Source of the DNA: Maricaulis sp.
Lineage (GTDB): Bacteria > Pseudomonadota > Alphaproteobacteria > Caulobacterales > Maricaulaceae
NCBI RefSeq assembly: GCF_017643475.1
Contig: NZ_JAEPNI010000002.1
Span: 124,001 to 188,000, forward strand
Direction of reading: 5' to 3'
Length of the DNA: 64,000 bases
Part shown: positions 1 through 64,000 of the stretch, piece after piece
Layout: each line of letters opens with the position of its first letter
Numbering within the stretch: the first letter of the stretch is position 1
Position numbers and translations under genes: made by a program
The notes under the pieces: model-generated
Told to the model about the DNA's origin: nothing
Seen by the model: the letters and a program-made list of their open reading frames with translations, nothing else
Databases searched by the model: none

Positions 1-920
1 CCAGAGGTTTGGGGATCGCACCAGAGGATTTCGTCCAGTTCCGACCAGTCGGCGGGCGTGGTGACCTTGTCACCGACAGCCGCCCAGTTGCGGCCGGACG
101 CGCCCGTCTTGATCCCGGCCTCGGCCAGGCGGCGCGCTTCGGAAAAGACCGGGACTTTTGCGCGTTCGACAATACCGGTCAGGCCCGCGCCCTCGCACAT
201 TTCGGAGAGATGGCCCAGCAGGCCGAAGCCGGTGACATCGGTGATGGCATGGACGCCCTCCAGCTGGCTCAAAGCTGCGCCGGGCGTGTTGAGCAGGGTG
301 GTGGAAGCGACCATGGCGTCATAGGCCTCCGGCGAGAGCTCGCCGCGTTTCAGCGCCGCACTGAACACCCCGACACCAATGGACTTGCCCAGCACCAGCA
401 CATCGCCGGCCTTGGCGCCGGCATTGGTCTTCAGACAATCGGGATGGGCCGTGCCCAGGGCCACCAGGCCATAGATGGGCTCGGCAGCATCAATCGAGTG
501 ACCGCCCGCAATGGGTGCGCCTGCAGCCTCTGCGACAGAACGTCCGCCCGCCAGGATGGCGCGCACCATCTCGCGCGGCAGCTTGTTGACCGGCATGCCG
601 ACAATGGCGAGGCAGAAGATCGGCGTCGCGCCCATGGCGTAGACATCCGACAGCGCATTGGTCGCGGCGATCTTTCCGAAGACTTCCGGGTCATCGACGA
701 TGGGCGTAAAAAAGTCGGTGGTGGCCACCAGCACCGTTTCATCATTGATGCGCCAGACCGCCGCGTCATCGCGTGTGGCCGCATCCACCAGCAGTTCCGA
801 CGGCATCGGCATGGCGGGTGCACCGCCGAGAATGTCGCTCAGCACAGCCGGATCGAGCTTGCAGCCACAGCCGCCGCCATGGGCCAGAGCGCTGAGGCGA
901 ACTGCTTGAGTGTCATCCAT
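1..920 (-). CDS. selD: Selenide, water dikinase (selenophosphate synthase), C-terminus beyond left edge
   Basis: Makes selenophosphate from selenide and ATP, the selenium donor for 2-selenouridine in tRNA. About 306 residues are visible, starting at the ATG at 920. The N-terminal glycine-rich active site reads HGGGCGCK (residues 14-21): Cys18 and Lys21 correspond to the essential Cys17 and Lys20 of E. coli SelD, so this is a cysteine and not a selenocysteine form. Further family motifs visible are TTDFFTP, GGHSID and, at the window edge, DPQTSG. It diverges from mnmH with 55 bp between the start codons, so the supplier and the user of selenophosphate share one promoter region. The frame is open to base 1. 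Confidence 0.95.
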   Translation of the reverse strand, partial: MDDTQAVRLSALAHGGGCGCKLDPAVLSDILGGAPAMPMPSELLVDAATRDDAAVWRINDETVLVATTDFFTPIVDDPEVFGKIAATNALSDVYAMGATPIFCLAIVGMPVNKLPREMVRAILAGGRSVAEAAGAPIAGGHSIDAAEPIYGLVALGTAHPDCLKTNAGAKAGDVLVLGKSIGVGVFSAALKRGELSPEAYDAMVASTTLLNTPGAALSQLEGVHAITDVTGFGLLGHLSEMCEGAGLTGIVERAKVPVFSEARRLAEAGIKTGASGRNWAAVGDKVTTPADWSELDEILWCDPQTS

Positions 921-975
921 GATCCACAAACCCTTGTCTGATCGGCTAATGTTGTTTCAGGAGACATAATCGCCG

Positions 976-2034
976 ATGCAATCCTTCGCCACCACAAAAG
1001 ACCTCTCCAGCGACGCGCTGGCGCAGTATGACGCCATTATCGATGTGCGTTCGCCCGGCGAGTTTGCCGAGGACCACCTGCCCGGCGCCATCAACCTGCC
1101 TGTGCTGGATGATGAAGAACGGGCGCACGTCGGCACGCATTACAAGCAGGTCTCGGTCTTCGAGGCCCGCCGCATGGGCGCCGCCCTCACCTCGCGCAAT
1201 ATTGCCCGGCATATCGAGACGGTGCTGGCTGACAAGCCCAAGGCTTTCCGGCCGCTGATCTATTGCTGGCGCGGGGGCATGCGGTCCTCCTCCATGGCGA
1301 CTGTGCTTTCGGCGGTTGGCTGGAAGGTGACGCTCGTCCATGGCGGTTATCGCCGCTGGCGCGACCAGGTGCGCGAAGCGCTGGAAGCTGAGCAAACACA
1401 CAAGATCACGCTGATTGACGGCCAGACCGGAACGGCCAAGACCCGCCTTTTGCACGTGCTGGCCGAGCGCGGTGAACAGGTCATCGACCTGGAAGGCCTC
1501 GCGCATCATCGCGGTTCGATCTTCGGCGATTTCGCCGGTGAGGACCAACCCAGTCAGAAAGCCTTCGAAACCCGGATCTGGACCCGGCTCCGCAATCTCG
1601 ACCCGGCCCGCCCGACCTATATCGAGGCTGAAAGCAAGCTGGTCGGTCGCAGGCGCGTGCCGGTCGGATTGTGGAATGCCATGCAGGCGGCAGATCGCCT
1701 TGTCATCAAGGCTCCTGTTGAAGAGCGCGCCCGCTATCTCATGCGCGCCTATCCCGACCTTGCCGCCAATACGGACAAGCTGGTCCAGGCCATTAAAGGC
1801 CTTAGACAGTTCCAGTCAGGCGAGACAATCACGGAATGGCTCACCATGGCCGAGGCCGGTGATTTCCATCCGCTCGCCATCGCCCTGGTGGAGGCCCATT
1901 ACGACCCGGCCTACGACCGGGCTCGACGGCGTGACGGTGCCGAGTGGGCTGAGCGTGTGTTGGACACGGCATCGCTGGATGATGCTGCGCTCAGCGATCT
2001 CGCGGATCAAATCTGCGAGCGAGAGACGGTCTAG
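976..2034 (+). CDS. mnmH: tRNA 2-selenouridine synthase
   Basis: MnmH (SelU, YbbB) replaces the sulfur of 2-thiouridine at tRNA wobble position 34 with selenium. 352 aa. The N-terminal rhodanese domain has the active-site loop YCWRGGMRS with Cys97, and a P-loop GQTGTAKT lies at residues 149-156, the two-domain order of the family. The ATG at 976 follows a CAGGAGA ribosome site. It is divergent from selD, its functional partner. Its TAG stop shares the four bases CTAG with the stop of the converging DUF3137 gene. Confidence 0.95.
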   Translation: MQSFATTKDLSSDALAQYDAIIDVRSPGEFAEDHLPGAINLPVLDDEERAHVGTHYKQVSVFEARRMGAALTSRNIARHIETVLADKPKAFRPLIYCWRGGMRSSSMATVLSAVGWKVTLVHGGYRRWRDQVREALEAEQTHKITLIDGQTGTAKTRLLHVLAERGEQVIDLEGLAHHRGSIFGDFAGEDQPSQKAFETRIWTRLRNLDPARPTYIEAESKLVGRRRVPVGLWNAMQAADRLVIKAPVEERARYLMRAYPDLAANTDKLVQAIKGLRQFQSGETITEWLTMAEAGDFHPLAIALVEAHYDPAYDRARRRDGAEWAERVLDTASLDDAALSDLADQICERETV

Positions 2035-3017
2035 ACTTCCGGATTGCGATCCAGCATGGCCTGGACATCCGCGCTGTCGACACCGCTCTCGACCAGCATT
2101 TTCACCAGGCCTGTCACCAGGTTCAGCTCGTCGATGATCGACTTGATGCGGCCCTGGTCTGCCAGCGGTTTCCACATGGACCCCACTTCGAAGAGATTAC
2201 CGGTTTCCGCGGCGATCAACAGCTCGCCCTTGCCGCTGTCCTGGTCGAACATGGCCCGCACACGCTTGCCTTTCAGGGCCTTTTCCAGGTCGAGCAAGCG
2301 TTCCATGAAGCTGGGTGTCAGCATGTAGCGCGCCAGCACCTGGTCATTGCCATAGACCTCGAACGCCTTCTCGAATTTGGGATCGACAAGACCGATGCGT
2401 TCCAGCTTGGTGGACCCGAAGGACCGCGACAGCTTTTGCAGGGAGTTCAGCCAGCCCTGGTCACGCGTGATGACGGTCACCCCTTCCACCTTGCGCGGGA
2501 AGGTAATGCGCATCAGCACGCCGCGAAAGACGGTGACGTAATAGGTGCGATTCTTCGAGCGACGACGCTGTTCGAGATGCGCTTCGTAAAGCTCGAAATC
2601 ACAGCCATCGATCTCGCCGGAAAAATGATCCTCGAAATGCTTGCGGTTGAAGACCGGCAGCAAGTCATACTGGCGGAAGGTGGAAAACCGCGCCGGCGAA
2701 TACGGCCGCACCGAATAGGCCATGCCACAGGCCTCGGCGATGGCGGTGTTGAGCTCTTCCTTGACCCGCTTGCGCAGCTTGCTGAGCTTGCTGTTGCCCG
2801 CCACGATGGCAAAAAAGGCAAACACCAGAAAAACAAAGAAAAAGCCGAAATTGTCGTCATTCATGGAACCGACGACAACCAGCCCCACAACCACGATTGC
2901 AATGGCCACAAACAACCAGATCCAGAAGGATCCGGTCGCCTGCTTGCGCTCCTTCTCCAGCCCTTCCAGCCAGGGCTGGAGGCGTTCCTGCCAGAGTTCC
3001 TGAAACTTAGCGTCCAC
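2031..3017 (-). CDS. DUF3137 family membrane protein
   Basis: 328 aa. An N-terminal soluble helix is followed by two adjacent membrane segments (about residues 31-51 and 57-75), then a cytoplasmic domain with the charged beta-strand pattern typical of DUF3137. No catalytic residues can be assigned and the family function is unknown. The start lies 2 bp after the valS stop, so it is probably co-transcribed and translationally coupled with valS. It converges on mnmH with a shared CTAG stop overlap. Confidence 0.8.
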   Translation of the reverse strand: MDAKFQELWQERLQPWLEGLEKERKQATGSFWIWLFVAIAIVVVGLVVVGSMNDDNFGFFFVFLVFAFFAIVAGNSKLSKLRKRVKEELNTAIAEACGMAYSVRPYSPARFSTFRQYDLLPVFNRKHFEDHFSGEIDGCDFELYEAHLEQRRRSKNRTYYVTVFRGVLMRITFPRKVEGVTVITRDQGWLNSLQKLSRSFGSTKLERIGLVDPKFEKAFEVYGNDQVLARYMLTPSFMERLLDLEKALKGKRVRAMFDQDSGKGELLIAAETGNLFEVGSMWKPLADQGRIKSIIDELNLVTGLVKMLVESGVDSADVQAMLDRNPEV

Positions 3018-3019
3018 GT

Positions 3020-5878
3020 CTACGCCGTCTCCAGACGTCCCAGGGCCTCGGAGACCTTGGTTTTCTGGGCGGTGTAGTCGGCCAGCTTGGCTTTTTCGCC
3101 GGCGACGACCTCTTCCGGGGCGTTGGCGACGAATTTGGCGTTCCCGAGCTTTTTCTCCAGGCGCATGATCTCGCCATCGAGCTTTTTCAGCTCCTTGGCC
3201 AGGCGATCACGTTCGGCGTCCAGATCGATCACCCCGTCCAGCGGCAGGGCGATGACCGTCTCACCGACCACCGTCTGCGCCGAGGCCGGCGGGACGCTGT
3301 CAGAAGCCGAGATCTCCTCGAGGCGGGCCATGCGGGCCAGCAGCGGGCGATTGCGCTCGACGCGGTCGAGAATGTCCTGCGACGCGCCCACCAGAACCGC
3401 GTTGAGCGGCTTGCCCGGCGCGATATTCATCTCGGCCTTGAGGCTGCGGATATTGGTGATGACGTCGATGAGCCAGCTCATCTCGGCCTCAGCATCCGCA
3501 TTGGCCAGACCGTCCAGCTGCGGCCAGTCGGCCACGATCAGCTGGGTGTCGCGCCTGGCAGTTTCCGCCCACAGCGCCTCGGTCACGAATGGCATGAAGG
3601 GGTGCAGGATCTTCAGCGCGATATCGAGCACATAGGCGGTCGTCGCCTGGGTCTCGGCCTTGGCCGCTGCATCCTCACCGCCAAACAGCGGCTTGGCGAA
3701 TTCCAGATGCCAGTCACAGAAGATGTTCCAGACGAAACGATAGGCGGCAGCTGCGGCCTCGTTGAACCGGTATTCGTCCAGGCCTTTGTTGACCGCAGCA
3801 ACGGTCGACTGGGCTTCGGCCAGGATCCACTTGTTGACGGTCTGGGTGACGGAAGACGGGTCGAAACCGGCCGGTACCGCACACTCATTCATCTCGCAGA
3901 AGCGCGCCGCATTCCAGAGTTTGGTTCCGAAATTGCGATAACCTTCAACGCGTTGCGTGGACATACGGATGTCCCGCCCCTGCCCGGCCTGGACCGCGAG
4001 GGTGAAACGCACCGCGTCCGCGCCGTATTCATCGACCAGTTCCAGCGGGTCAATCACATTGCCCTTGGACTTGGACATTTTCTGGCCCTTCTCGTCGCGG
4101 ACCAGGGCGTGGATATAAACGTCCTTGAACGGCACCTGCGGCTTGCCGTCTTCGTCCTTCATGAAGTGCAGCCCCTGCATCATCATGCGGGCGACCCAGA
4201 AGAAGATGATGTCGAACGCCGTGATGAGGACGGTGTTGGGATAGAATTTTGCGACTTCCGGCGTCTTGTCCGGCCAGCCCAGGGTCGAGAACGGCCAGAG
4301 GGCGGAGGAGAACCAGGTGTCGAGAACGTCGGGATCGCGGGTCAGAGACTTGCCACCTGACTGTGCGATGGCTTCTTCCTCGCTCTCGGCAACATAGACA
4401 TTGCCTTCGTCATCATACCAGGCCGGGATCTGGTGCCCCCACCACAGCTGACGCGAAACACACCAGGGCTGGATGTTGCGCATCCATTCAAAATACGTCT
4501 TTTCCCAGTTTTTCGGGTGGAAGGTCGTGCGGCCATCCTCGACGGCGGCGATGGCTTCCTTGGCCAGCTCACCGGCATTGGCGAACCACTGGTCCGTCAG
4601 CATCGGCTCGATAACGACATTGGACCGGTCACCGAAAGGCTGTTGGATTTTCTTGTTTTCCACCAGCGGGATGGGCTGAGGTGCTTCCTCATCCCCATCC
4701 TTGGCTTCCGGCGTCACCATGACAGCGAGACCTTCCGCCGTGATATCGGCAATGATTTTCTCGCGCGCCTCGAACCGGTCGAGACCGCGATAGTCTTCCG
4801 GCACCAGGTTGATCGCATCAACCTCGGCCTCGGACGGCAGGTCTGCGCCCCTGGCAATCGCCTGGGCCTTGGTCGCACACTCGTCATAGGACGGCCCATC
4901 GGCGCGCATGGCGGCCTGGGTGTCCATCAGGCGATAGAGCGGGATGTTGTTGCGCTTGGCGACTTCATAGTCGTTGAAATCATGGGCGCCGGTGATCTTG
5001 ACCGCACCGGAACCAAATTCCGGGTCCGGGTACTCGTCCGTGATGATCGGGATCAGGCGGCGGTGTTCCTTGGGGCCCACCGGGATTTCGCACAGCTCAC
5101 CGACGATCGGCGCATAACGCTCATCATCGGGGTGAACGGCAACCGCGCCGTCGCCGAGCATGGTTTCCGGGCGGGTCGTCGCGATGGAGATATAGTCGCG
5201 CTCTTCGGTGAGCGTGACATTCCCGTCCTCGTCCTTTTCCACATACGTATAGGTCTTGCCGCCGGCGAGCGGGTATTTGAAGTGCCACATGTGGCCGTCA
5301 ACTTCGATATTCTCGACCTCGAGGTCGGAAATCGCCGTCTCGAACTTGGGATCCCAGTTCACCAGGCGCTTGCCGCGATACATCAGGCCCTGCTTGTAGA
5401 GCTCGACGAAGACTTTCAGCACCGCCTCGGAGAGGCCCTCATCCAGGGTGAAACGCTCGCGCGACCAGTCACAGCTGGTACCCAGGCGGCGCAGCTGTTG
5501 CAGGATCATGCCACCGGACTCTTCCTTCCACTCCCAGACACGTTCCACGAATTTCTCGCGGCCCATATCGCGGCGGGACGGTTCCTGGTTGGCGGCCAGC
5601 TGGCGTTCAACCACCATCTGCGTGGCAATGCCCGCATGGTCGGTGCCCGGCTGCCACAGCACGCTGTCACCCAGCATGCGCTTGTAGCGGCTCAACACGT
5701 CCTGCAGCGTGTTGTTCAGCGCGTGACCAATGTGCAGGCGACCTGTCACATTGGGCGGCGGGATGACGATACAGAACGGCTTGGCGTTCGGGTCATCCTT
5801 GGGCTGGAAGGCTCCGGACTGCTCCCACGCATCATAGATACGGGTTTCGGCTTGGGCTGGGTTGAATGTCTTTTCCAT
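3020..5878 (-). CDS. valS: Valyl-tRNA synthetase
   Basis: Charges tRNA-Val; class I aminoacyl-tRNA synthetase, 952 aa, close to the usual bacterial length. The HIGH motif (LHIGHA) is at about residues 49-52 and KMSKS at about 600. The C-terminal roughly 65 residues form the ValRS coiled coil (DAERDRLAKELKKLDGEI onward). An upstream in-frame GTG at 5905 would add nine residues but lies inside the terminator hairpin at 5898-5927, so I use the ATG at 5878 (an ATG at 5881 is equally possible). It is followed after 2 bp by the DUF3137 gene. Confidence 0.97.
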   Translation of the reverse strand: MEKTFNPAQAETRIYDAWEQSGAFQPKDDPNAKPFCIVIPPPNVTGRLHIGHALNNTLQDVLSRYKRMLGDSVLWQPGTDHAGIATQMVVERQLAANQEPSRRDMGREKFVERVWEWKEESGGMILQQLRRLGTSCDWSRERFTLDEGLSEAVLKVFVELYKQGLMYRGKRLVNWDPKFETAISDLEVENIEVDGHMWHFKYPLAGGKTYTYVEKDEDGNVTLTEERDYISIATTRPETMLGDGAVAVHPDDERYAPIVGELCEIPVGPKEHRRLIPIITDEYPDPEFGSGAVKITGAHDFNDYEVAKRNNIPLYRLMDTQAAMRADGPSYDECATKAQAIARGADLPSEAEVDAINLVPEDYRGLDRFEAREKIIADITAEGLAVMVTPEAKDGDEEAPQPIPLVENKKIQQPFGDRSNVVIEPMLTDQWFANAGELAKEAIAAVEDGRTTFHPKNWEKTYFEWMRNIQPWCVSRQLWWGHQIPAWYDDEGNVYVAESEEEAIAQSGGKSLTRDPDVLDTWFSSALWPFSTLGWPDKTPEVAKFYPNTVLITAFDIIFFWVARMMMQGLHFMKDEDGKPQVPFKDVYIHALVRDEKGQKMSKSKGNVIDPLELVDEYGADAVRFTLAVQAGQGRDIRMSTQRVEGYRNFGTKLWNAARFCEMNECAVPAGFDPSSVTQTVNKWILAEAQSTVAAVNKGLDEYRFNEAAAAAYRFVWNIFCDWHLEFAKPLFGGEDAAAKAETQATTAYVLDIALKILHPFMPFVTEALWAETARRDTQLIVADWPQLDGLANADAEAEMSWLIDVITNIRSLKAEMNIAPGKPLNAVLVGASQDILDRVERNRPLLARMARLEEISASDSVPPASAQTVVGETVIALPLDGVIDLDAERDRLAKELKKLDGEIMRLEKKLGNAKFVANAPEEVVAGEKAKLADYTAQKTKVSEALGRLETA

Positions 5879-5889
5879 CATGATCCGCG

Positions 5890-5927
5890 CATGAATAAAG
5901 GGCACCGACGCTCTCGTCGATGCCCTT
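5890..5927 (-). terminator. Intrinsic terminator between popZ and valS
   Basis: On the reverse strand a 13-bp stem (AAGGGCATCGACG with CGTCGGTGCCCTT, one G-U pair) closes a 4-base loop and runs into TTTATT. It sits 28 bp downstream of the popZ stop and just upstream of the valS start, so it should end popZ transcription and separate valS from the tolC-popZ block. The T tract is short, so termination may be partial. Confidence 0.7.
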
Positions 5928-5954
5928 AGATGATTTCAGTGTTCGACGAAAGAG

Positions 5955-6542
5955 TTAGCGACGGCGTGCCACGCGGTCGATCTCGGCCTGTACCTTTTCA
6001 TCCACAATGCTCGGCAGGTTGGCATCGAGCCATTCCTTGAGCATCGGGCGAAGCAGAGCGCGGACGACACCTTCCAGTGTACGGCCCTCTTCTTCGGAAA
6101 TGCGGATGCTGTCAGCCAGCGTGTGGAAGGAGCCCATCGCCGCTGCAGCAGCGCCATCAGACATGATGCCATCGGCTACTTCGGCCTCGACCGCGTCGAA
6201 ATCGACCACCGGCTCCGGCTCGGCCACGACTTCCGGCTCTTCCTCTTCGCGATCGACGATCATCAGATCATCGTCCATCGTCATGGGATCCGTGCCTGCA
6301 TCCGGCTCGTCGACCATGTCGGTCAGCTCGAGCACGTCCTCCGCCTCGGGCCCCGGCTCTTCCTCAGCAGCGGGCGCCTCGTCAAACATCGAATCGATGT
6401 CGTCCTGGGAGTTGGATTCTTCTTCCGCCGGGGCAGCTTCTGCTTCGGCAGCAGGAGCCTCGTCCTCGTCCTCGTTTATGATCCGGCGGATCGAGGAGAG
6501 GATTTCTTCCATTGACGGTTCGTTTTCAGCAGCATCAGCCAT
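5955..6542 (-). CDS. popZ: PopZ-type polar organising protein (DUF2497)
   Basis: PopZ self-assembles at the cell pole and tethers ParB-origin complexes and cell-cycle kinases. 195 aa. The N-terminal helix SMEEILSSIRRII (about residues 10-22) and the C-terminal oligomerisation region RPMLKEWLDANLPSIVDEKV are both characteristic. Between them lies a long acidic, Ala/Pro/Glu-rich disordered linker with almost no basic residues. The start is the ATG at 6542, preceded by AAAGGATC; longer in-frame starts lack a ribosome site. Placement between tolC and valS fits the gene order I recall around popZ in Caulobacter relatives. Confidence 0.88.
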   Translation of the reverse strand: MADAAENEPSMEEILSSIRRIINEDEDEAPAAEAEAAPAEEESNSQDDIDSMFDEAPAAEEEPGPEAEDVLELTDMVDEPDAGTDPMTMDDDLMIVDREEEEPEVVAEPEPVVDFDAVEAEVADGIMSDGAAAAAMGSFHTLADSIRISEEEGRTLEGVVRALLRPMLKEWLDANLPSIVDEKVQAEIDRVARRR

Positions 6543-6632
6543 GTGTGCGGATCCTTTGTCCGGCAATTCTCGTCTAACGCGAATAAACCGGGGCGGACGG
6601 CGGATGTCCACCCCCACGTTTCGCCTTCAAGG

Positions 6633-8027
6633 CTAATTCCAGGGCGTTAAGTCAAAGTTATTGAAGCGCGAGCGGGAGTTTTCCACAGCTGCAGGATCAT
6701 ACAGCTCAACACCCAGTCCCAGACTGTCTGCCGATAGCAGGCCCATGGCCTGAAGCAGACGATAACCGGCGACATAGCTGTCACGCTCGGCCGTCACCAA
6801 GGTCAGGCGGCTTTCCAGCAATTCCTGTTCGGCATCCAGTACGTCCAGCGTCGTTCGAAGGCCGACATAGGCCTCCTGCTCCACACCATCCAGCGCAATC
6901 TCGTTGGCCAGAACGGCCTGACGGCTGGAATCGATGACAGCAAGAGATGCAACGTAAGCAGTCCAGGCATTTGTCACACCTTCAGTCACCTGGCGGCGGG
7001 CTTCATTGACCTGGAAACGGGCCTGTTCTTCCGATGCCACGGCCGCGCGCACACGTGAGCGGTTGAGACCACCGGTGAAGATCGGCATGGACACGGTACC
7101 CGTGATCGACGTGCTGTCGCGCTCATCACCGGAGAAACTGCTGTCACGTGCCGCAGATGCAGACGCTCGCAGGGACACTTCCGGACGCATCGCGCCGCGT
7201 GCGACCTGGATGCCGTGGCGGGCCGCTTCCTCGCCATACTGGGCCGCGCGCAATTGCGGGCTGTTGTCAAAGGCGGCAGAGGCTGCGTCGGCAAGATTGT
7301 CCGGCAGTGACGGCAGGGCCGGCGGCTGTTCCAGCGTTGCAGCCGGCTCGCCAGTCACACGCTCATAGGCCGCGCGGCTGACGGACAGCTGCGACTGGGC
7401 ACCGGCCAGCTGGGCCTGAGCACCGGACAGGCGCGCCTCGGCCTGGGCCACGTCGGTGCGGGTGATCTCACCCACTTCAAACCGGTCCTGGGCGGCCTGC
7501 AGGTGCTGGGCCAGGACGTCGACATTGTTGCGGCGGATTGACACGACTTCCATGTCACGGCGGACATCCATGAACGCAGTAACGGCATCCACCAGGACGC
7601 CCTGCTCTACAGCACGCAGGCTTTCACGACCGGCCATGACCTGGGCACTGGCCTGGTTGATCTGACCAGACGTGCGGCCTCCACGATAGATCGATTGTGT
7701 CGCCGTAATGGAGTAGTTCTTCGGCGTGGAATCTGTTTCCGACTGCGAGACGACTTGCTGGTTACCGAGAACAAATGTGCTGCGGCTCTCCGTGCTGTTG
7801 CGCGAGATCGAGGCGTCGGCGGACACGGAAGGCAGTCGCGCCGAGCGCGCCTGGACCCAGCTTTCATCGGTCGCGCGAAGACGTGCGCGCTCGGCCTGCA
7901 GGGTCGGGTTGGTATTGTAGGCGTGGGCCAGGGCTTCTTCCAGGGACTGGGCCTGGGCGTTTGCGGCAACAGCCAGCAGCGAAACTCCGGCGGTCAGGGC
8001 CGCAACCCAACGAGACATGCGAACCAT
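6633..8027 (-). CDS. tolC: TolC-family outer membrane efflux protein
   Basis: Outer-membrane channel for tripartite efflux or type I secretion. 464 aa with a Sec signal peptide ending near AANAQAQS (residues 21-28) and the duplicated coiled-coil repeat of the OEP family, with the characteristic start SLEEALAHAYNTNPTL. The ATG at 8027 has AGAGGA about 8 nt upstream. No inner-membrane pump or adaptor genes lie nearby, so it probably serves several systems. A palindrome overlaps the likely -35 element upstream (8118-8157), suggesting repressor control. Confidence 0.93.
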   Translation of the reverse strand: MVRMSRWVAALTAGVSLLAVAANAQAQSLEEALAHAYNTNPTLQAERARLRATDESWVQARSARLPSVSADASISRNSTESRSTFVLGNQQVVSQSETDSTPKNYSITATQSIYRGGRTSGQINQASAQVMAGRESLRAVEQGVLVDAVTAFMDVRRDMEVVSIRRNNVDVLAQHLQAAQDRFEVGEITRTDVAQAEARLSGAQAQLAGAQSQLSVSRAAYERVTGEPAATLEQPPALPSLPDNLADAASAAFDNSPQLRAAQYGEEAARHGIQVARGAMRPEVSLRASASAARDSSFSGDERDSTSITGTVSMPIFTGGLNRSRVRAAVASEEQARFQVNEARRQVTEGVTNAWTAYVASLAVIDSSRQAVLANEIALDGVEQEAYVGLRTTLDVLDAEQELLESRLTLVTAERDSYVAGYRLLQAMGLLSADSLGLGVELYDPAAVENSRSRFNNFDLTPWN

Positions 8028-8117
8028 ACTTCTGTCCTCTTTCCGGCAACAGACTCAGCAATTGTCTGCACCCATCATAACGTGACCCGCGCCAGAAACC
8101 AGCGCGAGCCTGTCGTC

Positions 8118-8157
8118 CATATAGGGTACCAAATAGCAGAAGTGAACAGCGTTCACT
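8118..8157 (-). promoter_or_regulatory. Candidate tolC promoter with overlapping 17-bp operator
   Basis: AGTGAACAGCGTTCACT (8141-8157) is a perfect inverted repeat with 7-bp arms and a 3-bp spacer. On the reverse strand one arm supplies a -35-like TTCACT (8141-8146), followed after exactly 17 bp by TATATG (8118-8123). The 5' leader to the tolC ATG would be about 85 nt. The size and sequence resemble TetR/AcrR-type efflux operators, an inference from symmetry and position. No regulator gene is adjacent. Confidence 0.5.
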
Positions 8158-8235
8158 CTTTTATTTTGGTAATTCTTTTAACGCGTGCTTGAACGTAGGG
8201 CTCGACGGCGTTCCGTCGCGCCCCCAGCTGCTTTT

Positions 8236-8889
8236 TTAGAGCGAAAAGCTCTCAGCGCACTCGAAACCTGGAATAGTTGAGGTGGATGCGTCGAAGACAA
8301 CCTTCTCGCCGATGCCCGAAGCAGAGCGCGTGAAAATCGTCGCCTTGCCCACCGGGCCCTTGCGCACGACAACGGCCAGACGGCCACCATCAGCAAGCTG
8401 GTCGAGCCAGGCCTGCGGGACGTCTTCAACGGCACCGTTGACGAAGATCACATTGTACGGACCCTGGTCGGCCTCGCCGGCCTTGGGGTCACCGGAGATG
8501 ACGACAGCGTTGTCGGCACCACACTCGGACAGCAGGTCGCTGGCGCGAGACTGGCCGTCCTCATCATCATCGAGACCGACAACGGTTTCCGCGAGCTTGG
8601 CCAGGATGGCGGTGGAATAACCACGACCACAGGCAATATCCAGCACCATCTCATCGCCCCGGATGTCAGCAGCCTGGATCAGCTTGGACATGTCGCGCGG
8701 ACGCATCATGCGGCGCGCCTCGCTTGTGGCGACCTCACCGTCCGCATAGGCAGAAGCCAGCTTGGAGCGCGGCGTGAAGACGTGACGCGGCACCGTCTCG
8801 AAAGCGCCGAGCAAACGGCGGTCGGTGATATCGGACGGGCGGATCTGGCAATCCACCATCTGCTGTCGGGCCAGGTCGAAGTCGCTCAC
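8236..8889 (-). CDS. pcm: Protein-L-isoaspartate O-methyltransferase family protein
   Basis: SAM-dependent methyltransferase of the PCMT family, which repairs isoaspartyl residues in damaged proteins. 217 aa. SAM motif I reads VLDIACGRGYSTAILA, and the N-terminus (MVDCQIRPSDITDRRLLGAF) is typical of alphaproteobacterial members found upstream of tolC. I choose the GTG at 8889 because GAGGAG lies 6 nt upstream; the longer ATG frame lacks a ribosome site. It precedes tolC on the same strand with about 208 bp between them. Whether this subgroup keeps isoaspartyl activity is not shown by the sequence. Confidence 0.85.
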   Translation of the reverse strand: MSDFDLARQQMVDCQIRPSDITDRRLLGAFETVPRHVFTPRSKLASAYADGEVATSEARRMMRPRDMSKLIQAADIRGDEMVLDIACGRGYSTAILAKLAETVVGLDDDEDGQSRASDLLSECGADNAVVISGDPKAGEADQGPYNVIFVNGAVEDVPQAWLDQLADGGRLAVVVRKGPVGKATIFTRSASGIGEKVVFDASTSTIPGFECAESFSL

Positions 8890-9072
8890 GGAGATCTCCT
8901 CAGCGAATGGGAAGGCAAGTTGCGCGTGATATATCCTGTGCCGCGCCTTGCGGGCAAGCATCACGCTGCGCGACAGGCCAAAACAACGCAGGCGCGGCGA
9001 ATTTCAGTAGAAAATGTCGTGGCCGATTGCCCCACCCGTCCGGGTTGGTTATAGATCGCGCCTCGCATTTTC

Positions 9073-9146
9073 GGCACCGTGGCGGAGTGGCTACGCAGCG
9101 GATTGCAAATCCGTGGACCCCGGTTCGATTCCGGGCGGTGCCTCCA
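9073..9146 (+). tRNA. tRNA-Cys (anticodon GCA)
   Basis: 74 nt. The acceptor stem GGCACCG (9073-9079) pairs with CGGTGCC (9136-9142), followed by T and an encoded CCA. Anticodon loop TTGCAAA with GCA at 9105-9107; T-arm GGTTCGATTCC. Confidence 0.96.
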
Positions 9147-9149
9147 CCC

Positions 9150-9255
9150 TTCGCGCTTCGCGCTTCGGGTGGCGAGCCACCCCAAGCGTGAATACGAGCG
9201 AAGCGCGTGCGCGAAGAGGTGCCCTTCGAAGCCTTGGCGTAGAAGGGCTGCCGCT
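9150..9255. repeat. GC-rich palindromic intergenic stretch after tRNA-Cys
   Basis: Contains nested inverted repeats: GGGTGGCGAGCCACCC (9168-9183) and a GCCCTTC...GAAGGGC pair near 9221-9249 enclosing GAAGCCTTGGCGTAG. The latter resembles the GAAGCTTTAGCGTAGG core of the larger element at 47422-47582, so this may be a diverged member of the same repeat class. No coding potential seen. Confidence 0.4.
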
Positions 9256-9258
9256 CCC

Positions 9259-9942
9259 CTAGAACTCCACCCGCTTTCCCTTGTGGTCGAACAGCTTTCC
9301 CGTGTCGGTCGGCGCAAGACTATCCAACACGTCCAGTATCTCCTCAGCGGCAACTTCGGGCGTGCGCACATCCAGCCCGGATTTGGAGAACGGTTCCGAC
9401 AGGCGACTCGCCACTGTTCCCGGATGGATGGCAACACAGATCGCCTCGGGGTTCTTGCGCGCCAGCTCGATCGAGCAGGTCCGCACCATCTGGTTCAATG
9501 CCGCCTTGGATGCGCGATAGCTGTGCCACCCGCCCAGCCGATTGTCTGAAATCGACCCGACCCGGGCGGACAAGGTGGCGAAAACCGCGCGCGAATCACG
9601 CTGCAGCAGGGGCAGGAAATGCTTCATCAACAAGGCCGGTCCAACCGTGTTGAGCTGGTAATCCAGCAGCATGTGTTCGGCGTCCAGCGCACGCCAGCTG
9701 CGCTCGGGCATATACCCGTCGCCGTGCAGGAAACCGGTGGCATCAAACACCAGTTCTACCGGCTGGCCGACCTCGCGAACATGGTCGGCGACGGCTTTGA
9801 TGCTGGCCTCGTCTGTCAGGTCCAGCGCGGGCGTCGTTGTGCGTGCCACGCGCAACACCGTATCGTCCTGCTCTTCCAGCCGGTCGGCGATTGCCGCGCC
9901 AATCGCCCCGCTCGCCCCGATGACTATTTTCGTCAAGATCAT
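9259..9942 (-). CDS. Short-chain dehydrogenase/reductase
   Basis: 227 aa SDR. The N-terminal NAD(P) motif is GASGAIGAA (residues 9-17), the catalytic Tyr-Lys pair is in YRASK, and an upstream serine (ATLSARVG) completes the triad. It is on the short side for the family and is probably of the CsgA/C-factor type. It diverges from the iron-sulfur photolyase gene with 67 bp between starts; SDR genes are often found beside photolyase genes, but the substrate is unknown. Confidence 0.85.
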   Translation of the reverse strand: MILTKIVIGASGAIGAAIADRLEEQDDTVLRVARTTTPALDLTDEASIKAVADHVREVGQPVELVFDATGFLHGDGYMPERSWRALDAEHMLLDYQLNTVGPALLMKHFLPLLQRDSRAVFATLSARVGSISDNRLGGWHSYRASKAALNQMVRTCSIELARKNPEAICVAIHPGTVASRLSEPFSKSGLDVRTPEVAAEEILDVLDSLAPTDTGKLFDHKGKRVEF

Positions 9943-10009
9943 GCTCCGCTGACAGGTCCAACCCGGTACACCAGACGTAGATCATGCAGGTACAGCGAAA
10001 AGGGCAGGC

Positions 10010-11524
10010 ATGACCGATCTCGTTCTCATTCTGGGTGATCAGCTGACGCCCCAGATCTCCAGCCTGTCACAGGCCAGCCCCGAGACGGCCCACATCGTCA
10101 TGGCCGAGGTGACGGATGAGGCGTCCTATGTTCGCCACCACAAACGCAAGCTGGCCTTCACGTTTTCTGCCATGCGCCATTTCCGCGACGCGCTGCGCGC
10201 CGCGGGCTGGAACGTCACCTATTTCACGCTGGACGCTGGTCTAGCGAGCCTTCGCGAGGCCGTTGCCCGCACCCTGCAGGACGGTGCCTACAAGCGTGTT
10301 CTGGTGACCGAGGCGGGGGAATGGCGCCTGCACCAGGAGATGCGCACCTGGGCCGACACGCTGGGCCTGCCGGTGCTTGTCGCGGAGGACGGGCGCTTCC
10401 TTGCCTCCCATGACGACTTCGCGCGCTGGGCGGAGGGCCGCAAACAGCTGCGCATGGAGTATTTCTATCGCGAGATGCGCAAGCGCACAGGCCTGCTCAT
10501 GGATGGTGACAAGCCTGCCGGCGGTCAGTGGAATTTCGACAAGGACAATCGCAAGCCCGCCGAAGCCAGCCTGTTCATGCCACCGCGCCATGCAACACCC
10601 GTGGATGCGGTGACGCAGGAGGTGCTCGACCTCGTCGCAGACCAGTTCGCGGAGCATCCCGGCAGCCTCGACAGGTTCGATTTGCCGGTCACCCGCGCCG
10701 AGGCCGAACAATCGCGTGATCATTTCATGCAACACGCCCTGCCGGGTTTCGGGGATTACCAGGACGCCATGCTGGCCGCAGAGCCCCTGCTCTATCACTC
10801 CAACCTGTCGACAGCGCTCAATGCCGGCCTGCTCGATCCGCTCGATCTGTGCCAGCGAGCAGAGCGCGAATATCGCGACGGTCGTGCCCCGCTCAATGCC
10901 GTCGAAGGCTTCATCCGCCAGATCCTCGGCTGGCGAGAGTATGTGCGCGGGATCTATTGGCGCGAAGGCCCGGATTATGTTCGCCGCAACGCGCTGGATG
11001 CCCGCCGCCCCCTGCCCGACTTCTACTGGACGGGCGAGACGGATATGACCTGCCTGTCCAAGGCCATCGGACAGACCCTGGAACTGGGTTACGCGCATCA
11101 CATCCAGCGGCTGATGGTGACCGGCCTGTTCGCGATGCTGGCGGACGTCGACCCCTTCCAAGTGCACGAGTGGTACCTGGCCGTCTACACCGATGCCTAT
11201 GAGTGGGTGGAGGCGCCCAATGTGATCGGCATGAGCCAGTTTGCCGATGGCGGGCTGTTGGGCTCGAAACCCTATGCGGCCAGCGGTGCCTATATCGATC
11301 GCATGTCGGATTACTGCTCTGGCTGCAAATACGATGTGAAACAGAAAACCGGGCCGACGGCGTGCCCCTTCAATGCGCTCTACTGGGACTTCCTCGCGCG
11401 TCACGACGCGACACTGCGCGGCAATCCGCGGCTTGGGCCCGTCTATCGCAACTGGGACCGCATGGACGCTGACCGCCAGTCCGCCTTGCGCCGCAGTGCC
11501 GAGGCGTTTCTCGCCTCGCTCTAG
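10010..11524 (+). CDS. Iron-sulfur bacterial cryptochrome/(6-4) photolyase (FeS-BCP, PhrB type)
   Basis: 504 aa member of the photolyase-related family that repairs (6-4) photoproducts with FAD, a ribolumazine antenna and a [4Fe-4S] cluster. Four cluster cysteines can be assigned: Cys348 (DMTCLSK), Cys436 and Cys439 (CSGC), and Cys452 (TACPFN). The C-X2-C-X12-C spacing matches the known PhrB pattern (350, 438, 441, 454) with a constant offset of two. The N-terminus (LVLILGDQL) and the FAD region ([19 protein letters not shown]) also fit. It converges on the DUF2256 and second photolyase genes; the stop shares CTAG with DUF2256. Confidence 0.93.
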
Positions 11525-11661
11525 CGCGCGCGGCGACAGCGCTCCGAGCAGTATTTCACCTCGTCCCAGACCTTTTCCCATTTCTTGCGCCACTCGAAAG
11601 GCCGCTGGCAGACCGCGCAGGTCTTGGTTGGCTTGGGTTGGCGGGCGGAATGACGGGCCAT
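11521..11661 (-). CDS. DUF2256 small zinc-binding-like protein
   Basis: 46 aa. Four cysteines in two CXXC/CXXXC-type pairs (TCAVCQRPF and YCSERCRR) flank [12 protein letters not shown], the signature of DUF2256, a family often encoded beside photolyases. Function unknown; the cysteines suggest a zinc knuckle. Its ATG at 11661 lies one base beyond the TGA stop of the second photolyase gene, so the pair should be translationally coupled. Confidence 0.85.
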
Positions 11662-11662
11662 C

Positions 11663-13183
11663 TCAAAGCCCCAGCGTCAGTTGATTGGACGGTTTGCCGC
11701 CGGATCGTGCCGGCGAACGTCGGCGGCCGGACCGGCTGGCGTGCTTGCGTACGATGCTGGCCGCCTCATCGCGAAAGCCCGGCGCCTTGCGTGCCGCGTG
11801 GATCCGCTCACGCGCGGCCCGTGCCGCCGCAGCGACATCGACAATCGGCGCAGGATAAGCGCCCGGGGCTGCAGCAGCGCGCGTGGACCACTTCCAGGGC
11901 TCATGCAGGAAACCGTCAGGTATATCGGCCAGCTCCGGGCACCATTGCCGGATGAAGACACCGTCTGGGTCCTGGTCATGTCCCTGTTTGACCGGGTTAT
12001 AGATGCGGATCGTGTTGATCCCCGTCGTACCGGACTGCATCTGGATCTGGGACCAGTGAATGCCAGGCTCATAGTCGAGGAACATGCGCGCCAAGTGCTG
12101 TCCCGACGACTGCCAAGGCTGCCAGAGATGATAACTGGCGAAGGAAACGAGCATGGCCCGCATGCGAAAATTCAGCCAGCCCGTGCGGTTGAGCGAACGC
12201 ATACAGGCGTCGACAAAGGGAATACCGGTCTGCCCCTCGCGCCAGGCCGCCATGCGCGCTTCATCGACCGCGTCGCGCTCGAGTCCTGAAAGCCCCGGGT
12301 GCAGGTTGTCAAATTCGATCGAGGGCTGGTCTTCCAGCTTCTGCATGAAATGGTCGCGCCATTGCAGCCGGGACCGGAAACTCTGCAACGAGCCGCGCCA
12401 ATGGCGTCCCACCGCGCCAGCGGGGACATCCGCTCGGCGATCTTGCAGACGGTGGTAAACCTCGCGGACGCTCATCACCCCAAGGGCCAGATAGGGCGAA
12501 AGCCGAGAACACGCTGCTGCACCGTCCAGCGGACTCGACATGGCCGAACGGTAGAACTCACCGCGTTCAAGCAGGAAACCTTCAAGCACGCGCTCGGCGG
12601 CATGGCGACCTCCGGCCTGCCCGGCCCGCTCAGGCTGCAAACCCAGCTCTTGCGGCTCAGGCACCCTGTCATGCCGGACATCCGGCGCTGGCTGCAGGAC
12701 CGGACGGTCGGCGACCGGCGCAGCGACATGGCGTTGCCAGTTGCCGGCCCAGCCATCGCGCGACGGCAGCCGCCGGATTACGCCGCCCTGGCTCAGCTCG
12801 TTCCACTCGACCGACAAATTGCGCAAGGCCTGCGCCACGGCGAGATCGCGTCGATAGGTCCAGGCATTGCCGGTTTCCTCGTGAGACCACAGCGTGCAGT
12901 CGGGAAACTGGCGAGTGAGATCTGCGAGGATATCGACGGCATCACCGACGCGAATACAGAGCAGGCTGCCCAGCGCCTGCAAATCCGCATTCAGCCCCTC
13001 GAGGCATTGCTGGAGGAAATCATACTGACGACCAGAGACATCTTCCTGGCGCCAGAATTCCGGCTCGACGATATAAAGCGGCAGGACAGGCCCAGCCGCA
13101 GACGCCTCGCGCAGGGCGAGGTGATCGCTGACCCGCAGGTCGCGCTTGAACCAGAGAATTTGAACAGGACCAGAGCTCGCCAT
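11663..13183 (-). CDS. Photolyase/cryptochrome superfamily protein (FAD-binding)
   Basis: 506 aa. The N-terminal Rossmann-like antenna domain starts [16 protein letters not shown]. The C-terminal FAD domain contains [30 protein letters not shown] and [20 protein letters not shown], and the loop [13 protein letters not shown]. The last about 40 residues are strongly basic and could contact DNA. It probably repairs cyclobutane dimers with light, but the subgroup (and so CPD repair versus signalling) cannot be fixed by eye. It is followed after 1 nt by DUF2256. Confidence 0.88.
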
Positions 13184-13215
13184 ACTGGATGAGTTAGCGC
13201 GCCTGGGATCAGGAT

Positions 13216-13572
13216 CTAGCCTTCCGCTTCAGCAGCAGAGGACTTGGCGGTAACACCAGCCCGCTCGAGCTCCGGTCCGAGCTTGCCCATCAGGAACATG
13301 CCGAACATCTTGTAGTCCGCGATCAGCGACCACAGCGGATAGGTAAAGGTCGCCGGCTTGTTGTGCTCGACAAAGGCATGGCTGACCCAGGCGAAGAAAT
13401 AACCCGAAACCGGAACAGCCAGCAGCAATAACCAGGTCTGGCTGATCAGCGCCCCCAGCAGGACCGCGATCGCCAGAGTCGAACCGACATAATGCCAGGC
13501 GCGAGTCGCCGGGTCGGAGTGTTCACGCAGGTAAAAGGGCCAGAACTCGCCGAATGTATTGTATTCTCTCAT
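13216..13572 (-). CDS. DUF962/Mpo1-like membrane protein
   Basis: 118 aa with two to three membrane segments (about 29-62) and the family motifs HYVGSTLA and SHAFVEHNKPATF. The yeast homologue Mpo1 is an iron-dependent dioxygenase in phytosphingosine alpha-oxidation; the histidines in HYVG and SHAFVEH could be metal ligands here, but the bacterial substrate is unknown. It lies 32 bp upstream of the second photolyase gene on the same strand. Its upstream region carries several GANTC sites. Confidence 0.8.
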   Translation of the reverse strand: MREYNTFGEFWPFYLREHSDPATRAWHYVGSTLAIAVLLGALISQTWLLLLAVPVSGYFFAWVSHAFVEHNKPATFTYPLWSLIADYKMFGMFLMGKLGPELERAGVTAKSSAAEAEG

Positions 13573-13740
13573 TTCAAACCTCCCCGATTCGCCGTTCGGA
13601 TCAGTATGGCATAGTGATTCGCGGTCAATAAAGCGCCGGGTGATGGTAAATACCGACTCTTCAGAGTCCGCTGTATTTTGATGATTCCATTAGGGATTCA
13701 TCAAGGACAATAAACCAATTCCCCAATTCTACCCATTGAA

Positions 13741-13755
13741 TTAACCCTCCATTAA
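13741..13755. promoter_or_regulatory. Perfect CtrA box TTAA-N7-TTAA
   Basis: TTAACCCTCCATTAA matches the consensus of the cell-cycle regulator CtrA exactly (TTAA, seven bases, TTAA). It lies intergenically about 80 bp upstream of an orphan intrinsic terminator, with no protein gene between them. If it spans the -35 region of a rightward promoter, transcription would begin near 13780. Confidence 0.6.
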
Positions 13756-13777
13756 GAGATTCGGCCCGATGTTTTAC

Positions 13778-13850
13778 CCGTCTTCCCGTGAAGACACCCC
13801 ACCATCCACCCAATGCCTTTTCGGGAGCCTTCGTGGCTCCCGATTTTTTT
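13778..13850 (+). ncRNA. Candidate small RNA ending in an orphan terminator
   Basis: The expected start downstream of the CtrA box coincides with a small hairpin GTCTTC-CCGT-GAAGAC (13780-13795). A C-rich unpaired linker follows (ACCCCACCATCCACCC), then a strong intrinsic terminator. The predicted transcript is about 70 nt: 5' hairpin, C-rich single strand, terminator. C-rich unpaired segments in alphaproteobacterial sRNAs often pair with Shine-Dalgarno sequences. No open reading frame uses this terminator. The exact 5' end is inferred. Confidence 0.5.
13821..13850 (+). terminator. Strong intrinsic terminator
   Basis: TCGGGAGCC and GGCTCCCGA form a 9-bp perfect stem with a 5-base loop (TTCGT), followed by seven Ts (13844-13850). 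It points rightwards, away from the DUF962 gene on the other strand, and lies 90 bp before tRNA-Asn. Confidence 0.85.
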
Positions 13851-13940
13851 GCAGCAAACGGGTGCGATTACCGCTTTTGGGTGCTTGCGCTTTTGCCCAA
13901 CGCTCTGATAAAAGCCCGGTCTCGCTTGTGAGAACGGTAT

Positions 13941-14016
13941 TCCCCTGTAGCTCAGTTGGTAGAGCAGGTGACTGTTAATCACCGGGTCGGCGGTTCGAGC
14001 CCGTCCGGGGGAGCCA
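13941..14016 (+). tRNA. tRNA-Asn (anticodon GTT)
   Basis: 76 nt. The acceptor stem TCCCCTG (13941-13947) pairs with CGGGGGA (14006-14012) with one T-G pair, then G and an encoded CCA. Anticodon stem GGTGA/TCACC with loop CTGTTAA; GTT at 13974-13976. Confidence 0.96.
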
Positions 14017-14131
14017 TTCTCAAGCGAGGTTTCCAGAACAAGACGCCAGACACGCCGCTGACAGTGATTACATCAGCGCGGGCAATCAGTGCGCCTTGCG
14101 CCGCGCCCCAGGACCAAACTGCGAGATCTCC

Positions 14132-15250
14132 ATGAAACTTTCCACGCTTGTTGCCCTTCCCCTCTCCTGCCTGGCCCTGGTGGCCTGTGGCCAGTCCACT
14201 GAGGCGCCTGGGGAAACAGGAGAAGCGGTACGAGCCGATTCGCAAACCAGTGCCTTTGCGCCCATCGTTGACAGCTGGGCGGAGCGGACGCGGTTCAGCG
14301 GCAATGTCCTGGTCGTGCGGGAGAATGAGCAGATTTTCGAAACCTCGTTCGGTTTGGCCAACCGCGAGGCGAATATCCCTGTCGATGCCGACACATCCTT
14401 TGTTGTCGCCTCGCTGACCAAGACCTTCACAACCGTGCTCACCCTGCAAGCGGTCGAGGCGGGGCGACTGGAGCTTGATGCGAGCTTGGCCTCTGTCCTG
14501 CCGGAGTTCGTGGCGCCCTGGGCCAACACGGTCACGGTGCGCCAGATGCTGCAGAACCGCAGCGGCCTGCCGCACTATATCGACCTGCCGGGCTGGTTCG
14601 AGCCGGGCGGGAAACTGCCTTATACCCGCGAGCACCTGCTGGACACGCTCGCCAGCATGCCGCTGCGCTTTGAACCCGGCACGGAGTATTATTACTCGAA
14701 CGCCAATTTCTATCTGCTCGGCCTGATCCTCGACCGGGTCGGCGACCAGCCCTATGAGCAGCAATTGATCAGCCAGTTGCTTGAACCTGCAGGCCTCACG
14801 GCCACCGGCCAGATTTACCAACAGGACGAGAGGCTTCGCCTGGCAGGCAACTACATGCCCGACGAAGACGGTGGCTATTTCCAGGTCGAGATAGAAAACC
14901 CGGCGGTCTTCCGAGCTACGGGCAGCCTGCATGCAACAGCCACCGACCTACTGGCCTGGGGGCAGGCCATGATGCGAGGTGATTTCCTCAGCCAGGAGAG
15001 CCAGGCTGTCATGCTCGACCCAGACCAGCCCATGACCTGGATCCTGACCGAGGTTCCGACACTCGATGACAGCGAGATGATCGCGGTCCGCACCTATAAC
15101 GGACGCATTGCCGGCCATGTTTCGATGCTCACCCTGTTGCCGCAATCGCAGGAAATCGTCATCGTGATCTCCAATAATGGCGTGGATTACGGCGAGCTGG
15201 CAGGTCTGAGCGTGGAAATCGCCCAACACCTTCACGCCGGAGCGAACTGA
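14132..15250 (+). CDS. Serine hydrolase lipoprotein (beta-lactamase/PBP fold)
   Basis: 372 aa. The start is the ATG at 14132, which opens a lipoprotein signal peptide with lipobox ALVAC (lipidated Cys about residue 19); a longer in-frame start would spoil the signal. The nucleophile motif is SLTK (VVASLTKTF) and the second motif is YSN (YYYSNANFY), as in class C beta-lactamase-like peptidases and esterases. It is probably anchored on the periplasmic side; the substrate is unknown. A second serine hydrolase of the same superfamily is encoded convergently just downstream. Confidence 0.87.
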   Translation: MKLSTLVALPLSCLALVACGQSTEAPGETGEAVRADSQTSAFAPIVDSWAERTRFSGNVLVVRENEQIFETSFGLANREANIPVDADTSFVVASLTKTFTTVLTLQAVEAGRLELDASLASVLPEFVAPWANTVTVRQMLQNRSGLPHYIDLPGWFEPGGKLPYTREHLLDTLASMPLRFEPGTEYYYSNANFYLLGLILDRVGDQPYEQQLISQLLEPAGLTATGQIYQQDERLRLAGNYMPDEDGGYFQVEIENPAVFRATGSLHATATDLLAWGQAMMRGDFLSQESQAVMLDPDQPMTWILTEVPTLDDSEMIAVRTYNGRIAGHVSMLTLLPQSQEIVIVISNNGVDYGELAGLSVEIAQHLHAGAN

Positions 15251-15292
15251 CGCGCGCGCTGGCAGGCTTCAACGTAGGCAAACCGGGTCATC

Positions 15293-15397
15293 ATGCCCTC
15301 CATTCGCCTAATTGCCCTGACCGTCCAGTCCTTTGCCCTTGCAACCTGTGCCAGCGTGCAAGAGCGGCTGGACGATAGGCGATCTCCGAGCACCTAG
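15293..15397 (+). CDS. Possible 34-aa lipoprotein-like ORF or gene stub
   Basis: MPSIRLIALTVQSFALATC begins like a lipoprotein signal peptide (cysteine at 19), but only 15 residues follow. No clear ribosome site is visible. Its TAG shares CTAG with the stop of the converging serine hydrolase. It could be a small lipoprotein, the degraded 5' end of a former gene, or chance. Confidence 0.25.
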   Translation: MPSIRLIALTVQSFALATCASVQERLDDRRSPST

Positions 15398-17073
15398 TCC
15401 TGTCGTGGAAAATCGAGGTTGCGGACGCGATTTCGGTCGACGGTGAGGCCGGTTGACAGGCCGCGCCCATCCCGCACCACCCGGATTCTATAGTCATTCC
15501 AGGTCAGGTAATCGCGTCCCACAAGCTGCAGCGTTCTGGGTCGATCATTCTTGACCATGACATACTCACCGTCCGCCGTGTGTTGAAGAATGATCTCCGT
15601 TTCCGTTTCGGCATTGAAATAACGTCCTTCGATGCTGGCGGGATAGGTCTCTTCATCGGGAGTTGGCGGGACTTGCTGTGCGAATTGCGGGCTCTGGCTG
15701 GGCGCATAGAGCGCGAACCCTCGCCGCCCCTCGGCAGACTGTGTCAGCGTGAGCCGGAGATTCGGATTTGTCTCGTAGTGATAAAGATTGTCAGCTTCGG
15801 GGATCAACCTGACCGGCTCGCGCCATTCGATTTCCCTGAACAGATCTCCATCGCGTGAGACCAGCCGGACAAATGTCCCGCTGTCCAGTTCGTACAGTCC
15901 GAGAAAGCCATCTAGGGAGCCGATATCGCTGATCACGTCAGGACCAGCGGGATAGGTCGCTGCATCGGTGAAGACATTGTCAAAGGCAAGATTGGCTGTG
16001 CGCACGGCCAGCGCGACCGCGCTGATATTGCGATTATTGCTTACAACCACGATCGACGCCTGAAAATCGGGAAACCGCAAGACATGGGTATTGTAACTGC
16101 CCGTTGCCCCCTCATGGAAGACGGTCCGGGCGCCGCGGTAAAAACCAAACTCCAATCCGTAACCATAGGCCGGGTTGGACAATCCCTCGATCGGGCGCTG
16201 GCTCATCTCGATCAGGTCATCAGGCAGGCTTCTGTCTGCACCCCAGATCTGGGTTTCCCAGCGCAGCAGATCCGGTAGCGAGGCATACATGAAACCGTCG
16301 CCTTGGGTATTGGCGATATCCGCATCCTCCAGCCAGCCGGAGCCATAATTGCCATAGGCTCGCGCCAGCCGCGGAATGACAACGCCATAACGCCGCCGAA
16401 TACTGGAATCCCCCAGTCCGCGCTCGGAGAGGAAGCGGGTTGCGTAGACGTGAAACGGTTCATCGACAACCGCAGAGACAAGTTCGGCCAGCAGGATATA
16501 ATTGGAATTGCTGTACCGATAATCCGTGCCCGGCTCAAAATTGAGCGCGACCTGACGGTTGAGTAATGTCAGCGCTGTGCGATTGTCGAAATCGGTTTCA
16601 TACCAGGTGGCATTGGTAATGAAGTAGAGGTCATAGACGTCACGAATTCCGCTGGTGTGATTGATCAACTGACCCACCGAGATTGGCGGATCAATCCCCT
16701 CCATCACACCGGGTAGATAGGTCCTGAAGTCCTGCGACAGGTCCACGCGACCGGATTGCGCGAGCTCCAGCACCATCAGCGCCGTGTATTGCTTGGCGAC
16801 CGACGCAATATTAAAGCGCGTGCTTGCGTCGATCGGTGTCGGCGTATCGAGATTGGCCAAGCCTGCGTAATGGCTGAAGACGACATCACCACCCAGCACA
16901 ATGCCGACACCGGCGCCAGGCTGGCCGGGCTCGACCATTTCCTCGACTAGCCTGCTTATGGCCTGGACGGCATCGTCCTGGAGTGCTGGCGCAGCTTGAG
17001 CTGCGCTGTTTCCCGGTACAAGCCAAACGGCCACGCTTGCGATGATACACCGCAAATTGATCCAGTTTCCCAC
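15394..17073 (-). CDS. Secreted serine hydrolase (beta-lactamase/PBP fold)
   Basis: 559 aa. GTG start at 17073 after GGGGA. A Sec signal peptide of about 26 residues ends near NSAAQAA with no lipobox cysteine, so the protein is periplasmic or secreted. The catalytic motifs are SVAK (NIASVAKQY, near residue 92) and YSN (YRYSNSNY, near residue 190). The C-terminal about 180 residues form a beta-rich extension of the kind found in DUF3471-like or lipocalin-like tails of these hydrolases. Substrate unknown. Confidence 0.85.
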   Translation of the reverse strand: MGNWINLRCIIASVAVWLVPGNSAAQAAPALQDDAVQAISRLVEEMVEPGQPGAGVGIVLGGDVVFSHYAGLANLDTPTPIDASTRFNIASVAKQYTALMVLELAQSGRVDLSQDFRTYLPGVMEGIDPPISVGQLINHTSGIRDVYDLYFITNATWYETDFDNRTALTLLNRQVALNFEPGTDYRYSNSNYILLAELVSAVVDEPFHVYATRFLSERGLGDSSIRRRYGVVIPRLARAYGNYGSGWLEDADIANTQGDGFMYASLPDLLRWETQIWGADRSLPDDLIEMSQRPIEGLSNPAYGYGLEFGFYRGARTVFHEGATGSYNTHVLRFPDFQASIVVVSNNRNISAVALAVRTANLAFDNVFTDAATYPAGPDVISDIGSLDGFLGLYELDSGTFVRLVSRDGDLFREIEWREPVRLIPEADNLYHYETNPNLRLTLTQSAEGRRGFALYAPSQSPQFAQQVPPTPDEETYPASIEGRYFNAETETEIILQHTADGEYVMVKNDRPRTLQLVGRDYLTWNDYRIRVVRDGRGLSTGLTVDRNRVRNLDFPRQD

Positions 17074-17210
17074 GATTTCCCCGCTTCAACTGCAAAAGCG
17101 TCTGCCCGGTGAGACGCGAAAACTGCACTCCTGCGCCAAATATAGCCAAAAATGTTGATGCACAAGGGTTTTGGGCCGAGAAAATCAAAGCAAGCGGGAG
17201 GCCGAAATGC

Positions 17211-19076
17211 CTATTGCGCGGACTGTTGGAGGCTGGAAGAGGGATCGGACACTTCACCCGCCTCGCTCTGGCGCGCCCACATTTCGGCATAAATGCCACC
17301 GAGCTCCAACAACGCGTTATGCGTGCCCGTCTCGGCAATGCCGCCATCCTTCATGACCACGATGCGGTCTGCATTGGCGATGGTGGAAAGGCGATGGGCG
17401 ACAGCGATGGTTGTGCGGCCACGAGCGGCTTCGGTCAGGGCAGCCTGAACCTCTTTTTCCGTCTGGCTGTCGAGCGCTGATGTCGCTTCATCCAGGACCA
17501 GCACCGCCGGCTCCTTGAGAATGGCCCTGGCGACGCCTACCCGCTGTTTCTCACCGCCGGAGAGTTTCAGCCCGCGTTCGCCGACCTTGGTGTCGAGCCC
17601 GTCTTGCAGATCGCGCACAAAATCACCCAGCTGGGCGCGTTCGATCGCTTCCCAGATTTCGTCCTCGCTGGCTTCCGGACGGCCGTAGAGCACATTGGCG
17701 CGCAGCGTGTCGTTGAACAGGACGACGTCCTGGGGAACCAGGCCCAGCGCCGAACGCAGGCTCTCCTGGCTGACATCGCGCAGATCCTGGCCGTCAATCG
17801 AGACCGCACCACCGGCCGGATCGTAGAAACGGAACAGCAGTTTCAGCATCGTCGACTTGCCGGCGCCTGAGGGCCCGCACAGGCCGACAAAACTGCCCGG
17901 GGGCACATCCAGGCTGACCTGGTCTACCGAGCGCTCACGACCCTCATGGGCGAAGCTGACCGCATCAAACCGCACCGCGCCGCCTTTCAGCGCCAGGTCT
18001 GACGCGTCAGGCTTGTCATCAACATCGGGTTTGATCGCCAGCGTGTCGAACAGGCGCTCCATGTCGACTGCACCCTGTTTGATCTCGCGATAGGCCCAGC
18101 CCAGAATGTTCAGCGGCTGGTAGATATTCATCAGGATCAGCGTCACCGCCGCCACATCGCCAGGCTGCAACACGCCATTCCAGGCCTTCCAGCCTGCCGT
18201 TAGCGCCATGGCCAGCAGGCCGGCATTCATGATGAAGGCCTGGGCGCCATTGAGAAGCGCCAGCGAGGACTGCGAACGCACCGCGGCTCCGGCATAGCGC
18301 TGCAGCGCATTGTCGTATAGGTCGGTCTCGCGACGCTCGGCGGCGAAGGCCTTCACAGTCTCGAAATTGATCAGGCTGTCGACCGCGCGAGCATTGGCCT
18401 CGTTGTCGGCGTCATTCATCTTGCGGCGGATCTTCACGCGCCACTCGGTCACCGTCCAGGTCAGGCCCATATAGATCACCACCGTCGCCACCGCGATGGC
18501 AGCAAACTCCCAGCCGTAATTGAGGCTCAGCATGCCCGCAGCCAATACCAGCTCGAACAGGGTGGGCGCGATATTGAAGACCAGGAAGCGCATCAGGAAA
18601 TCAACCGCACGCGCCCCGCGATCAATGATCCGGTTCAGCGCGCCGGTGCGCTTCGTCTGGTGATAGGACAGTGACAGCCGCTGCACATGTCCAAAGGTGC
18701 GCACCTGGGTCAGGCGCTGCGCATCCTGGCTGACTGGTGCGAACATGGCATCGCGCAGCTGCGGCATGCCCACCGACAGGAAACGCGCTCCGGCATAGAC
18801 CAGGAAGGCGATAACAAACAGCGAGCTCGCATCTGCGACGCTGACACCCTCTCCGCGCTCGGTGATCAGGTTGATGCCATCACCGAAATAGACCGGCGCC
18901 GCTACTGCGAACAGTTTCGCCACCACGGTCAGCGCCAGGGCAATCACCATGCGCAGGCGCCATTTTTTCATCTCCGGCGAAGCCAGCAGCCCGAACAGCC
19001 GTGCCATCGCCATGCCCAGACTGCCCGTCGGGGCAGCCTTGGTCTCGTCTTCACTATCAGGAACAGAAGGTCTCAT
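17211..19076 (-). CDS. Atm1-type ABC transporter (heavy-metal/thiol-conjugate exporter)
   Basis: 621 aa half-transporter with the membrane domain fused to the ATPase; it works as a homodimer. Six membrane helices occupy about residues 40-320, including the Atm1-family segments YHQTKRTGALNRIIDRGARA and LINFETVKAFAAERRE. The ATPase has Walker A GPSGAGKST, signature LSGGEKQRV and Walker B VLVLDEATSAL. Bacterial Atm1 proteins export glutathione-metal or persulfide conjugates and support iron-sulfur and metal homeostasis; a specific substrate cannot be read here. It lies 49 bp downstream of the LysM gene. Confidence 0.9.
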   Translation of the reverse strand: MRPSVPDSEDETKAAPTGSLGMAMARLFGLLASPEMKKWRLRMVIALALTVVAKLFAVAAPVYFGDGINLITERGEGVSVADASSLFVIAFLVYAGARFLSVGMPQLRDAMFAPVSQDAQRLTQVRTFGHVQRLSLSYHQTKRTGALNRIIDRGARAVDFLMRFLVFNIAPTLFELVLAAGMLSLNYGWEFAAIAVATVVIYMGLTWTVTEWRVKIRRKMNDADNEANARAVDSLINFETVKAFAAERRETDLYDNALQRYAGAAVRSQSSLALLNGAQAFIMNAGLLAMALTAGWKAWNGVLQPGDVAAVTLILMNIYQPLNILGWAYREIKQGAVDMERLFDTLAIKPDVDDKPDASDLALKGGAVRFDAVSFAHEGRERSVDQVSLDVPPGSFVGLCGPSGAGKSTMLKLLFRFYDPAGGAVSIDGQDLRDVSQESLRSALGLVPQDVVLFNDTLRANVLYGRPEASEDEIWEAIERAQLGDFVRDLQDGLDTKVGERGLKLSGGEKQRVGVARAILKEPAVLVLDEATSALDSQTEKEVQAALTEAARGRTTIAVAHRLSTIANADRIVVMKDGGIAETGTHNALLELGGIYAEMWARQSEAGEVSDPSSSLQQSAQ

Positions 19077-19125
19077 CGCGCCCAGAGATAGGGCGGGATG
19101 GCGTCCAGCGCTAGGGGGGTGGCGT

Positions 19126-20148
19126 TTACCCGCCCTGCCCGTCTTCCGTATCAGGCGCAGTAAACACCTGTCCCGGATAGATCAGGTTGGGGTCGCGGAT
19201 CTGGTCACGGTTGGCTTCGTAGATGACGGTGTACTGGACACCTTCGCCATAGAGACGACGTGCCAGGCGCCAAAGCGAGTTGCCCGGCTGGACGACGACA
19301 CTGTCCGGGCCGAGATTGATGTCCTCCGGCGCGACACGCTCGAAGGGCAGTGCGATGACAGCGGAGACAAGGCCTTCCGGCGTGACCTGGTCGATCTGGA
19401 GATCATAAATGCCCGGTGCCAGCAAGGCTCCGGCCTGCAGCGTCCAGCGACCGTCACTGCCGACTTCGCCCTCGCCCACCATAGCGCCATTAGCGAAGAT
19501 GCGCACTGACGTGCCGGTTTCCGCACGACCGGAGAAGATCACCGCTCCGGTCTCGTCATAATCGATGGTTTCCAGCACCAGGGCACCCATATCGGCATCG
19601 GCGCAGGACGGGCATTGCCAGACACGACTGGCTTCACCCGGACGGCCGACAATGACCAGCGGGGTCGGGCCCGGAACTTCCGGAATCGAGACGACGACAA
19701 CCTGTTCGGATCGCAGTTCCTGGCCATTGGTCGTCCGCATGAGGAGACCCAGCTGGATAGCACCGGATGGCAGGGGTTCATCCACGATGATGACCCATTC
19801 GCCGCGCTCATTGACCGGCATCTCAGTGGTCCGACGACCATCATGCTGGAAGCTGATCGGCGCGTCATCGGCAAGGACCTGGATGATAGCGCCCGGCTCA
19901 CCACGCCCCGCCATGACGGCAGAACCTCTCGGATCGACACGCACAATGTCGAATACCGGCGGCGCCAGCGGCAGACCTGTCTCAACTTCGGACACAACCT
20001 CGGCGGTGTCTCCGGAGACGTCTTCGGATACAGGAGCGCGATCCTCGGCATCATCGGCGGAGGGGCGATACATGATGAAAGCCAGCGCAGACACGACTGC
20101 CAGCACTGCCAAGACTGCGGCGATAATGAACGACCGCGTGGCGGTCAT
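19126..20148 (-). CDS. Membrane-anchored LysM domain protein with Ig-like repeats
   Basis: 340 aa. ATG at 20148 chosen because a perfect AGGAGG lies 6 nt upstream. An N-terminal membrane anchor (about residues 5-27) is followed by an acidic low-complexity linker, two or three beta-rich Ig-like modules, and a C-terminal LysM domain (VVVQPGNSLWRLARRLYGEG ... NLIYPGQVFTAP) that should bind peptidoglycan. A CPSC pair sits between the modules. It is probably an envelope protein linking inner membrane and cell wall. It leads into the Atm1-type exporter on the same strand and diverges from the LOG gene. Confidence 0.85.
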   Translation of the reverse strand: MTATRSFIIAAVLAVLAVVSALAFIMYRPSADDAEDRAPVSEDVSGDTAEVVSEVETGLPLAPPVFDIVRVDPRGSAVMAGRGEPGAIIQVLADDAPISFQHDGRRTTEMPVNERGEWVIIVDEPLPSGAIQLGLLMRTTNGQELRSEQVVVVSIPEVPGPTPLVIVGRPGEASRVWQCPSCADADMGALVLETIDYDETGAVIFSGRAETGTSVRIFANGAMVGEGEVGSDGRWTLQAGALLAPGIYDLQIDQVTPEGLVSAVIALPFERVAPEDINLGPDSVVVQPGNSLWRLARRLYGEGVQYTVIYEANRDQIRDPNLIYPGQVFTAPDTEDGQGG

Positions 20149-20160
20149 GTTCGGCCTCCT

Positions 20161-20213
20161 AATTTTTCCGTCGGAATACGCGGGAACTGCAATCGGATCG
20201 GAATTTTTCCGAT
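20161..20213. promoter_or_regulatory. Paired AATTTTTCCG repeats with inverted symmetry
   Basis: AATTTTTCCG occurs at 20161-20170 and 20202-20211, 41 bp apart. Each copy has dyad symmetry: TTCCGTCGGAA in the first and a perfect 17-bp palindrome ATCGGAATTTTTCCGAT (20197-20213) in the second. They lie between the divergent LysM and LOG genes, the first directly against the LysM ribosome site. A dimeric regulator site is plausible. Confidence 0.35.
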
Positions 20214-20284
20214 GCAAGCCTCGCGCCGACGTCTATCGGCGAATACCATCCCCTCAGAAGAATGCAAACATGGACGGTGCTTAG

Positions 20285-20851
20285 ATGGCAAAAGTAAGGT
20301 CGATTGGTGTCTTTTGCGGTTCACGACTTGGCGAGCGAGCCAGTTACGAAATCGCCGCGGAGGCTGTAGGCCAGGCCATCGCCAAGGCCGGGGCCAGGCT
20401 GGTCTATGGTGGCGGTGATGTAGGCCTGATGGGGGTATCCGCTTCCAGCGCAGCAGCGCTGGGTGGTGACGTGCTGGGCATTATCCCAGGATTTCTCATC
20501 GCCCGTGAAGGTCATCTTGACGGTGTCGAAGTGCGCATCGTGGAAACCATGTCCGAGCGCAAGAGCCAGCTGATCGCCGAATCGGATGCCTACCTGATCA
20601 TGCCTGGCGGAACCGGTACGCTGGAGGAAGTCTTCGATGTCGTCTCGCGCCAGCAACTCGGCCTGCACGACAAGCCGATCGCCTTCCTGGACATTGACGG
20701 GTTCTGGCAGCCCCTGATCGAGCTGATCAACCATACGGTCACCGAGGGATTCTCGCCGCAGACGATTGCCGACCACATGGTGCTGGAAGCCGACCCGGCA
20801 AAGGCCATCGACTTCCTGCTCGACAATATGCAGGAGGAGCAGGACGCCTAG
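20285..20851 (+). CDS. LOG family protein (cytokinin-type nucleoside 5'-monophosphate phosphoribohydrolase)
   Basis: 188 aa. Family signature PGGTGTLEE (near residue 106) and an N-terminal Rossmann fold starting IGVFCGSRLG. LOG proteins release base from cytokinin riboside 5'-monophosphates or AMP-like nucleotides; in non-plant-associated bacteria the role is unclear. Soluble and cytoplasmic. Its TAG shares CTAG (20848-20851) with the converging XRE regulator gene. Confidence 0.9.
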   Translation: MAKVRSIGVFCGSRLGERASYEIAAEAVGQAIAKAGARLVYGGGDVGLMGVSASSAAALGGDVLGIIPGFLIAREGHLDGVEVRIVETMSERKSQLIAESDAYLIMPGGTGTLEEVFDVVSRQQLGLHDKPIAFLDIDGFWQPLIELINHTVTEGFSPQTIADHMVLEADPAKAIDFLLDNMQEEQDA

Positions 20852-21051
20852 TCCGGCTCCCCTTTCGGATCAAAAACATCCTCGATCTTGAGATCGAAAG
20901 CCTCGGCCAGGGCAAAGGCCAGGGTCAGTGATGGATCGTGTTTGGACGTTTCCACCGCGTTGATGGCCTGGCGGGAGACGCCGACACGTTCTCCCAGCTC
21001 GGCCTGGCTCCAGCGGCGCTCTGCACGAAGAACTCGCAAGCGATTCCTCAT
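20848..21051 (-). CDS. XRE family helix-turn-helix regulator
   Basis: 67 aa, essentially one HTH domain: LRAERRWSQAELGERVGVSR followed by QAINAVETSKHDPSLTLAF. The ATG at 21051 overlaps the TGA of the upstream membrane protein gene (ATGA), which fixes the start. Small YozG-like regulators of this type are commonly encoded with an integral membrane protein, as here; the membrane partner may modulate or be regulated by it. Confidence 0.9.
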   Translation of the reverse strand: MRNRLRVLRAERRWSQAELGERVGVSRQAINAVETSKHDPSLTLAFALAEAFDLKIEDVFDPKGEPD

Positions 21052-21434
21052 GAGTAACGCCACTTCAGGACACAGGCCATCAGGCCGTAAGTTCCTATGA
21101 GCGCTGGGAATATCCAGATTGTCGGAATGGCCGGCAGGTCCAGCGAGGCCTCCAGGAATCCCCAGGCGAAAGTCCCGAAACCCACCAACAGGGAGGCGAT
21201 CAGCATCGCCTCCGCAATGACACGTTTCTGGAACTCATCGATCGCTCGGTAGAAAGTCAGTACCGCATAGAGCCCGAACAGGGCCGGCACCACCGGCGAC
21301 ACGGCTAGAATGCCAGTGACAACAGGTCCGTAATCACCGGAACGCAGAATATAGACCGAGCCGAACAGGATCAGCATATAGCCCACCATCGAGCCGCCGA
21401 ACTGGATAAAATAGCGCTTCACATGAGGCTGCAT
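21048..21434 (-). CDS. Four-helix integral membrane protein, partner of XRE regulator
   Basis: About 128 aa with four predicted membrane segments (VGYMLILFGSVYIL, VVTGILAVSPVVPALFGLY, VIAEAMLIASLLVGFGTF, IWIFPALIGTYGLMACVL). Three consecutive ATGs follow GGGGAG; the third (21434) gives the best spacing. The gene overlaps the XRE regulator by ATGA. No catalytic motif; function unknown. Confidence 0.75.
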   Translation of the reverse strand: MQPHVKRYFIQFGGSMVGYMLILFGSVYILRSGDYGPVVTGILAVSPVVPALFGLYAVLTFYRAIDEFQKRVIAEAMLIASLLVGFGTFAWGFLEASLDLPAIPTIWIFPALIGTYGLMACVLKWRYS

Positions 21435-21450
21435 CATCATCTCCCCAGAA

Positions 21451-22323
21451 CTAGTCATCGAGCTCGCCACGCAGAAACTCCACGAAACGCTCGGGCTGGT
21501 CGAACATTATGAAGTGCCGTGAGTCGGTGATCATGTGCACCTCGGCATCGCGCGCAGTCGCGTACTGACCCTCATAGATGCCGCGCAGCTGGTCCTGTGT
21601 CACCGGCGCCCCCGGCGCCCAGGCCACAAGCACATCAATCTCTGCATCGACATCGCCAAGCACAGGCGAGAAATCCGTGCCGGCCACCTCACCCATGGCG
21701 CGAGCCACCGCGGACTGGTCAGCGCGCTCCATATAGGACATGACGCGGGCCTGGCCGTCCTCGGTGATCGACTGGATCATCAGGCCCTGGCGGCTCATCG
21801 ACAGGTATTGATCGCGTGACATGGAAGCCATCTGGGCTGCCATGCCCTGGCCAAATCCTGCCGCCTGCTCCGGCGTGATCGCCGGATTGAACAGGCGCGC
21901 ATAGAATGGCGCGCTATCAACGACGATGACCTGGTCCACGGCCTGTGGACGAACAGCCGCGAGCTGCAGGGCGATCTGCGCGCCCATGGAATGCCCGACC
22001 AGGGTCAGCCCCTCGATCTGATGGGAGTCCACATAGGCGGCCAGGTCCTCGACCAGAGGGGCGATGAAGGCCCCCTCGCCCGACGGAGCGAGATCCCCGA
22101 AACCGGCTGCGGTGATCACATGGGCGTCGATCTCGCTGCCAAGGGCGTCCACCGTTTCGGTCCAGACCTCACCCGGCGAGGCCAGGCCCGGAATGAACAT
22201 CACGTCCTGAGCGTGGCTGTCGCCGGCACGCTCTGCGGTGAAATGAGTCTGGGCTTCTGCCTCGGGCGAGAAAACCAGGGCACAGGCCGCAACGCCGGCG
22301 GCCAGATAAAACGGCAGGCTCAT
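21451..22323 (-). CDS. Secreted alpha/beta hydrolase
   Basis: 290 aa. The ATG at 22323 is preceded by GGGAG and opens a Sec signal peptide (about 24 residues, ending EAEAQT). The nucleophile elbow is GHSMG and the catalytic His is in SRHFIMF near the C-terminus. It is probably a periplasmic esterase or peptidase; the substrate is not evident. The start overlaps the stop of the upstream 27-aa membrane microprotein (ATGA), so expression is likely coupled. Confidence 0.85.
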   Translation of the reverse strand: MSLPFYLAAGVAACALVFSPEAEAQTHFTAERAGDSHAQDVMFIPGLASPGEVWTETVDALGSEIDAHVITAAGFGDLAPSGEGAFIAPLVEDLAAYVDSHQIEGLTLVGHSMGAQIALQLAAVRPQAVDQVIVVDSAPFYARLFNPAITPEQAAGFGQGMAAQMASMSRDQYLSMSRQGLMIQSITEDGQARVMSYMERADQSAVARAMGEVAGTDFSPVLGDVDAEIDVLVAWAPGAPVTQDQLRGIYEGQYATARDAEVHMITDSRHFIMFDQPERFVEFLRGELDD

Positions 22324-22403
22324 CCGATCACTCCCGTCGCTACGAAAATCGCAATGAAAACGGCGATGACAACGCCGAAACTCATACCTTCTTTTTTGCA
22401 CAT
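22320..22403 (-). CDS. 27-aa single-span membrane microprotein
   Basis: Starts MCKKEG, followed by one hydrophobic helix (FGVVIAVFIAIFVATGVIG) reaching the C-terminus. GGAG lies 7 nt upstream of the ATG at 22403, and the stop overlaps the hydrolase start as ATGA. A positively charged N-terminus followed by a helix predicts N-in insertion in the inner membrane. No known family recognised; it could be a regulator or assembly partner of a membrane complex, or a translational leader for the hydrolase. Confidence 0.6.
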   Translation of the reverse strand: MCKKEGMSFGVVIAVFIAIFVATGVIG

Positions 22404-22434
22404 GTCTGCACTCCATGACTGAATGTAATGCAAA

Positions 22435-22481
22435 CCTGACACTTGACGGCACGAATGTCAACACGACCTGACACATTGTCA
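22435..22481. promoter_or_regulatory. Array of TGACA/TGTCA half-sites upstream of the microprotein-hydrolase pair
   Basis: CCTGACAC occurs twice 32 bp apart (22435-22442 and 22467-22474). TGTCA lies at 22456 and 22477, and TGACACATTGTCA (22469-22481) is a perfect 5-3-5 palindrome. The array sits 32-78 bp upstream of the microprotein start, where a promoter should be. The cognate regulator is unknown. Confidence 0.4.
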
Positions 22482-22562
22482 TTTATACGAGTCAATATGT
22501 CGACCTCTCGCGACCTGGACAGGCCGCGAGCAGGTTCAATAATATGATTGAATTACGGAGAT

Positions 22563-23906
22563 TTAGGCCGCTTCGCCCCGGAGGCGGGCCAGCACCTTGT
22601 CGCGACCGATCAGCGGCAGCAGGACCGCCATTTCCGGGCCCCGCGGCTGGCCGGTCAGTGCGTGGCGCAGCGGCATGAACAGGCCCTTGCCCTTGCGTCC
22701 GGTTGCTTCCTTGAGTGCGCCTGTCCATTCACCCCAGCTGGCTTCCGTCAGCTCGCTGGCCGGCAAAGCGTCAGCAGCAGCAGCGATGAAATCGGCATCC
22801 TCGCCCTCGATCACCGGGGTGACCGGGCCGTTGACCAGCGCTGCCCAGTCCTTGGCATCGCGAAGGCGTTCCAGGTTCGGACGCACGGCGGCCCAGACGG
22901 CCTCGCCAGCATCTGCCCCCATATCCGCCAGACGCTCCTGAACCACGGCATAGCCGGTCTCGTGCAGGATCTTGGCATTGAGACGGGCCAGCTCTTCCGG
23001 ATCAAAGCGCGCCGGTGAACGGGTCAACCGGTCCAGCGAGAAACCGTCGAGCAGGTCTTCCAGGGCCATGAAGGGCTCGACCGGATCGGAGGTCCCGATA
23101 CGCCCCAGCAGCGAGTTGACGGCCATGGCCTCGAAACCCTCTTCCTCACGCAGGTCCTGCATGGAAAGCGAACCGAGGCGCTTGGACAGCTTGCCACCAT
23201 CAGCGCCCACTAGCAGGGCCTGGTGACCAAAGCTCGGCGCCTTGCCACCCAGTGCCTCGAAGATCTCGATCTGGGCGCCGGAATTGGTGGTGTGGTCCTC
23301 GCCGCGGATGATGTGCGTGATTTCAGCGTCGATATCATCGCAGACCGACGGCAGGGTGTAGAGATAGCTGCCATCCTCACGGATCAGGATCGGGTCGGAC
23401 AGGGAAGAGGTCTCGATGGTCACGTCACCGCGCACCAGATCTGTCCAGCTGACCGGATTGCCGGACAGTTTGAAACGCCAGTGCGGCTTGCGGCCTTCCG
23501 CTTCCAGCGCGGCCTTTTCAGCGTCGGTCAGTTTCAGCGCAGCGCGGTCATAGACCGGCGGACGGCCATTGGCCATTTGCAGACGACGCTTGCGGTCCAG
23601 CTCTTCACCGGTCTCGTAACAGGCATAGAGCAGGCCCTTGGCCTTGAGGTCCTCAGCAGCAGCGTTGTAGCGGTCAAACCGCTCGGACTGCTTGAACGTC
23701 TCGTCCCACGTCATGCCCAGCCAAGTCAGATCGGTACGGATACCGTCCTCATACTCCTGGGTGGAGCGTTCCAGGTCCGTATCATCGATCCGCAGCACAA
23801 ATGTGCCACCGGCCTTGCGCGCGAACAGATAGTTGAACAGCGCAGTGCGGACATTGCCGACATGAAGCTTGCCGGTCGGGCTGGGAGCAAAACGGACTTT
23901 GGTCAT
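22563..23906 (-). CDS. gltX: Glutamyl-tRNA synthetase
   Basis: 447 aa class I synthetase. HIGH-type motif HVGN (residues 15-18) within RFAPSPTGKLHVGNVRTALF; KMSKS-type motif KLSKR near residue 239; RIDDTDLERS follows the first motif. Alphaproteobacteria often carry two GltX paralogues because Gln-tRNA is made by transamidation; which copy this is cannot be told without the rest of the genome. A GC-rich hairpin (22507-22530) lies between its stop and the microprotein promoter but lacks a T tract. Confidence 0.95.
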   Translation of the reverse strand: MTKVRFAPSPTGKLHVGNVRTALFNYLFARKAGGTFVLRIDDTDLERSTQEYEDGIRTDLTWLGMTWDETFKQSERFDRYNAAAEDLKAKGLLYACYETGEELDRKRRLQMANGRPPVYDRAALKLTDAEKAALEAEGRKPHWRFKLSGNPVSWTDLVRGDVTIETSSLSDPILIREDGSYLYTLPSVCDDIDAEITHIIRGEDHTTNSGAQIEIFEALGGKAPSFGHQALLVGADGGKLSKRLGSLSMQDLREEEGFEAMAVNSLLGRIGTSDPVEPFMALEDLLDGFSLDRLTRSPARFDPEELARLNAKILHETGYAVVQERLADMGADAGEAVWAAVRPNLERLRDAKDWAALVNGPVTPVIEGEDADFIAAAADALPASELTEASWGEWTGALKEATGRKGKGLFMPLRHALTGQPRGPEMAVLLPLIGRDKVLARLRGEAA

Positions 23907-23974
23907 GGGATCAGGCCTGTGAAATCAAGAGGCCGTGGATTACTCCGCAAGCGCCTGAAGGGCAAGCGGCGGGG

Positions 23975-24424
23975 TTAGTTGGGCTTCCCCGCGAGCCACC
24001 AGTAAGTGAGCCCTCCCACAGCGCCAGCGGCAGCGAAGAGGAAGAACAGGCCTTCCCCGCCATTCTGCAAGGGCTGCATGATGACGCTGATCAGTCCACC
24101 GCCCATCAGCGCTCCGAGCACCAGGTCGGCAAATCCGCGCTTCACGCCTACCAGCTTTGCGATCCAGACCAGGACGGGCCAGACCAGAACCGTATAAAGC
24201 GCGACGAAGAAACCGATGAACAGGGCATAGAGGAACATGCCGCCGAGAAAACTCAACACCTCCTGCCAGCCGGTATTCGCATTGATCGCCATCACTCCGA
24301 TCGGGATGATGATCGCCAGACCGGCCGCGTAACAGGCACCAAACCAGGCGGCGAGCGCGCGGAAAAACTTTTCGAGTTCCAGATCGTCTCCCGGCTCGGT
24401 GGTGACAACCAGGGCACGCGTCAT
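23975..24424 (-). CDS. Four-helix membrane protein, paralogue of next upstream gene
   Basis: 149 aa with four membrane segments; ends GGLTYWWLAGKPN. The ATG at 24424 follows GGAGG; an upstream ATG contains that ribosome site and is rejected. The C-terminus matches that of the 144-aa protein encoded upstream (GLSYWSLAGRPD), indicating duplication. Its ribosome site directly abuts a 38-bp perfect palindrome, so it is probably under tight control. Function unknown. Confidence 0.75.
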   Translation of the reverse strand: MTRALVVTTEPGDDLELEKFFRALAAWFGACYAAGLAIIIPIGVMAINANTGWQEVLSFLGGMFLYALFIGFFVALYTVLVWPVLVWIAKLVGVKRGFADLVLGALMGGGLISVIMQPLQNGGEGLFFLFAAAGAVGGLTYWWLAGKPN

Positions 24425-24433
24425 GACATCCTC

Positions 24434-24471
24434 CATTTAGTAATTTCTGTCATGACAGAAATTACTAAATG
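24434..24471. promoter_or_regulatory. 38-bp perfect palindrome upstream of membrane protein gene
   Basis: Two 19-bp arms with no spacer, centred between 24452 and 24453; core TTTCTGTCATGACAGAAA with AT-rich outer arms (TTTAGTAA / TTACTAAA). It ends 9 bp from the start codon, against the GGAGG. It could be an operator for a dimeric or tetrameric regulator overlapping the promoter, or an mRNA hairpin controlling access to the ribosome site. It is far more AT-rich than its surroundings. Confidence 0.65.
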
Positions 24472-24511
24472 CGCGGGATTTGACGATGTGGCGGGGTGAC
24501 GCATCGTTGGT

Positions 24512-24946
24512 TCAGATGGGTTTGACCGGGACGTCCGGGCGGCCGGCAAGGGACCAATAGCTCAGGCCGGCCAGCAGGCCGATCGTCGCAAACACTGCAT
24601 AGGCTTGCCATTGCGACAGGTAACCTTCGGACACATTGGCTTGGGCGTTGTGCACTAAAAAGGCGCCTAGCGCAGCTCCGGCAATACCATCTCCCCAGCC
24701 GCGGGGCAGACGCAGAAGGCGCAACAGCATGACGATTACAAAACTCGGCACCGCCAGAATGAAGGCCGCGACAACACCGGATATGATCACGGCGACAGGC
24801 AAACCCATCAAGACTGTGAGCGCTTCGTCCGACGACACCCCCTCTCCGATGATCGATAGGGTATACATGACGCTGATCAGTAACAGGGTGGCGACCAGGC
24901 AGGCCCCCGCCCACGCCAAGACTGGTCGGATAACGGTATGGAACAT
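24512..24946 (-). CDS. Four-helix membrane protein
   Basis: 144 aa with four membrane segments, ending GLSYWSLAGRPDVPVKPI, related to the protein encoded immediately downstream. The ATG at 24946 follows GGAGGGG; the longer in-frame start lacks a ribosome site. It is 69 bp downstream of nadE on the same strand. No functional motif. Confidence 0.75.
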   Translation of the reverse strand: MFHTVIRPVLAWAGACLVATLLLISVMYTLSIIGEGVSSDEALTVLMGLPVAVIISGVVAAFILAVPSFVIVMLLRLLRLPRGWGDGIAGAALGAFLVHNAQANVSEGYLSQWQAYAVFATIGLLAGLSYWSLAGRPDVPVKPI

Positions 24947-25015
24947 GTCCCCTCCTTTGACTCGTGCGTCAGGAGAACATGCCGAGCACATTTCACCCAT
25001 CCCCGATTTGGGGGA

Positions 25016-26680
25016 TCAGGTACTGGCCCGGAAACGATTGGTGATCGGGTAACGGCGGTCACGGCCGAAATTCTTGTGACCGATCTTCACCCCCGGCGGC
25101 GCCTGTCGGCGCTTGTACTCTGCGCGATAAAGCAGGTTCTCCACCCGGCGGACCGTTTCGGCGTCATGGCCCTCAGCAATCAGTTCGTCCGCACCACGCT
25201 CCTCCTCGATCAGGGCAAAGAGGATGGCGTCCAGAACATCATATTCCGGCAGGCTGTCCTGGTCGGTCTGGTCTTCACGTAGCTCGGCGCTGGGCGGTTT
25301 GGTGATGATCCGTTCGGGAATGACCTCGCCGACAGGGCCCAAGCCCGGAGAGGTCTCGCAGGCATTGCGCCAGCGGCACAGGGCAAAGACTTCCGTCTTG
25401 TAGACATCCTTCAGGGCGTTATAGCCGCCATTCATGTCGCCATAGAGCGTCGCGTATCCGACCGCCATCTCCGACTTGTTGCCGGTCGACAGGACCATCG
25501 GACCGAACTTGTTCGACAGCGCCATCAGGATGACCCCGCGTGAGCGCGATTGCAGGTTTTCCTCGGTCTCGTTGGGCTCGGTGCCCTGGAAGGAAGGTGC
25601 CAGTACGGTGTTGAAACTTTCGATCGTCGGTTCGACATCGATGATGTCATAACGCACGCCCAGACGCTCGGCGCAGGCCTTGGCGTCCTCCAGGCTCTCC
25701 TTGGATGTGTATTTCGACGGCATCATCACCGCCCACACCCGGTCCGCCCCCAGCGCGTCAGCAGCGATAGCGCAGCTGATGGCACTATCCACTCCACCCG
25801 ACATGCCCAGGACGACGCCCGGAAAACGGTTCTTGTCGACATAGTCGGCAAGCGCCTTGACCATGGCCTTCCAGTCCGCTTCCAGACCGGAAACGGCCGG
25901 TTCGCGGCGGGCGCCAGCAGCGGCCCAGCCATTGCCGGTGCGGATCCAGTCGAACGTGTCGAGGCATTCCTCGAACGCGGGCAGGCGCTGGATTTCCTCG
26001 CCCTTGCTGTCGCGCACGAAACTGGCGCCGTCAAAGACAAGCTCGTCCTGGCCACCGACCTGGTTGACGAAGATCAGACCCTTCTCGCCCTGCCAGCGAT
26101 CATACCAGCGCGAGAACGCGTCCCAGCGCTCGGTCTCGATTGAGCGACGCCAGGGGGATCCGTTAATGGAGATGAAAAAGTCGGCGCCCTGCTCGATCAG
26201 CGCGTCCGGTACGGTCTCCAGCCAGATATCCTCACAAATCGGCAGGCCGATGCGGAGACCGCGCCACTTGACGATTTTCGGGATCGGCCCCGCATCAAAG
26301 ACACGCTTCTCGTCGAATACAGCGTAATTGGGCAATTCATGTTTGAAGCGCAGGGCATGCAGATGCCCGTCGTCCAGCAGGGCTACCGCATTGTGCAGCT
26401 TGCTGCCCTGTTTCCACGGCAGGCCGATCAGCACGGCCGGGCCGTCGCGGGTCTCCCGCGCCAGTTCCTCCATGGCATCGGCGCAGGCTTTCACCGCAGC
26501 CGGCTTCAGGACGAGATCCTCGGGTGGGTAACCCATCAGGAACATTTCAGGGAAGACGACCAGGTCCGCCTGGCGCGCCCGCGACTCGGCATGGGCCGCA
26601 CGGGCCTTGGCCAGATTGCCAGCGATATCCCCGACGACCGGGTTCAGCTGGGCAGAGACAATCTTCAAACGATCAGCCAT
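25016..26680 (-). CDS. nadE: Glutamine-dependent NAD+ synthetase
   Basis: Last step of NAD synthesis: amidates deamido-NAD using ammonia from glutamine. 554 aa. The N-terminal nitrilase-type glutaminase domain has the triad Glu45, Lys113, Cys149 (PICEDIW). The C-terminal synthetase has the P-loop LGMSGGVDSAISC and the STGNKSEMAVGY segment. Domain order and length are normal for the glutamine-using bacterial form. Confidence 0.96.
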   Translation of the reverse strand: MADRLKIVSAQLNPVVGDIAGNLAKARAAHAESRARQADLVVFPEMFLMGYPPEDLVLKPAAVKACADAMEELARETRDGPAVLIGLPWKQGSKLHNAVALLDDGHLHALRFKHELPNYAVFDEKRVFDAGPIPKIVKWRGLRIGLPICEDIWLETVPDALIEQGADFFISINGSPWRRSIETERWDAFSRWYDRWQGEKGLIFVNQVGGQDELVFDGASFVRDSKGEEIQRLPAFEECLDTFDWIRTGNGWAAAGARREPAVSGLEADWKAMVKALADYVDKNRFPGVVLGMSGGVDSAISCAIAADALGADRVWAVMMPSKYTSKESLEDAKACAERLGVRYDIIDVEPTIESFNTVLAPSFQGTEPNETEENLQSRSRGVILMALSNKFGPMVLSTGNKSEMAVGYATLYGDMNGGYNALKDVYKTEVFALCRWRNACETSPGLGPVGEVIPERIITKPPSAELREDQTDQDSLPEYDVLDAILFALIEEERGADELIAEGHDAETVRRVENLLYRAEYKRRQAPPGVKIGHKNFGRDRRYPITNRFRAST

Positions 26681-26719
26681 GCCCGCGACTTAGACCCGCG
26701 GGAGGCCGGGCGCAAGAGG

Positions 26720-27643
26720 TCAGGACCCGTATTCGCGCTCGCCATCAATGGCGCGTGCTGCATCGAGCGCCCTCAGGCCCGCAATACCCGGAACGGCGAC
26801 CGGAGCGCCCTCGAGCACGGAGGCGATGAATGCATTGACATTCGCGCCCAGTGAATCCTTCGCGGTCTCGGTTTCCGCGAAGTTCGCATTGAGCGCGTAG
26901 GAGGTCGTGTTCTCGAAGGTCTTGGCTATGAAATCGATGTTGAGAGACCCGTTTTCATACGCGACCTGCATCTTCCGGTCTCGCTCGTGGTGGATGCGGC
27001 TGGAGATCAGCTCGGCGACGCAGCCATTGTCGAATGTGATGACGGCCTCGGCGATGTCCGGTGAGCCGAAACGACCTTCATCGACCTTGCCAACGACAGA
27101 TTTGATCGGCGCCCCGGCCAGGGCGATGACCAGGTCCAGGTCATGAACCATCAGGTCCAGAGTGACAGACACATCTAGATTACGGTCGGAGGGTGGCCCC
27201 ATGCGGCGCGCGACGATACGCGTGGGGACTTCGGGAACTTCCAGCAACCCCATGGCATGGAAGACAAACCGTTCCTGGTGACCAACCTGCAACACACACC
27301 CGTGCGAAGAGGCAAGATTGATCAGCTCGCGCGCTTCCTCGACAGAGGATGCAACCGGCTTTTCAACCAGGACATGCTTCCCAAAGGCCAGCGCTGCAGC
27401 CGCAGCGGCAAAATGGTGGACGGCCGGGCTGGCCACGGTGACCACATCAACCTCCGCCAGCAGGTGTTCGAGCGTGTCGAACGGCTTGGCACCGTGTTTG
27501 TCCGCCAGCGCCCGCGCCTTGTTCACGTCGGGATCAAAAACGCCCACCAGCTCGGTCCGATCATGGGCGGCATATTTGGAGGCGTGAAAGCCTCCGAACA
27601 CCCCGGCGCCAACAACCCCTGCCTTCAGACTTTTGATTTCCAT
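26720..27643 (-). CDS. Gfo/Idh/MocA family oxidoreductase
   Basis: 307 aa, start at ATG 27643 (an upstream GTG is less likely). NAD(P)-binding GAGVFGGFHA near the N-terminus, the family EKP motif (LVEKPVAS) and the catalytic histidine region MVHDLDLV. These enzymes oxidise or reduce sugars, inositols or sugar-nucleotide intermediates; similar alphaproteobacterial proteins are annotated as UDP-sugar dehydrogenases in envelope synthesis, but nothing nearby confirms that. Confidence 0.87.
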   Translation of the reverse strand: MEIKSLKAGVVGAGVFGGFHASKYAAHDRTELVGVFDPDVNKARALADKHGAKPFDTLEHLLAEVDVVTVASPAVHHFAAAAAALAFGKHVLVEKPVASSVEEARELINLASSHGCVLQVGHQERFVFHAMGLLEVPEVPTRIVARRMGPPSDRNLDVSVTLDLMVHDLDLVIALAGAPIKSVVGKVDEGRFGSPDIAEAVITFDNGCVAELISSRIHHERDRKMQVAYENGSLNIDFIAKTFENTTSYALNANFAETETAKDSLGANVNAFIASVLEGAPVAVPGIAGLRALDAARAIDGEREYGS

Positions 27644-27808
27644 GACGTCTTCCACTCGGACAAAACTCTCTGCAGGGTGAATAAAGCCCCCTGTGGATCA
27701 ATCAAGATTAACGCGCATCACCTCTTGTTTCTCAGAATTGCTGGATGCGGATATTGCTCCCTTGCGTGTCGAGGATCGGCGGATAAGTTGTTCGCGGGGA
27801 GAACAGAC

Positions 27809-28651
27809 ATGGCCGAATCTGAGCCTGGCTCGCAAGCAAACCAAACCAGAAACAAGAGCCGCGCCGCAGGTTCCCAGGATGCGCTTGACTCGATCTCCGT
27901 AGCTGCATTCGAAGTGGATGGCCGGATTTTCCGGACGCTTTGGCACTCATTCACCCAACCCAATGCGATTGCCCGGGCGGCGCTGGAAGCCGATTACCAG
28001 GCTTATCTATCGCCCGTCCGCGTCTTTGTTGCGCTGTTTAGCTTCCAGTTCGCCATCGCCGCCCTGTTCGGTGTGCCGCTGGAAAGCTCGCTTGAGTCCC
28101 TGACGGTCTACGTAGACCCTTCCTCAGTCACTGCCTGGCTTCAGACGGGACACCGCACAGACCTCACCGCTGCTGATATCGATCCGGCGCTCGCTGACTG
28201 GTCGGCGGTGATGTTATGGCCGATCACGATCGTCAGTTCGCTGCCCTACCTGGTCTTGCTCAAGCTCTACCGCAGATCGCTGAGCTGGTGGGGGCATGTG
28301 CTTCTGTATCTGGTCCCGGTGAATGGCAGTTTCGTTATCCTGCTGGTGTTTCTTCCGCTCTACCCGCTGGTGCCCCACGAGGACCTGCGCATGGTGCTCT
28401 TTGCCCTGTCGACACTGCTCGGCATGATCTTGTATTTCGTGCTGGCAGCGCGCGTCATAGCCAGGTTCTATGCCCGCACAGCGACGGGCGTTGCGCTGCG
28501 CATAGCCGGCCTGCTCGCAGTCTTCCCAATCACAATAACCATAACAATCCTCTTGCAGTACTTCCTCACCGCAGCCCTCCTCCAATACGAGTTCGGCCTG
28601 CGGATCGATGAATTGCTTCTCACTGAATTCACAAATGGAGTTGGTCAATGA
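27809..28651 (+). CDS. Polytopic membrane protein resembling DUF3667
   Basis: 280 aa. ATG at 27809 with GGGGAG 7 nt upstream. The segment FRTLWHSFTQPNAIARAALEADYQAYLSP followed by hydrophobic helices resembles DUF3667, but the N-terminal zinc ribbon (two CXXC pairs) usual there is absent, replaced by a polar tail. Five or six membrane segments. The stop overlaps the start of the downstream oxidoreductase (ATGA). Family assignment is tentative. Confidence 0.6.
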   Translation: MAESEPGSQANQTRNKSRAAGSQDALDSISVAAFEVDGRIFRTLWHSFTQPNAIARAALEADYQAYLSPVRVFVALFSFQFAIAALFGVPLESSLESLTVYVDPSSVTAWLQTGHRTDLTAADIDPALADWSAVMLWPITIVSSLPYLVLLKLYRRSLSWWGHVLLYLVPVNGSFVILLVFLPLYPLVPHEDLRMVLFALSTLLGMILYFVLAARVIARFYARTATGVALRIAGLLAVFPITITITILLQYFLTAALLQYEFGLRIDELLLTEFTNGVGQ

Positions 28652-29643
28652 AAACCCGTGAAATCCATCTCAATGCCTATCTGAAAGGCGAACCAAAACC
28701 GGAGAATTACTCGGTCGCGGAAACCGAGCTCGCAGAGCCCGGCGAAGGTGAGGTCCAGGTCAAGAATCTCTACATCTCTGTCGATCCGTACATGCGCGGG
28801 CGCATGAGCGGGATCAAAACCTATATCGAGCCCTTCCAGATCGGTGCGGTCATGGAAGGCGGCGCGGTCGGCGAAGTCACAGCCTCGAATTTCGACGGCC
28901 TCAAGCCCGGCGATCACGTCATGTCCATGTTTGGTTGGCGCGAGGGCTATACCAAGCCGGGCAAGGGGTTGATGAAGATCGACACTTCCATCCTGCCGCC
29001 CCAGGCCTATCTGGGCATCGCGGGGCTAACAGGCATGACGGCCTATGTCGGCCTCAAGCGCATGATCGACCTGAAGCCGGGTGAAACGCTGTGGATGTCC
29101 GCGGGTGCGGGCGCTGTCGGTTCTGCCGGCATTCAGTTTGCCAAAGCGATGGGTGCCACCGTGATCGCCACGGCGCGCGGCCAGGAAAAGGTGGACTATC
29201 TCAAATCCATCGGCGCGGACCACGCAATCGATTACTCGGCGACCGACAATCTCGCCGCCTCGCTCCGCGAAGTCGCTCCGGCAGGTGTGGATGCCTATTT
29301 CGAGAATGTCGGGGGCACCCATTTCACAGCTGCTCTGGAAGTGCTCAAACAGCATGGTCGCATGGCCGCCTGCGGCATGATCCAGCGTTACAATGACGCC
29401 GAGCCTGCCTCCATCACGGACAATCTGACCTATATCGTCGGCAAGTCGCTTAATATCCGCGGCTTCATTGTCTCTGATCACATGGACATGCAGGGCGAGT
29501 TCGTCAAAGACCTCACCGAATGGATGATGGCCGGCAAGATCAATCCAGCTGAAACCATCATGGACGGTATCGAAAAGGCACCGGAAGCCTTCACCGGCCT
29601 CTTCTCCGGCGCCAACAAAGGCAAGATGCTGGTGAAAATCTAG
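28648..29643 (+). CDS. NADP-dependent oxidoreductase, zinc-independent MDR (CurA/leukotriene B4 dehydrogenase type)
   Basis: 331 aa. Family signatures VDPYMRGRMS near the N-terminus and the Rossmann motif SAGAGAVGSAGIQFAK; the zinc ligands of classical alcohol dehydrogenases are missing. This family reduces alpha,beta-unsaturated ketones and aldehydes with NADPH, as curcumin reductase CurA does; the physiological substrate is unknown. It overlaps the upstream membrane protein by ATGA and the downstream gene start by one base. Confidence 0.9.
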   Translation: MKTREIHLNAYLKGEPKPENYSVAETELAEPGEGEVQVKNLYISVDPYMRGRMSGIKTYIEPFQIGAVMEGGAVGEVTASNFDGLKPGDHVMSMFGWREGYTKPGKGLMKIDTSILPPQAYLGIAGLTGMTAYVGLKRMIDLKPGETLWMSAGAGAVGSAGIQFAKAMGATVIATARGQEKVDYLKSIGADHAIDYSATDNLAASLREVAPAGVDAYFENVGGTHFTAALEVLKQHGRMAACGMIQRYNDAEPASITDNLTYIVGKSLNIRGFIVSDHMDMQGEFVKDLTEWMMAGKINPAETIMDGIEKAPEAFTGLFSGANKGKMLVKI

Positions 29644-30401
29644 TGACAGAGCGGAACCTAATCGTTCCTCAGATTGCCGACAGAGCGCTTGCCATTATCC
29701 GCTCCGTCTTTCGGACGGTCGTGACATTCGGCCTCGCCGCCTTCTTTCCCGCTCGCCTCTATTCCAAAATTGAGGCGGGTGGGAAGACCGGCGTTTATTG
29801 GTCTCTCGGCAGTCTCGTTGGACTGGCAACGATACAGGCGGCGTTCGGTGTCTTATCGGAACGGTATCAAGACCGGGCCGCATCCCTTGTTCTACAGGAC
29901 CCTGAGGCCCGCTCCTCATTGATCTCGATGGCAAGTCGTCGCGTTCCTGAGGGACTATCCGCGGGGGATGCACGCCGCGAGATTGATCTGATGATGTACG
30001 ACGCTTGGCAAGCCACCTCTACAACTGTTGCGATCAGCCTCCCGCTTATCTCGACGTGCCTGGTCCTTTTGACGCTCCTATTGTGGCGCAGAACCCCCGG
30101 AGGAAAAGCCAGTAGTCATCTCGCAGTTGTGCCCCTGCTTGCGTGCATTTGTGTTGGCACGGGGCTGAAACTGCTCACATCGACTAGCGACCTCACAATA
30201 CTGTTTACGGTATCCGCTGTGTATTTTGTCACCGCAATTCGTGCACCAAACCGTAACTCAGAAGGAAAGCTTGGCGATACGCTGGCCAGGACCCTGATCC
30301 TCACCGGGTTCTTTGCGGCTGCAACCTATATAAGCATTTTCGTTGTCGATTTTATCGCCGTTACGGTCGGCGCTTTATCAATCGCCATCCGCCCGTATTG
30401 A
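29643..30401 (+). CDS. Hypothetical membrane protein
   Basis: About 252 aa if the GTG at 29643, overlapping the upstream stop, is used; no strong ribosome site is visible and the start is uncertain. Four to five hydrophobic segments (TVVTFGLAAFFP, GVYWSLGSLVGLATIQ, TVAISLPLISTCLVLLTLLL and two near the C-terminus) with a soluble loop of about 50 residues after the second. Codon use is less GC-biased than its neighbours. No family recognised. Confidence 0.6.
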   Translation: MTERNLIVPQIADRALAIIRSVFRTVVTFGLAAFFPARLYSKIEAGGKTGVYWSLGSLVGLATIQAAFGVLSERYQDRAASLVLQDPEARSSLISMASRRVPEGLSAGDARREIDLMMYDAWQATSTTVAISLPLISTCLVLLTLLLWRRTPGGKASSHLAVVPLLACICVGTGLKLLTSTSDLTILFTVSAVYFVTAIRAPNRNSEGKLGDTLARTLILTGFFAAATYISIFVVDFIAVTVGALSIAIRPY

Positions 30402-30551
30402 TACCCATGATCGACCAGCATCCGCCAGATCTATTTATGCTCGCCCCAGCCACAGCCTTGTACCCCCACAATTAGAACCTGAACAACGCCTCGGCGGCAC
30501 CGTCATTTCGGGTGCCCTCAACGTTCTCTGCGGGCTGCCCTAGCAGCCAGC

Positions 30552-31598
30552 CTAGCCCAGCGTCGCCAGATCAATCACAAACCGGTATTTCACATCGCTC
30601 TTGAGCATGCGCTCATAGGCCGTGTTGATCTCGTCCATGCGGATCATCTCGATATCGGAATGAATGCCGTGTTCGGCACAGAAATCGAGCATTTCCTGGG
30701 TCTCCCGGATGCCCCCGATCAGCGAACCGGCCAGCGAGCGGCGTTTCATGATCAGCGGGCCCATGCCCGGTGCGGGGTGGGCTTCATCAGGCAGGCCGAC
30801 CATGACCATCACACCATCCAGGCTGAGGGCCATCAGATAGGGATCCAGCTTGTGCGGCGCGGCGACCGTGTTGAGAATGAAGTCCAGCTCTCCCCTCACC
30901 GCTTTCATCTGCTCGCGATCCTTCGAGATCACCACGCGGCTGGCGCCCAGCGTCCTGGCGTCCTCGGCCTTTCCCGGCGAAGTGGTGAACAGCGTCACCT
31001 CTGCCCCCATGGCGGCGGCCAGTTTGACAGCCATGTGGCCCAGCCCGCCCAGGCCGACAACGCCCACCTTGTCACCGGCCTTCACCCCCCAGTGGCGCAG
31101 CGGTGACCAGGTGGTGATCCCGGCACACAGTAGTGGTGCTGCGGCGGCCGGATCCAGCTTGTCGGAGATGGAGAGAACAAATTCCTCGCGCACAACGATG
31201 TGTTTGGAATAACCACCGAACGTGTAACCGCCCCCCGGCAGGGAGCCGTTATAGGTGCCCGTCATGCCGGTCTCACAGTATTGCTCCAGCCCCGCATCGC
31301 AGGAGGAACAGGACTGACAGCTATCGACCATGCAGCCGACGCCAACGCGCTGTCCGGGCTGGAACTTGCTGACGCGTTCGCCCACAGCAACAACACGCCC
31401 TACGATTTCATGACCGGGCACACAGGGGTATTTCGTGCCACCCCAGTCATCGCGCGCCGTGTGCAGGTCGGAATGACAGACACCGCAAAACTCGATGTCG
31501 ATCGCGACTTCATTGGCTGCCGGCGCGTGGCGATGGATGTGGGTTTTTGCAAGGTCCGCGTCGGCGGACTGCGCGGCGTAGGCTGCGACGTCTGACAT
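30552..31598 (-). CDS. Zinc-dependent NAD(P) alcohol dehydrogenase (YahK/cinnamyl-alcohol type)
   Basis: 348 aa; start at ATG 31598 after GAGGGG. Catalytic zinc site: Cys in FCGVCHSDLH, and GHE. The structural zinc site has four cysteines in CQSCSSCDAGLEQYC. Rossmann motif VGLGGLGHMAVKLA. This type reduces a broad range of aldehydes with NADPH. Monocistronic by position: it converges with the gene ending at 30401, and the kinase gene lies 65 bp upstream on the same strand. Confidence 0.93.
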   Translation of the reverse strand: MSDVAAYAAQSADADLAKTHIHRHAPAANEVAIDIEFCGVCHSDLHTARDDWGGTKYPCVPGHEIVGRVVAVGERVSKFQPGQRVGVGCMVDSCQSCSSCDAGLEQYCETGMTGTYNGSLPGGGYTFGGYSKHIVVREEFVLSISDKLDPAAAAPLLCAGITTWSPLRHWGVKAGDKVGVVGLGGLGHMAVKLAAAMGAEVTLFTTSPGKAEDARTLGASRVVISKDREQMKAVRGELDFILNTVAAPHKLDPYLMALSLDGVMVMVGLPDEAHPAPGMGPLIMKRRSLAGSLIGGIRETQEMLDFCAEHGIHSDIEMIRMDEINTAYERMLKSDVKYRFVIDLATLG

Positions 31599-31663
31599 GA
31601 TATTCCCCTCTCGTTGCGTGCACAGCTTATCTGGGTCGATCGCAGCGGGGAACAAGCTCGCGC

Positions 31664-33028
31664 CTACAGATCAGATCGCGTATCCACGGGCGTGTCGATT
31701 TCCAGCGGAATATCGACCCAGAACTGGGCCCCGCCCTGCGGCGTATTGAAGACTCCCACATCGCCTCCCAGAAGACGGGCAAACGCCTTGCACACGGACA
31801 GGCCCAACCCGCTTCCGCCAAAGCGCCGCGTCGGGGAGCCATCACCCTGGCGAAAGCGCTCGAAGATCTCCGCCTGGTCGCCTTCGGGTACACCCTTGCC
31901 ATTGTCTATGACGGATATTCGCACTGCATCTTCACGCTCCGGCGAGGGAGAAAGGTCAATACGCATCACGCGCTGCGGCGCGAATTTGTGCGCGTTGGAA
32001 ACGAAATTGGCGATGATCTGCAAAAGCTTGCTGCGATCGGTCTTTAGTTCGAGATGGCTGACCGGCAGTGTTTCGACACCGACACTCGGCACCGGCACGT
32101 CCGCGGCAGGCGGCAGTCCCAGTTGCGCGCCCTCACGCACCGCATCCAGCAGGTTGAAGCGTTCGACCTTCAGCGTGATCGATCCATCCTCGAGCGAAGC
32201 GAGGTCGAGCATTGTCGCCACCGTGTTCAGCAACCACCGACCGGAGCTGTCTATCACCCCAAGCCAGCGCTCCAGCGCTTCGGGACTGTGGTCATGTTGC
32301 AGGATGGAAACCCCGCCCAGAATCCCGTTCAGGGGCGTCCGGAGTTCATGGGAGGTATTGGCCAGGAATTGGGTCTTGAGCCGGTTGGCAGCCTCTGCCT
32401 CCGCTTTCGCACGTTCTGCTTCAGCAAGAGCTTCCACCAGGCGCTCATTGGAGCGCTCAAGCGCTCGGGCAATCTTCTCGCGCTCAAACAACTCCATCGA
32501 CAGACCGACAAAATCGCCCAGGGATGCAACAAAGGCGCATTCTTCCTCGCTCCATTCCCGCGCCGGCCCGACATGTTCGCAACACACAACGCCGCGCAGC
32601 CCTTTTCGATCGGAAATCTGGGTGTCCAGCATAGAGGTGATGCCAAGCACATCGAGATAGCCGACGGCGAACTCGCAGGTCCTCGGATCAGTGACCGCGT
32701 CATCGGCATTGACCACGCGCGAGCAGCGGAAAGCTTCGAAATAGGCAGGATAGTCGCTGGCCTTCAACGTGGCGCCCGAGCTGATTTCGCTGGTGTTCTG
32801 ATCATAAAGACACAGACAGCCCAGTTCGACATGTTGATTGTCCAGAATCCAGATGCTGGCCCGCTCCGCCCCGACTGAAGTGCTGAGGCTTCGCACCACT
32901 TCCTCCAGCAAGCGGTCAATGCCGGGGTTCTCCTCCAGGCGAAAACGCGTAAGCCGGTCCAGCTCCCTGTTGAAGTGAGCAGATTGCCTAGCTTGCCCGT
33001 TTTTCGAACGCTCTACAATGTCCGCCAT
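31664..33028 (-). CDS. GAF-domain hybrid-less sensor histidine kinase
   Basis: 454 aa, no membrane segment, so cytoplasmic. A GAF sensor domain (about residues 30-180) is followed by a coiled coil (ERSNERLVEALAEAERAKAEAEAA), the phosphoacceptor H box TSHELRTPLN and an ATPase domain with NFVSNAHKFA (N box), DNGKGVP (G1) and GGSGLGLSV (G2). The ligand is unknown. It lies 15 bp downstream of the single-domain receiver gene, with which it probably forms a pair. Confidence 0.9.
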   Translation of the reverse strand: MADIVERSKNGQARQSAHFNRELDRLTRFRLEENPGIDRLLEEVVRSLSTSVGAERASIWILDNQHVELGCLCLYDQNTSEISSGATLKASDYPAYFEAFRCSRVVNADDAVTDPRTCEFAVGYLDVLGITSMLDTQISDRKGLRGVVCCEHVGPAREWSEEECAFVASLGDFVGLSMELFEREKIARALERSNERLVEALAEAERAKAEAEAANRLKTQFLANTSHELRTPLNGILGGVSILQHDHSPEALERWLGVIDSSGRWLLNTVATMLDLASLEDGSITLKVERFNLLDAVREGAQLGLPPAADVPVPSVGVETLPVSHLELKTDRSKLLQIIANFVSNAHKFAPQRVMRIDLSPSPEREDAVRISVIDNGKGVPEGDQAEIFERFRQGDGSPTRRFGGSGLGLSVCKAFARLLGGDVGVFNTPQGGAQFWVDIPLEIDTPVDTRSDL

Positions 33029-33043
33029 GGATACCTCCGAGCA

Positions 33044-33403
33044 TCAGGCGACATAGGTCTTGACCAACTCCGCGATTTCTTCCGGATCGTAGGGCCGCTG
33101 CTTGACACCGGCGACCCCCTGTTCGGTCATGCGGTTAACAAGCGGCTGGTTCATGGCCGCCGTCACCACAAGGACCCGGTTGAGAATCTCAGCCTGGGTG
33201 GCGGCGAGATCGGTCACGACCTCCTCACCACCAATAATGGGCATCATGACATCGAGCAGGACCAGATCGTAAACGCCAGTCCGGATGGCGTCGGCTGCAC
33301 CGACCCCGCTCGTCAGCTCGTCAATCTCGTGCTGGTCCTGCAGCGCCCACCGGAACAATTCCCGATTCACTGCGTCATCATCCACAACGAGAATCTTTGC
33401 CAT
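33044..33403 (-). CDS. Single-domain response regulator with altered KPF motif
   Basis: 119 aa, a receiver domain only. Acidic pocket Asp8-Asp10, phosphoacceptor Asp51 (LLDVMMP) and switch Thr81. The conserved lysine of the KPF motif appears to be replaced by arginine (Arg103 in RPYDPEE); the Lys three residues earlier does not align with it. Such a change usually weakens phosphorylation-driven activation. The gene is directly upstream of the GAF kinase gene. Confidence 0.88.
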   Translation of the reverse strand: MAKILVVDDDAVNRELFRWALQDQHEIDELTSGVGAADAIRTGVYDLVLLDVMMPIIGGEEVVTDLAATQAEILNRVLVVTAAMNQPLVNRMTEQGVAGVKQRPYDPEEIAELVKTYVA

Positions 33404-33455
33404 CTGCCCTCAACCTGTCGGTTCAAAACAAAGTATGGCGCGTTGGCGGAATATT

Positions 33456-33623
33456 TCAATTCGAAGGGTGTGGCGAACGACAAAGACGTCCCAGCGTCCA
33501 GCCGCCCGCGATCGCCCCTGCGACCGGCGCGTACAAGTCCCCCGCTCCCGCATACACAGCCAGCAGATAACCGATGAGTGCGGCGATCAGAGCCAGTGGC
33601 AGCATGCGAATCGGGCGAATCAT
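33456..33623 (-). CDS. 55-aa small membrane protein
   Basis: MIRPIRMLPLALIAALIGYL starts a two-helix hairpin: a second hydrophobic stretch (APVAGAIAGGWTLG) follows a short AGAGDLY turn, then a basic tail. GGAG lies 8 nt upstream of the ATG at 33623. It lies 52 bp upstream of the response regulator gene on the same strand and could be the first gene of that unit. No family recognised. Confidence 0.6.
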   Translation of the reverse strand: MIRPIRMLPLALIAALIGYLLAVYAGAGDLYAPVAGAIAGGWTLGRLCRSPHPSN

Positions 33624-33863
33624 GTTGCGCTCTCCAACGGCGTCTCAGCGTGAAACATACTGTAAAACACCCGCAAAATCGGGGCCGAGAGCCAAAAAAC
33701 AGGGTTTTTCCCGGAAAATTACAGCAAATCCGGCCCGATTCGCCTGTTATTGCTTGCAAAGCACCTCCGAACTTGGCCTTCATGAAGCGTGTTAGAACCA
33801 AGTGGCTCTCTATCGGGCACGATGACCGTACCGATTGAACCACGACAATTTGGGGGGAACCCT

Positions 33864-34130
33864 ATGAACAAGTCTGATCTTGCTAAAGCCGTTGCCGACA
33901 AAACCGGCCTGTCCCGCGCTCAAGCTGGCGAAGCTGTCGATGCTGCCATCGAAGCTATCGTTGGTTCTGTAAAGGCAAACGACAGCGTTCAGCTGGCTGG
34001 CTTCGGTACGTTCCATGCGAAGCACCGCGAAGCTCGCGAAGTTCGCAACCCGCGCACCGGCGAGAAAATGATGTCCAAGGCACGCACGCAGGCGGCTTTC
34101 CGCCCGGCAGCGGCTCTGAAAGACATCTGA
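33864..34130 (+). CDS. hup: HU family DNA-binding protein
   Basis: 88 aa nucleoid protein. MNKSDLAKAVADKTGLSRAQ is a typical HU N-terminus; the DNA-binding arm contains GFGTFHAKHREAREVRNPRTG. The ATG at 33864 follows GGGGGGA. It has its own promoter region (a TGCTTGCAAAGCA inverted repeat at 33751-33763 lies upstream) and a strong terminator immediately downstream, so it is monocistronic. Confidence 0.95.
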   Translation: MNKSDLAKAVADKTGLSRAQAGEAVDAAIEAIVGSVKANDSVQLAGFGTFHAKHREAREVRNPRTGEKMMSKARTQAAFRPAAALKDI

Positions 34131-34145
34131 TCCCCTCAGGGTTAG

Positions 34146-34182
34146 AAAAACCCCGCCAGGAGAGATCCTGGCGGGGTTTTTT
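34146..34182. terminator. Bidirectional intrinsic terminator between hup and aroG
   Basis: An 11-bp perfect stem (CCCCGCCAGGA / TCCTGGCGGGG) with loop GAGA, flanked by AAAAA on the left and TTTTTT on the right. It therefore works for hup rightwards and for the glmU-to-aroG operon leftwards. Confidence 0.92.
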
Positions 34183-34205
34183 ATTGCCGGCTGTCAGAAC
34201 GCCAC

Positions 34206-35576
34206 TCAGGCGGCATTGGCAGCGGAATTGTTCTTGCGCACCCGCTTGAGCGATTCAGCAATGCGGAAGGACATGTCGAGCGCCTGATCGGCATTGAGGC
34301 GCGGATCACAATGCGTGTGATAGCGCGAGGCCAGATCAGCCTCGGTCACCGTCTTGGCACCACCGACACACTCGGTCACATCGCGACCGGTCATCTCGAA
34401 ATGCACACCGCCGGGATAGGCGCCTTCCGCGTAGAGCACGTCCATGAAGCCCTCGAGCTCGTTGAGGACCTTGTCAAACTCACGTGTTTTATAGCCATTG
34501 CCCGTTTTCACGGTATTGCCGTGCATCGGATCGGACGACCAGACAACCTTCTTGCCTTCCTGGGTCACCGCACGCGCCAGCGCCGGCAACGTCTCGCGCA
34601 CATTATTGGCCCCCTGGCGAACGATTAGGACCAGACGTCCGGCCTCGTTTTTGGGATTGAGCGTGTCGATCAGCTGCAGCAGATCATCCGGCTGCATGGT
34701 CGGACCACATTTCACACCGATCGGATTGGCGATGCCCTGCGCGTATTCAACATGAGCGCCATCAAGCTGGCGGGTCCGTTCACCGATCCAGATCATGTGA
34801 GCCGAAGTCGCATACCACTGGTTGGTATTCGGGTCGCGACGCGTCAGGGCCTCCTCGAAGGGAAGGTGCAACGCCTCGTGGCTGGTGAAGAAGTCGACAC
34901 TCTCCAGCGACGGTGCACTGTCGCGGCCAACACCACAGGCCTTCATGAAGGCCAGCGCTTCGGAAATGCGCGACGCGGTCTCCGCATAACGTTCTGCCGC
35001 GGGGCTGTCCTTGACGAAATCCTGGGTCCACTGATGCACATTGTGCAGATCCGCATAACCGCCGGACGCAAACGCGCGCAAAAGGTTCAGCGTGGAGGCT
35101 GACTGGTCATAGGCCCGGATCAAACGATGTGGGTCCGGCTCCCGGCTTTCCGGCGTGAAAGCGGCGTCATTGACACTGTCACCGCGATAACTTGGCAGTG
35201 AAACACCATCGCGAGTCTCGGTATCGGACGAGCGCGGCTTGGCGAACTGGCCCGCAATCCGTCCCACTTTGACCACTGGCTTGGAAGCCGCAAATGTCAG
35301 GACAACCGCCATCTGCAGGAGAACGCGGAATGTGTCGCGAACCCCTTCGGTGGAGAATTCCTTGAAACTCTCGGCACAATCACCGCCCTGCAGCAAGAAG
35401 GCATTGCCCGCGGTCACATCCGCCAGCTGTTTGCGCAAACGACGCGCCTCGCCTGCAAACACAAGGGCCGGCCGTGCGGCCAGCTCGGCCATCACAGCAT
35501 CAACAGCCGCCTGATCCGTGTAGGTCGGCATTTGCATCACCGGCTTTTCGCGCCAGGACCGGGGGGACCAATTCAT
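34206..35576 (-). CDS. aroG: 3-deoxy-7-phosphoheptulonate synthase, class II
   Basis: First step of the shikimate pathway: condenses phosphoenolpyruvate and erythrose 4-phosphate. 456 aa, plant-like class II (AroAII) enzyme, with [30 protein letters not shown] and [10 protein letters not shown]. The ATG at 35576 lies 17 bp after the gor stop; a longer frame would overlap gor and is rejected. Last gene of the glmU-gabD-rpiA-DUF2059-gor-aroG series. Confidence 0.95.
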
Positions 35577-35593
35577 CTCTGTCGCCTTCTCAC

Positions 35594-36970
35594 TTACTCG
35601 TCTGGCGACCACTTCTCGCTCATGGTCACCAATTCCTCTGCGCTGGTGGGATGCACAGCGCATGCCGCATCATATTGTGATTTCGTCAAACCTGCTTTGA
35701 CGGCAATCCCGGCGAGCTGGATCATCTCCGGCGCGTCAGGACCGACAATATGCACACCCAAAACGCGTTCTGTCTCCCCGTCGACGACAAGTTTCATCAG
35801 CATTCTGCTGCCAACGTCACTCAGCGTGTACTTCATCGGGCGGAAGCTTGTTTTATAGATGTCCACTTTCGCGACAGATTTTCGCGCCTCTTCCTCGGTC
35901 ATGCCCACCGAGCCGACAGGCGGCTGGGTGAAGACGGCCGAGGCGATATCGGAATGGTCATAGGCTGTCGGCGTGTCATTGAAGACCGTCGCCGCAAAGG
36001 CCGCGCCCTCACGAATGGCGACCGGCGTCAGGTTGACCCGGTTAGTGACGTCGCCCACGGCGTAGATGTGGTCCGCTGTAGTCTTGGAATAGGCGTCAAC
36101 CTTGATCGCACCCTTCCCGTCCAGCTCGACACCGGCCTTGTCCAGGCCCAGCCCGTGCGTATAGGGCGTGCGGCCGACCGCATACATCACGAGATCCGTA
36201 TCAATCGTGTCGCTGTTTTTCAAATGCACCCGCTTGGAGCCATCAGCGAGCGCCTCGATTTTCGTGAACACGGTCTCCGTGACAATCTTGACGCCCGAGG
36301 CCTCGATTTCCTTGTGTACATGCGTGCGCACATCCGCATCGAAGCCGCGCAGAACCTCATCACCGCGATAGACCTGCACCACATCTGAGCCCATGCCGTT
36401 GAAGATCTGGGCGAACTCACAGGCGATATAGCCACCGCCGGCGATCACCACACGCTTGGGCAATTCAGGCAGATAGAAGGCCTCGTTCGAGGTGATGCCG
36501 AGATCATGCCCCGGAATATCGTCCGGCACGAAAGGCGTTCCACCCACCGCGATCAGGATCTTGGCCGCAGTGACCGTACGGTCCTGATTGACGAGGCGGA
36601 TCGTGTTCGGACCTTCCAGCACAGCGCGGTCATCAATGGCTTCAACACCACTGCCGGCCAGCAGGCGGCCATAAATGCCCTCGAGACGCTCGATCTCCTT
36701 GTCCTTGGCGGCGATAAGCCTTTCCCAGCTGAACTCGCTCTCGCCCACATCCCAGCCGAAACTCTCGGCCAGCTGGAAGGTCTTTGCGAACTCGGACGCG
36801 TAGACCAGCAGTTTCTTGGGAACACAGCCACGGATCACACAGGTTCCGCCATAACGGTGTTCCTCGGCGATCGCGATCTTGCCGGCGCCGTACTTGGCGG
36901 CCATGCGCGACGCGCGCACACCGCCAGAACCGGCACCGATGACAAAGAGGTCGTAGTCAAAATCAGGCAT
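35594..36970 (-). CDS. gor: Glutathione-disulfide reductase
   Basis: 458 aa FAD enzyme that regenerates reduced glutathione with NADPH. FAD site [15 protein letters not shown]; redox disulfide [13 protein letters not shown] with Cys44 and Cys49; C-terminal catalytic HPTSAEE. Homodimer, cytoplasmic. Separated by 18 bp from the DUF2059 gene upstream and 17 bp from aroG downstream. Confidence 0.94.
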
Positions 36971-36988
36971 TGGAAGACTTTCCCGGTT

Positions 36989-37459
36989 TTACTGGAAGAT
37001 CGCCTGGACGCGGCCAAGATTGGCGTTCACCGCCTCGGTCCCAAGACGTTCACCGATGACGCTGGCCTCGCTCGTAATGCCCGGCAATTCCTGCAACACC
37101 TTTTGCCCAAGCGGTGTCGAGTTGAATGCCTGCAGTTCCTCGAGCTCCGCAAGGGTGAAGCGTGATGCATAGAGCCCTGCGCTTTCCTCGATCATGTCGT
37201 CATAGGTCGACATCATGATTTCCATCATCAAATCCATGGCCTCATCAAGCTGAGCGTCTGTCGCACCAGGAATACTGACTTGGAAACTGTTACGGATGAG
37301 CGGCATGGTCGTCTCGAGGGCGGTGCGGTACATGTCCTCAGTGGTGGTTTGCAAAACGATCTCGCGAGCGATGACGAGACGATCGGACGCGTCATCTGCC
37401 TGGACACGGGGCACAAAGGCGATGAACGCAAAAGCAATCCCAATAATCAGGTTTCTCAT
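36989..37459 (-). CDS. DUF2059 periplasmic protein
   Basis: 156 aa. A Sec signal peptide of about 21 residues ends VQADD, followed by an all-helical domain with the DUF2059 pattern (MIEESAGLYASRFTLAELEE, FNSTPLGQKVLQE). Function of the family unknown. It sits 9 bp downstream of rpiA. Confidence 0.8.
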   Translation of the reverse strand: MRNLIIGIAFAFIAFVPRVQADDASDRLVIAREIVLQTTTEDMYRTALETTMPLIRNSFQVSIPGATDAQLDEAMDLMMEIMMSTYDDMIEESAGLYASRFTLAELEELQAFNSTPLGQKVLQELPGITSEASVIGERLGTEAVNANLGRVQAIFQ

Positions 37460-37468
37460 AGCTTCCCC

Positions 37469-38167
37469 CTAGAGCTCCATCACGCGCGCCTGATTGTCTT
37501 CGCCGACAATCACCACGCGGGCCAAATTCAGAAACAGGCCGTGCTCGACGACCCCTGGAATGCGCTTGAGTTCCCGATCCACTGCCTCGGCATCCGGGAT
37601 TTCCTCGCAAGCACAATCGAGAATGTAGTTACCGCCATCGGTTATGAAAGGCTCCAGCCCGTCGCCCTTGCGGCGCAGCTGCACGTCGGGGTGTTTCACG
37701 CCGGCCTTGCGCAGACCGTCAAAGATCTGCTTGGCACCGATGGAGAAACCGAACGGGTCGACCTCCACCGGCAGCGGGAATTTCCCCAGCGTGGACACGA
37801 GTTTGCCTTCGTCCACGACGACCACCATGAGGTCCGAGGCCTGGGCGATGATCTTCTCTCGCAGGTGTCGTCCACCGCCGCCCTTGATGAGCTGGAAACG
37901 GCCATCCACCTCGTCGGCACCGTCAATGGTCACCGCAATGTGATCGACATGATCGACATCAGCGAGCTCGATACCGAGCTCCCGCGCCAGAGCGGCAGTC
38001 TGATCCGAGGTCGGCACGCCCTTGACGCGCAACCCGTCCTTGACCCGCTCGGCGAGCAGTTTGACAAAAATCTCGGCCGTCGAGCCGGAGCCCAGGCCAA
38101 TCGTCATTCCGTCTTCGACATAATCCAGCGCTGCTGCTGCGGCGTGGGTCTTCTGGCGATCGCTCAT
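37469..38167 (-). CDS. rpiA: Ribose-5-phosphate isomerase A
   Basis: 232 aa. Interconverts ribose 5-phosphate and ribulose 5-phosphate. Motifs GLGSGSTAEIF, TIDGADEVDG and IKGGGGRHLREK. The ATG at 38167 overlaps the gabD stop (ATGA), which decides the start against a longer frame. Its product pool links to erythrose 4-phosphate, the aroG substrate encoded four genes on. Confidence 0.95.
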   Translation of the reverse strand: MSDRQKTHAAAAALDYVEDGMTIGLGSGSTAEIFVKLLAERVKDGLRVKGVPTSDQTAALARELGIELADVDHVDHIAVTIDGADEVDGRFQLIKGGGGRHLREKIIAQASDLMVVVVDEGKLVSTLGKFPLPVEVDPFGFSIGAKQIFDGLRKAGVKHPDVQLRRKGDGLEPFITDGGNYILDCACEEIPDAEAVDRELKRIPGVVEHGLFLNLARVVIVGEDNQARVMEL

Positions 38168-39633
38168 GCGTCCACCCCTCCCAGGAGTATGTATTTCAAC
38201 TCGGTGAACTCCTCGACACCCCACTTGCCGCCCTCGCGGCCGATGCCGGATTCCTTGACCCCGCCGAACGGCGTGGAGGCTGCACCAACCATGGGCGCAT
38301 TGACTCCGATCATGCCGTATTCCAGCGCCTCGGTCAGGCGGTGAATGCGATTGACGTCATTGGTATAGATATAGGCGGCCAGGCCATAGGGCGTGTCATT
38401 GGCCAGGCGCACGATCTCATCCTCGCTCTCGGCCCGGTAGACCGAGGCCACGGGGCCGAAAATCTCGAAACAGGCAAGGTCCATATCCGTGGAACCGCCC
38501 TCGATCAGGGTCGGCGCGTAAAACGCTCCGCCCAGCTCGTCCACCAGCGGCTTGCCACCAGCCAGGATACTCGCGCCGCTCTCACGGGCGTTCTTCACCA
38601 GGGCATCAACACGTTCGACCGCTTCCATATGGATCAGCGGACCCACATCCGTGTCGCCCTCGAAACCATCACCCGGGGTCAGCGCCTCAACCCGCTTTTG
38701 CAATGCCTCGACCAGCGCATCGGCAATGCCCGGCTGGGCGATAATGCGGTTGGCAGACACACAGGTCTGTCCGGACACGCGGTATTTGGAGGCGACGATA
38801 CCGTCGGCGGCCTTGTCGACATCCGCATCGTCCATGACGATGAAGGGCGCATTGCCGCCCAGTTCCAGGGCGACACGTTTCACACCGTCGGCCGCCTGGC
38901 GCATCAACAGCTTGCCGACCGGCGTCGAGCCGGTGAAGCCGATCATGCGAACCTCGTCCGAACCGGTCAGCACCGGGCCGATGGCCTGGGCATCACCGCA
39001 GACCACGTTGAAGACACCGTCGGGAATGCCGGCGCGCTTGGCCAGCTCGGCTAGGGCCAGCGCCGAGAGCGGTGTCTCGGGAGCCGGCTTGATGACCATC
39101 GTACAGCCCGCCGCCAGCGCCGGAGCGCACTTGCGAGTGATCATGGCGTTGGGGAAGTTCCACGGCGTGATACAGGCCACCACACCGATCGGCTGGCGGA
39201 TGGTCCAGCCACGCGAGCCCGGGAAAGGCGGTGTCATGGTCTCGCCATGCACACGCTTGCCCTCTTCCGCGGACCAGTCGATGAAACCGGCGCCATAAAC
39301 GATCTCGCCCTGGGCCTCGCGATAGGTCTTGCCCATCTCAGCCGTGATGATTGTCGCCAGATCCGCCGTATTTTGCAGGATCAGCTCGCGCCATTTCATC
39401 AACAAGGCTGCGCGTTCGAAGGGAGAAACCTTCTTCCAGCTTTCAAAAGCCCGGGCCGCTGCAGCGACCGCCGACCGTGCGCCTGCGTCTCCGACATCGG
39501 CAACATCGGCCAGTTTCTGGCCGGTCGCCGGATTGCTCACTTCAAACTGGGCATCGGCTGAAACCCACTCGCCATCAATGAAGGACGCGGATTGCAGCAG
39601 TGTCGGGTCCTGAAGACGCTCGATCAGATTCAT
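38164..39633 (-). CDS. gabD: NAD(P)-dependent succinate-semialdehyde dehydrogenase family
   Basis: 489 aa aldehyde dehydrogenase. Catalytic Glu in ELGGNAPF and catalytic Cys in GQTCVSANR; ITPWNFPNAM and GFTGSTPVGK are also conserved. Sequence character fits GabD, but substrate specificity within the family is not certain. The start overlaps the glmU stop by one base (TGATG), and the stop overlaps rpiA. Confidence 0.88.
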   Translation of the reverse strand: MNLIERLQDPTLLQSASFIDGEWVSADAQFEVSNPATGQKLADVADVGDAGARSAVAAAARAFESWKKVSPFERAALLMKWRELILQNTADLATIITAEMGKTYREAQGEIVYGAGFIDWSAEEGKRVHGETMTPPFPGSRGWTIRQPIGVVACITPWNFPNAMITRKCAPALAAGCTMVIKPAPETPLSALALAELAKRAGIPDGVFNVVCGDAQAIGPVLTGSDEVRMIGFTGSTPVGKLLMRQAADGVKRVALELGGNAPFIVMDDADVDKAADGIVASKYRVSGQTCVSANRIIAQPGIADALVEALQKRVEALTPGDGFEGDTDVGPLIHMEAVERVDALVKNARESGASILAGGKPLVDELGGAFYAPTLIEGGSTDMDLACFEIFGPVASVYRAESEDEIVRLANDTPYGLAAYIYTNDVNRIHRLTEALEYGMIGVNAPMVGAASTPFGGVKESGIGREGGKWGVEEFTELKYILLGGVDA

Positions 39634-40988
39634 CAGGCTTGTTCTCCTTTGTTCTTGCGCGCCAGCTTTGCCTTGCGATAGCGCTCCGCCCAGCCATCCT
39701 TGTGCACCTGCTCGGCCCGGGCGACAGCCAGGGCATTGTCCGGCACGTCATTGGTGACGACACCGCCAGACCCTGTATAGGCGCCCTCGCCCACCTTGAC
39801 CGGCGCGACCAGCGAGGTGTTGGAACCAATAAAGGCCCCGGCGCCGATCTCGGTCAGGTGCTTGTCGTATCCGTCATAGTTACAGGTGATCGTGCCAGCT
39901 CCGATATTGGCGCCCTCGCCAATGTGCGCATCGCCGATATAGGAAAGGTGGGAGACTTTCGCACCGTCAGCCAGCTGCGCCTTCTTCACCTCGACAAAAT
40001 TGCCGATCTTGGCGTTGGGACCAATGTCCGCCCCCGGACGCAATCGCGCATAGGGGCCAACAGACGCGCCGTTACGCACGGTGGTGCCTTCCAGATGGGA
40101 GAATGCCTTCACGGTCGCATCTTCCTCGATCTTCACACCCGGTGCGAAGACGACATGCGGCTCAACCACGACATCACGCTCGATCTCGGTGTCATGGGAG
40201 AAGAAGACCGTTTCCGGCGCGACCAGGGTCACGCCTGCCCTCATCATCTCCTCGCGCTTGCGAGTCTGGAAGGCCGCCTCGGCCTCAGCCAGATCCACAC
40301 GCGAGTTAACGCCCAGCACCTCGTCGGCATCCGCACGGACAGCAACAGCTCGCAAACCGCGGCCACGGGCCAGGCCGACAACATCGGTGAGGTAGTATTC
40401 GCCATTGGCATTGTCGTTGGTGACTTCGCCGAGCAGTTCGAACATCAAGTCGGCCCGCGCAGCCATCACGCCGGAGTTCACCAGGCGAACAGCGCGTTCT
40501 TCTTCATTGGCGTCCTTGTATTCGACGATCCGGTCCAGATTGCCGTCAGCATCCTCGATCAAACGGCCATAGGCGGCCGGATCTTCCGGTTCGAAACCGA
40601 GCACCGCGACCGCAGCACCTTCTGCTAGGGCGTCAAACACCCGCTCAACCGTTTCCGCACGAATCAACGGAGTGTCGGCGTAGAGCACAATGAGATCGCC
40701 ATCAAAACCGTCAAAGGCCCCCTCGGCGGCCTGGACAGCGTGCCCCGTCCCCTGCGGCGGGTCCTGGAGGGCGGTTTCCGCGCCCAGCGCATCGCCCGCA
40801 TCACGTACAGCCGGCGAGTGAGCCCCGTAGACAACCACTCGCTTGGACGCATCGGCGTCATCGGCCAGCTGGGCTGCCCAGTCGAGCATCGGCCGACCGC
40901 CGACAGAGTGAAGCACTTTTACCGTTTTAGATTTCATGCGGGTTCCCTGACCCGCAGCCAAAATCACCGCCGCGCGCGCACGTGACAT
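39633..40988 (-). CDS. glmU: Bifunctional UDP-GlcNAc pyrophosphorylase/glucosamine-1-phosphate acetyltransferase
   Basis: 451 aa. The N-terminal uridyltransferase domain starts VILAAGQGTRMKS. The C-terminal left-handed beta-helix acetyltransferase contains hexapeptide repeats and the NYDGYDK loop. It makes UDP-GlcNAc for peptidoglycan and LPS. ATG at 40988 preferred over an upstream TTG; GGGTGG lies upstream. First gene of the reverse operon; diverges from gph with about 120 bp between starts. Confidence 0.95.
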   Translation of the reverse strand: MSRARAAVILAAGQGTRMKSKTVKVLHSVGGRPMLDWAAQLADDADASKRVVVYGAHSPAVRDAGDALGAETALQDPPQGTGHAVQAAEGAFDGFDGDLIVLYADTPLIRAETVERVFDALAEGAAVAVLGFEPEDPAAYGRLIEDADGNLDRIVEYKDANEEERAVRLVNSGVMAARADLMFELLGEVTNDNANGEYYLTDVVGLARGRGLRAVAVRADADEVLGVNSRVDLAEAEAAFQTRKREEMMRAGVTLVAPETVFFSHDTEIERDVVVEPHVVFAPGVKIEEDATVKAFSHLEGTTVRNGASVGPYARLRPGADIGPNAKIGNFVEVKKAQLADGAKVSHLSYIGDAHIGEGANIGAGTITCNYDGYDKHLTEIGAGAFIGSNTSLVAPVKVGEGAYTGSGGVVTNDVPDNALAVARAEQVHKDGWAERYRKAKLARKNKGEQA

Positions 40989-41110
40989 GCCATTCCACCC
41001 TTTCAAGTGAATCGATACTGGACCTATATGCCAGCGCTATAACCCATAGAGACCGGATGTGTCAGCATATCCGGCGGGCTGAGAAGAAACTTGTTTCAGG
41101 GATTGCACAG

Positions 41111-41803
41111 ATGACACTGTCCAAAGACGTTTTCGCCAATGCCTCGATCGCGTTCGATCTTGATGGCACGCTGGTGGATACAGCGCCGGATCTGGTCCGC
41201 GCGCTCAATGCTGTCATCCTGCCCCGCGGCCTGCAGCCGGTTCTGGTATCCGATGTTCGTGAAATGGTGGGCCGGGGCGCCAAGGCGATGATCCGCCGCG
41301 CCCATGATCGCCAGGATGTCGCACTGACAGAGACCGAGGTGGACGCGCTGTTTCCAGCTTTTATCGAAAGCTATCACAGCAATGTCGCCGCCGACAGCAT
41401 TCCCTTCCCGAATGTGCGCGAGACGCTGGATCGCCTGGCCGAGGCCGGCGCGCGCCTGTCGGTCTGCACCAATAAACCCTCGGTCTTGGCGGACCTGCTG
41501 CTGCGGGAATTGGAGCTGGACGGCTATTTCGAACGCGTGATCGGACCGGAACGAACGCGGGCGAAGAAACCGGCAGCGGATCATGTTCATGATGCGCTCG
41601 GGGCGGGTCACCACCGCGCCGCTATGGTCGGCGACAGCGCCCCGGACGTGGATGCCGCGAAGGCCGCCGGCGTCCCGTCTATCATCCTGAGCTATGGTTA
41701 TAGTGAAAAACCGGCCGGCTCGCTGGGAGCCGACCGGTTAATTCATGAATTCTCAGATGTGCCTGAGACGCTCGCCGAGATCTGGCGAACGGTGTCGGAC
41801 TAA
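41111..41803 (+). CDS. gph: Phosphoglycolate phosphatase (HAD family)
   Basis: 230 aa HAD hydrolase: nucleophile motif FDLDGTLVDTAPD near residue 15, motif II VCTNKP, the lysine region RAKKPAADH and motif IV MVGDSAPDVDAAK. It removes 2-phosphoglycolate formed during DNA 3'-end repair. ATG at 41111 chosen because it gives the usual short N-terminus; upstream in-frame starts would extend into the glmU promoter region. Confidence 0.9.
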   Translation: MTLSKDVFANASIAFDLDGTLVDTAPDLVRALNAVILPRGLQPVLVSDVREMVGRGAKAMIRRAHDRQDVALTETEVDALFPAFIESYHSNVAADSIPFPNVRETLDRLAEAGARLSVCTNKPSVLADLLLRELELDGYFERVIGPERTRAKKPAADHVHDALGAGHHRAAMVGDSAPDVDAAKAAGVPSIILSYGYSEKPAGSLGADRLIHEFSDVPETLAEIWRTVSD

Positions 41804-41809
41804 TCCGAC

Positions 41810-42028
41810 TTACGCCGTACGGCGCTCGCGACCCATGTCATTGGCCGGGCGAGTCGGCATGCCGTTGACCAGGTTCGAACGTACATCGGTACGTGCCGAA
41901 CGCATGGCCGGCATGAAGCCTGCGTCGACCAGGTCGACACTGACATCATAACCGCGCTCTGCCCAATAGGCTTCAATGCGGGACTTCAAGCGACGTGCGC
42001 CTTCCGGCGTGCACAGATCGTTACTCAT
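41810..42028 (-). CDS. Conserved-looking 72-aa hypothetical protein
   Basis: MSNDLCTPEGARRLKSRIEA begins a soluble, basic protein without membrane segments; the second half is rich in Arg and Asn (SARTDVRSNLVNG). AGGAGG lies 8 nt upstream of the ATG at 42028. A hairpin CGACCGAG-CTTCC-CTCGGTCG (42046-42066) lies in the leader just before the ribosome site. Its stop lies 6 bp from the gph stop, convergent. Function unknown. Confidence 0.7.
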   Translation of the reverse strand: MSNDLCTPEGARRLKSRIEAYWAERGYDVSVDLVDAGFMPAMRSARTDVRSNLVNGMPTRPANDMGRERRTA

Positions 42029-42045
42029 GAACAAAACCTCCTACG

Positions 42046-42066
42046 CGACCGAGCTTCCCTCGGTCG
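42046..42066 (-). promoter_or_regulatory. Leader hairpin upstream of the 72-aa gene
   Basis: An 8-bp perfect stem (CGACCGAG / CTCGGTCG) with a 5-base loop ends about 5 bp before the AGGAGG of the downstream reverse-strand gene. No T tract follows, so it is more likely a leader structure or operator than a terminator. Confidence 0.35.
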
Positions 42067-42177
42067 GGAATGACGTCCAATCAAATTGATAATTACGGGG
42101 CCCACGCCCTGGGTAATCCCGAATGTGCGCAGGCTGATATATGCCGGAGCGGTTTATGACGAGACCATGAAGGTGTG

Positions 42178-42480
42178 TCAAGTTGTCACACCAAGGGCGA
42201 AATGCAGTAGAGATTCAACTTTCGCCTGCATTGCCCTCAAAAGCTCCCGATCACCCAGAACCCCATTTCTGCGTGCAATCCCGTCAGGGGAGACATTTCG
42301 GGATCGTGCGATCAGCACTATCCAGCCCGCCTCAATCCCTAACGAAATCTCGACTTTTTCCGTTAATCCACAGGTAGGGTGCCCCGGGACGGTTTGCCGC
42401 AGCGAGAACCTGCCCAATCCAGTTGCGAGGCGTTCGCAAAAATGCGAGACATGCTTCAACTCGAAATCCGATGGATAAGT
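42178..42480 (-). CDS. Doubtful reading frame in fbpA upstream region
   Basis: About 100 codons stay open on the reverse strand and read plausibly (EKVEISLGIEAGWIVLIARS), but there is no ATG or ribosome site at the 5' end and third-position GC is only about 55-60 percent, well below neighbouring genes. The region 42029-42481 otherwise holds no gene and must contain the fbpA promoter. I found no recognisable Fur, Irr or RirA box by eye. Perhaps a decayed gene. Confidence 0.2.
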   Translation of the reverse strand, partial: TYPSDFELKHVSHFCERLATGLGRFSLRQTVPGHPTCGLTEKVEISLGIEAGWIVLIARSRNVSPDGIARRNGVLGDRELLRAMQAKVESLLHFALGVTT

Positions 42481-42481
42481 T

Positions 42482-43534
42482 ATGAAAAATACCCTCACGC
42501 TTTTTGCCGCCACGCTTGCACTCGCCGCGTGCAATCCGGCATCACAAACGTCTGATTCCGCCAGCGCAGAATCGGAAGGCCGTGTCGTCAATGTCTACTC
42601 GGCGCGCCACTACAGCAGTGACGCTGTCGTCTATGCGGCCTTCACGGAAGCGACGGGTATCGAGATCAACCTGATCGAGGCCCGTGGTGACCAGCTGATC
42701 GAACGTATCCGCGCCGATGGTGAACGCAGCCCGGCCGACGTCATCGTCACCGTCGATGCCGCCCGCCTGCATCGCGCTGAAGAGGCCGGCCTGTTTGCCC
42801 AGAGCGATTACAGCGAATTTGCCGACCGCTTGCCGGACCACCTGATCCACCCGCAGGGCTATTGGGTCGGTGTTGCGCAGCGTTCGCGTGTCATCGCCTA
42901 TTCCAATGAGCGTGTTCAGGACGGTGAGATCACAACCTATGCCGACCTGGCGGATGAGCGCTGGAATGGCCGCATCTGTGTGCGCAGCTCCGGCAGCGTC
43001 TACAACCAGTCCCTGCTCGCCTCCATCGTCGCTCACGAAGGTGAGGAAGCCGCCGAGGCCTGGGCCCAGGCCATCGTCAACAACATGGCCCGCGCTCCGC
43101 AGGGCGGTGACCGCGACCAGCTCCGCGCCATTGCCGCGGGCGAATGTGATGTCGCCATCACGAACCACTATTATTTCGCGATGATGGCCAATTCCAACGA
43201 GCCGGCCGACCAGGCCGTCGTCGAGCAGACGACGCTCTTCTTCCCGAACCAGGATACCACCGGTGCGCACATGAACGTCTCCGGCGCCGGTATCGCCCTG
43301 AACGCCCCGCACCCGGACGAGGCCCGCGAATTCATCGCCTTCCTCGTTTCCGATGAGGCCCAGCGCATCTTTGCCGAGATGACCAACGAGGTCCCGGCCG
43401 TTCCGACCGCACAGTGGGACAATGCGACGCTTTCCGCGATGATGCCCTTTACCCAGGACGATCTCGAAATCGCTGAACTTGGCGCCAATAATGCCGTCGC
43501 CCAGCGCATCTTCGACCGCGTCGGCTGGCAGTGA
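42482..43534 (+). CDS. fbpA: Ferric iron ABC transporter, substrate-binding lipoprotein
   Basis: 350 aa FbpA-type binding protein. Signal peptide with lipobox ALAAC (lipid anchor Cys17). Iron-site features: YSARHYSSD near residue 39 and the tyrosine pair Tyr230-Tyr231 (NHYYFAMM), which ligate ferric iron in this family. It delivers iron to FbpB/FbpC, encoded directly downstream. The stop overlaps the fbpB GTG start (GTGA). Confidence 0.92.
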   Translation: MKNTLTLFAATLALAACNPASQTSDSASAESEGRVVNVYSARHYSSDAVVYAAFTEATGIEINLIEARGDQLIERIRADGERSPADVIVTVDAARLHRAEEAGLFAQSDYSEFADRLPDHLIHPQGYWVGVAQRSRVIAYSNERVQDGEITTYADLADERWNGRICVRSSGSVYNQSLLASIVAHEGEEAAEAWAQAIVNNMARAPQGGDRDQLRAIAAGECDVAITNHYYFAMMANSNEPADQAVVEQTTLFFPNQDTTGAHMNVSGAGIALNAPHPDEAREFIAFLVSDEAQRIFAEMTNEVPAVPTAQWDNATLSAMMPFTQDDLEIAELGANNAVAQRIFDRVGWQ

Positions 43535-45156
43535 TCGGCGCCAGTAAAACCCAGCCTACCGGGACGGCGATGAACATCATCGCCGTCCTTGCTGCTTTTA
43601 TATGCGGGCTTCCCATCCTGGCCGTCGCAGCCATCGCGCTGGGCGGCGGATCCACCGACTATTTGCGTCATCTCGCGGAAACCCGCCTGCCCACCTATCT
43701 CTTTCACTCCGCCTATGTCGGTCTGGTGGCCTCGGTGACAGCAGCCGCCATCGGCACCGGCCTCGCCTGGCTGACCGCACGCTGCGAGTTTCCCGGCCGG
43801 AAATTCTTCACCTGGGCGCTGATCCTGCCGCTCGCCGTGCCGGCCTATGTAGCCGCCTATGCGTGGCTCGACATCTCCCAGGCCGGCGGACCGCTGGATC
43901 GCATGAGCTGGGGGCTCTTCCCGACCATCCGCGGCACCTGGGGCTCGGGACTGATGTTCGCCCTCGTCCTTTACCCCTATGTCTATCTGCTCGCCCGCAA
44001 TGCCTTCACCGGCCAGTCCGCCGACGCCTACGACGCAGCCCGCACGCTGGGCGCGTCCGCCTTCGGGGCGTTCTGGCGCACCTCACTGCCCATGGCCCGG
44101 CCGGCCATCGCCGCGGGCATGGCGCTGGTGATCATGGAAGCGCTGGCTGACTATGGCACGGTCGCCCACCTCGGCTCACCAACCCTTTCGATCGGCCTCA
44201 TCCGGGCCTGGTCCGGGGCCGGCTCCCTGCTCGATGCCGCTCGCCTGTCGCTGATCCTGGTTGTCTTCGCGCTGGTGATTTTCGGACTGGAGCGCCATGG
44301 CCGCCGGCGCATGCAGGTCCAGACCAGTTCGGGCAAACAACGTCCCGCCCGCCGTTTCCTGCTCAGCCCGCTACAGGCGGGACTGGCGACCCTGGCGGCC
44401 TTCATGGCGCTCTTCCTGTCGATGGTCCTGCCACTGGGCCGCCTCGCCTGGCGCGCCCTGCGCGAACCCGTGGCCAATGGCCTGGCCCAAGCTTCCTTCA
44501 ACAGCCTCACGGTCGCTGGCAGCGCCGCCGTCATCGCCACACTTGTTGGCCTGACTACCGCCTACGCCCTGCGTCGCAAATCGGTTCTGGGAACCGCAGC
44601 GGCGCGACTGGCCGGTGTCGGTTATGCTGTGCCCGGAGCCGTCGCAGCTGTGGGTGTGATCGCCCTGCTCTCTGGTATCCAGCGCTGGCTGGACCCGACC
44701 TGGGAAAGCCTGACAGGCAGTGTCCTCCCGATCCTGCTGACGGGCACGGCCGCCGCCCTCGTCCTCGCCTATCTCAGCCGGTTTGTCGCAGCGGCCATCA
44801 GCCCGTGCGAGACCGCGCTGGCCCGCGTGACCAGGTCGCTGGACGGTGCGGCCAAGACGCTGGGCGCCAACACACGCCGCCGCCTGCTGGCCGTGCACCT
44901 GCCGCTGATCGCGCCGGGTGTCGCCTCGGCCCTGATCCTGAGCTTCGTCGAGATTCTCAAGGAATTGCCGGCGACGATGATCCTGCGCCCGTTCAATTTC
45001 AACACCCTGGCAATCATCGCCCACCAATACGCCTCGGATGAGCGCCTGGGCGAAGCCGCAGCGCCGGCACTGCTGATCCCGCTCATCGCCACCCTTCCCA
45101 TGATTTTCGTGGCGCGATATCTCTCTTCGTCTGGGGAGAACGGGGCCAGGCCATGA
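43531..45156 (+). CDS. fbpB: Ferric iron ABC transporter, fused permease
   Basis: 541 aa with about 12 membrane segments: two permease halves in one chain, as usual for FbpB. Each half carries an EAA loop that docks on the ATPase: YDAARTLGASAFGAFWRTSL and LDGAAKTLGANTRRRLLAVH. GTG start at 43531 overlapping the fbpA stop; an ATG at 43570 with GGGA upstream is an alternative. Overlaps fbpC by ATGA. Confidence 0.93.
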   Translation: MIGASKTQPTGTAMNIIAVLAAFICGLPILAVAAIALGGGSTDYLRHLAETRLPTYLFHSAYVGLVASVTAAAIGTGLAWLTARCEFPGRKFFTWALILPLAVPAYVAAYAWLDISQAGGPLDRMSWGLFPTIRGTWGSGLMFALVLYPYVYLLARNAFTGQSADAYDAARTLGASAFGAFWRTSLPMARPAIAAGMALVIMEALADYGTVAHLGSPTLSIGLIRAWSGAGSLLDAARLSLILVVFALVIFGLERHGRRRMQVQTSSGKQRPARRFLLSPLQAGLATLAAFMALFLSMVLPLGRLAWRALREPVANGLAQASFNSLTVAGSAAVIATLVGLTTAYALRRKSVLGTAAARLAGVGYAVPGAVAAVGVIALLSGIQRWLDPTWESLTGSVLPILLTGTAAALVLAYLSRFVAAAISPCETALARVTRSLDGAAKTLGANTRRRLLAVHLPLIAPGVASALILSFVEILKELPATMILRPFNFNTLAIIAHQYASDERLGEAAAPALLIPLIATLPMIFVARYLSSSGENGARP

Positions 45157-46175
45157 GCCGTGTCGAAACACTGAGTATCCGCGGCGCGCGCCGGGCCTTC
45201 ACGAAGAACCACGCAGCGCTTGAAAGCGCGTCGCTGGAGCTGCATGCCGGCGAGATCACGGCCCTGTTGGGGGCGTCCGGCAGCGGCAAGTCGACCCTGT
45301 TGAGAGCCGTCGCCGGCCTGGAACAGCTCGATGCCGGCGAGATCACCGCGGATGGCGTTACCTGGACCGGGCCCAAGACCTTCCTCGCCCCCGAACAACG
45401 CCGGGTCGGACTGGTCTTCCAGGACTACGCCCTCTTCCCGCACATGACCGCCGTCGAGAATGTCGCTTTTGGCCTCACCGGCACTGACCGCAAGTCCCGG
45501 GCGCTGGACCAGCTGCGGGCGGTCGAGCTGGAGCACAAGGCCAGCCAGTATCCACACGAACTCTCCGGCGGCGAACAACAACGCGTGGCCCTCGCCCGGG
45601 CGCTCGCGCCCCGGCCTGGTGTTGTCCTGCTGGATGAACCTTTCTCCGGCCTCGATCGGCGCCTGCGCGGCGATGTGCGCCAGCGGACCATGGATGTATT
45701 GCGCGCTGCCGGCACGGCCGTGCTGTTCGTCACCCACGACGCCGAGGAAGCGCTGGAAAGCGCAGACCAGCTTGCGCTGATGGATGCCGGACGCATCATC
45801 CAGTGCGGCGCGCCGCAGGATGTCTGGTTCAACCCGGTCAGCGAAACCGCCGCCCGTCTGGTGGGAGATGTTCAGACCTGCGAGACAGTCGTGGCCGCTG
45901 GCACGGCCGTGTTGCCGCTCGGCACGATCCAGACGGACCTGCCAGACGGCACGAGCATCCTTGCACTGATCCGCCCCCAGGCTGTTCGCGTCGTTGAGGG
46001 TGACGCGTTCTCGATTGTCGGCACCACCTATTCCGGTCCCAATTGTGACGTCACCTTGAAGGCGAAGGATGGCACGCTTTGGACCGCCAAAGCCCCGGCA
46101 ACCCAAGCACTTTGTGTCGGAGACAAGGTTTCTGTGAACCTCGACCCGGCCTTTGTCACCCTGTTGGAAAGATGA
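45153..46175 (+). CDS. fbpC: Ferric iron ABC transporter, ATP-binding protein
   Basis: 340 aa. Walker A GASGSGKSTLL, signature LSGGEQQRVALAR, Walker B VVLLDEPFSGLD and switch His in VTHDAEE. A C-terminal TOBE domain (about 270-340) ends APATQALCVGDKVSVNLDPAF. A second, diverged copy of this last stretch is found 1.2 kb downstream beyond a foreign-looking gene. Translationally coupled to fbpB by ATGA. Confidence 0.93.
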   Translation: MSRVETLSIRGARRAFTKNHAALESASLELHAGEITALLGASGSGKSTLLRAVAGLEQLDAGEITADGVTWTGPKTFLAPEQRRVGLVFQDYALFPHMTAVENVAFGLTGTDRKSRALDQLRAVELEHKASQYPHELSGGEQQRVALARALAPRPGVVLLDEPFSGLDRRLRGDVRQRTMDVLRAAGTAVLFVTHDAEEALESADQLALMDAGRIIQCGAPQDVWFNPVSETAARLVGDVQTCETVVAAGTAVLPLGTIQTDLPDGTSILALIRPQAVRVVEGDAFSIVGTTYSGPNCDVTLKAKDGTLWTAKAPATQALCVGDKVSVNLDPAFVTLLER

Positions 46176-46328
46176 GCGTGCGTCATGCGTCATCGGGGCG
46201 AGTTGTTATACCCACTCGCTGCAGTACAGGACGAAAGCGAAGGAATTCAGCGCACTGAATGGCCATCCCCGAGACTGGGCAAGGCGACGCGCTCCCGCAC
46301 CGCGACGGGAAACTGAAAGAAGGCCTGC

Positions 46329-47297
46329 ATGGTTACTATTCCAGAGAACATTGAACAAAAGTGGCGTAGAGGTTGGCGGATCACCAAATCCGATATGGAA
46401 AAGCTCCATCGTGCAGAACTGGACAAATCCATCGGTGAACTTCGTGAATACATCGAAACAGGAAAACTTGTCCTGCCAGTTGCGCGCGAACGTCCACAAG
46501 TAGAGCCGCCCTTTGAGGATTGGGAAAGTGTCAGACTTTGCGGGGCCTTGGCGACACTAGGGGAAATCCGCTGTTTTGAAGCTGAACGGAACTCGGAAGA
46601 AAACGAGAGCTTCAATTTCTTAGCCGCATTTAGAGCATTCGAGGCGTTCGAACTCCTTACTTCGTTAGATCTAGTTCAGTGCAAGCGTTATTCGCAGAGA
46701 TTTGGACGCGAAGATAGGATGATGACAGCGAAAACAGTGGGTAAAATCGCGCTGGGCGCCATTCTTGGGCAAACTCAGCGTTCAGCCGCTCTGTTCCGGA
46801 TTTATGCGACCTATGCCCAGAGAGGGTGTGTGTTTGATCAGGATTATCTACCGGCCTATCGGTTTCAGTTTCGTCTGATGGCTCAGCACTACGACACCGG
46901 TGTGCCGGACATACTCAACGGCGAGATGGAATTTGGTCCCCTCAATCAGCTGCTTGCGAACCTCTATTCGGAGAATTTCGATGAGATCGTGGACGATCTC
47001 TCTCAAGTCTGCGATTTCCATATGTATCGCAGCGTGGGCAAGCGCGGGGAGGAGTTCATCGATTACGATCTGGGCCCATTTGTAAGGCTACCGGTTGAAG
47101 CACTGTTGGTGTTTGCGTTGCGGAAGGACAGGGGATTGGACAATGGGCGAGTCGATCATTGCATGATGAGCGCGCCCTTTGATCAATTGCCGCCGACCAC
47201 GGACGTTGAGCCCGACCCGCTCATATCAGCCGTGCGTCAACGCATGGAGGCGGATGGCTTTGACTGGCGAGAGGCGTGTTCTGATTGCCGTTCGTAA
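46329..47297 (+). CDS. Orphan hypothetical protein of foreign composition
   Basis: 322 aa, soluble, mostly helical, rich in charged and aromatic residues. No signal, membrane segment or motif I recognise. The coding sequence has clearly lower GC and different codon use (many AAA, GAA, TTT, ATT) than all neighbours, which suggests horizontal acquisition. AAGG lies upstream of the ATG at 46329. The last codons (SDCRS and stop) overlap, in another frame, the start of a diverged fbpC C-terminal fragment, so its 3' end may have been created at a recombination junction. Confidence 0.65.
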   Translation: MVTIPENIEQKWRRGWRITKSDMEKLHRAELDKSIGELREYIETGKLVLPVARERPQVEPPFEDWESVRLCGALATLGEIRCFEAERNSEENESFNFLAAFRAFEAFELLTSLDLVQCKRYSQRFGREDRMMTAKTVGKIALGAILGQTQRSAALFRIYATYAQRGCVFDQDYLPAYRFQFRLMAQHYDTGVPDILNGEMEFGPLNQLLANLYSENFDEIVDDLSQVCDFHMYRSVGKRGEEFIDYDLGPFVRLPVEALLVFALRKDRGLDNGRVDHCMMSAPFDQLPPTTDVEPDPLISAVRQRMEADGFDWREACSDCRS

Positions 47298-47391
47298 AGC
47301 GCTGGACGGCTCGCCTCGGACCGCCCAGATCCCGGCAACCCAGCTCCTCTCGGTCGGTGCCAGCGCCTCCGTAGTTCTGGATCCCGATTTC
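47278..47391 (+). pseudogene. Diverged fbpC 3'-end remnant (TOBE fragment)
   Basis: Reads VLIAVRKALDGSPRTAQ, then IPATQLLSVGASASVVLDPDF, which aligns with the FbpC C-terminus (DGTLWTAKAPATQ, then ALCVGDKVSVNLDPAF). DNA identity is roughly two thirds to three quarters over the best stretch, so it is a diverged homologue and not a recent duplicate. There is no upstream ATPase part. It is separated from intact fbpC by the low-GC orphan gene. Confidence 0.7.
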
Positions 47392-47421
47392 ACACACGCC
47401 TCAAGGCCTGAGCCTTACCCT

Positions 47422-47582
47422 CCTCGCCCTTGATGGGCGAGGTGGATCCGGCGAAGCTTTAGCGTAGGCGGAGACGGAGTGGGTGCGCGCCGAAGGCGCC
47501 TCTAAAGCTGGCCCTTCGGGCCGCACCCTATCCCCCTCCTTCGCTTAAGCTACGGGGGGGACCTTTCCCATCAAGGGAAAGG
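47422..47582. repeat. Nested palindromic intergenic element
   Basis: 161 bp bounded by two hairpins with complementary loops: CCTCGCCC-TTGAT-GGGCGAGG (47422-47442) and CCTTTCCC-ATCAA-GGGAAAGG (47562-47582). Inside, GGGTGCG (47481-47487) pairs with CGCACCC (47522-47528), enclosing GGCCCTTCGGGCC (47510-47522) and a GCGCC/GGCGC pair. The core GGCGAAGCTTTAGCGTAGGCGG resembles the long intergenic palindromic repeats known from Caulobacter and other alphaproteobacteria. No ORF. Confidence 0.7.
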
Positions 47583-47611
47583 AAATCCGCTATAGGGATG
47601 ATGCAGGCAAA

Positions 47612-47638
47612 GAAAATAGCCCGCTCGATCGAGCGGGC
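47612..47638 (-). terminator. Intrinsic terminator of the amino-acid dehydrogenase gene
   Basis: A perfect 20-bp palindrome GCCCGCTCGATCGAGCGGGC (47619-47638) is followed on the reverse strand by TATTTTCTTT. It lies 27 bp beyond the stop of the dehydrogenase gene. A short CTTTCT on the other side may give weak rightward activity. Confidence 0.8.
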
Positions 47639-47665
47639 CTTTCTAATTCAAATGGATGCAGCGGC

Positions 47666-48739
47666 TTACGCCGGTTCCATCGTCTTGGAGGACCGCTTGT
47701 CCTCGATGCGATTGCGCGCGATCTCGTCGGCAATGATGTTGGACGGGCGGCCCTCGTTTTCAGACTGGTCGAGGATCTCGCCCAGCGTGTTCTCGAGACC
47801 AACCAGCTTGCCCTGGACCCAGGCCGGGTCGAAATCGCCCTGGATCTCGCCCATCACATTGATGATGCCGCCAGCGTTGAGGACGTAATCCGGCGCGTAG
47901 ATCTTGCCGCGCTTCTGGATTTCAGCGCCCATCTCGCGGGTGGCCAGCTGGTTGTTGGCTGCTCCGGCGATGATTTTAGCCTTTATGCGGTCAATCGTGT
48001 CCGGATTGACGATGGCGCCCAGCGCACATGGTGCAAACACGTCGACGTCCTGGTCATAGATCTCGTCGAGACCGACGATCTTGGCGCCGTACTTGGCTTC
48101 CAGTTCTTTCAGGCCCGGCTCGTTGATATCGGTGATGATCAACTCGGCACCGGCTTCGGCCAGGTGACCGGAGAGATAGGCACCGACGTGACCGGCAGCG
48201 CCCTGGATGGCAACACGAACGCCGGACAGGTCGGATTTGCCCAGACCGCGCTCGATGCAGACCTTCATGCCGCGGAACACACCTTCGGCCGTGATTGGCG
48301 ACGGGTCACCAGACGCGGCCTTGCCCTCGGGCAGACCAACAACGTGCTTGGTGGACTGGCGAACGGCCATCATGTCGTCCGGGCTGACACCCACGTCCTC
48401 GGCAGTGATGTACTGACCGCCCAGGCTTTCGACCGCGCGACCAAAGGCCTCGAACAGTTCCTGGCGGTTGAATTCGCCTTCCGGCTTCATGATTACGGAC
48501 TTGCCGCCACCGATCGGAAGATCGGCCATGATGTTCTTGTAGCTCATGCCCTGGGACAGACGCAGAACGTCCTCCAGTGCTTCCGCGGAGCTGGGATAGG
48601 ACCACATACGGCAACCACCACACGCCGGTCCGGAGACCGTGGAGTGAACGCCGATGATGGCCTGGAGACCCGTGACCTTGTCGGTCGCGAAAAGAATTTT
48701 CTCGTGGTTGTCGTAAGACGGGTGTTCGAAAACACTCAT
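47666..48739 (-). CDS. Leu/Val/Phe-type amino acid dehydrogenase
   Basis: 357 aa of the Glu/Leu/Phe/Val dehydrogenase family. Catalytic lysine in LPIGGGKSVIM, second-domain NAD site QGAAGHVGAYLSGHL, and AANNQLATREMG. It reversibly deaminates branched-chain or aromatic amino acids with NAD; leucine is the likeliest substrate. Start at ATG 48739 (MSVFEHPSYDNHEKI), the usual N-terminus; a longer frame is rejected. Monocistronic with its own terminator. Confidence 0.9.
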   Translation of the reverse strand: MSVFEHPSYDNHEKILFATDKVTGLQAIIGVHSTVSGPACGGCRMWSYPSSAEALEDVLRLSQGMSYKNIMADLPIGGGKSVIMKPEGEFNRQELFEAFGRAVESLGGQYITAEDVGVSPDDMMAVRQSTKHVVGLPEGKAASGDPSPITAEGVFRGMKVCIERGLGKSDLSGVRVAIQGAAGHVGAYLSGHLAEAGAELIITDINEPGLKELEAKYGAKIVGLDEIYDQDVDVFAPCALGAIVNPDTIDRIKAKIIAGAANNQLATREMGAEIQKRGKIYAPDYVLNAGGIINVMGEIQGDFDPAWVQGKLVGLENTLGEILDQSENEGRPSNIIADEIARNRIEDKRSSKTMEPA

Positions 48740-48839
48740 GACGCGCAAACCCTTTCTGTGCGAGAACAGCATCGCTGCAAATTCGCGCGTGGCATACCCT
48801 TTCACGAGAGCTGCGGCAAGCGCGCGAAAACACTAAAAA

Positions 48840-49433
48840 TCATGGTGCCGATAACATCTCAGCGATGCGGCACCGCAGCATCGGGAGAATTTTTTCCCCG
48901 AACCAGGGATTCTTCTTCAACCACGCATTATTACGCCAGGACGGGTGCGGAAGCGGCAGATATCGAGGAAAATATTGCGCCGCATTCTTAACTGTATCTG
49001 TGAGCGTTTTTTGCGCCTGCGAACGCAGATAAAACTTCTGTGCATATTGTCCGACGAGCAGGGTCAGCCCGGCCTGCGGCATGAACGCGTGCACTTTTTC
49101 CTGCCAGAGCGGCGCGCATTCCTTGCGTGGTGGTAGATCGCCGCCCTTGGCGTCCAGGCCTGGAAAACAGAAACCCATCGGCACAATGGCGATGCGGCTT
49201 TCATCATAGAAGGTCGCCTCATCCACCTGCATCCATTCGCGCAGGCGATCACCCGACGGGTCGGTGAAGGGCTTGCCGGAAGCATGCACGCGCGTACCCG
49301 GCGCCTGGCCGACAATGGCTATGCGTGCTGTCGATGACGCCCGGATCACCGGGCGCGGGGTGTGCGGCATGCTCTCTTCGCAGACCCGGCAGGCGCGGAT
49401 CTCCGCGAGCAGATCGTCGAGCGGCTCAGACAC
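48840..49433 (-). CDS. Uracil-DNA glycosylase family protein
   Basis: 197 aa. GTG start at 49433 overlapping the DUF3253 stop by 8 bases. N-terminal CRVC, motif A GQAPGTRVHASGKPFTDPSG and motif B PHPSWRN place it in the UDG superfamily, near the family 4/5-like proteins. It may excise uracil from DNA, although the usual metal-cluster cysteines are incomplete. Last gene of the reverse unit that starts with parD. Confidence 0.85.
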   Translation of the reverse strand: MSEPLDDLLAEIRACRVCEESMPHTPRPVIRASSTARIAIVGQAPGTRVHASGKPFTDPSGDRLREWMQVDEATFYDESRIAIVPMGFCFPGLDAKGGDLPPRKECAPLWQEKVHAFMPQAGLTLLVGQYAQKFYLRSQAQKTLTDTVKNAAQYFPRYLPLPHPSWRNNAWLKKNPWFGEKILPMLRCRIAEMLSAP

Positions 49434-49692
49434 GGCCCAGACGATAAACGCCCTTGAACGTGTCGGTATCCGGCACCGGCTTGCCCTTGCGCAGGATGGC
49501 GATCTCCCCTGCCTTGTGCAGGCGCACCGCGGCCTGGCGAACATGGCCGAAACGCTTGGTGTGATTGTCCGGATCCACCAGTTTGGCAACATCAGCCGGA
49601 GAGACGCTGCGCCCTTCCTTCACCTCGGCCACCAGCTTGCGAATGGCATCCTCGAAAGGATCATTCAGGTTCTCTTCGCTCATCTCGCTCAT
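49426..49692 (-). CDS. DUF3253 winged-helix-like protein
   Basis: 88 aa. The stretch VSPADVAKLVDPDNHTKRF then HVRQAAVRLHKAGEIAILRKG matches DUF3253, a small winged-helix-like family of unknown function. ATG at 49692 with AGGAG 7 nt upstream that begins within the paaI-type stop codon (TAGGAG). The stop overlaps the glycosylase GTG start. Confidence 0.8.
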   Translation of the reverse strand: MSEMSEENLNDPFEDAIRKLVAEVKEGRSVSPADVAKLVDPDNHTKRFGHVRQAAVRLHKAGEIAILRKGKPVPDTDTFKGVYRLGRV

Positions 49693-49701
49693 CGTCCGCT
49701 C

Positions 49702-50133
49702 CTAGCTGGTGGGGATGGAATAGGTCGCCGTGGCGTGAGCCACCATGTCGTCTGAGCCCTCGGTGTAGATCTCGCAGTCCGTCACCGCCAGTCGTTTGCC
49801 CAGTTTGAGCAGTCGCGTCCGGCCGATCAGCACACCCGGCTCGGGCTTGCGCATGAAATTGATATTGAGATTGGTCGTCACCGCCAGCGCCTTGGGACCG
49901 ACATGCCCCAGCACCACCGCATAGGCGCAGACATCTGCCATGGCGAACATGGTCGGACCGGACACGGTTCCCCCGGGACGCAAATGACGCTCATTGGTGG
50001 CAAAGCGCACCTCGGTCTCGCCGGGCTGCATCTGGGTGACCACAAACCGCCCACGCCCGGCCGTATCCTGCTGGAAGGCCTGGTCGAGAAAGGCGGTAAC
50101 CTCCTCGGCATTCATCACAACTGTCAGGCTCAC
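49702..50133 (-). CDS. PaaI/YdiI-type hotdog thioesterase
   Basis: 143 aa single hotdog domain. The active-site helix region reads RPGGTVSGPTMFAMADVCAY, with PGG in place of the common HGG and Asp in the helix. GTG start at 50133 with GGAGG 6 nt upstream, one base beyond the parE stop; the ATG at 50115 is the alternative. It is likely an acyl-CoA thioesterase; substrate unknown. Confidence 0.83.
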   Translation of the reverse strand: MSLTVVMNAEEVTAFLDQAFQQDTAGRGRFVVTQMQPGETEVRFATNERHLRPGGTVSGPTMFAMADVCAYAVVLGHVGPKALAVTTNLNINFMRKPEPGVLIGRTRLLKLGKRLAVTDCEIYTEGSDDMVAHATATYSIPTS

Positions 50134-50134
50134 T

Positions 50135-50455
50135 TCAATCCTCCAACAGAGACATCCAGTCGCGCGCTCCGTGCAGAATGCGCAGCAATTCCAGACTGTC
50201 CCTCCTCGCCGTGTAGACGATCAGATAGTTACCCGCCGGCTGGATGCGCACCGTCCGTTTCGGCAGGGCGACCACCCTGCCCATATCCGGGAACGTCGCC
50301 AAGCCTTGAATTTTCCGCTCGATATCCTCCAGAACCGTGCGAGCAGCGCGAGGTGAATCGGCAGCAATATGGCGATAGATGGATATCAGATCACGACGCA
50401 CAACCGGGCGTCGCACCACTTTGAGCACCCCGGCTTCGCACGAGCCGGGGTTCAT
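50135..50455 (-). CDS. parE: ParE/RelE-type toxin
   Basis: 106 aa. RDLISIYRHIAADSPRAA, FPDMGRVV, RIQPAGNYLIVYT and the C-terminal ILHGARDW are typical of ParE, which poisons DNA gyrase. The start overlaps the parD stop (ATGA). The frame is intact, so a working toxin is plausible. It is followed one base later by the thioesterase start, so the toxin lies at the head of a longer operon. Confidence 0.9.
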   Translation of the reverse strand: MNPGSCEAGVLKVVRRPVVRRDLISIYRHIAADSPRAARTVLEDIERKIQGLATFPDMGRVVALPKRTVRIQPAGNYLIVYTARRDSLELLRILHGARDWMSLLED

Positions 50456-50706
50456 GCCTTGCGCTCAGCCTCGGCGATAATGTCGTCCAGACTTTCCAGC
50501 GGCTCCGGTTCGCCACTCTCATAGGCCTGCTGGACCAGGTCCTGCAGGCCGCCCAGCGCTGCGACCTGTCGCTCCTCGTGCGCCTCAAGCAGGCGAAGTC
50601 CGGCCCGGACGACCTCGGAGACGCCATGATAGCGACCGGAGCTGATCATCCGCTCGACAAAAGCCTGCTGATGTTCGGTCATTGAAATGCTTGGATTTCT
50701 CGACAT
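50452..50706 (-). CDS. parD: ParD-type antitoxin
   Basis: 84 aa. An N-terminal ribbon-helix-helix (SISMTEHQQAFVERMISSGRY, then SEVVRAGLRLLEAHE) binds DNA; the acidic C-terminal helix (YESGEPEPLESLDDIIAEAERK) would wrap ParE. First gene of the reverse unit, with an inverted repeat in its promoter that suits autoregulation. Confidence 0.9.
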   Translation of the reverse strand: MSRNPSISMTEHQQAFVERMISSGRYHGVSEVVRAGLRLLEAHEERQVAALGGLQDLVQQAYESGEPEPLESLDDIIAEAERKA

Positions 50707-50727
50707 TACTGTCTCCCTGACCCCGAC

Positions 50728-50756
50728 AATGTAGCATTATTGGCTACACACTCCAA
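50728..50756 (-). promoter_or_regulatory. Candidate parDE promoter with operator palindrome
   Basis: On the reverse strand TTGGAG (50751-50756) and TACATT (50728-50733) are separated by 17 bp. The inverted repeat TGTAGC-N7-GCTACA (50730-50748) covers the -10 element and part of the spacer, the usual place for a ParD operator. The divergent acyltransferase gene starts only 10 bp away, so a ParD complex here could influence both. Confidence 0.5.
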
Positions 50757-50765
50757 GGCTGGACC

Positions 50766-51488
50766 ATGAGACGCGATCACCGCCCATACTGGATGCACCG
50801 ACTGTGGGAGCAGTTCGAGAACTGGTGGACCGGTCATTTCACCCGGCCGCATTTCGAAACGCTTGGCCGCAAACCCAAGCTGGTGCGTCCGTGGCATATC
50901 GAGGTGTTCGGGCCGAACATTCATGCTGGTCACCAGCTGCACCTCGTCGCCAGCGCCGCAGATCCGATCCGTTTCACCGTCTGGTCACCGCAGGACCAGG
51001 CCGGCACGATCGAGATCGGGGATTATGTCTTCATGGCGGGCGGTACGCGTATTCTCGCAGCCGGCCGGGTCGAGATCGGCGACAGCTGTCTCATCGCGCG
51101 CGAGGCAACGATTACCGATTGCGACTGGCATGGGCTCTATGACCGTGTCGATCCCAACCCGCCATTCAAGCCCGTGAAGATCGGCAACAATGTCTGGATC
51201 GGCGACGGTGCCTTCATTGGCAAGGGCGTGACCATCGGCGATCACGCTGTCATCGGCGCCCGCGCCGTCATCACCAAGGATGTGGAACCCTATGCCGTCA
51301 TGGCTGGCAATCCGGCCAAACTGGTCAAGCGCCTGGACGCGGATGAACCCATGAAAACCCGCGCCGACCTTCTCGGCGAGCTGGAGACGCTGGACCGCTT
51401 CATGGAAAATTCCTATCGCGACGCGATGAAGGGCAATTCCACCTGGGGCTGGCTGCGGTCCAAGCTGTTTCCCCGCCGCGGCGACTGA
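50766..51488 (+). CDS. Hexapeptide-repeat acyltransferase
   Basis: 240 aa. Left-handed beta-helix repeats from about residue 80 (IEIGDYVFMAGGTRILAAG, VKIGNNVWIGDGAFIGKGVT, IGDHAVIGARAVITKDV) and the closing YAVMAGNPAKLVKR typical of maltose/galactoside/serine-acetyltransferase-like enzymes. The N-terminal 60 residues are basic and aromatic. Acyl acceptor unknown; envelope sugar modification is possible. Its start lies 59 bp from that of parD, divergent. Confidence 0.87.
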   Translation: MRRDHRPYWMHRLWEQFENWWTGHFTRPHFETLGRKPKLVRPWHIEVFGPNIHAGHQLHLVASAADPIRFTVWSPQDQAGTIEIGDYVFMAGGTRILAAGRVEIGDSCLIAREATITDCDWHGLYDRVDPNPPFKPVKIGNNVWIGDGAFIGKGVTIGDHAVIGARAVITKDVEPYAVMAGNPAKLVKRLDADEPMKTRADLLGELETLDRFMENSYRDAMKGNSTWGWLRSKLFPRRGD

Positions 51489-51530
51489 TTGGCCCTTGCC
51501 AATTGCGCGAACAGGTCAGATGTAGTGAGC

Positions 51531-51728
51531 ATGAGCACGCCCATCAAAACACCCTGTGTCAAAGTCTGTTTCGTCGACCCGAAACAGGGCGTCTGCGTCG
51601 GCTGTTTCCGCACCATGGAAGAGCTGGGAAAGTGGACACGCTACAGCGATGCGGAACGTGACGGCATCATGCAGGATCTACCCCGCCGCCGCGATGCCTA
51701 TGGCGCACGCGAAAACCCGGCTGGTTAA
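51531..51728 (+). CDS. DUF1289 small cysteine-rich protein
   Basis: 65 aa. Four cysteines (TPCVKVCFVDPKQGVCVGCFRT) fit the DUF1289 metal-binding-like signature, followed by a W-x3-SDAERDGIM helix. Function unknown. ATG at 51531. Followed 20 bp later by the aspartic protease gene on the same strand. Confidence 0.85.
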   Translation: MSTPIKTPCVKVCFVDPKQGVCVGCFRTMEELGKWTRYSDAERDGIMQDLPRRRDAYGARENPAG

Positions 51729-51748
51729 ACAGTGATGAGCTTCGAGTG

Positions 51749-52447
51749 ATGGATCGGTTTATCAGTCGCGCAGCCCTTCCCCTGCTGGGCACGGCCCTCA
51801 CCCTTCTGGCCCTGCGTCTGGTCAGCTGGCCCCTCTGGGATGATATGAACACGCTGGTGCGCATGATTTACGCGCTGACCATCCTGGCGGTTCTGTTCGC
51901 AGCGGTGATGTTTGCGGGACACTCACCACACGGCTATCCGCGGCGCAATCAGGTATTGTGGAGTGGAGTTGTCGCCGGTTTCATAGGCATGGCCCTCTTC
52001 AACAATGAGTTTCGCGAATGGGAACTCGACCGCATGTGGGCCCCGACCCGCACTGACCAGCGCGCTGCCATGGATGAGCGCGAAGACACCATCACCCTCC
52101 AGCGCCAGCGTGACGGCCATTATTATCTGGATGCCTGGGCGGGCCAGGCCCGGGTGGACTTCCTCGTTGATACAGGCGCGACGGGTGTGGCGATCAGCTA
52201 TGAAGATGCCCGCCGTATGGGGATCCGCGTTGAAGCGCTCAGCTTCGACCTGCCAATGTCGACTGCAGACGGCATCGCCTATGGCGCCGGCGTGGTGATC
52301 CCCGAACTGATCATTCGCGGGCACCGTTTCGAATATGTGCGCGCGGTCGTCATGCGCAATGGCGAGAGGTCCCTTTTGGGCATGAGCGTGTTGTCGGAAT
52401 TCTCGTCAGTGGAAATATCCGGGGACCGGCTGACCCTGCGCCGCTAA
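51749..52447 (+). CDS. Membrane-anchored retroviral-type aspartic protease (TIGR02281-like)
   Basis: 232 aa. Three N-terminal hydrophobic segments (about 8-25, 38-56, 70-84) and a single pepsin-like half-domain with catalytic VDTGATGVAI. A dimer would be needed for activity, as in retropepsins. ATG at 51749; a GTG one codon earlier is possible. The stop overlaps the converging transporter stop by four bases (CTAA). Confidence 0.88.
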   Translation: MDRFISRAALPLLGTALTLLALRLVSWPLWDDMNTLVRMIYALTILAVLFAAVMFAGHSPHGYPRRNQVLWSGVVAGFIGMALFNNEFREWELDRMWAPTRTDQRAAMDEREDTITLQRQRDGHYYLDAWAGQARVDFLVDTGATGVAISYEDARRMGIRVEALSFDLPMSTADGIAYGAGVVIPELIIRGHRFEYVRAVVMRNGERSLLGMSVLSEFSSVEISGDRLTLRR

Positions 52448-53259
52448 CCGCCCAGCACGGCCTCGCGCACCAGCATCACCCCGACAATCGCCAGGCCCAG
52501 TGCGAAGAAGCGCTTGAGGTTCTTTTCCGGCAGGGAATGCGCGAGTTTCGCCCCCAGCGGTGCCACGAAAAATGCGGATCCCGCGAGGAGGGCAAAACCG
52601 GGCATGTTCACATAGCCCAGCGAGAACGGGACTTCATTCGCCCCCCATCCATTGATGATGAAGCCCAAAGCTCCGGGGATACCGATCGCCACGCCAAAAC
52701 CGGCAGCCGTTGCCACGGCGCGGTGGATGGTCTTCCCGCACAGCGTCATCAGGGTCACGCCCATGACACCGCCGCCGATGCCCATCAGGGCCGAGAGCAC
52801 ACCGATCGTATTGCCCAGAACAATGCGCGGCAGACCTCCGGGCATCTCCTCGGCCAGTTTCCAGCTGGGGCGACCAAAGAAAAACTGTAACGACAACAGG
52901 AGGGCCATCCCGCCAAACAGTCCGGTCAGGCCACGGCTTGGGATGTAGTCCGCCACGACCGTGCCGATCAGCGTACCGATGACGATGAATGGCACCCATT
53001 GTTTCAGCACGGCGAAATCCACCGCGCCCTTCTTGGCGTGGGCACTGACACTGCGCAGGGAGGTGGCGATGATGACAGCCAGCGACGTACCGACAGCAAC
53101 ATGCATCACCCGGTCGCCTTCATATCCCAGCGCACCAAAGACGTAATACATGGCGGGGACCATGACGATACCGCCGCCGATTCCAAACAGGCCGGCAATC
53201 AGCCCGGCCAGGGCGCCGGTCGCCGCCAGCGCCAGGATCAACACGTAATACTCTTCCAT
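52444..53259 (-). CDS. TauE/SafE family sulfite/organosulfonate exporter
   Basis: 271 aa with eight membrane segments and the two family glycine-rich repeats (LIAGLFGIGGGIVMVPAMYY and LMGIGGGVMGVTLMTLCG). These proteins export sulfite, sulfoacetate or related anions. The start overlaps the dusA stop by one base (TGATG), so it is co-expressed with the tRNA enzyme, with no obvious functional link. Confidence 0.9.
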   Translation of the reverse strand: MEEYYVLILALAATGALAGLIAGLFGIGGGIVMVPAMYYVFGALGYEGDRVMHVAVGTSLAVIIATSLRSVSAHAKKGAVDFAVLKQWVPFIVIGTLIGTVVADYIPSRGLTGLFGGMALLLSLQFFFGRPSWKLAEEMPGGLPRIVLGNTIGVLSALMGIGGGVMGVTLMTLCGKTIHRAVATAAGFGVAIGIPGALGFIINGWGANEVPFSLGYVNMPGFALLAGSAFFVAPLGAKLAHSLPEKNLKRFFALGLAIVGVMLVREAVLGG

Positions 53260-54254
53260 CAAGCCGCCTCGTCGCGCGGGGTGACGGCCGCCTTGGCTTC
53301 TTCGATCACATCAATACTGGCACCGTGGCGCCCGCCCTTTTCCGACAGGATACGCCGCCAGTTGCGACCGCCCGGCTGGGCATGGAAAAGACCGAGAATA
53401 TGCCGGGTGATGGAATGCAGCTGCACACCCTCGGACATGCGCCGCTCGATATAGGGCAAATAGGCGTCAATCGCCTCGATCCGGGTCTTCACCGGATCCG
53501 TCGCGCCAAACACCTTGCTGTCCGCCTCCGCCAGCACCCAGGGGGTGTAATAGGCTGCTCGGCCAAGCATGAACCCGTCCAGCTCCGCGCTTTCGGCCAG
53601 ACCATGATCAAGCCCCTCAAGCCCGCCATTGAGGATGACTTCCAGCTCCGGACGCTCGCGCTTGAGACGCCGGACCAGCTCATAGTCCAGCGGCGGAATG
53701 GTGCGGTTTTCCTTGGGGCTCAGCCCTTTCAGCCACGCCTTGCGCGCATGCACGGTAAAGCTTTTAACCCCGGCTGCCGCGACAGTCTCGACAAAGTCGA
53801 ACAGCGCGGTTTCCGGATCCTGATCGTCAACTCCGATGCGGCTTTTGACCGTGACCGGAACATCGACCACGTCCTGCATGGCCTTTACACAATCGGCCAC
53901 CAGCTCCGGCTCCTGCATCAGACAGGCCCCGAAACGTCCCGCCTGGACCCGGTCCGAGGGACAGCCAACATTGAGATTGATCTCGACATAGCCATAAGCC
54001 ACCGCGATTTTCGCGGCCTTGGCCAGATTGGCTGGGTCCGATCCACCCAGTTGCAGCGCGACAGGCTGCTCTGTCGGGTCGAAACCGATCAGGAAATCGC
54101 GATTGCCATGGATCACCGCCATGTCGACGGCCATTTCAGTGTACAGCAAGGTATTGCGTGTCAGCACCCGGTGAAACGCCCGGCAATGCCGGTCGGTCCA
54201 GTCCATCATCGGGGCGACGCTCAGGCGGCGATCAATTTTATCGACAACACTCAT
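53259..54254 (-). CDS. dusA: tRNA-dihydrouridine(20/20a) synthase
   Basis: 331 aa FMN enzyme that reduces uridines in the tRNA D-loop. APMMDWTDRHCRAF near the N-terminus, NLNVGCPSDRV with the catalytic Cys, SRIGVDD, TVHARKAWLKGLSPKENR and the C-terminal ITRHILGLFHAQPG are DusA features. ATG at 54254 preferred over a GTG three codons upstream. Confidence 0.94.
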   Translation of the reverse strand: MSVVDKIDRRLSVAPMMDWTDRHCRAFHRVLTRNTLLYTEMAVDMAVIHGNRDFLIGFDPTEQPVALQLGGSDPANLAKAAKIAVAYGYVEINLNVGCPSDRVQAGRFGACLMQEPELVADCVKAMQDVVDVPVTVKSRIGVDDQDPETALFDFVETVAAAGVKSFTVHARKAWLKGLSPKENRTIPPLDYELVRRLKRERPELEVILNGGLEGLDHGLAESAELDGFMLGRAAYYTPWVLAEADSKVFGATDPVKTRIEAIDAYLPYIERRMSEGVQLHSITRHILGLFHAQPGGRNWRRILSEKGGRHGASIDVIEEAKAAVTPRDEAA

Positions 54255-54382
54255 ATGCGCCACTTAGCCTGTCCGGCGGCGAAGTCCAAATAGGGGCCTG
54301 CAATCAATCTGTTCAAATTTGTCCTAATCCGTTCAGCGGATTTCAAACTCTCTTTGCTCAGATGTGGGTTCGGGAGGATGTC

Positions 54383-54934
54383 ATGGCAAAAGCAATATTC
54401 CACAAACACCAGCGCGTTTTCGTTCAGCCGGTCGGGACCTGGGCGCTTGTCGAGCACGTAAAACCGCAATGGGTGAAGGATGTCGAGGAACCCGTTCGGG
54501 TCTTCTATGACTGCGGGCTTGGCCGTGACTTCACAGCGGAGGAGCTTTCGGCCGAACATTCCGAAATCGTCGAGACGGGCCATTGGCGGCTGCTGCGCGC
54601 CAAGAACAAGTGGCAGAGCGACGAGGAATGCGCGCGCCATCCGCACCCGGGCACGTTTCCGGTTATTGTGACGGACAGCATGGACTGGGGTGGTTGGCGT
54701 GTTCCTGCGGCGGAATATGACCGTGACCCAACCAAGGTGGAAGCCCAGGCGCGACTGATCGTGCACGCCCCCCAGCTTCTCGCCATCGCCGAAGACCTGT
54801 CGCAGCTGACGGAGCAGGAAACCGATCTTCCCGCCGAATGGGCAGAATTGGTCAAGAAAACCCGTGAAGTCATCCGTAATATTAGTTCAACGCCAGCAAA
54901 AGCGCAGAGAACCAACGCTGCGAAAGCAGCATAA
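54383..54934 (+). CDS. Conserved-looking hypothetical protein
   Basis: 183 aa soluble protein. MAKAIFHKHQRVFVQPVGTW begins a basic beta-rich segment, then WVKDVEEPVRVFYDCGLGRDF; the C-terminal third is helical with an Ala/Lys/Asn tail. GGGAGG lies 5 nt upstream of the ATG at 54383; longer in-frame starts lack one. I recognise no family. It is upstream of the EAL gene with 77 bp between them, containing a near-match CtrA box. Confidence 0.7.
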   Translation: MAKAIFHKHQRVFVQPVGTWALVEHVKPQWVKDVEEPVRVFYDCGLGRDFTAEELSAEHSEIVETGHWRLLRAKNKWQSDEECARHPHPGTFPVIVTDSMDWGGWRVPAAEYDRDPTKVEAQARLIVHAPQLLAIAEDLSQLTEQETDLPAEWAELVKKTREVIRNISSTPAKAQRTNAAKAA

Positions 54935-55011
54935 AGAATTTCCGGAAACTTAAGTCCACAATAACACTTTCTGTCCTCTACTGAGGCTTGGAAAATGGTA
55001 TTGGGCAAGCC

Positions 55012-56577
55012 ATGTCTTTGATTGAACAACGCAACAGGTTCCTTTCCTTTGCGTTTGCATCGGCCGATGTGCTGATCGAAACAGATCTTAGCGGAACGAC
55101 GGAATACGCCTCCGGTGCGACGGCCACGCTTGGCGAGCCGCCCATCGAGGACACGAGCTGCCATCTGGCTGACCGTTTCGACCGCACCTCCCGCCCTATT
55201 ATCATGGCCCTGTTGAAAAGCGTGCGCCCCGGTCGTCGTGTCGGCCCTGTCCGGGTCACCCTGAATGGTCGTGAAGCCAAGCTGGGCGGCTGGACGCTGG
55301 GCGATGATCACAAGATCCGCTGGACCGTGTCCTTTGAGGCCCTGACGGCACCGGAGGAAGTTGAACCGCAGGCGTTCGAACGATCAGCGGGCGACGCTAT
55401 CGCCTCGGCCCGCAGCGCCGGCACGGCGTTGTCCATGTCAGTCATGCGCATTGAAGGCATCGAGGATATCGATCGCCAAATCGGCCCTGCCGCGGCCACC
55501 CAGGTCCACGACGCGATCAGTGCCGCCTGCGGGCTGGCCGTTGGCGAGTTGGGCGTGGCCAAACATGTCGACAATAGCCGCACCGCCCTTATCCACGAAA
55601 CCTCTGCCGATCTCGCCGAACTGAAGCAAGAGGTCGAGGCCATCCTCGCCGACAGCAAGCTCGGCGATGCAGAGGTCAAGATCGACACGGTGCCGGATGC
55701 GCCGGACCTCGAGCCGGAAATCGCCGTCCAGGCCTTTATCCATGCCGTGAACCAGGCCGCCGATACCGATGCGGCTCTGGATATTCGCAGCCTCAAGGAT
55801 GCGGCGGCCGAGATGATGGAATCGACGACACAGCGCATGAAGGAATTGCGCACGACGATCGCGGGACGGGTTATCGAGCCGCATGCCCAACCCATCGTCG
55901 ACCTGAAGACCGGCGAGATCCATCACTACGAATTGCTCCTGCGTCTGCCCGGCGGCAAACCGATCCAGGAGGCGGTGGGTTTCGCCGAGAGCACAGGTCT
56001 GATCTACGAGATCGACTTCGCCATGACCGAGATAGCCGCGACCTTCCTGCGCGATGATTTCGACCGCCCGTCCCTGGCCGTGAACCTGTCGGGCAAGTCC
56101 ATCGCCAACACGACCTGGTCCAAGCGCTTCCTGAAAATGCTGGCGGATATCAAGATCGACCGGAAACGCCTGAGCTTCGAACTCACCGAGACCGCGACGA
56201 TCAAGAACATCAAGGCGGCCAATGCCGTGATCGAGAAGGTCCGTGAGCGTGGGCACCATGTCTGCCTGGATGACTTCGGTGCGGGCGCGGCAGGCTTCCA
56301 TTATCTGCGCGATTTCCCCGCCGACATTGTCAAGATCGACGGATCCTATGTGAAGCGCGCAGGACGCACGGAGCGCGACACGACCATCCTCAAGGGCATG
56401 GTGGATCTGTGCCAGCAGCTGGGCACCGAGACCGTTGCCGAGATGATCGAGAACGAGAGCATGGCCAAGCGCATGAAGTCCTTCGGCATCACTTATGGAC
56501 AGGGTTACTATTTCGGTAAGCCTATCCCGCTAAAAACGCTCACAGACCCAAGGAATCGCGCCACAAAGGCGGCGTAG
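55012..56577 (+). CDS. EAL-domain protein with degenerate GGDEF
   Basis: 521 aa. An N-terminal PAS-like region (about 1-110), then a degenerate GGDEF domain in which the signature is lost (VGELGVAKHV at that position), then a C-terminal EAL domain. The EAL motif reads ELL (HHYELLLRL), but the metal and catalytic residues appear kept: Asn in VNLSGKSI, Glu in ELTETATI, DDFG, Lys in VKIDGSYV, Glu in AEMIEN and Gln in YGQGYYFGKP. It is probably an active c-di-GMP phosphodiesterase with a regulatory pseudo-GGDEF. ATG at 55012. Confidence 0.87.
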   Translation: MSLIEQRNRFLSFAFASADVLIETDLSGTTEYASGATATLGEPPIEDTSCHLADRFDRTSRPIIMALLKSVRPGRRVGPVRVTLNGREAKLGGWTLGDDHKIRWTVSFEALTAPEEVEPQAFERSAGDAIASARSAGTALSMSVMRIEGIEDIDRQIGPAAATQVHDAISAACGLAVGELGVAKHVDNSRTALIHETSADLAELKQEVEAILADSKLGDAEVKIDTVPDAPDLEPEIAVQAFIHAVNQAADTDAALDIRSLKDAAAEMMESTTQRMKELRTTIAGRVIEPHAQPIVDLKTGEIHHYELLLRLPGGKPIQEAVGFAESTGLIYEIDFAMTEIAATFLRDDFDRPSLAVNLSGKSIANTTWSKRFLKMLADIKIDRKRLSFELTETATIKNIKAANAVIEKVRERGHHVCLDDFGAGAAGFHYLRDFPADIVKIDGSYVKRAGRTERDTTILKGMVDLCQQLGTETVAEMIENESMAKRMKSFGITYGQGYYFGKPIPLKTLTDPRNRATKAA

Positions 56578-56595
56578 AAGAAGAGGCAGAGTGTT

Positions 56596-57165
56596 ATGGC
56601 CGTCGATATGAGCCGCGTGAAAGTGCTGATTGTCGATGACAATGGCTACATGCTGACCATTCTTCGGACGATCCTGCATGGCTTTGGGATCAAGCAGATT
56701 CTCGAATCCAAGGACCCGGCAGACGCGTTCGATATGGTGCGCTCCGACAGTGTCGACATCATTATCACCGACTACCAGATGGAAATCCTGGACGGTCTGG
56801 ATTTCGTGCGTCTGGTTCGCACCGCCGATGACAGCCCCAATCCGCTGATTCCCATCATCATGCTCAGCGCCTACTCGGAAAAATCCCGGGTCGAAGGCGC
56901 GCGTGATGCCGGTGTTACCGAATTCTGCTGCAAGCCGATCACCGCCAAGGAAATGTTTGCGAAAATCGCTGCAGTCATCAACGAACCGCGTCCCTTCATC
57001 CGCAACAAGACCTATTTTGGCCCGGATCGCCGGCGCCTGCCGACTGAGGAATCCAACTACAAGGGTTCCGAACGCCGCAAAGGCCTTAAAAAAGTCGCCG
57101 GTGGAGACGAAGATGACGGTATGGATGTCTCGCCCTCGGGCGATGACGCAACCTCCGCGGCTTGA
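56596..57165 (+). CDS. Receiver-domain protein with basic GPDRRR tail
   Basis: 189 aa. Receiver domain (1-130) with phosphoacceptor Asp59 (IITDYQME), Asp14-Asp15 and Lys113 in KPIT, so phosphorylation should work. The C-terminal 60 residues have no output domain but contain GPDRRRLP and GSERRKG, a basic repeated motif, then an acidic end. It lies 18 bp after the EAL gene and 77 bp before the PleC-like kinase gene on the same strand, so it may be a target of that kinase. Confidence 0.87.
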   Translation: MAVDMSRVKVLIVDDNGYMLTILRTILHGFGIKQILESKDPADAFDMVRSDSVDIIITDYQMEILDGLDFVRLVRTADDSPNPLIPIIMLSAYSEKSRVEGARDAGVTEFCCKPITAKEMFAKIAAVINEPRPFIRNKTYFGPDRRRLPTEESNYKGSERRKGLKKVAGGDEDDGMDVSPSGDDATSAA

Positions 57166-57242
57166 TCGCGGCACGGCTTAGCCGTGGATAGTGCGCACGT
57201 GCCTGTCGACATCGACGCGCGACGCACCTTAGTTTGACGAGA

Positions 57243-59861
57243 ATGGCACAGAATGCGTCGCATACGCGTGAGGCGGGCAGGTCCCGCGCCAGTGCCGGTG
57301 AGCTTTCACCGGACAAGAATCGTGCGCGCGGCTCAGGCGTCGGCTGGATCGTCCTGGCCATTGCGATTTTCACTATTGGATATGGCGGCATCTTTGCCGT
57401 CAAGATTCAGCAGGAGCGTGCCTCGCTGGTCTCCGAGGCCGAGCGTTCGCAAGCCAATGCGGCTGGCTACCTGGCCGAACGTGTCTCCGCCCGGCTGAGC
57501 GAGGTCCGTTATGCGTTGGCCGTTGCCTCTAGTGATTTTGGCGCCCTGCCTGACACCGATATCGAACGTGTCGCACAAACCCGGCTGACGGCCCTGATGC
57601 AGTCCGAACTGCTCGACGGGATCGGCCTGCTTCTGCCCGATGGCCGCACCTTTGTGGCGGGCGAGACGGTCACACCAAACGCCATGCGCGAACTGACCGG
57701 CCTGGCGCTCAACTCGGAGGAAGCGGTCGTCTCCAGCCTGTCTGATGACGGGCTCGCCGTTTTTGCCCTGACCCAGCCGGTTGCCCTGGCAGACGGTACC
57801 GTCGGTGCACTGACAGCACGCATCCCGGCCATCAACGCCTTGCCCGACTGGGGCACCAACAGGGTGGTCGCCCTGGCCAATAATGACGGCGAGATGCTGG
57901 CGCTTCGTCCGGTGATGAACGGCGTCTCGGCCGGCACGCCGCTGGCTGAGCGTTTCGGACTTACCCGCGGTTATGTCGCCGATCTGGCCGGTGGCGGTGG
58001 CGGCGCAACATCGGATGCGAGTTTTGGCGGCGAGGATGTGACCTTTGCCGTGGCTCCGGTCGGGGGCACGCCTTTCCAGGTCTATGCGCTGAGCGCCACC
58101 CGTATCAATCAAAGCGCCTGGATGCGAACCATCTCCTTTTACGGGCTGATGTTTGTTGCGCCGATCATCGTTGCACTGGGCCTTGTCGCCCTGGTCTTCA
58201 TGCAAATGGGCCGCTTGCGCTCCACCCGTGCCCAGCTGGCGGACAGCGAACAGCGTTTCCGTTTCGCCATCGAGGGCGCGCGCTGTGGTGTCTGGGACTG
58301 GAACCCGGACGCGGACACGGTCTATGTCACCGATAGCTTGGCGCGCATGCTCGGACTTAAAGCTGCAATCGAGTGCTCAGGCCAGGACTTCCTGCGCCTG
58401 TTCAGCCGCCCGGACCGTGACCGCCTGCGCGCGGCCATGCGGTCCGCACCCAAGGGCACGGAAGTTGATCTGGAAGTTTTGGCCTCGGTCGCTCCGGTTT
58501 ATCTGCAGATCCGCGGTCGCCTGCTCTCTGCCGCTCCGGACGGCGAGGCGCGCATCGTCGGTGTGGCCATCGACGTTACCGAGCGCAAGGGCGCCCAGGC
58601 GCGGGTTGCTGCTGCGGAGAGCCGTTTGCGCGCAGCGCTGGAATCCATGTCGGAGAGCTTTGTGCTGTGGGATTCCCGCCGCCGCCTCGTCCTGTGGAAC
58701 CGCAAGTTCCGCGACTTCTTTGACCTCGGAGACGGTCATCTCAAGCCGGGTCTGTCCTATGCCATGGTCGAAAAGACTGCGGCGCGGGCGATCAAGACTG
58801 TGCATGGCGAAACAGATGGCGTGGATGCCTACGAGATCGAACTGGCCGATGGCCGCTGGCTGCATTACTCGGAACGCCCGACCGCCGATGGCGGCCTGGT
58901 CAGTTTTGGCGCGGACATTACCGATCTGAAGCGCCACGAAGCGGCACTGACGGAGAACGAGTCCCAGCTGCGCCGCTCAGTTGATGACCTGGAAACCAGC
59001 CGGACGCATATCTCCGATCTCGCCAAGAAATACGAGGTCGAGAAGATCCGCGCCGAGGAAGCCAACCGCTCCAAGAGCGAGTTCCTGGCCAATATGAGCC
59101 ACGAGCTACGCACGCCGCTCAACGCCATCAACGGCTTCTCGGAAATCATGTTGCGCGAGATGTTCGGCCCGCTCGGGGACGAGCGTTACAAGGGATACAC
59201 CAAGGATATCCTTGACAGTGGCCAGCATCTGCTTGAACTGATCAACGACATTCTCGACATGTCCAAGATCGAAGCCGGCAAGATGACCCTTCAGACCGAG
59301 CCGACCGATGCCGCCGAGCTGGTCGAGCAATGCCTGCGCATCGTGCGCGGCCGTGCGGAGGAGAAACAGCTTCAGCTGCACGCTGATGTCACCGATTTGC
59401 CTGAGATCGAACTGGACCCGCGCGCCTTCAAACAGGTGATGATCAACCTGGTCTCCAACGCGGTGAAATTCACCCCGGAAGGCGGCCGGGTGACCATTCG
59501 CGGCTTCCTGTCCGGGCCGGGCGTAGCCTTCCAGGTCTCTGATACCGGTATCGGCATCGCCCAGGAAGACCTGCCGCGTCTGGGACGTCCGTTCGAACAG
59601 ATCGAGAGCCAGCACGCCAAGAGTTATCAGGGTTCCGGCCTGGGCCTCGCCCTGTCCAAATCGCTCATCGATCTGCACGGCGGCTCGCTGGCGATTGATT
59701 CCAAGCTGGGTGAAGGCACCACGGTCAGCTTTGTCCTGCCGATCACCCAAGCTCAACTCATCGACCCGGAAGCCGCATTGGCAGGAGATCTGGATGATGA
59801 GGGTTTCCTGGGCGAAGACATCGAGTTCGTCGATGGTGAACCGCCCCGGGCGGCCGAATAA
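57243..59861 (+). CDS. pleC: PleC/DivJ-type membrane sensor histidine kinase
   Basis: About 872 aa. Membrane segments near residues 34-54 and 302-324 flank a periplasmic sensor domain of about 245 residues. Then come two PAS domains (FAIEGARCGVWDWN; SMSESFVLWDSRRRLVLWN), a coiled coil, the H box SEFLANMSHELRTPLNAING (His about 620) and an ATPase with NLVSNAVKFTP, DTGIGI and GSGLGLALSKS. The H-box region and layout match Caulobacter PleC, kinase/phosphatase of DivK and PleD; DivJ is the alternative. ATG at 57243 (an upstream TTG is possible). The leader holds a CACGGC-TTA-GCCGTG repeat (57172-57186). Confidence 0.8.
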   Translation: MAQNASHTREAGRSRASAGELSPDKNRARGSGVGWIVLAIAIFTIGYGGIFAVKIQQERASLVSEAERSQANAAGYLAERVSARLSEVRYALAVASSDFGALPDTDIERVAQTRLTALMQSELLDGIGLLLPDGRTFVAGETVTPNAMRELTGLALNSEEAVVSSLSDDGLAVFALTQPVALADGTVGALTARIPAINALPDWGTNRVVALANNDGEMLALRPVMNGVSAGTPLAERFGLTRGYVADLAGGGGGATSDASFGGEDVTFAVAPVGGTPFQVYALSATRINQSAWMRTISFYGLMFVAPIIVALGLVALVFMQMGRLRSTRAQLADSEQRFRFAIEGARCGVWDWNPDADTVYVTDSLARMLGLKAAIECSGQDFLRLFSRPDRDRLRAAMRSAPKGTEVDLEVLASVAPVYLQIRGRLLSAAPDGEARIVGVAIDVTERKGAQARVAAAESRLRAALESMSESFVLWDSRRRLVLWNRKFRDFFDLGDGHLKPGLSYAMVEKTAARAIKTVHGETDGVDAYEIELADGRWLHYSERPTADGGLVSFGADITDLKRHEAALTENESQLRRSVDDLETSRTHISDLAKKYEVEKIRAEEANRSKSEFLANMSHELRTPLNAINGFSEIMLREMFGPLGDERYKGYTKDILDSGQHLLELINDILDMSKIEAGKMTLQTEPTDAAELVEQCLRIVRGRAEEKQLQLHADVTDLPEIELDPRAFKQVMINLVSNAVKFTPEGGRVTIRGFLSGPGVAFQVSDTGIGIAQEDLPRLGRPFEQIESQHAKSYQGSGLGLALSKSLIDLHGGSLAIDSKLGEGTTVSFVLPITQAQLIDPEAALAGDLDDEGFLGEDIEFVDGEPPRAAE

Positions 59862-59868
59862 TCAGGAT

Positions 59869-60411
59869 CTAATCCCTGTCGCCGCGACGACGCTCCGGAG
59901 GTGGTCCGCGGCGATCAAAACGTGGCGGCCCCCGGCGTTCGCTTTGGGGCGGGCCCCGACGAGCCGAGCGTAGCACCTCTTCTCGAACATCGGGATCGAG
60001 CTCGGAGGCTATTTCGACAATCGCACGTTCGATATGAGCCTCAATGGCTGCCCGTGTCTCACGGCGACGTTCCAGCGCCGCCTGAACAGCGGCAGCGTCA
60101 AACGGTTCCTCGAGCAGGACTTCAGCGGCATCGATACGAGCCTCACGCGCCTCGCGCATCAGCGCGCGCATGTCACCCATCTCGGTTTCCATGCGTTCAC
60201 GCAGGGAGGCCCGCTGTTCTTCCGGCAGGGCTTCGATGAAACCGCGCAGATCGAAACTTCCCGGCCCGCCCGCACCGCGCAATTGCAACCGCGCTTCTCG
60301 CTCGGTCGGCACGTCCGGTGCGACTTCTCGCTGGAGAACAAATCCGATCAGTGCGCCATTGGCCAGGACAGAGACCAGGAGCGCAATGATCCAGGGTGTG
60401 GCAGACCTCAC
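59869..60411 (-). CDS. Spy/CpxP-like periplasmic stress protein
   Basis: 180 aa. An N-terminal membrane anchor or signal (about residues 7-27) is followed by a helical Arg/Glu-rich domain (LPEEQRASLRERMETEMGDM) resembling the LTXXQ/heavy-metal-sensor family, and a C-terminal Arg-Gly-Pro-rich tail (RRGPPQSERRGPPRFDRRGP). GTG start overlaps the upstream stop (GTGA). Last gene of the sigma-factor unit; converges on pleC with 7 bp between stops. Confidence 0.75.
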   Translation of the reverse strand: MRSATPWIIALLVSVLANGALIGFVLQREVAPDVPTEREARLQLRGAGGPGSFDLRGFIEALPEEQRASLRERMETEMGDMRALMREAREARIDAAEVLLEEPFDAAAVQAALERRRETRAAIEAHIERAIVEIASELDPDVREEVLRSARRGPPQSERRGPPRFDRRGPPPERRRGDRD

Positions 60412-60809
60412 GTATCCTCTCCCAGCCAGTCGACCCAGTCTTCGCCGAGACTGTCATAGGCGTCAGCATAGATGGCTTCGACATCCTGTTCAGCCGGAGC
60501 AACATAACCGCCCGCAAAGCCGATGCTCACACCGACCACCAGGGCGATGCCCGCCGCGATCGGCGCCCGCCATCCCCATTGCGCGACCGGCTCCGGCACT
60601 GCGCGCAGGATGCGGTGCTGCAACAATTCGCTCGGTTCGGGATCAGGCATGGCCAGCAAAGCATCCAGCTCGGCTTCGATATCCACCTCGGCCAGCAATT
60701 CGGGATGCAGGTCTAGGAAAGCCTCGACAGCCTCGCGCTCCGCGCCCGGCCAGCGTGCCGGATTGGCGCCATAGGCGTGGAGGATTTCAAGCACCCTGTC
60801 CTGGGTCAT
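60408..60809 (-). CDS. Likely membrane anti-sigma factor
   Basis: 133 aa. A cytoplasmic N-terminus (about 75 residues, with YGANPARWPGAEREAVEAFL) is followed by one membrane span (APIAAGIALVVGVSIGFAGGYV) and a short acidic periplasmic tail. No zinc-binding HXXXCXXC is present. The position directly after the sigma gene with an ATGA overlap, and the single-span layout, point to an anti-sigma factor; this rests on context. Confidence 0.65.
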   Translation of the reverse strand: MTQDRVLEILHAYGANPARWPGAEREAVEAFLDLHPELLAEVDIEAELDALLAMPDPEPSELLQHRILRAVPEPVAQWGWRAPIAAGIALVVGVSIGFAGGYVAPAEQDVEAIYADAYDSLGEDWVDWLGEDT

Positions 60810-61444
60810 CGGTCCAACTCCTCATGTGCCTGAGCCTCGCCCTCGTAGGAGCTGATGAGGTCTCCGGCGTCTTCCATCAACAGTGCTTTCAACTTGCGCC
60901 GTCCACGGGCCAGCAGGGATTCGAGTGCTTCCACACTTACAGACATGATCTCTGCCGCCCTGATATTACTCAATTCCTGAAAGTGAACGAGCTCCATGGC
61001 CATTCTCTGACGCTCTGGAAGCCTGTTCACGGCGTCCACCACCCGGTTCGCGCTTTCATCGCGTACCATGGCTGTTTCCTGGCTGATACCCTGGTCGGCC
61101 CGTTCAGGCACTTCATCAGTCAGCACTTCGCGGCGCTTGCGCAGCCGGTCGTAACACAGATTGATGGCAATCCTGCTGATCCAGGTCGACACCTGTGCCC
61201 GCCCCTTCTCGAAGCGGTCCGCTGCCTTCCAGACCCGGATAAACGTTTCCTGGGCCACGTCCTCGGCTTCCAGGGGATCACTCAGCATGCGCTGGGCCAG
61301 GCCGAGGATCTTGGGCAGCATGCGATCCATCAACACCCGCGCAGCATCACGGTCTCCGCGGCCGACGCGCTCGATGAGCTCCTCGTCGGCCACAGGACGA
61401 TCTGACGTGATAACGCGGAAGGCCGAACGGCCCTTGAGGCTCAT
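60806..61444 (-). CDS. ECF-family RNA polymerase sigma factor
   Basis: 212 aa. Region 2 includes DEELIERVGRGDRDAARVLM, DPLEAEDVAQETFIRVWKAA and WISRIAINLCYDRLRKRRE; region 4 includes LPERQRMAMELVHFQELSNI and VSVEALESLLARGRRKL. ATG at 61444 gives the normal N-terminus; longer frames run into the EF-hand gene. Encoded between a periplasmic EF-hand protein and a probable anti-sigma factor, all on one strand, suggesting envelope or calcium-related stress sensing. Confidence 0.88.
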   Translation of the reverse strand: MSLKGRSAFRVITSDRPVADEELIERVGRGDRDAARVLMDRMLPKILGLAQRMLSDPLEAEDVAQETFIRVWKAADRFEKGRAQVSTWISRIAINLCYDRLRKRREVLTDEVPERADQGISQETAMVRDESANRVVDAVNRLPERQRMAMELVHFQELSNIRAAEIMSVSVEALESLLARGRRKLKALLMEDAGDLISSYEGEAQAHEELDR

Positions 61445-61487
61445 GTCTGCTGCTACCCTTCCGCGCCCGTCCAACATCAAAGACGTA

Positions 61488-62003
61488 TCAGTCACGCCAC
61501 CAGAAACGACGATTTTCACGACGTTCCGCGGCTGCGTCCAGCTCTTCCGGCGTGATCGAGCCATTCTCGTCCGAATCCAGACGTTCAAACCAGCGATGCT
61601 CGACGTTCATGAACTCCTCGCGGGAGACCCGCCCGTCTTCATTTGTATCGGCCCGGCGACCGCGACGACGCGGACGTTCTCGGCCATCAGAACCTTCACG
61701 CTCGCGCATTTCACGCAGGCGCCGGTTCATCGGGGACATGTCGGAATCATCGAGATAACCGTCGGCATTGCGGTCCATCCAGTCGAACATCTCCGACTGC
61801 AATTCCGCGACTTCCTCGCGGGTGATGGTGTTGTCGCCATTGGCATCGGATGCACGCAGCAACATGATCGTGCGGGCAGGACCGCCACCGCGCATACCGT
61901 CCTGACCTTGGCCGCCACGCGGGCCGCGCTGGGCCTCGGCGATGGCACCGGAGATCATCACCGCGGAACTACACAGCAAAATGACCATTTTCGAGCGTTT
62001 CAT
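61488..62003 (-). CDS. Periplasmic EF-hand calcium-binding protein
   Basis: 171 aa with a Sec signal peptide (about residues 1-24, ending IAEAQ). Four EF-hand loops: DANGDNTITREE, DRNADGYLDDSD, DTNEDGRVSREE and DSDENGSITPEE, in two pairs separated by an Arg-rich linker (RERPRRRGRRA). It is followed after 43 bp by the sigma factor gene, so expression is probably linked. A calcium sensor or buffer of the periplasm. Confidence 0.87.
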   Translation of the reverse strand: MKRSKMVILLCSSAVMISGAIAEAQRGPRGGQGQDGMRGGGPARTIMLLRASDANGDNTITREEVAELQSEMFDWMDRNADGYLDDSDMSPMNRRLREMREREGSDGRERPRRRGRRADTNEDGRVSREEFMNVEHRWFERLDSDENGSITPEELDAAAERRENRRFWWRD

Positions 62004-62076
62004 TGACTTTCTTCCTTGTCAGTTTGACCTCGCATGTCAGTTCAACGCAGGGTCGCCGGAATTCCGTCGCTTGATA

Positions 62077-64000
62077 TCAGATTTCTCGCACATGTCGGTT
62101 GAACAGCGTCCGCACATGCCCACACCTCTCGACCAGATCCTCCTCCAGCTCGGCCAAAGTCTGGTGGCCTGCAGTACGAGCAAGGCCCGCCTGGCAAGCA
62201 CGACTGGCCCGTTCCGGGGTGAAACCGCTGCCGTGGGTCGTGCGCAGGACCTGCAACATGCCCAGTTGTCGTGTCAGCGTCTCGATCAGGAAACGCGCAT
62301 CATCAACGGCCAGTATGCCGGCATGCCCCAGCGCCGCGATTGCGGCCGTCGTGGACTGGCGCACGCCGCCCAGCTGTCGCGCATGCGCCAGCTGCAGGGT
62401 CTGGGCGATGAACTCGATGTCCTGGATGCCACCGGCCCGTGCCTTGACGTCCCAGACCGATTGCGCCGGCTTGGCCTCCTGCAGGCGTACGCGCATGTCC
62501 GCAGCATCGTTCAGCACGGTCTCGACATCGCGCTCACGCAGTAGGATGCCCTCGATGGTCTCGTCAATCCGCGTGCAAAGGCCCGCATCACCGGCCACGG
62601 TGCGGGCCCGTGTCAGCGCCATCAACTCCCAGGTCCAGGCTTCACGGGTGTAATACGGGTCGAACCGCGAGAACTGCACGGCCACGGGCCCGGACTTGCC
62701 CGAAGGACGCAGTTGCATGTCGATCTCGTAGAGTTCGCCCTCTTCGGTCGGCACCGAGAGCGCGCTGACCAGACGCTGGGTAAACCGCGAGAACCAGGTC
62801 TGAGTCATCTCGTCGCCGTCATAGATGAGCGTGATGTCGAGGTCGCTGTCGGCCGCCAGCTCCCGCCCGCCCAGCTTGCCCATGCCCAGCACGGCAAACC
62901 GCCCCGGCATCTCGCCGTATTTGCGTTCGGTCTCGATCCGGGCTGCGTCCGCAAGCACCTCGATGGCCGCTTCCGCGAGGTCGGAATAGGCCGCTCCGGC
63001 CGTCTGGCCCTCGATACTGCCGCGCAGGATCTGGCTGCCGATGCGAAACTTCTGTTCGCGAAGGACACGTCGCGACGTGTTCAGCGCCACCTCGTAAGGC
63101 GTGTCCAGCGTGATCTCCCGGCGCAACATGTCCAGCGCCGCACCGGGTGGGTCCTGATCCAGCGGGATGGAGAAACGCTGATCCAGCATGGTGTCGAGAA
63201 GGTTGGGCCGTCGCGCCAGATCCGTCGCCATTTTCGGCGCCATGGTGATGATACCGATGAGATCACCGGCCAGCTCGTGCTCGTTCATCAACAGCGAGAG
63301 CGGCTGCACCCCCATCGGCAGGTTCTCGAAGAAGGACGCAAAGCGCGCGAACGCATCATCGGCCTCACCGGTCTCGGCGATCATGTCGACAAGCTTTGGT
63401 GCCAGCTTGGCAAACAGGGAACGCGCCCGTGTCGAGCGCACGGCCCTGGCCCGGCCTGCGCCCCAGGCATTGAGCTGTCGCCAGGTCAGTTCGGGGCGTT
63501 TGAAACCCAGCTCCGTCAGCGTGGCCAACGTATCGGGCTCCGGCTCGACACCGGTCAGAACCAGGCTGCCGGCGCGCGATGACAGCGGAATATCCGCTTC
63601 GAACTGGTCGGAGAAATAGCCATGCACGCGGCGCAGGACAGCCTCGACGGCCCGGTCGAATTCCGCCAGCTCGCCAAACCCGGCCATATGGGCCACCTGC
63701 AGCCGGTCTTCATCGCGGATGGGCAGGAGCTGGGTCGGCTCGTCCTGGCGCATCTGGATTCGGTGTTCCCAGCTCCGCAGCAAACGATAGTCCTGGCTTA
63801 GCGCCACAGCGGTCCCGGATTCGATCGCCAGCTCGTCCGCCAGCCGGTCCAGCGCCGCCAGCGTGCCGGGCACCCGGACCGCCTTGTTGCGCCCGCCAAA
63901 GACCAGCTGGTGAATTTGTGCAAAGAACTCGATTTCCCGGATACCGCCCCGGCCGAGCTTGAGATCATGTCCTGCAGGCTGGATCTCGGCACGCCGCCCC
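62077..64000 (-). CDS. glnE: Glutamine synthetase adenylyltransferase/deadenylase, N-terminus beyond right edge
   Basis: The C-terminal about 640 residues of an enzyme of usually about 950; the frame is open to base 64000. It adenylylates and deadenylylates glutamine synthetase under PII control. The end of the first (adenylyl-removing) domain shows KLGRGGIREIEFFAQIHQ. The second (adenylyl-transferring) nucleotidyltransferase domain shows GKLGGRELAADSDLDITLIYD, and ARAGGIQDIEFIAQTLQL lies near the C-terminus. It lies 73 bp upstream of the EF-hand gene on the same strand. Confidence 0.95.
   Translation of the reverse strand, partial: GRRAEIQPAGHDLKLGRGGIREIEFFAQIHQLVFGGRNKAVRVPGTLAALDRLADELAIESGTAVALSQDYRLLRSWEHRIQMRQDEPTQLLPIRDEDRLQVAHMAGFGELAEFDRAVEAVLRRVHGYFSDQFEADIPLSSRAGSLVLTGVEPEPDTLATLTELGFKRPELTWRQLNAWGAGRARAVRSTRARSLFAKLAPKLVDMIAETGEADDAFARFASFFENLPMGVQPLSLLMNEHELAGDLIGIITMAPKMATDLARRPNLLDTMLDQRFSIPLDQDPPGAALDMLRREITLDTPYEVALNTSRRVLREQKFRIGSQILRGSIEGQTAGAAYSDLAEAAIEVLADAARIETERKYGEMPGRFAVLGMGKLGGRELAADSDLDITLIYDGDEMTQTWFSRFTQRLVSALSVPTEEGELYEIDMQLRPSGKSGPVAVQFSRFDPYYTREAWTWELMALTRARTVAGDAGLCTRIDETIEGILLRERDVETVLNDAADMRVRLQEAKPAQSVWDVKARAGGIQDIEFIAQTLQLAHARQLGGVRQSTTAAIAALGHAGILAVDDARFLIETLTRQLGMLQVLRTTHGSGFTPERASRACQAGLARTAGHQTLAELEEDLVERCGHVRTLFNRHVREI

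Follow-up and report, generated by a model that had tools for sequence, protein, structure and literature searches.

Bacterial small RNAs (sRNAs) are mostly narrow in range. The genome paper for Caulobacter crescentus reports that most of the ncRNAs of this organism are not conserved outside the Caulobacteraceae (PMC4117421). Two Caulobacter sRNAs described in the literature, GsrN and CcnA, use C-rich loops to act on mRNA leaders that carry G tracts. In GsrN the loop pairs with such a tract of the katG leader; CcnA (CCNA_R0094), which is putatively activated by CtrA, has a CCCC loop that contacts GGGG in the ctrA and gcrA leaders. EcpR1, from Sinorhizobium meliloti, is described as an sRNA conserved in alphaproteobacteria and linked to the cell cycle. 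Landt et al. reportedly described, in 2008, four cell-cycle-regulated sRNAs, one of which appears to be CtrA-controlled. The closest described RNA to the one discussed here is CC0196 (Rfam RF01519), which we infer, from its gene number and a 'Cell cycle regulated' label, to be CCNA_R0004 (start 210993, minus strand). The relevant paper (PMC5988900) gives CCNA_R0004 that label in its Table 1, and lists it in C. crescentus with a CtrA half site only, no assigned phase and low 5' RACE counts, data that speak against strong cycling in this organism.

Layout of the locus

The features below lie in and around one gap in the window, by which we mean the whole 64-kb stretch of DNA that was analysed.

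13216–13572, minus strand: Mpo1-like gene, divergent
13741–13755, plus strand: CtrA box TTAA-N7-TTAA (TTAACCCTCCATTAA, an exact match), over the -35 region
13768–13773, plus strand: -10-like element GATGTT, from the promoter alignment; its second base (A) and its sixth (T) are the most conserved
13780–13795, plus strand: 5' hairpin GTCTTC-CCGT-GAAGAC, 16 nt, from the fold; predicted transcript start at or near 13780
13796–13820, plus strand: C-rich linker, predicted unpaired, with the near-invariant core ACCCCACCAU, from alignment and unpaired probability
13821–13850, plus strand: intrinsic terminator, a 9-pair stem (13821–13843) and seven Ts (13844–13850)
13780–13850, plus strand: entire sRNA as predicted (about 71 nt), corresponding to Caulobacter CC0196; 103.7 bits under covariance model R1, the building set of which includes the window sequence itself
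13884–13912, plus strand: promoter-like pattern CTTGCG-N17-GATAAA ahead of tRNA-Asn, outside the sRNA unit; a putative promoter
13941–14016, plus strand: tRNA-Asn(GUU), conserved neighbour downstream

A sequence-only reading of this DNA had proposed a CtrA-controlled sRNA here, and the box at 13741–13755, the 16-nt hairpin, the C-rich linker and the seven-T terminator are all found where it placed them. The exact box occurs once in the window, against a chance expectation of 0.04, and 4 of 100 shuffles contained one. The strand 13780–13851 (72 nt) folds as two hairpins and an open linker at -26.2 kcal/mol (z -5.7), an energy that none of 200 shuffles matched. At gathering scores Rfam finds two tRNAs in the whole window and nothing else, and a DNA search of the genome returns the element once, as a single copy. 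The same reading had called the element free of ORFs. Mechanical ORFs do overlap it, at 13769–13978 (69 aa, plus strand) and, on the minus strand, at 13661–13813 and 13752–13982, but no conservation backs any of them as coding: in relatives the bases immediately 5' of the hairpin vary, and in many other genera the ATG of the linker is replaced by AACGCC or similar. A coding peptide is ruled out, the overlapping ORFs not being conserved in relatives.

The reading we favour, and consider probable, is that the element specifies a free-standing, CtrA-activated, trans-acting sRNA of about 71 nt, the C-rich linker of which base-pairs with mRNA leaders rich in G. Its sequence-based grounds are the arrangement of the gene, the predicted structure, the conservation, the box with its -10 signature, and the synteny; transcription, binding and activation by CtrA, cell-cycle timing and the pairing mechanism are what we infer from them, as follows. 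Phosphorylated CtrA would bind the TTAA-N7-TTAA box over the -35 region and turn on transcription, which would proceed from the -10 element at 13768–13773 with a start at or near 13780, until RNA polymerase halted at the intrinsic terminator near 13850; the tRNA-Asn downstream would be transcribed from its own promoter. In the product, a short hairpin at the 5' end would be followed by the exposed C-rich linker and then by the hairpin of the terminator, ending in a U tail. The linker core, ACCCCACCAU, most likely pairs with several mRNAs, at ribosome sites or at leaders rich in G, and this pairing would alter their translation while CtrA is active.

Range, structure and the C-rich linker

A DNA search of 41 genomes, the window's own included, found the element in 19/19 of the genus (own genome counted), in 4/6 from other genera of the family and in 0/16 from other families; such a search is insensitive, and one of the four other-genus matches (G020) spans the upstream part only, L023 being without the core. 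An exact search of genome contigs with a 23-base pattern yielded 51 loci, and those named to genus come from Maricaulis, Oceanicaulis, Glycocaulis, Hyphobacterium, Marinicauda, Woodsholea, Euryhalocaulis, Alkalicaulis and Robiginitomaculum.

Two covariance models, covering hairpin, linker and terminator, carried the search further, as the sequence-only reading had suggested for related genomes. R1 was built from 22 sequences, all from the same family as the window and none from Caulobacter, and R2 from 69. R1 matches 134, and R2 181, of 200 genomes of the order, many of which also contributed sequences to the models; by hand count, 151 of the R2 matches lie at E<=1e-6, and the 30 weaker ones, 23 of them in family f5, are regarded as uncertain. 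In a second order (that of G212) R2 matches 59 of 60 genomes. Most of a sample of the class is without a match under the model used: 23 of 385 genomes match, 5 of these within the order. Of the 18 outside it, 14 carry the core with tRNA-Asn further downstream, and by eye every one of them also has a TTAA-type box, which in G426 is on the second contig; the other matches, in G352, G517, G515 and G246, are weak, lack the core or the tRNA-Asn context, and are not taken as genuine. A phylum-wide draw gives a rough feel for the false-positive level. Of its 398 genomes 22 match, and 18 of these belong to the order; another 3, G833 and G913 among them, are weak and fall elsewhere in the class (E 2.6e-5 to 8.4e-5), and 1, G661, falls outside the class (E 3.8e-4). 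To judge from its sequence and spread, the putative sRNA looks like a real, conserved gene. A second, diverged copy lies at 2045–2114 of L121 (G128:C22), with no tRNA within 4.1 kb around it, and G642, G643 and G085 also have two matches per genome.

In 63 distinct sequences, 98.7% of pair cells hold standard pairs. Two-sided changes occur in 10 of 14 pairs, and the covariation score is 0.449, versus a shuffled mean of 0.120, in an alignment that was fitted to the model's structure and is hence biased towards it; sliding the pair partners abolishes the signal. Most of this support sits in the terminator, where all 8 modelled pairs have changed on both sides in relatives, and any terminator might show the same. 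The 5' hairpin is nearly invariant, with 98.9% of cells paired and two-sided changes in 2 of 6 pairs across the same 63 sequences. The linker core is near-invariant too, being ACCCCACCAU or, in many family-f2 loci, ACCCACCAU, and it is predicted to be unpaired: over the 62 sequences (of 63) in which it could be placed, the mean probability is 0.90, and in 61 of them it is at least 0.8.

What the linker might pair with was sought in several ways. That it pairs with mRNAs at G-rich leaders or ribosome sites is our best guess, by analogy with the C-rich loops of GsrN and CcnA and from the build of the RNA itself. Allowing up to 3 mismatches, the complement of a linker 17-mer has 12 non-self sites in the window's own genome, and its reversed control has 0. 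One of the 12 lies at a ribosome site and is conserved in only part of the genus. The gene after thiL (thiL named by eye) was considered as a target and rejected, being at best lineage-specific across 16 genus loci. The site, at -20 to -4 before the presumed start ATG in L170, has a strong counterpart in L182, L183 and L187 and a partial one in L184, L185 and, by eye, L196; in the other 10 loci it is absent or unclear. The seed pattern TGGTGGGGTN{0,13}ATG has 45 matches in 19 genomes versus 20 for the reversed control; the matches are scattered, and no conserved ribosome site was seen among the 28 of the 45 that were examined (two of these not located). When the ctrA leaders of 16 genus genomes were tried, the best duplex converged in 12 on a common stretch around -50, which the window's own genome lacks. 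Scrambled linkers equalled it in 47–132 of 200 trials for those 12 leaders, and other segments of these loci often did too; ctrA mRNA, no better than such controls, was set aside as a target.

That no conserved mRNA target emerged from these limited searches (own genome, genus leaders and seed-plus-ATG scan) counts towards a different use of the same strand: the RNA may be real and CtrA-driven but use its C-rich linker to bind a protein and not mRNAs, acting for instance as a sponge for some RNA-binding protein. In our judgement the linker core is also stricter than expected of a single pairing seed. The length of the linker and its 3' half, however, differ between families, as in seed-type sRNAs, and the C-rich strands of GsrN and CcnA are described as acting on G tracts in leaders. 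We consider binding of a protein instead of mRNAs unlikely, and retain a trans-acting, mRNA-pairing sRNA as the preferred reading.

Neighbouring genes and predicted promoter

In 76 of 82 loci the element is followed, on its own strand, by tRNA-Asn, at a median distance of 103 nt (range 64–913). The six loci without it are L070 and L032, where the available stretch ends, L121, which is the second copy, L117, where tRNA-Asn is on the other strand, L116 and L141. tRNA-Cys is on the same strand in 46 of the 82, and upstream in those inspected. So constant a neighbour is what would be expected if the element were a cis-acting leader or attenuator of tRNA-Asn, the terminator tuning read-through and the synteny reflecting co-transcription. 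We think this very improbable. CTTGCG-N17-GATAnA, or a close variant, follows the terminator and precedes tRNA-Asn in 18 of 19 genus loci, and this separate, conserved, promoter-like pattern suggests that the sRNA is not simply a tRNA-Asn leader; the terminator is strong, with a U run; the gap reaches 913 nt; and the second copy, in G128, has no tRNA in the surrounding 4.1 kb.

The other flank varies: an Mpo1-like gene in the window, tRNA-Cys in many loci and different proteins elsewhere, in some loci one resembling PCMT (read by eye). Since this flank changes while the distance between box and hairpin stays, the box goes with the sRNA. Upstream of the box, at window positions 13690–13725, most genus loci share a second conserved block, GATTCCATTAGG ... 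GCAAGGAC.ATAAACC, which may serve the divergent Mpo1-like gene as its promoter, or act as an upstream element. Further out, the window holds two facing photolyase-type genes at 10010–13183, for a DPRP photolyase-related protein (plus strand) and an FAD-binding DNA photolyase (minus strand), and, at 14096–15250 and 15394–17073, neighbouring PF00144 Beta-lactamase family genes (serine hydrolase type) on opposite strands.

Promoters of the CtrA-activated class carry TTAA-N7-TTAA over the -35 region and a -10 element at a set distance, and the predicted promoter in the window has this layout, with the box over the -35 region and a -10 element at the right distance. In all of 69 aligned loci the best match to the box has at least 7 of 8 letters; it lies 23–25 nt 5' of the hairpin in 67, and in the other two, L072 and L121, an equal match is found at that distance by eye. 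Random 60-nt windows drawn from these loci, probably mostly coding and less AT-rich than a promoter, served as controls: of 1877, 7 scored 7 and none scored 8. A larger set of 112 distinct promoters was selected by the RNA and not by the box, many of them from one genus, with duplicates and loci with less than 60 nt upstream dropped, L076–L105 left out and ties broken towards 24 nt; here the box has at least 7 of 8 letters at 23–25 nt from the hairpin in 112/112, and is perfect in 65. Two Caulobacter-type loci (L106 and L108) have TTCA as the first half of the box. When the 112 promoters are aligned on the first base of the hairpin, position -11 is A in 89 of them and position -7 is T in 95, a signature that fits a -10 hexamer and points to a start at or near that base. 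A generic sigma-70 scan found no promoter here, as expected if the CtrA box replaces the -35 element. CtrA is encoded in all 25 genomes searched, the window's own included.

On this promoter evidence, the proposed control of the sRNA by CtrA is well supported at the sequence level. The sequence-only reading had tied its case to the conservation of box and terminator in close relatives; both are kept across the order and beyond, which supports an independent sRNA gene with a CtrA-type promoter. That the box serves instead the Mpo1-like gene, which faces away from the same gap, and that the sRNA has an ordinary, constitutive promoter, is the least probable reading of all, given that the spacing from box to hairpin holds in every one of the 112 promoters while the other flank changes.

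A GANTC site, of the kind methylated by CcrM, lies at window positions 13758–13762, between the CtrA box and the hairpin. Such a site occurs in this interval in 27 of the 112 promoters, 17 of them at the same offset; the comparison values are 172 of 4144 for random 24-nt windows and 82 of 778 for windows immediately upstream. The promoters are related, and the counts are hence not independent. Methylation at GANTC could add timing.

Comparison with known RNAs

The CC0196 model of Rfam scores L107 at 65.7 bits (2017–2075), where R1 matches 2013–2079 with E 4.5e-6, and the two models likewise coincide in L106 and L108–L111. Its gathering threshold (35 bits) is reached in 7 of 16 further loci (L106, L108–L111, L113 and L117), all of family f3, which appears to be that of Caulobacter and Phenylobacterium; altogether, 8 of 12 family-f3 loci tried have gathering-level matches, and 0 of 8 loci from other families. 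Of 14 control genomes, Caulobacter vibrioides alone is matched by this model; the window region gives no match to it, even with the cut-off relaxed to E<=5, and the window's own genome gives 0. CC0196 and the window sRNA have in common the hairpin, the ACCCCACCAU core, the terminator and a CtrA-type box, and in L106–L111, as in the window, tRNA-Asn is a neighbour on the same side and strand; the two differ in the 3' half of the linker and in the terminator. The link between them draws on a model built without Caulobacter sequences, together with the shared promoter layout and the shared neighbour. By these sequence criteria, the predicted sRNA of the window is a large extension of the known RNA CC0196, with a conserved CtrA-type promoter.

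Other described RNAs are further removed. CcnA is described as 182 nt long and transcribed inside the replication origin, whereas the window sRNA is about 71 nt and lies beside tRNA-Asn; length and place rule it out as the same RNA. EcpR1 and GsrN are ruled out by different sequence or promoter. By the published accounts, EcpR1 has a dominant form of 101 nt and a GC-rich loop, UCCGCCGCAUCU, lies downstream of divK-pleD and is stress-induced; GsrN has a sigma-T general-stress promoter, and its homologues, limited to the Caulobacteraceae by BLASTn, are typically near general-stress regulator genes. Weak full-length similarity to mmgR/suhB (RF00519) appears in 5 of 21 loci (L107, L146, L153, L159 and L161), at the sRNA itself, with 23–25 bits and E 0.16–1.6, far below the gathering score of 41; a distant tie to the rhizobial mmgR sRNA is possible on this similarity. 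The top permissive Rfam match of the window, to Burkholderia ncS16 (RF02866; 23.1 bits, gathering score 48, E 0.0082), is taken as the common look of a hairpin with a terminator.

In searches of the main text of open-licence papers, no sRNA paper was found for the core sequence, CC0196 or R0138, nor was the breadth of the sRNA or its conserved CtrA-type promoter; the flanking locus tags led to unrelated papers only. If CtrA drives this sRNA, the CtrA regulon has an old and little-noticed RNA output. We give equal weight, for and against, to the broader reading that an ancient sRNA, of which the little-studied CC0196 is only one branch, belongs to the core CtrA regulon in several alphaproteobacterial orders as its post-transcriptional arm, with the same promoter layout and a C-rich effector strand throughout. 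Were CtrA control to hold, the question of whether a conserved riboregulator takes part in the alphaproteobacterial cell cycle would become testable in C. crescentus, a laboratory strain that carries CC0196.

Contrary to what the sequence-only reading had supposed, the sRNA is not wholly new: its Caulobacter counterpart is Rfam CC0196, and a CtrA-linked sRNA, CcnA, had already been published. In contrast to the narrow range of most bacterial sRNAs, RNA, CtrA-type box, -10 element and neighbour are here kept across families and orders, and the single Rfam family, CC0196, misses many of its relatives. What appears to be new is the apparent age of the sRNA, its spread and its consistent link to CtrA; what was known already is CC0196.
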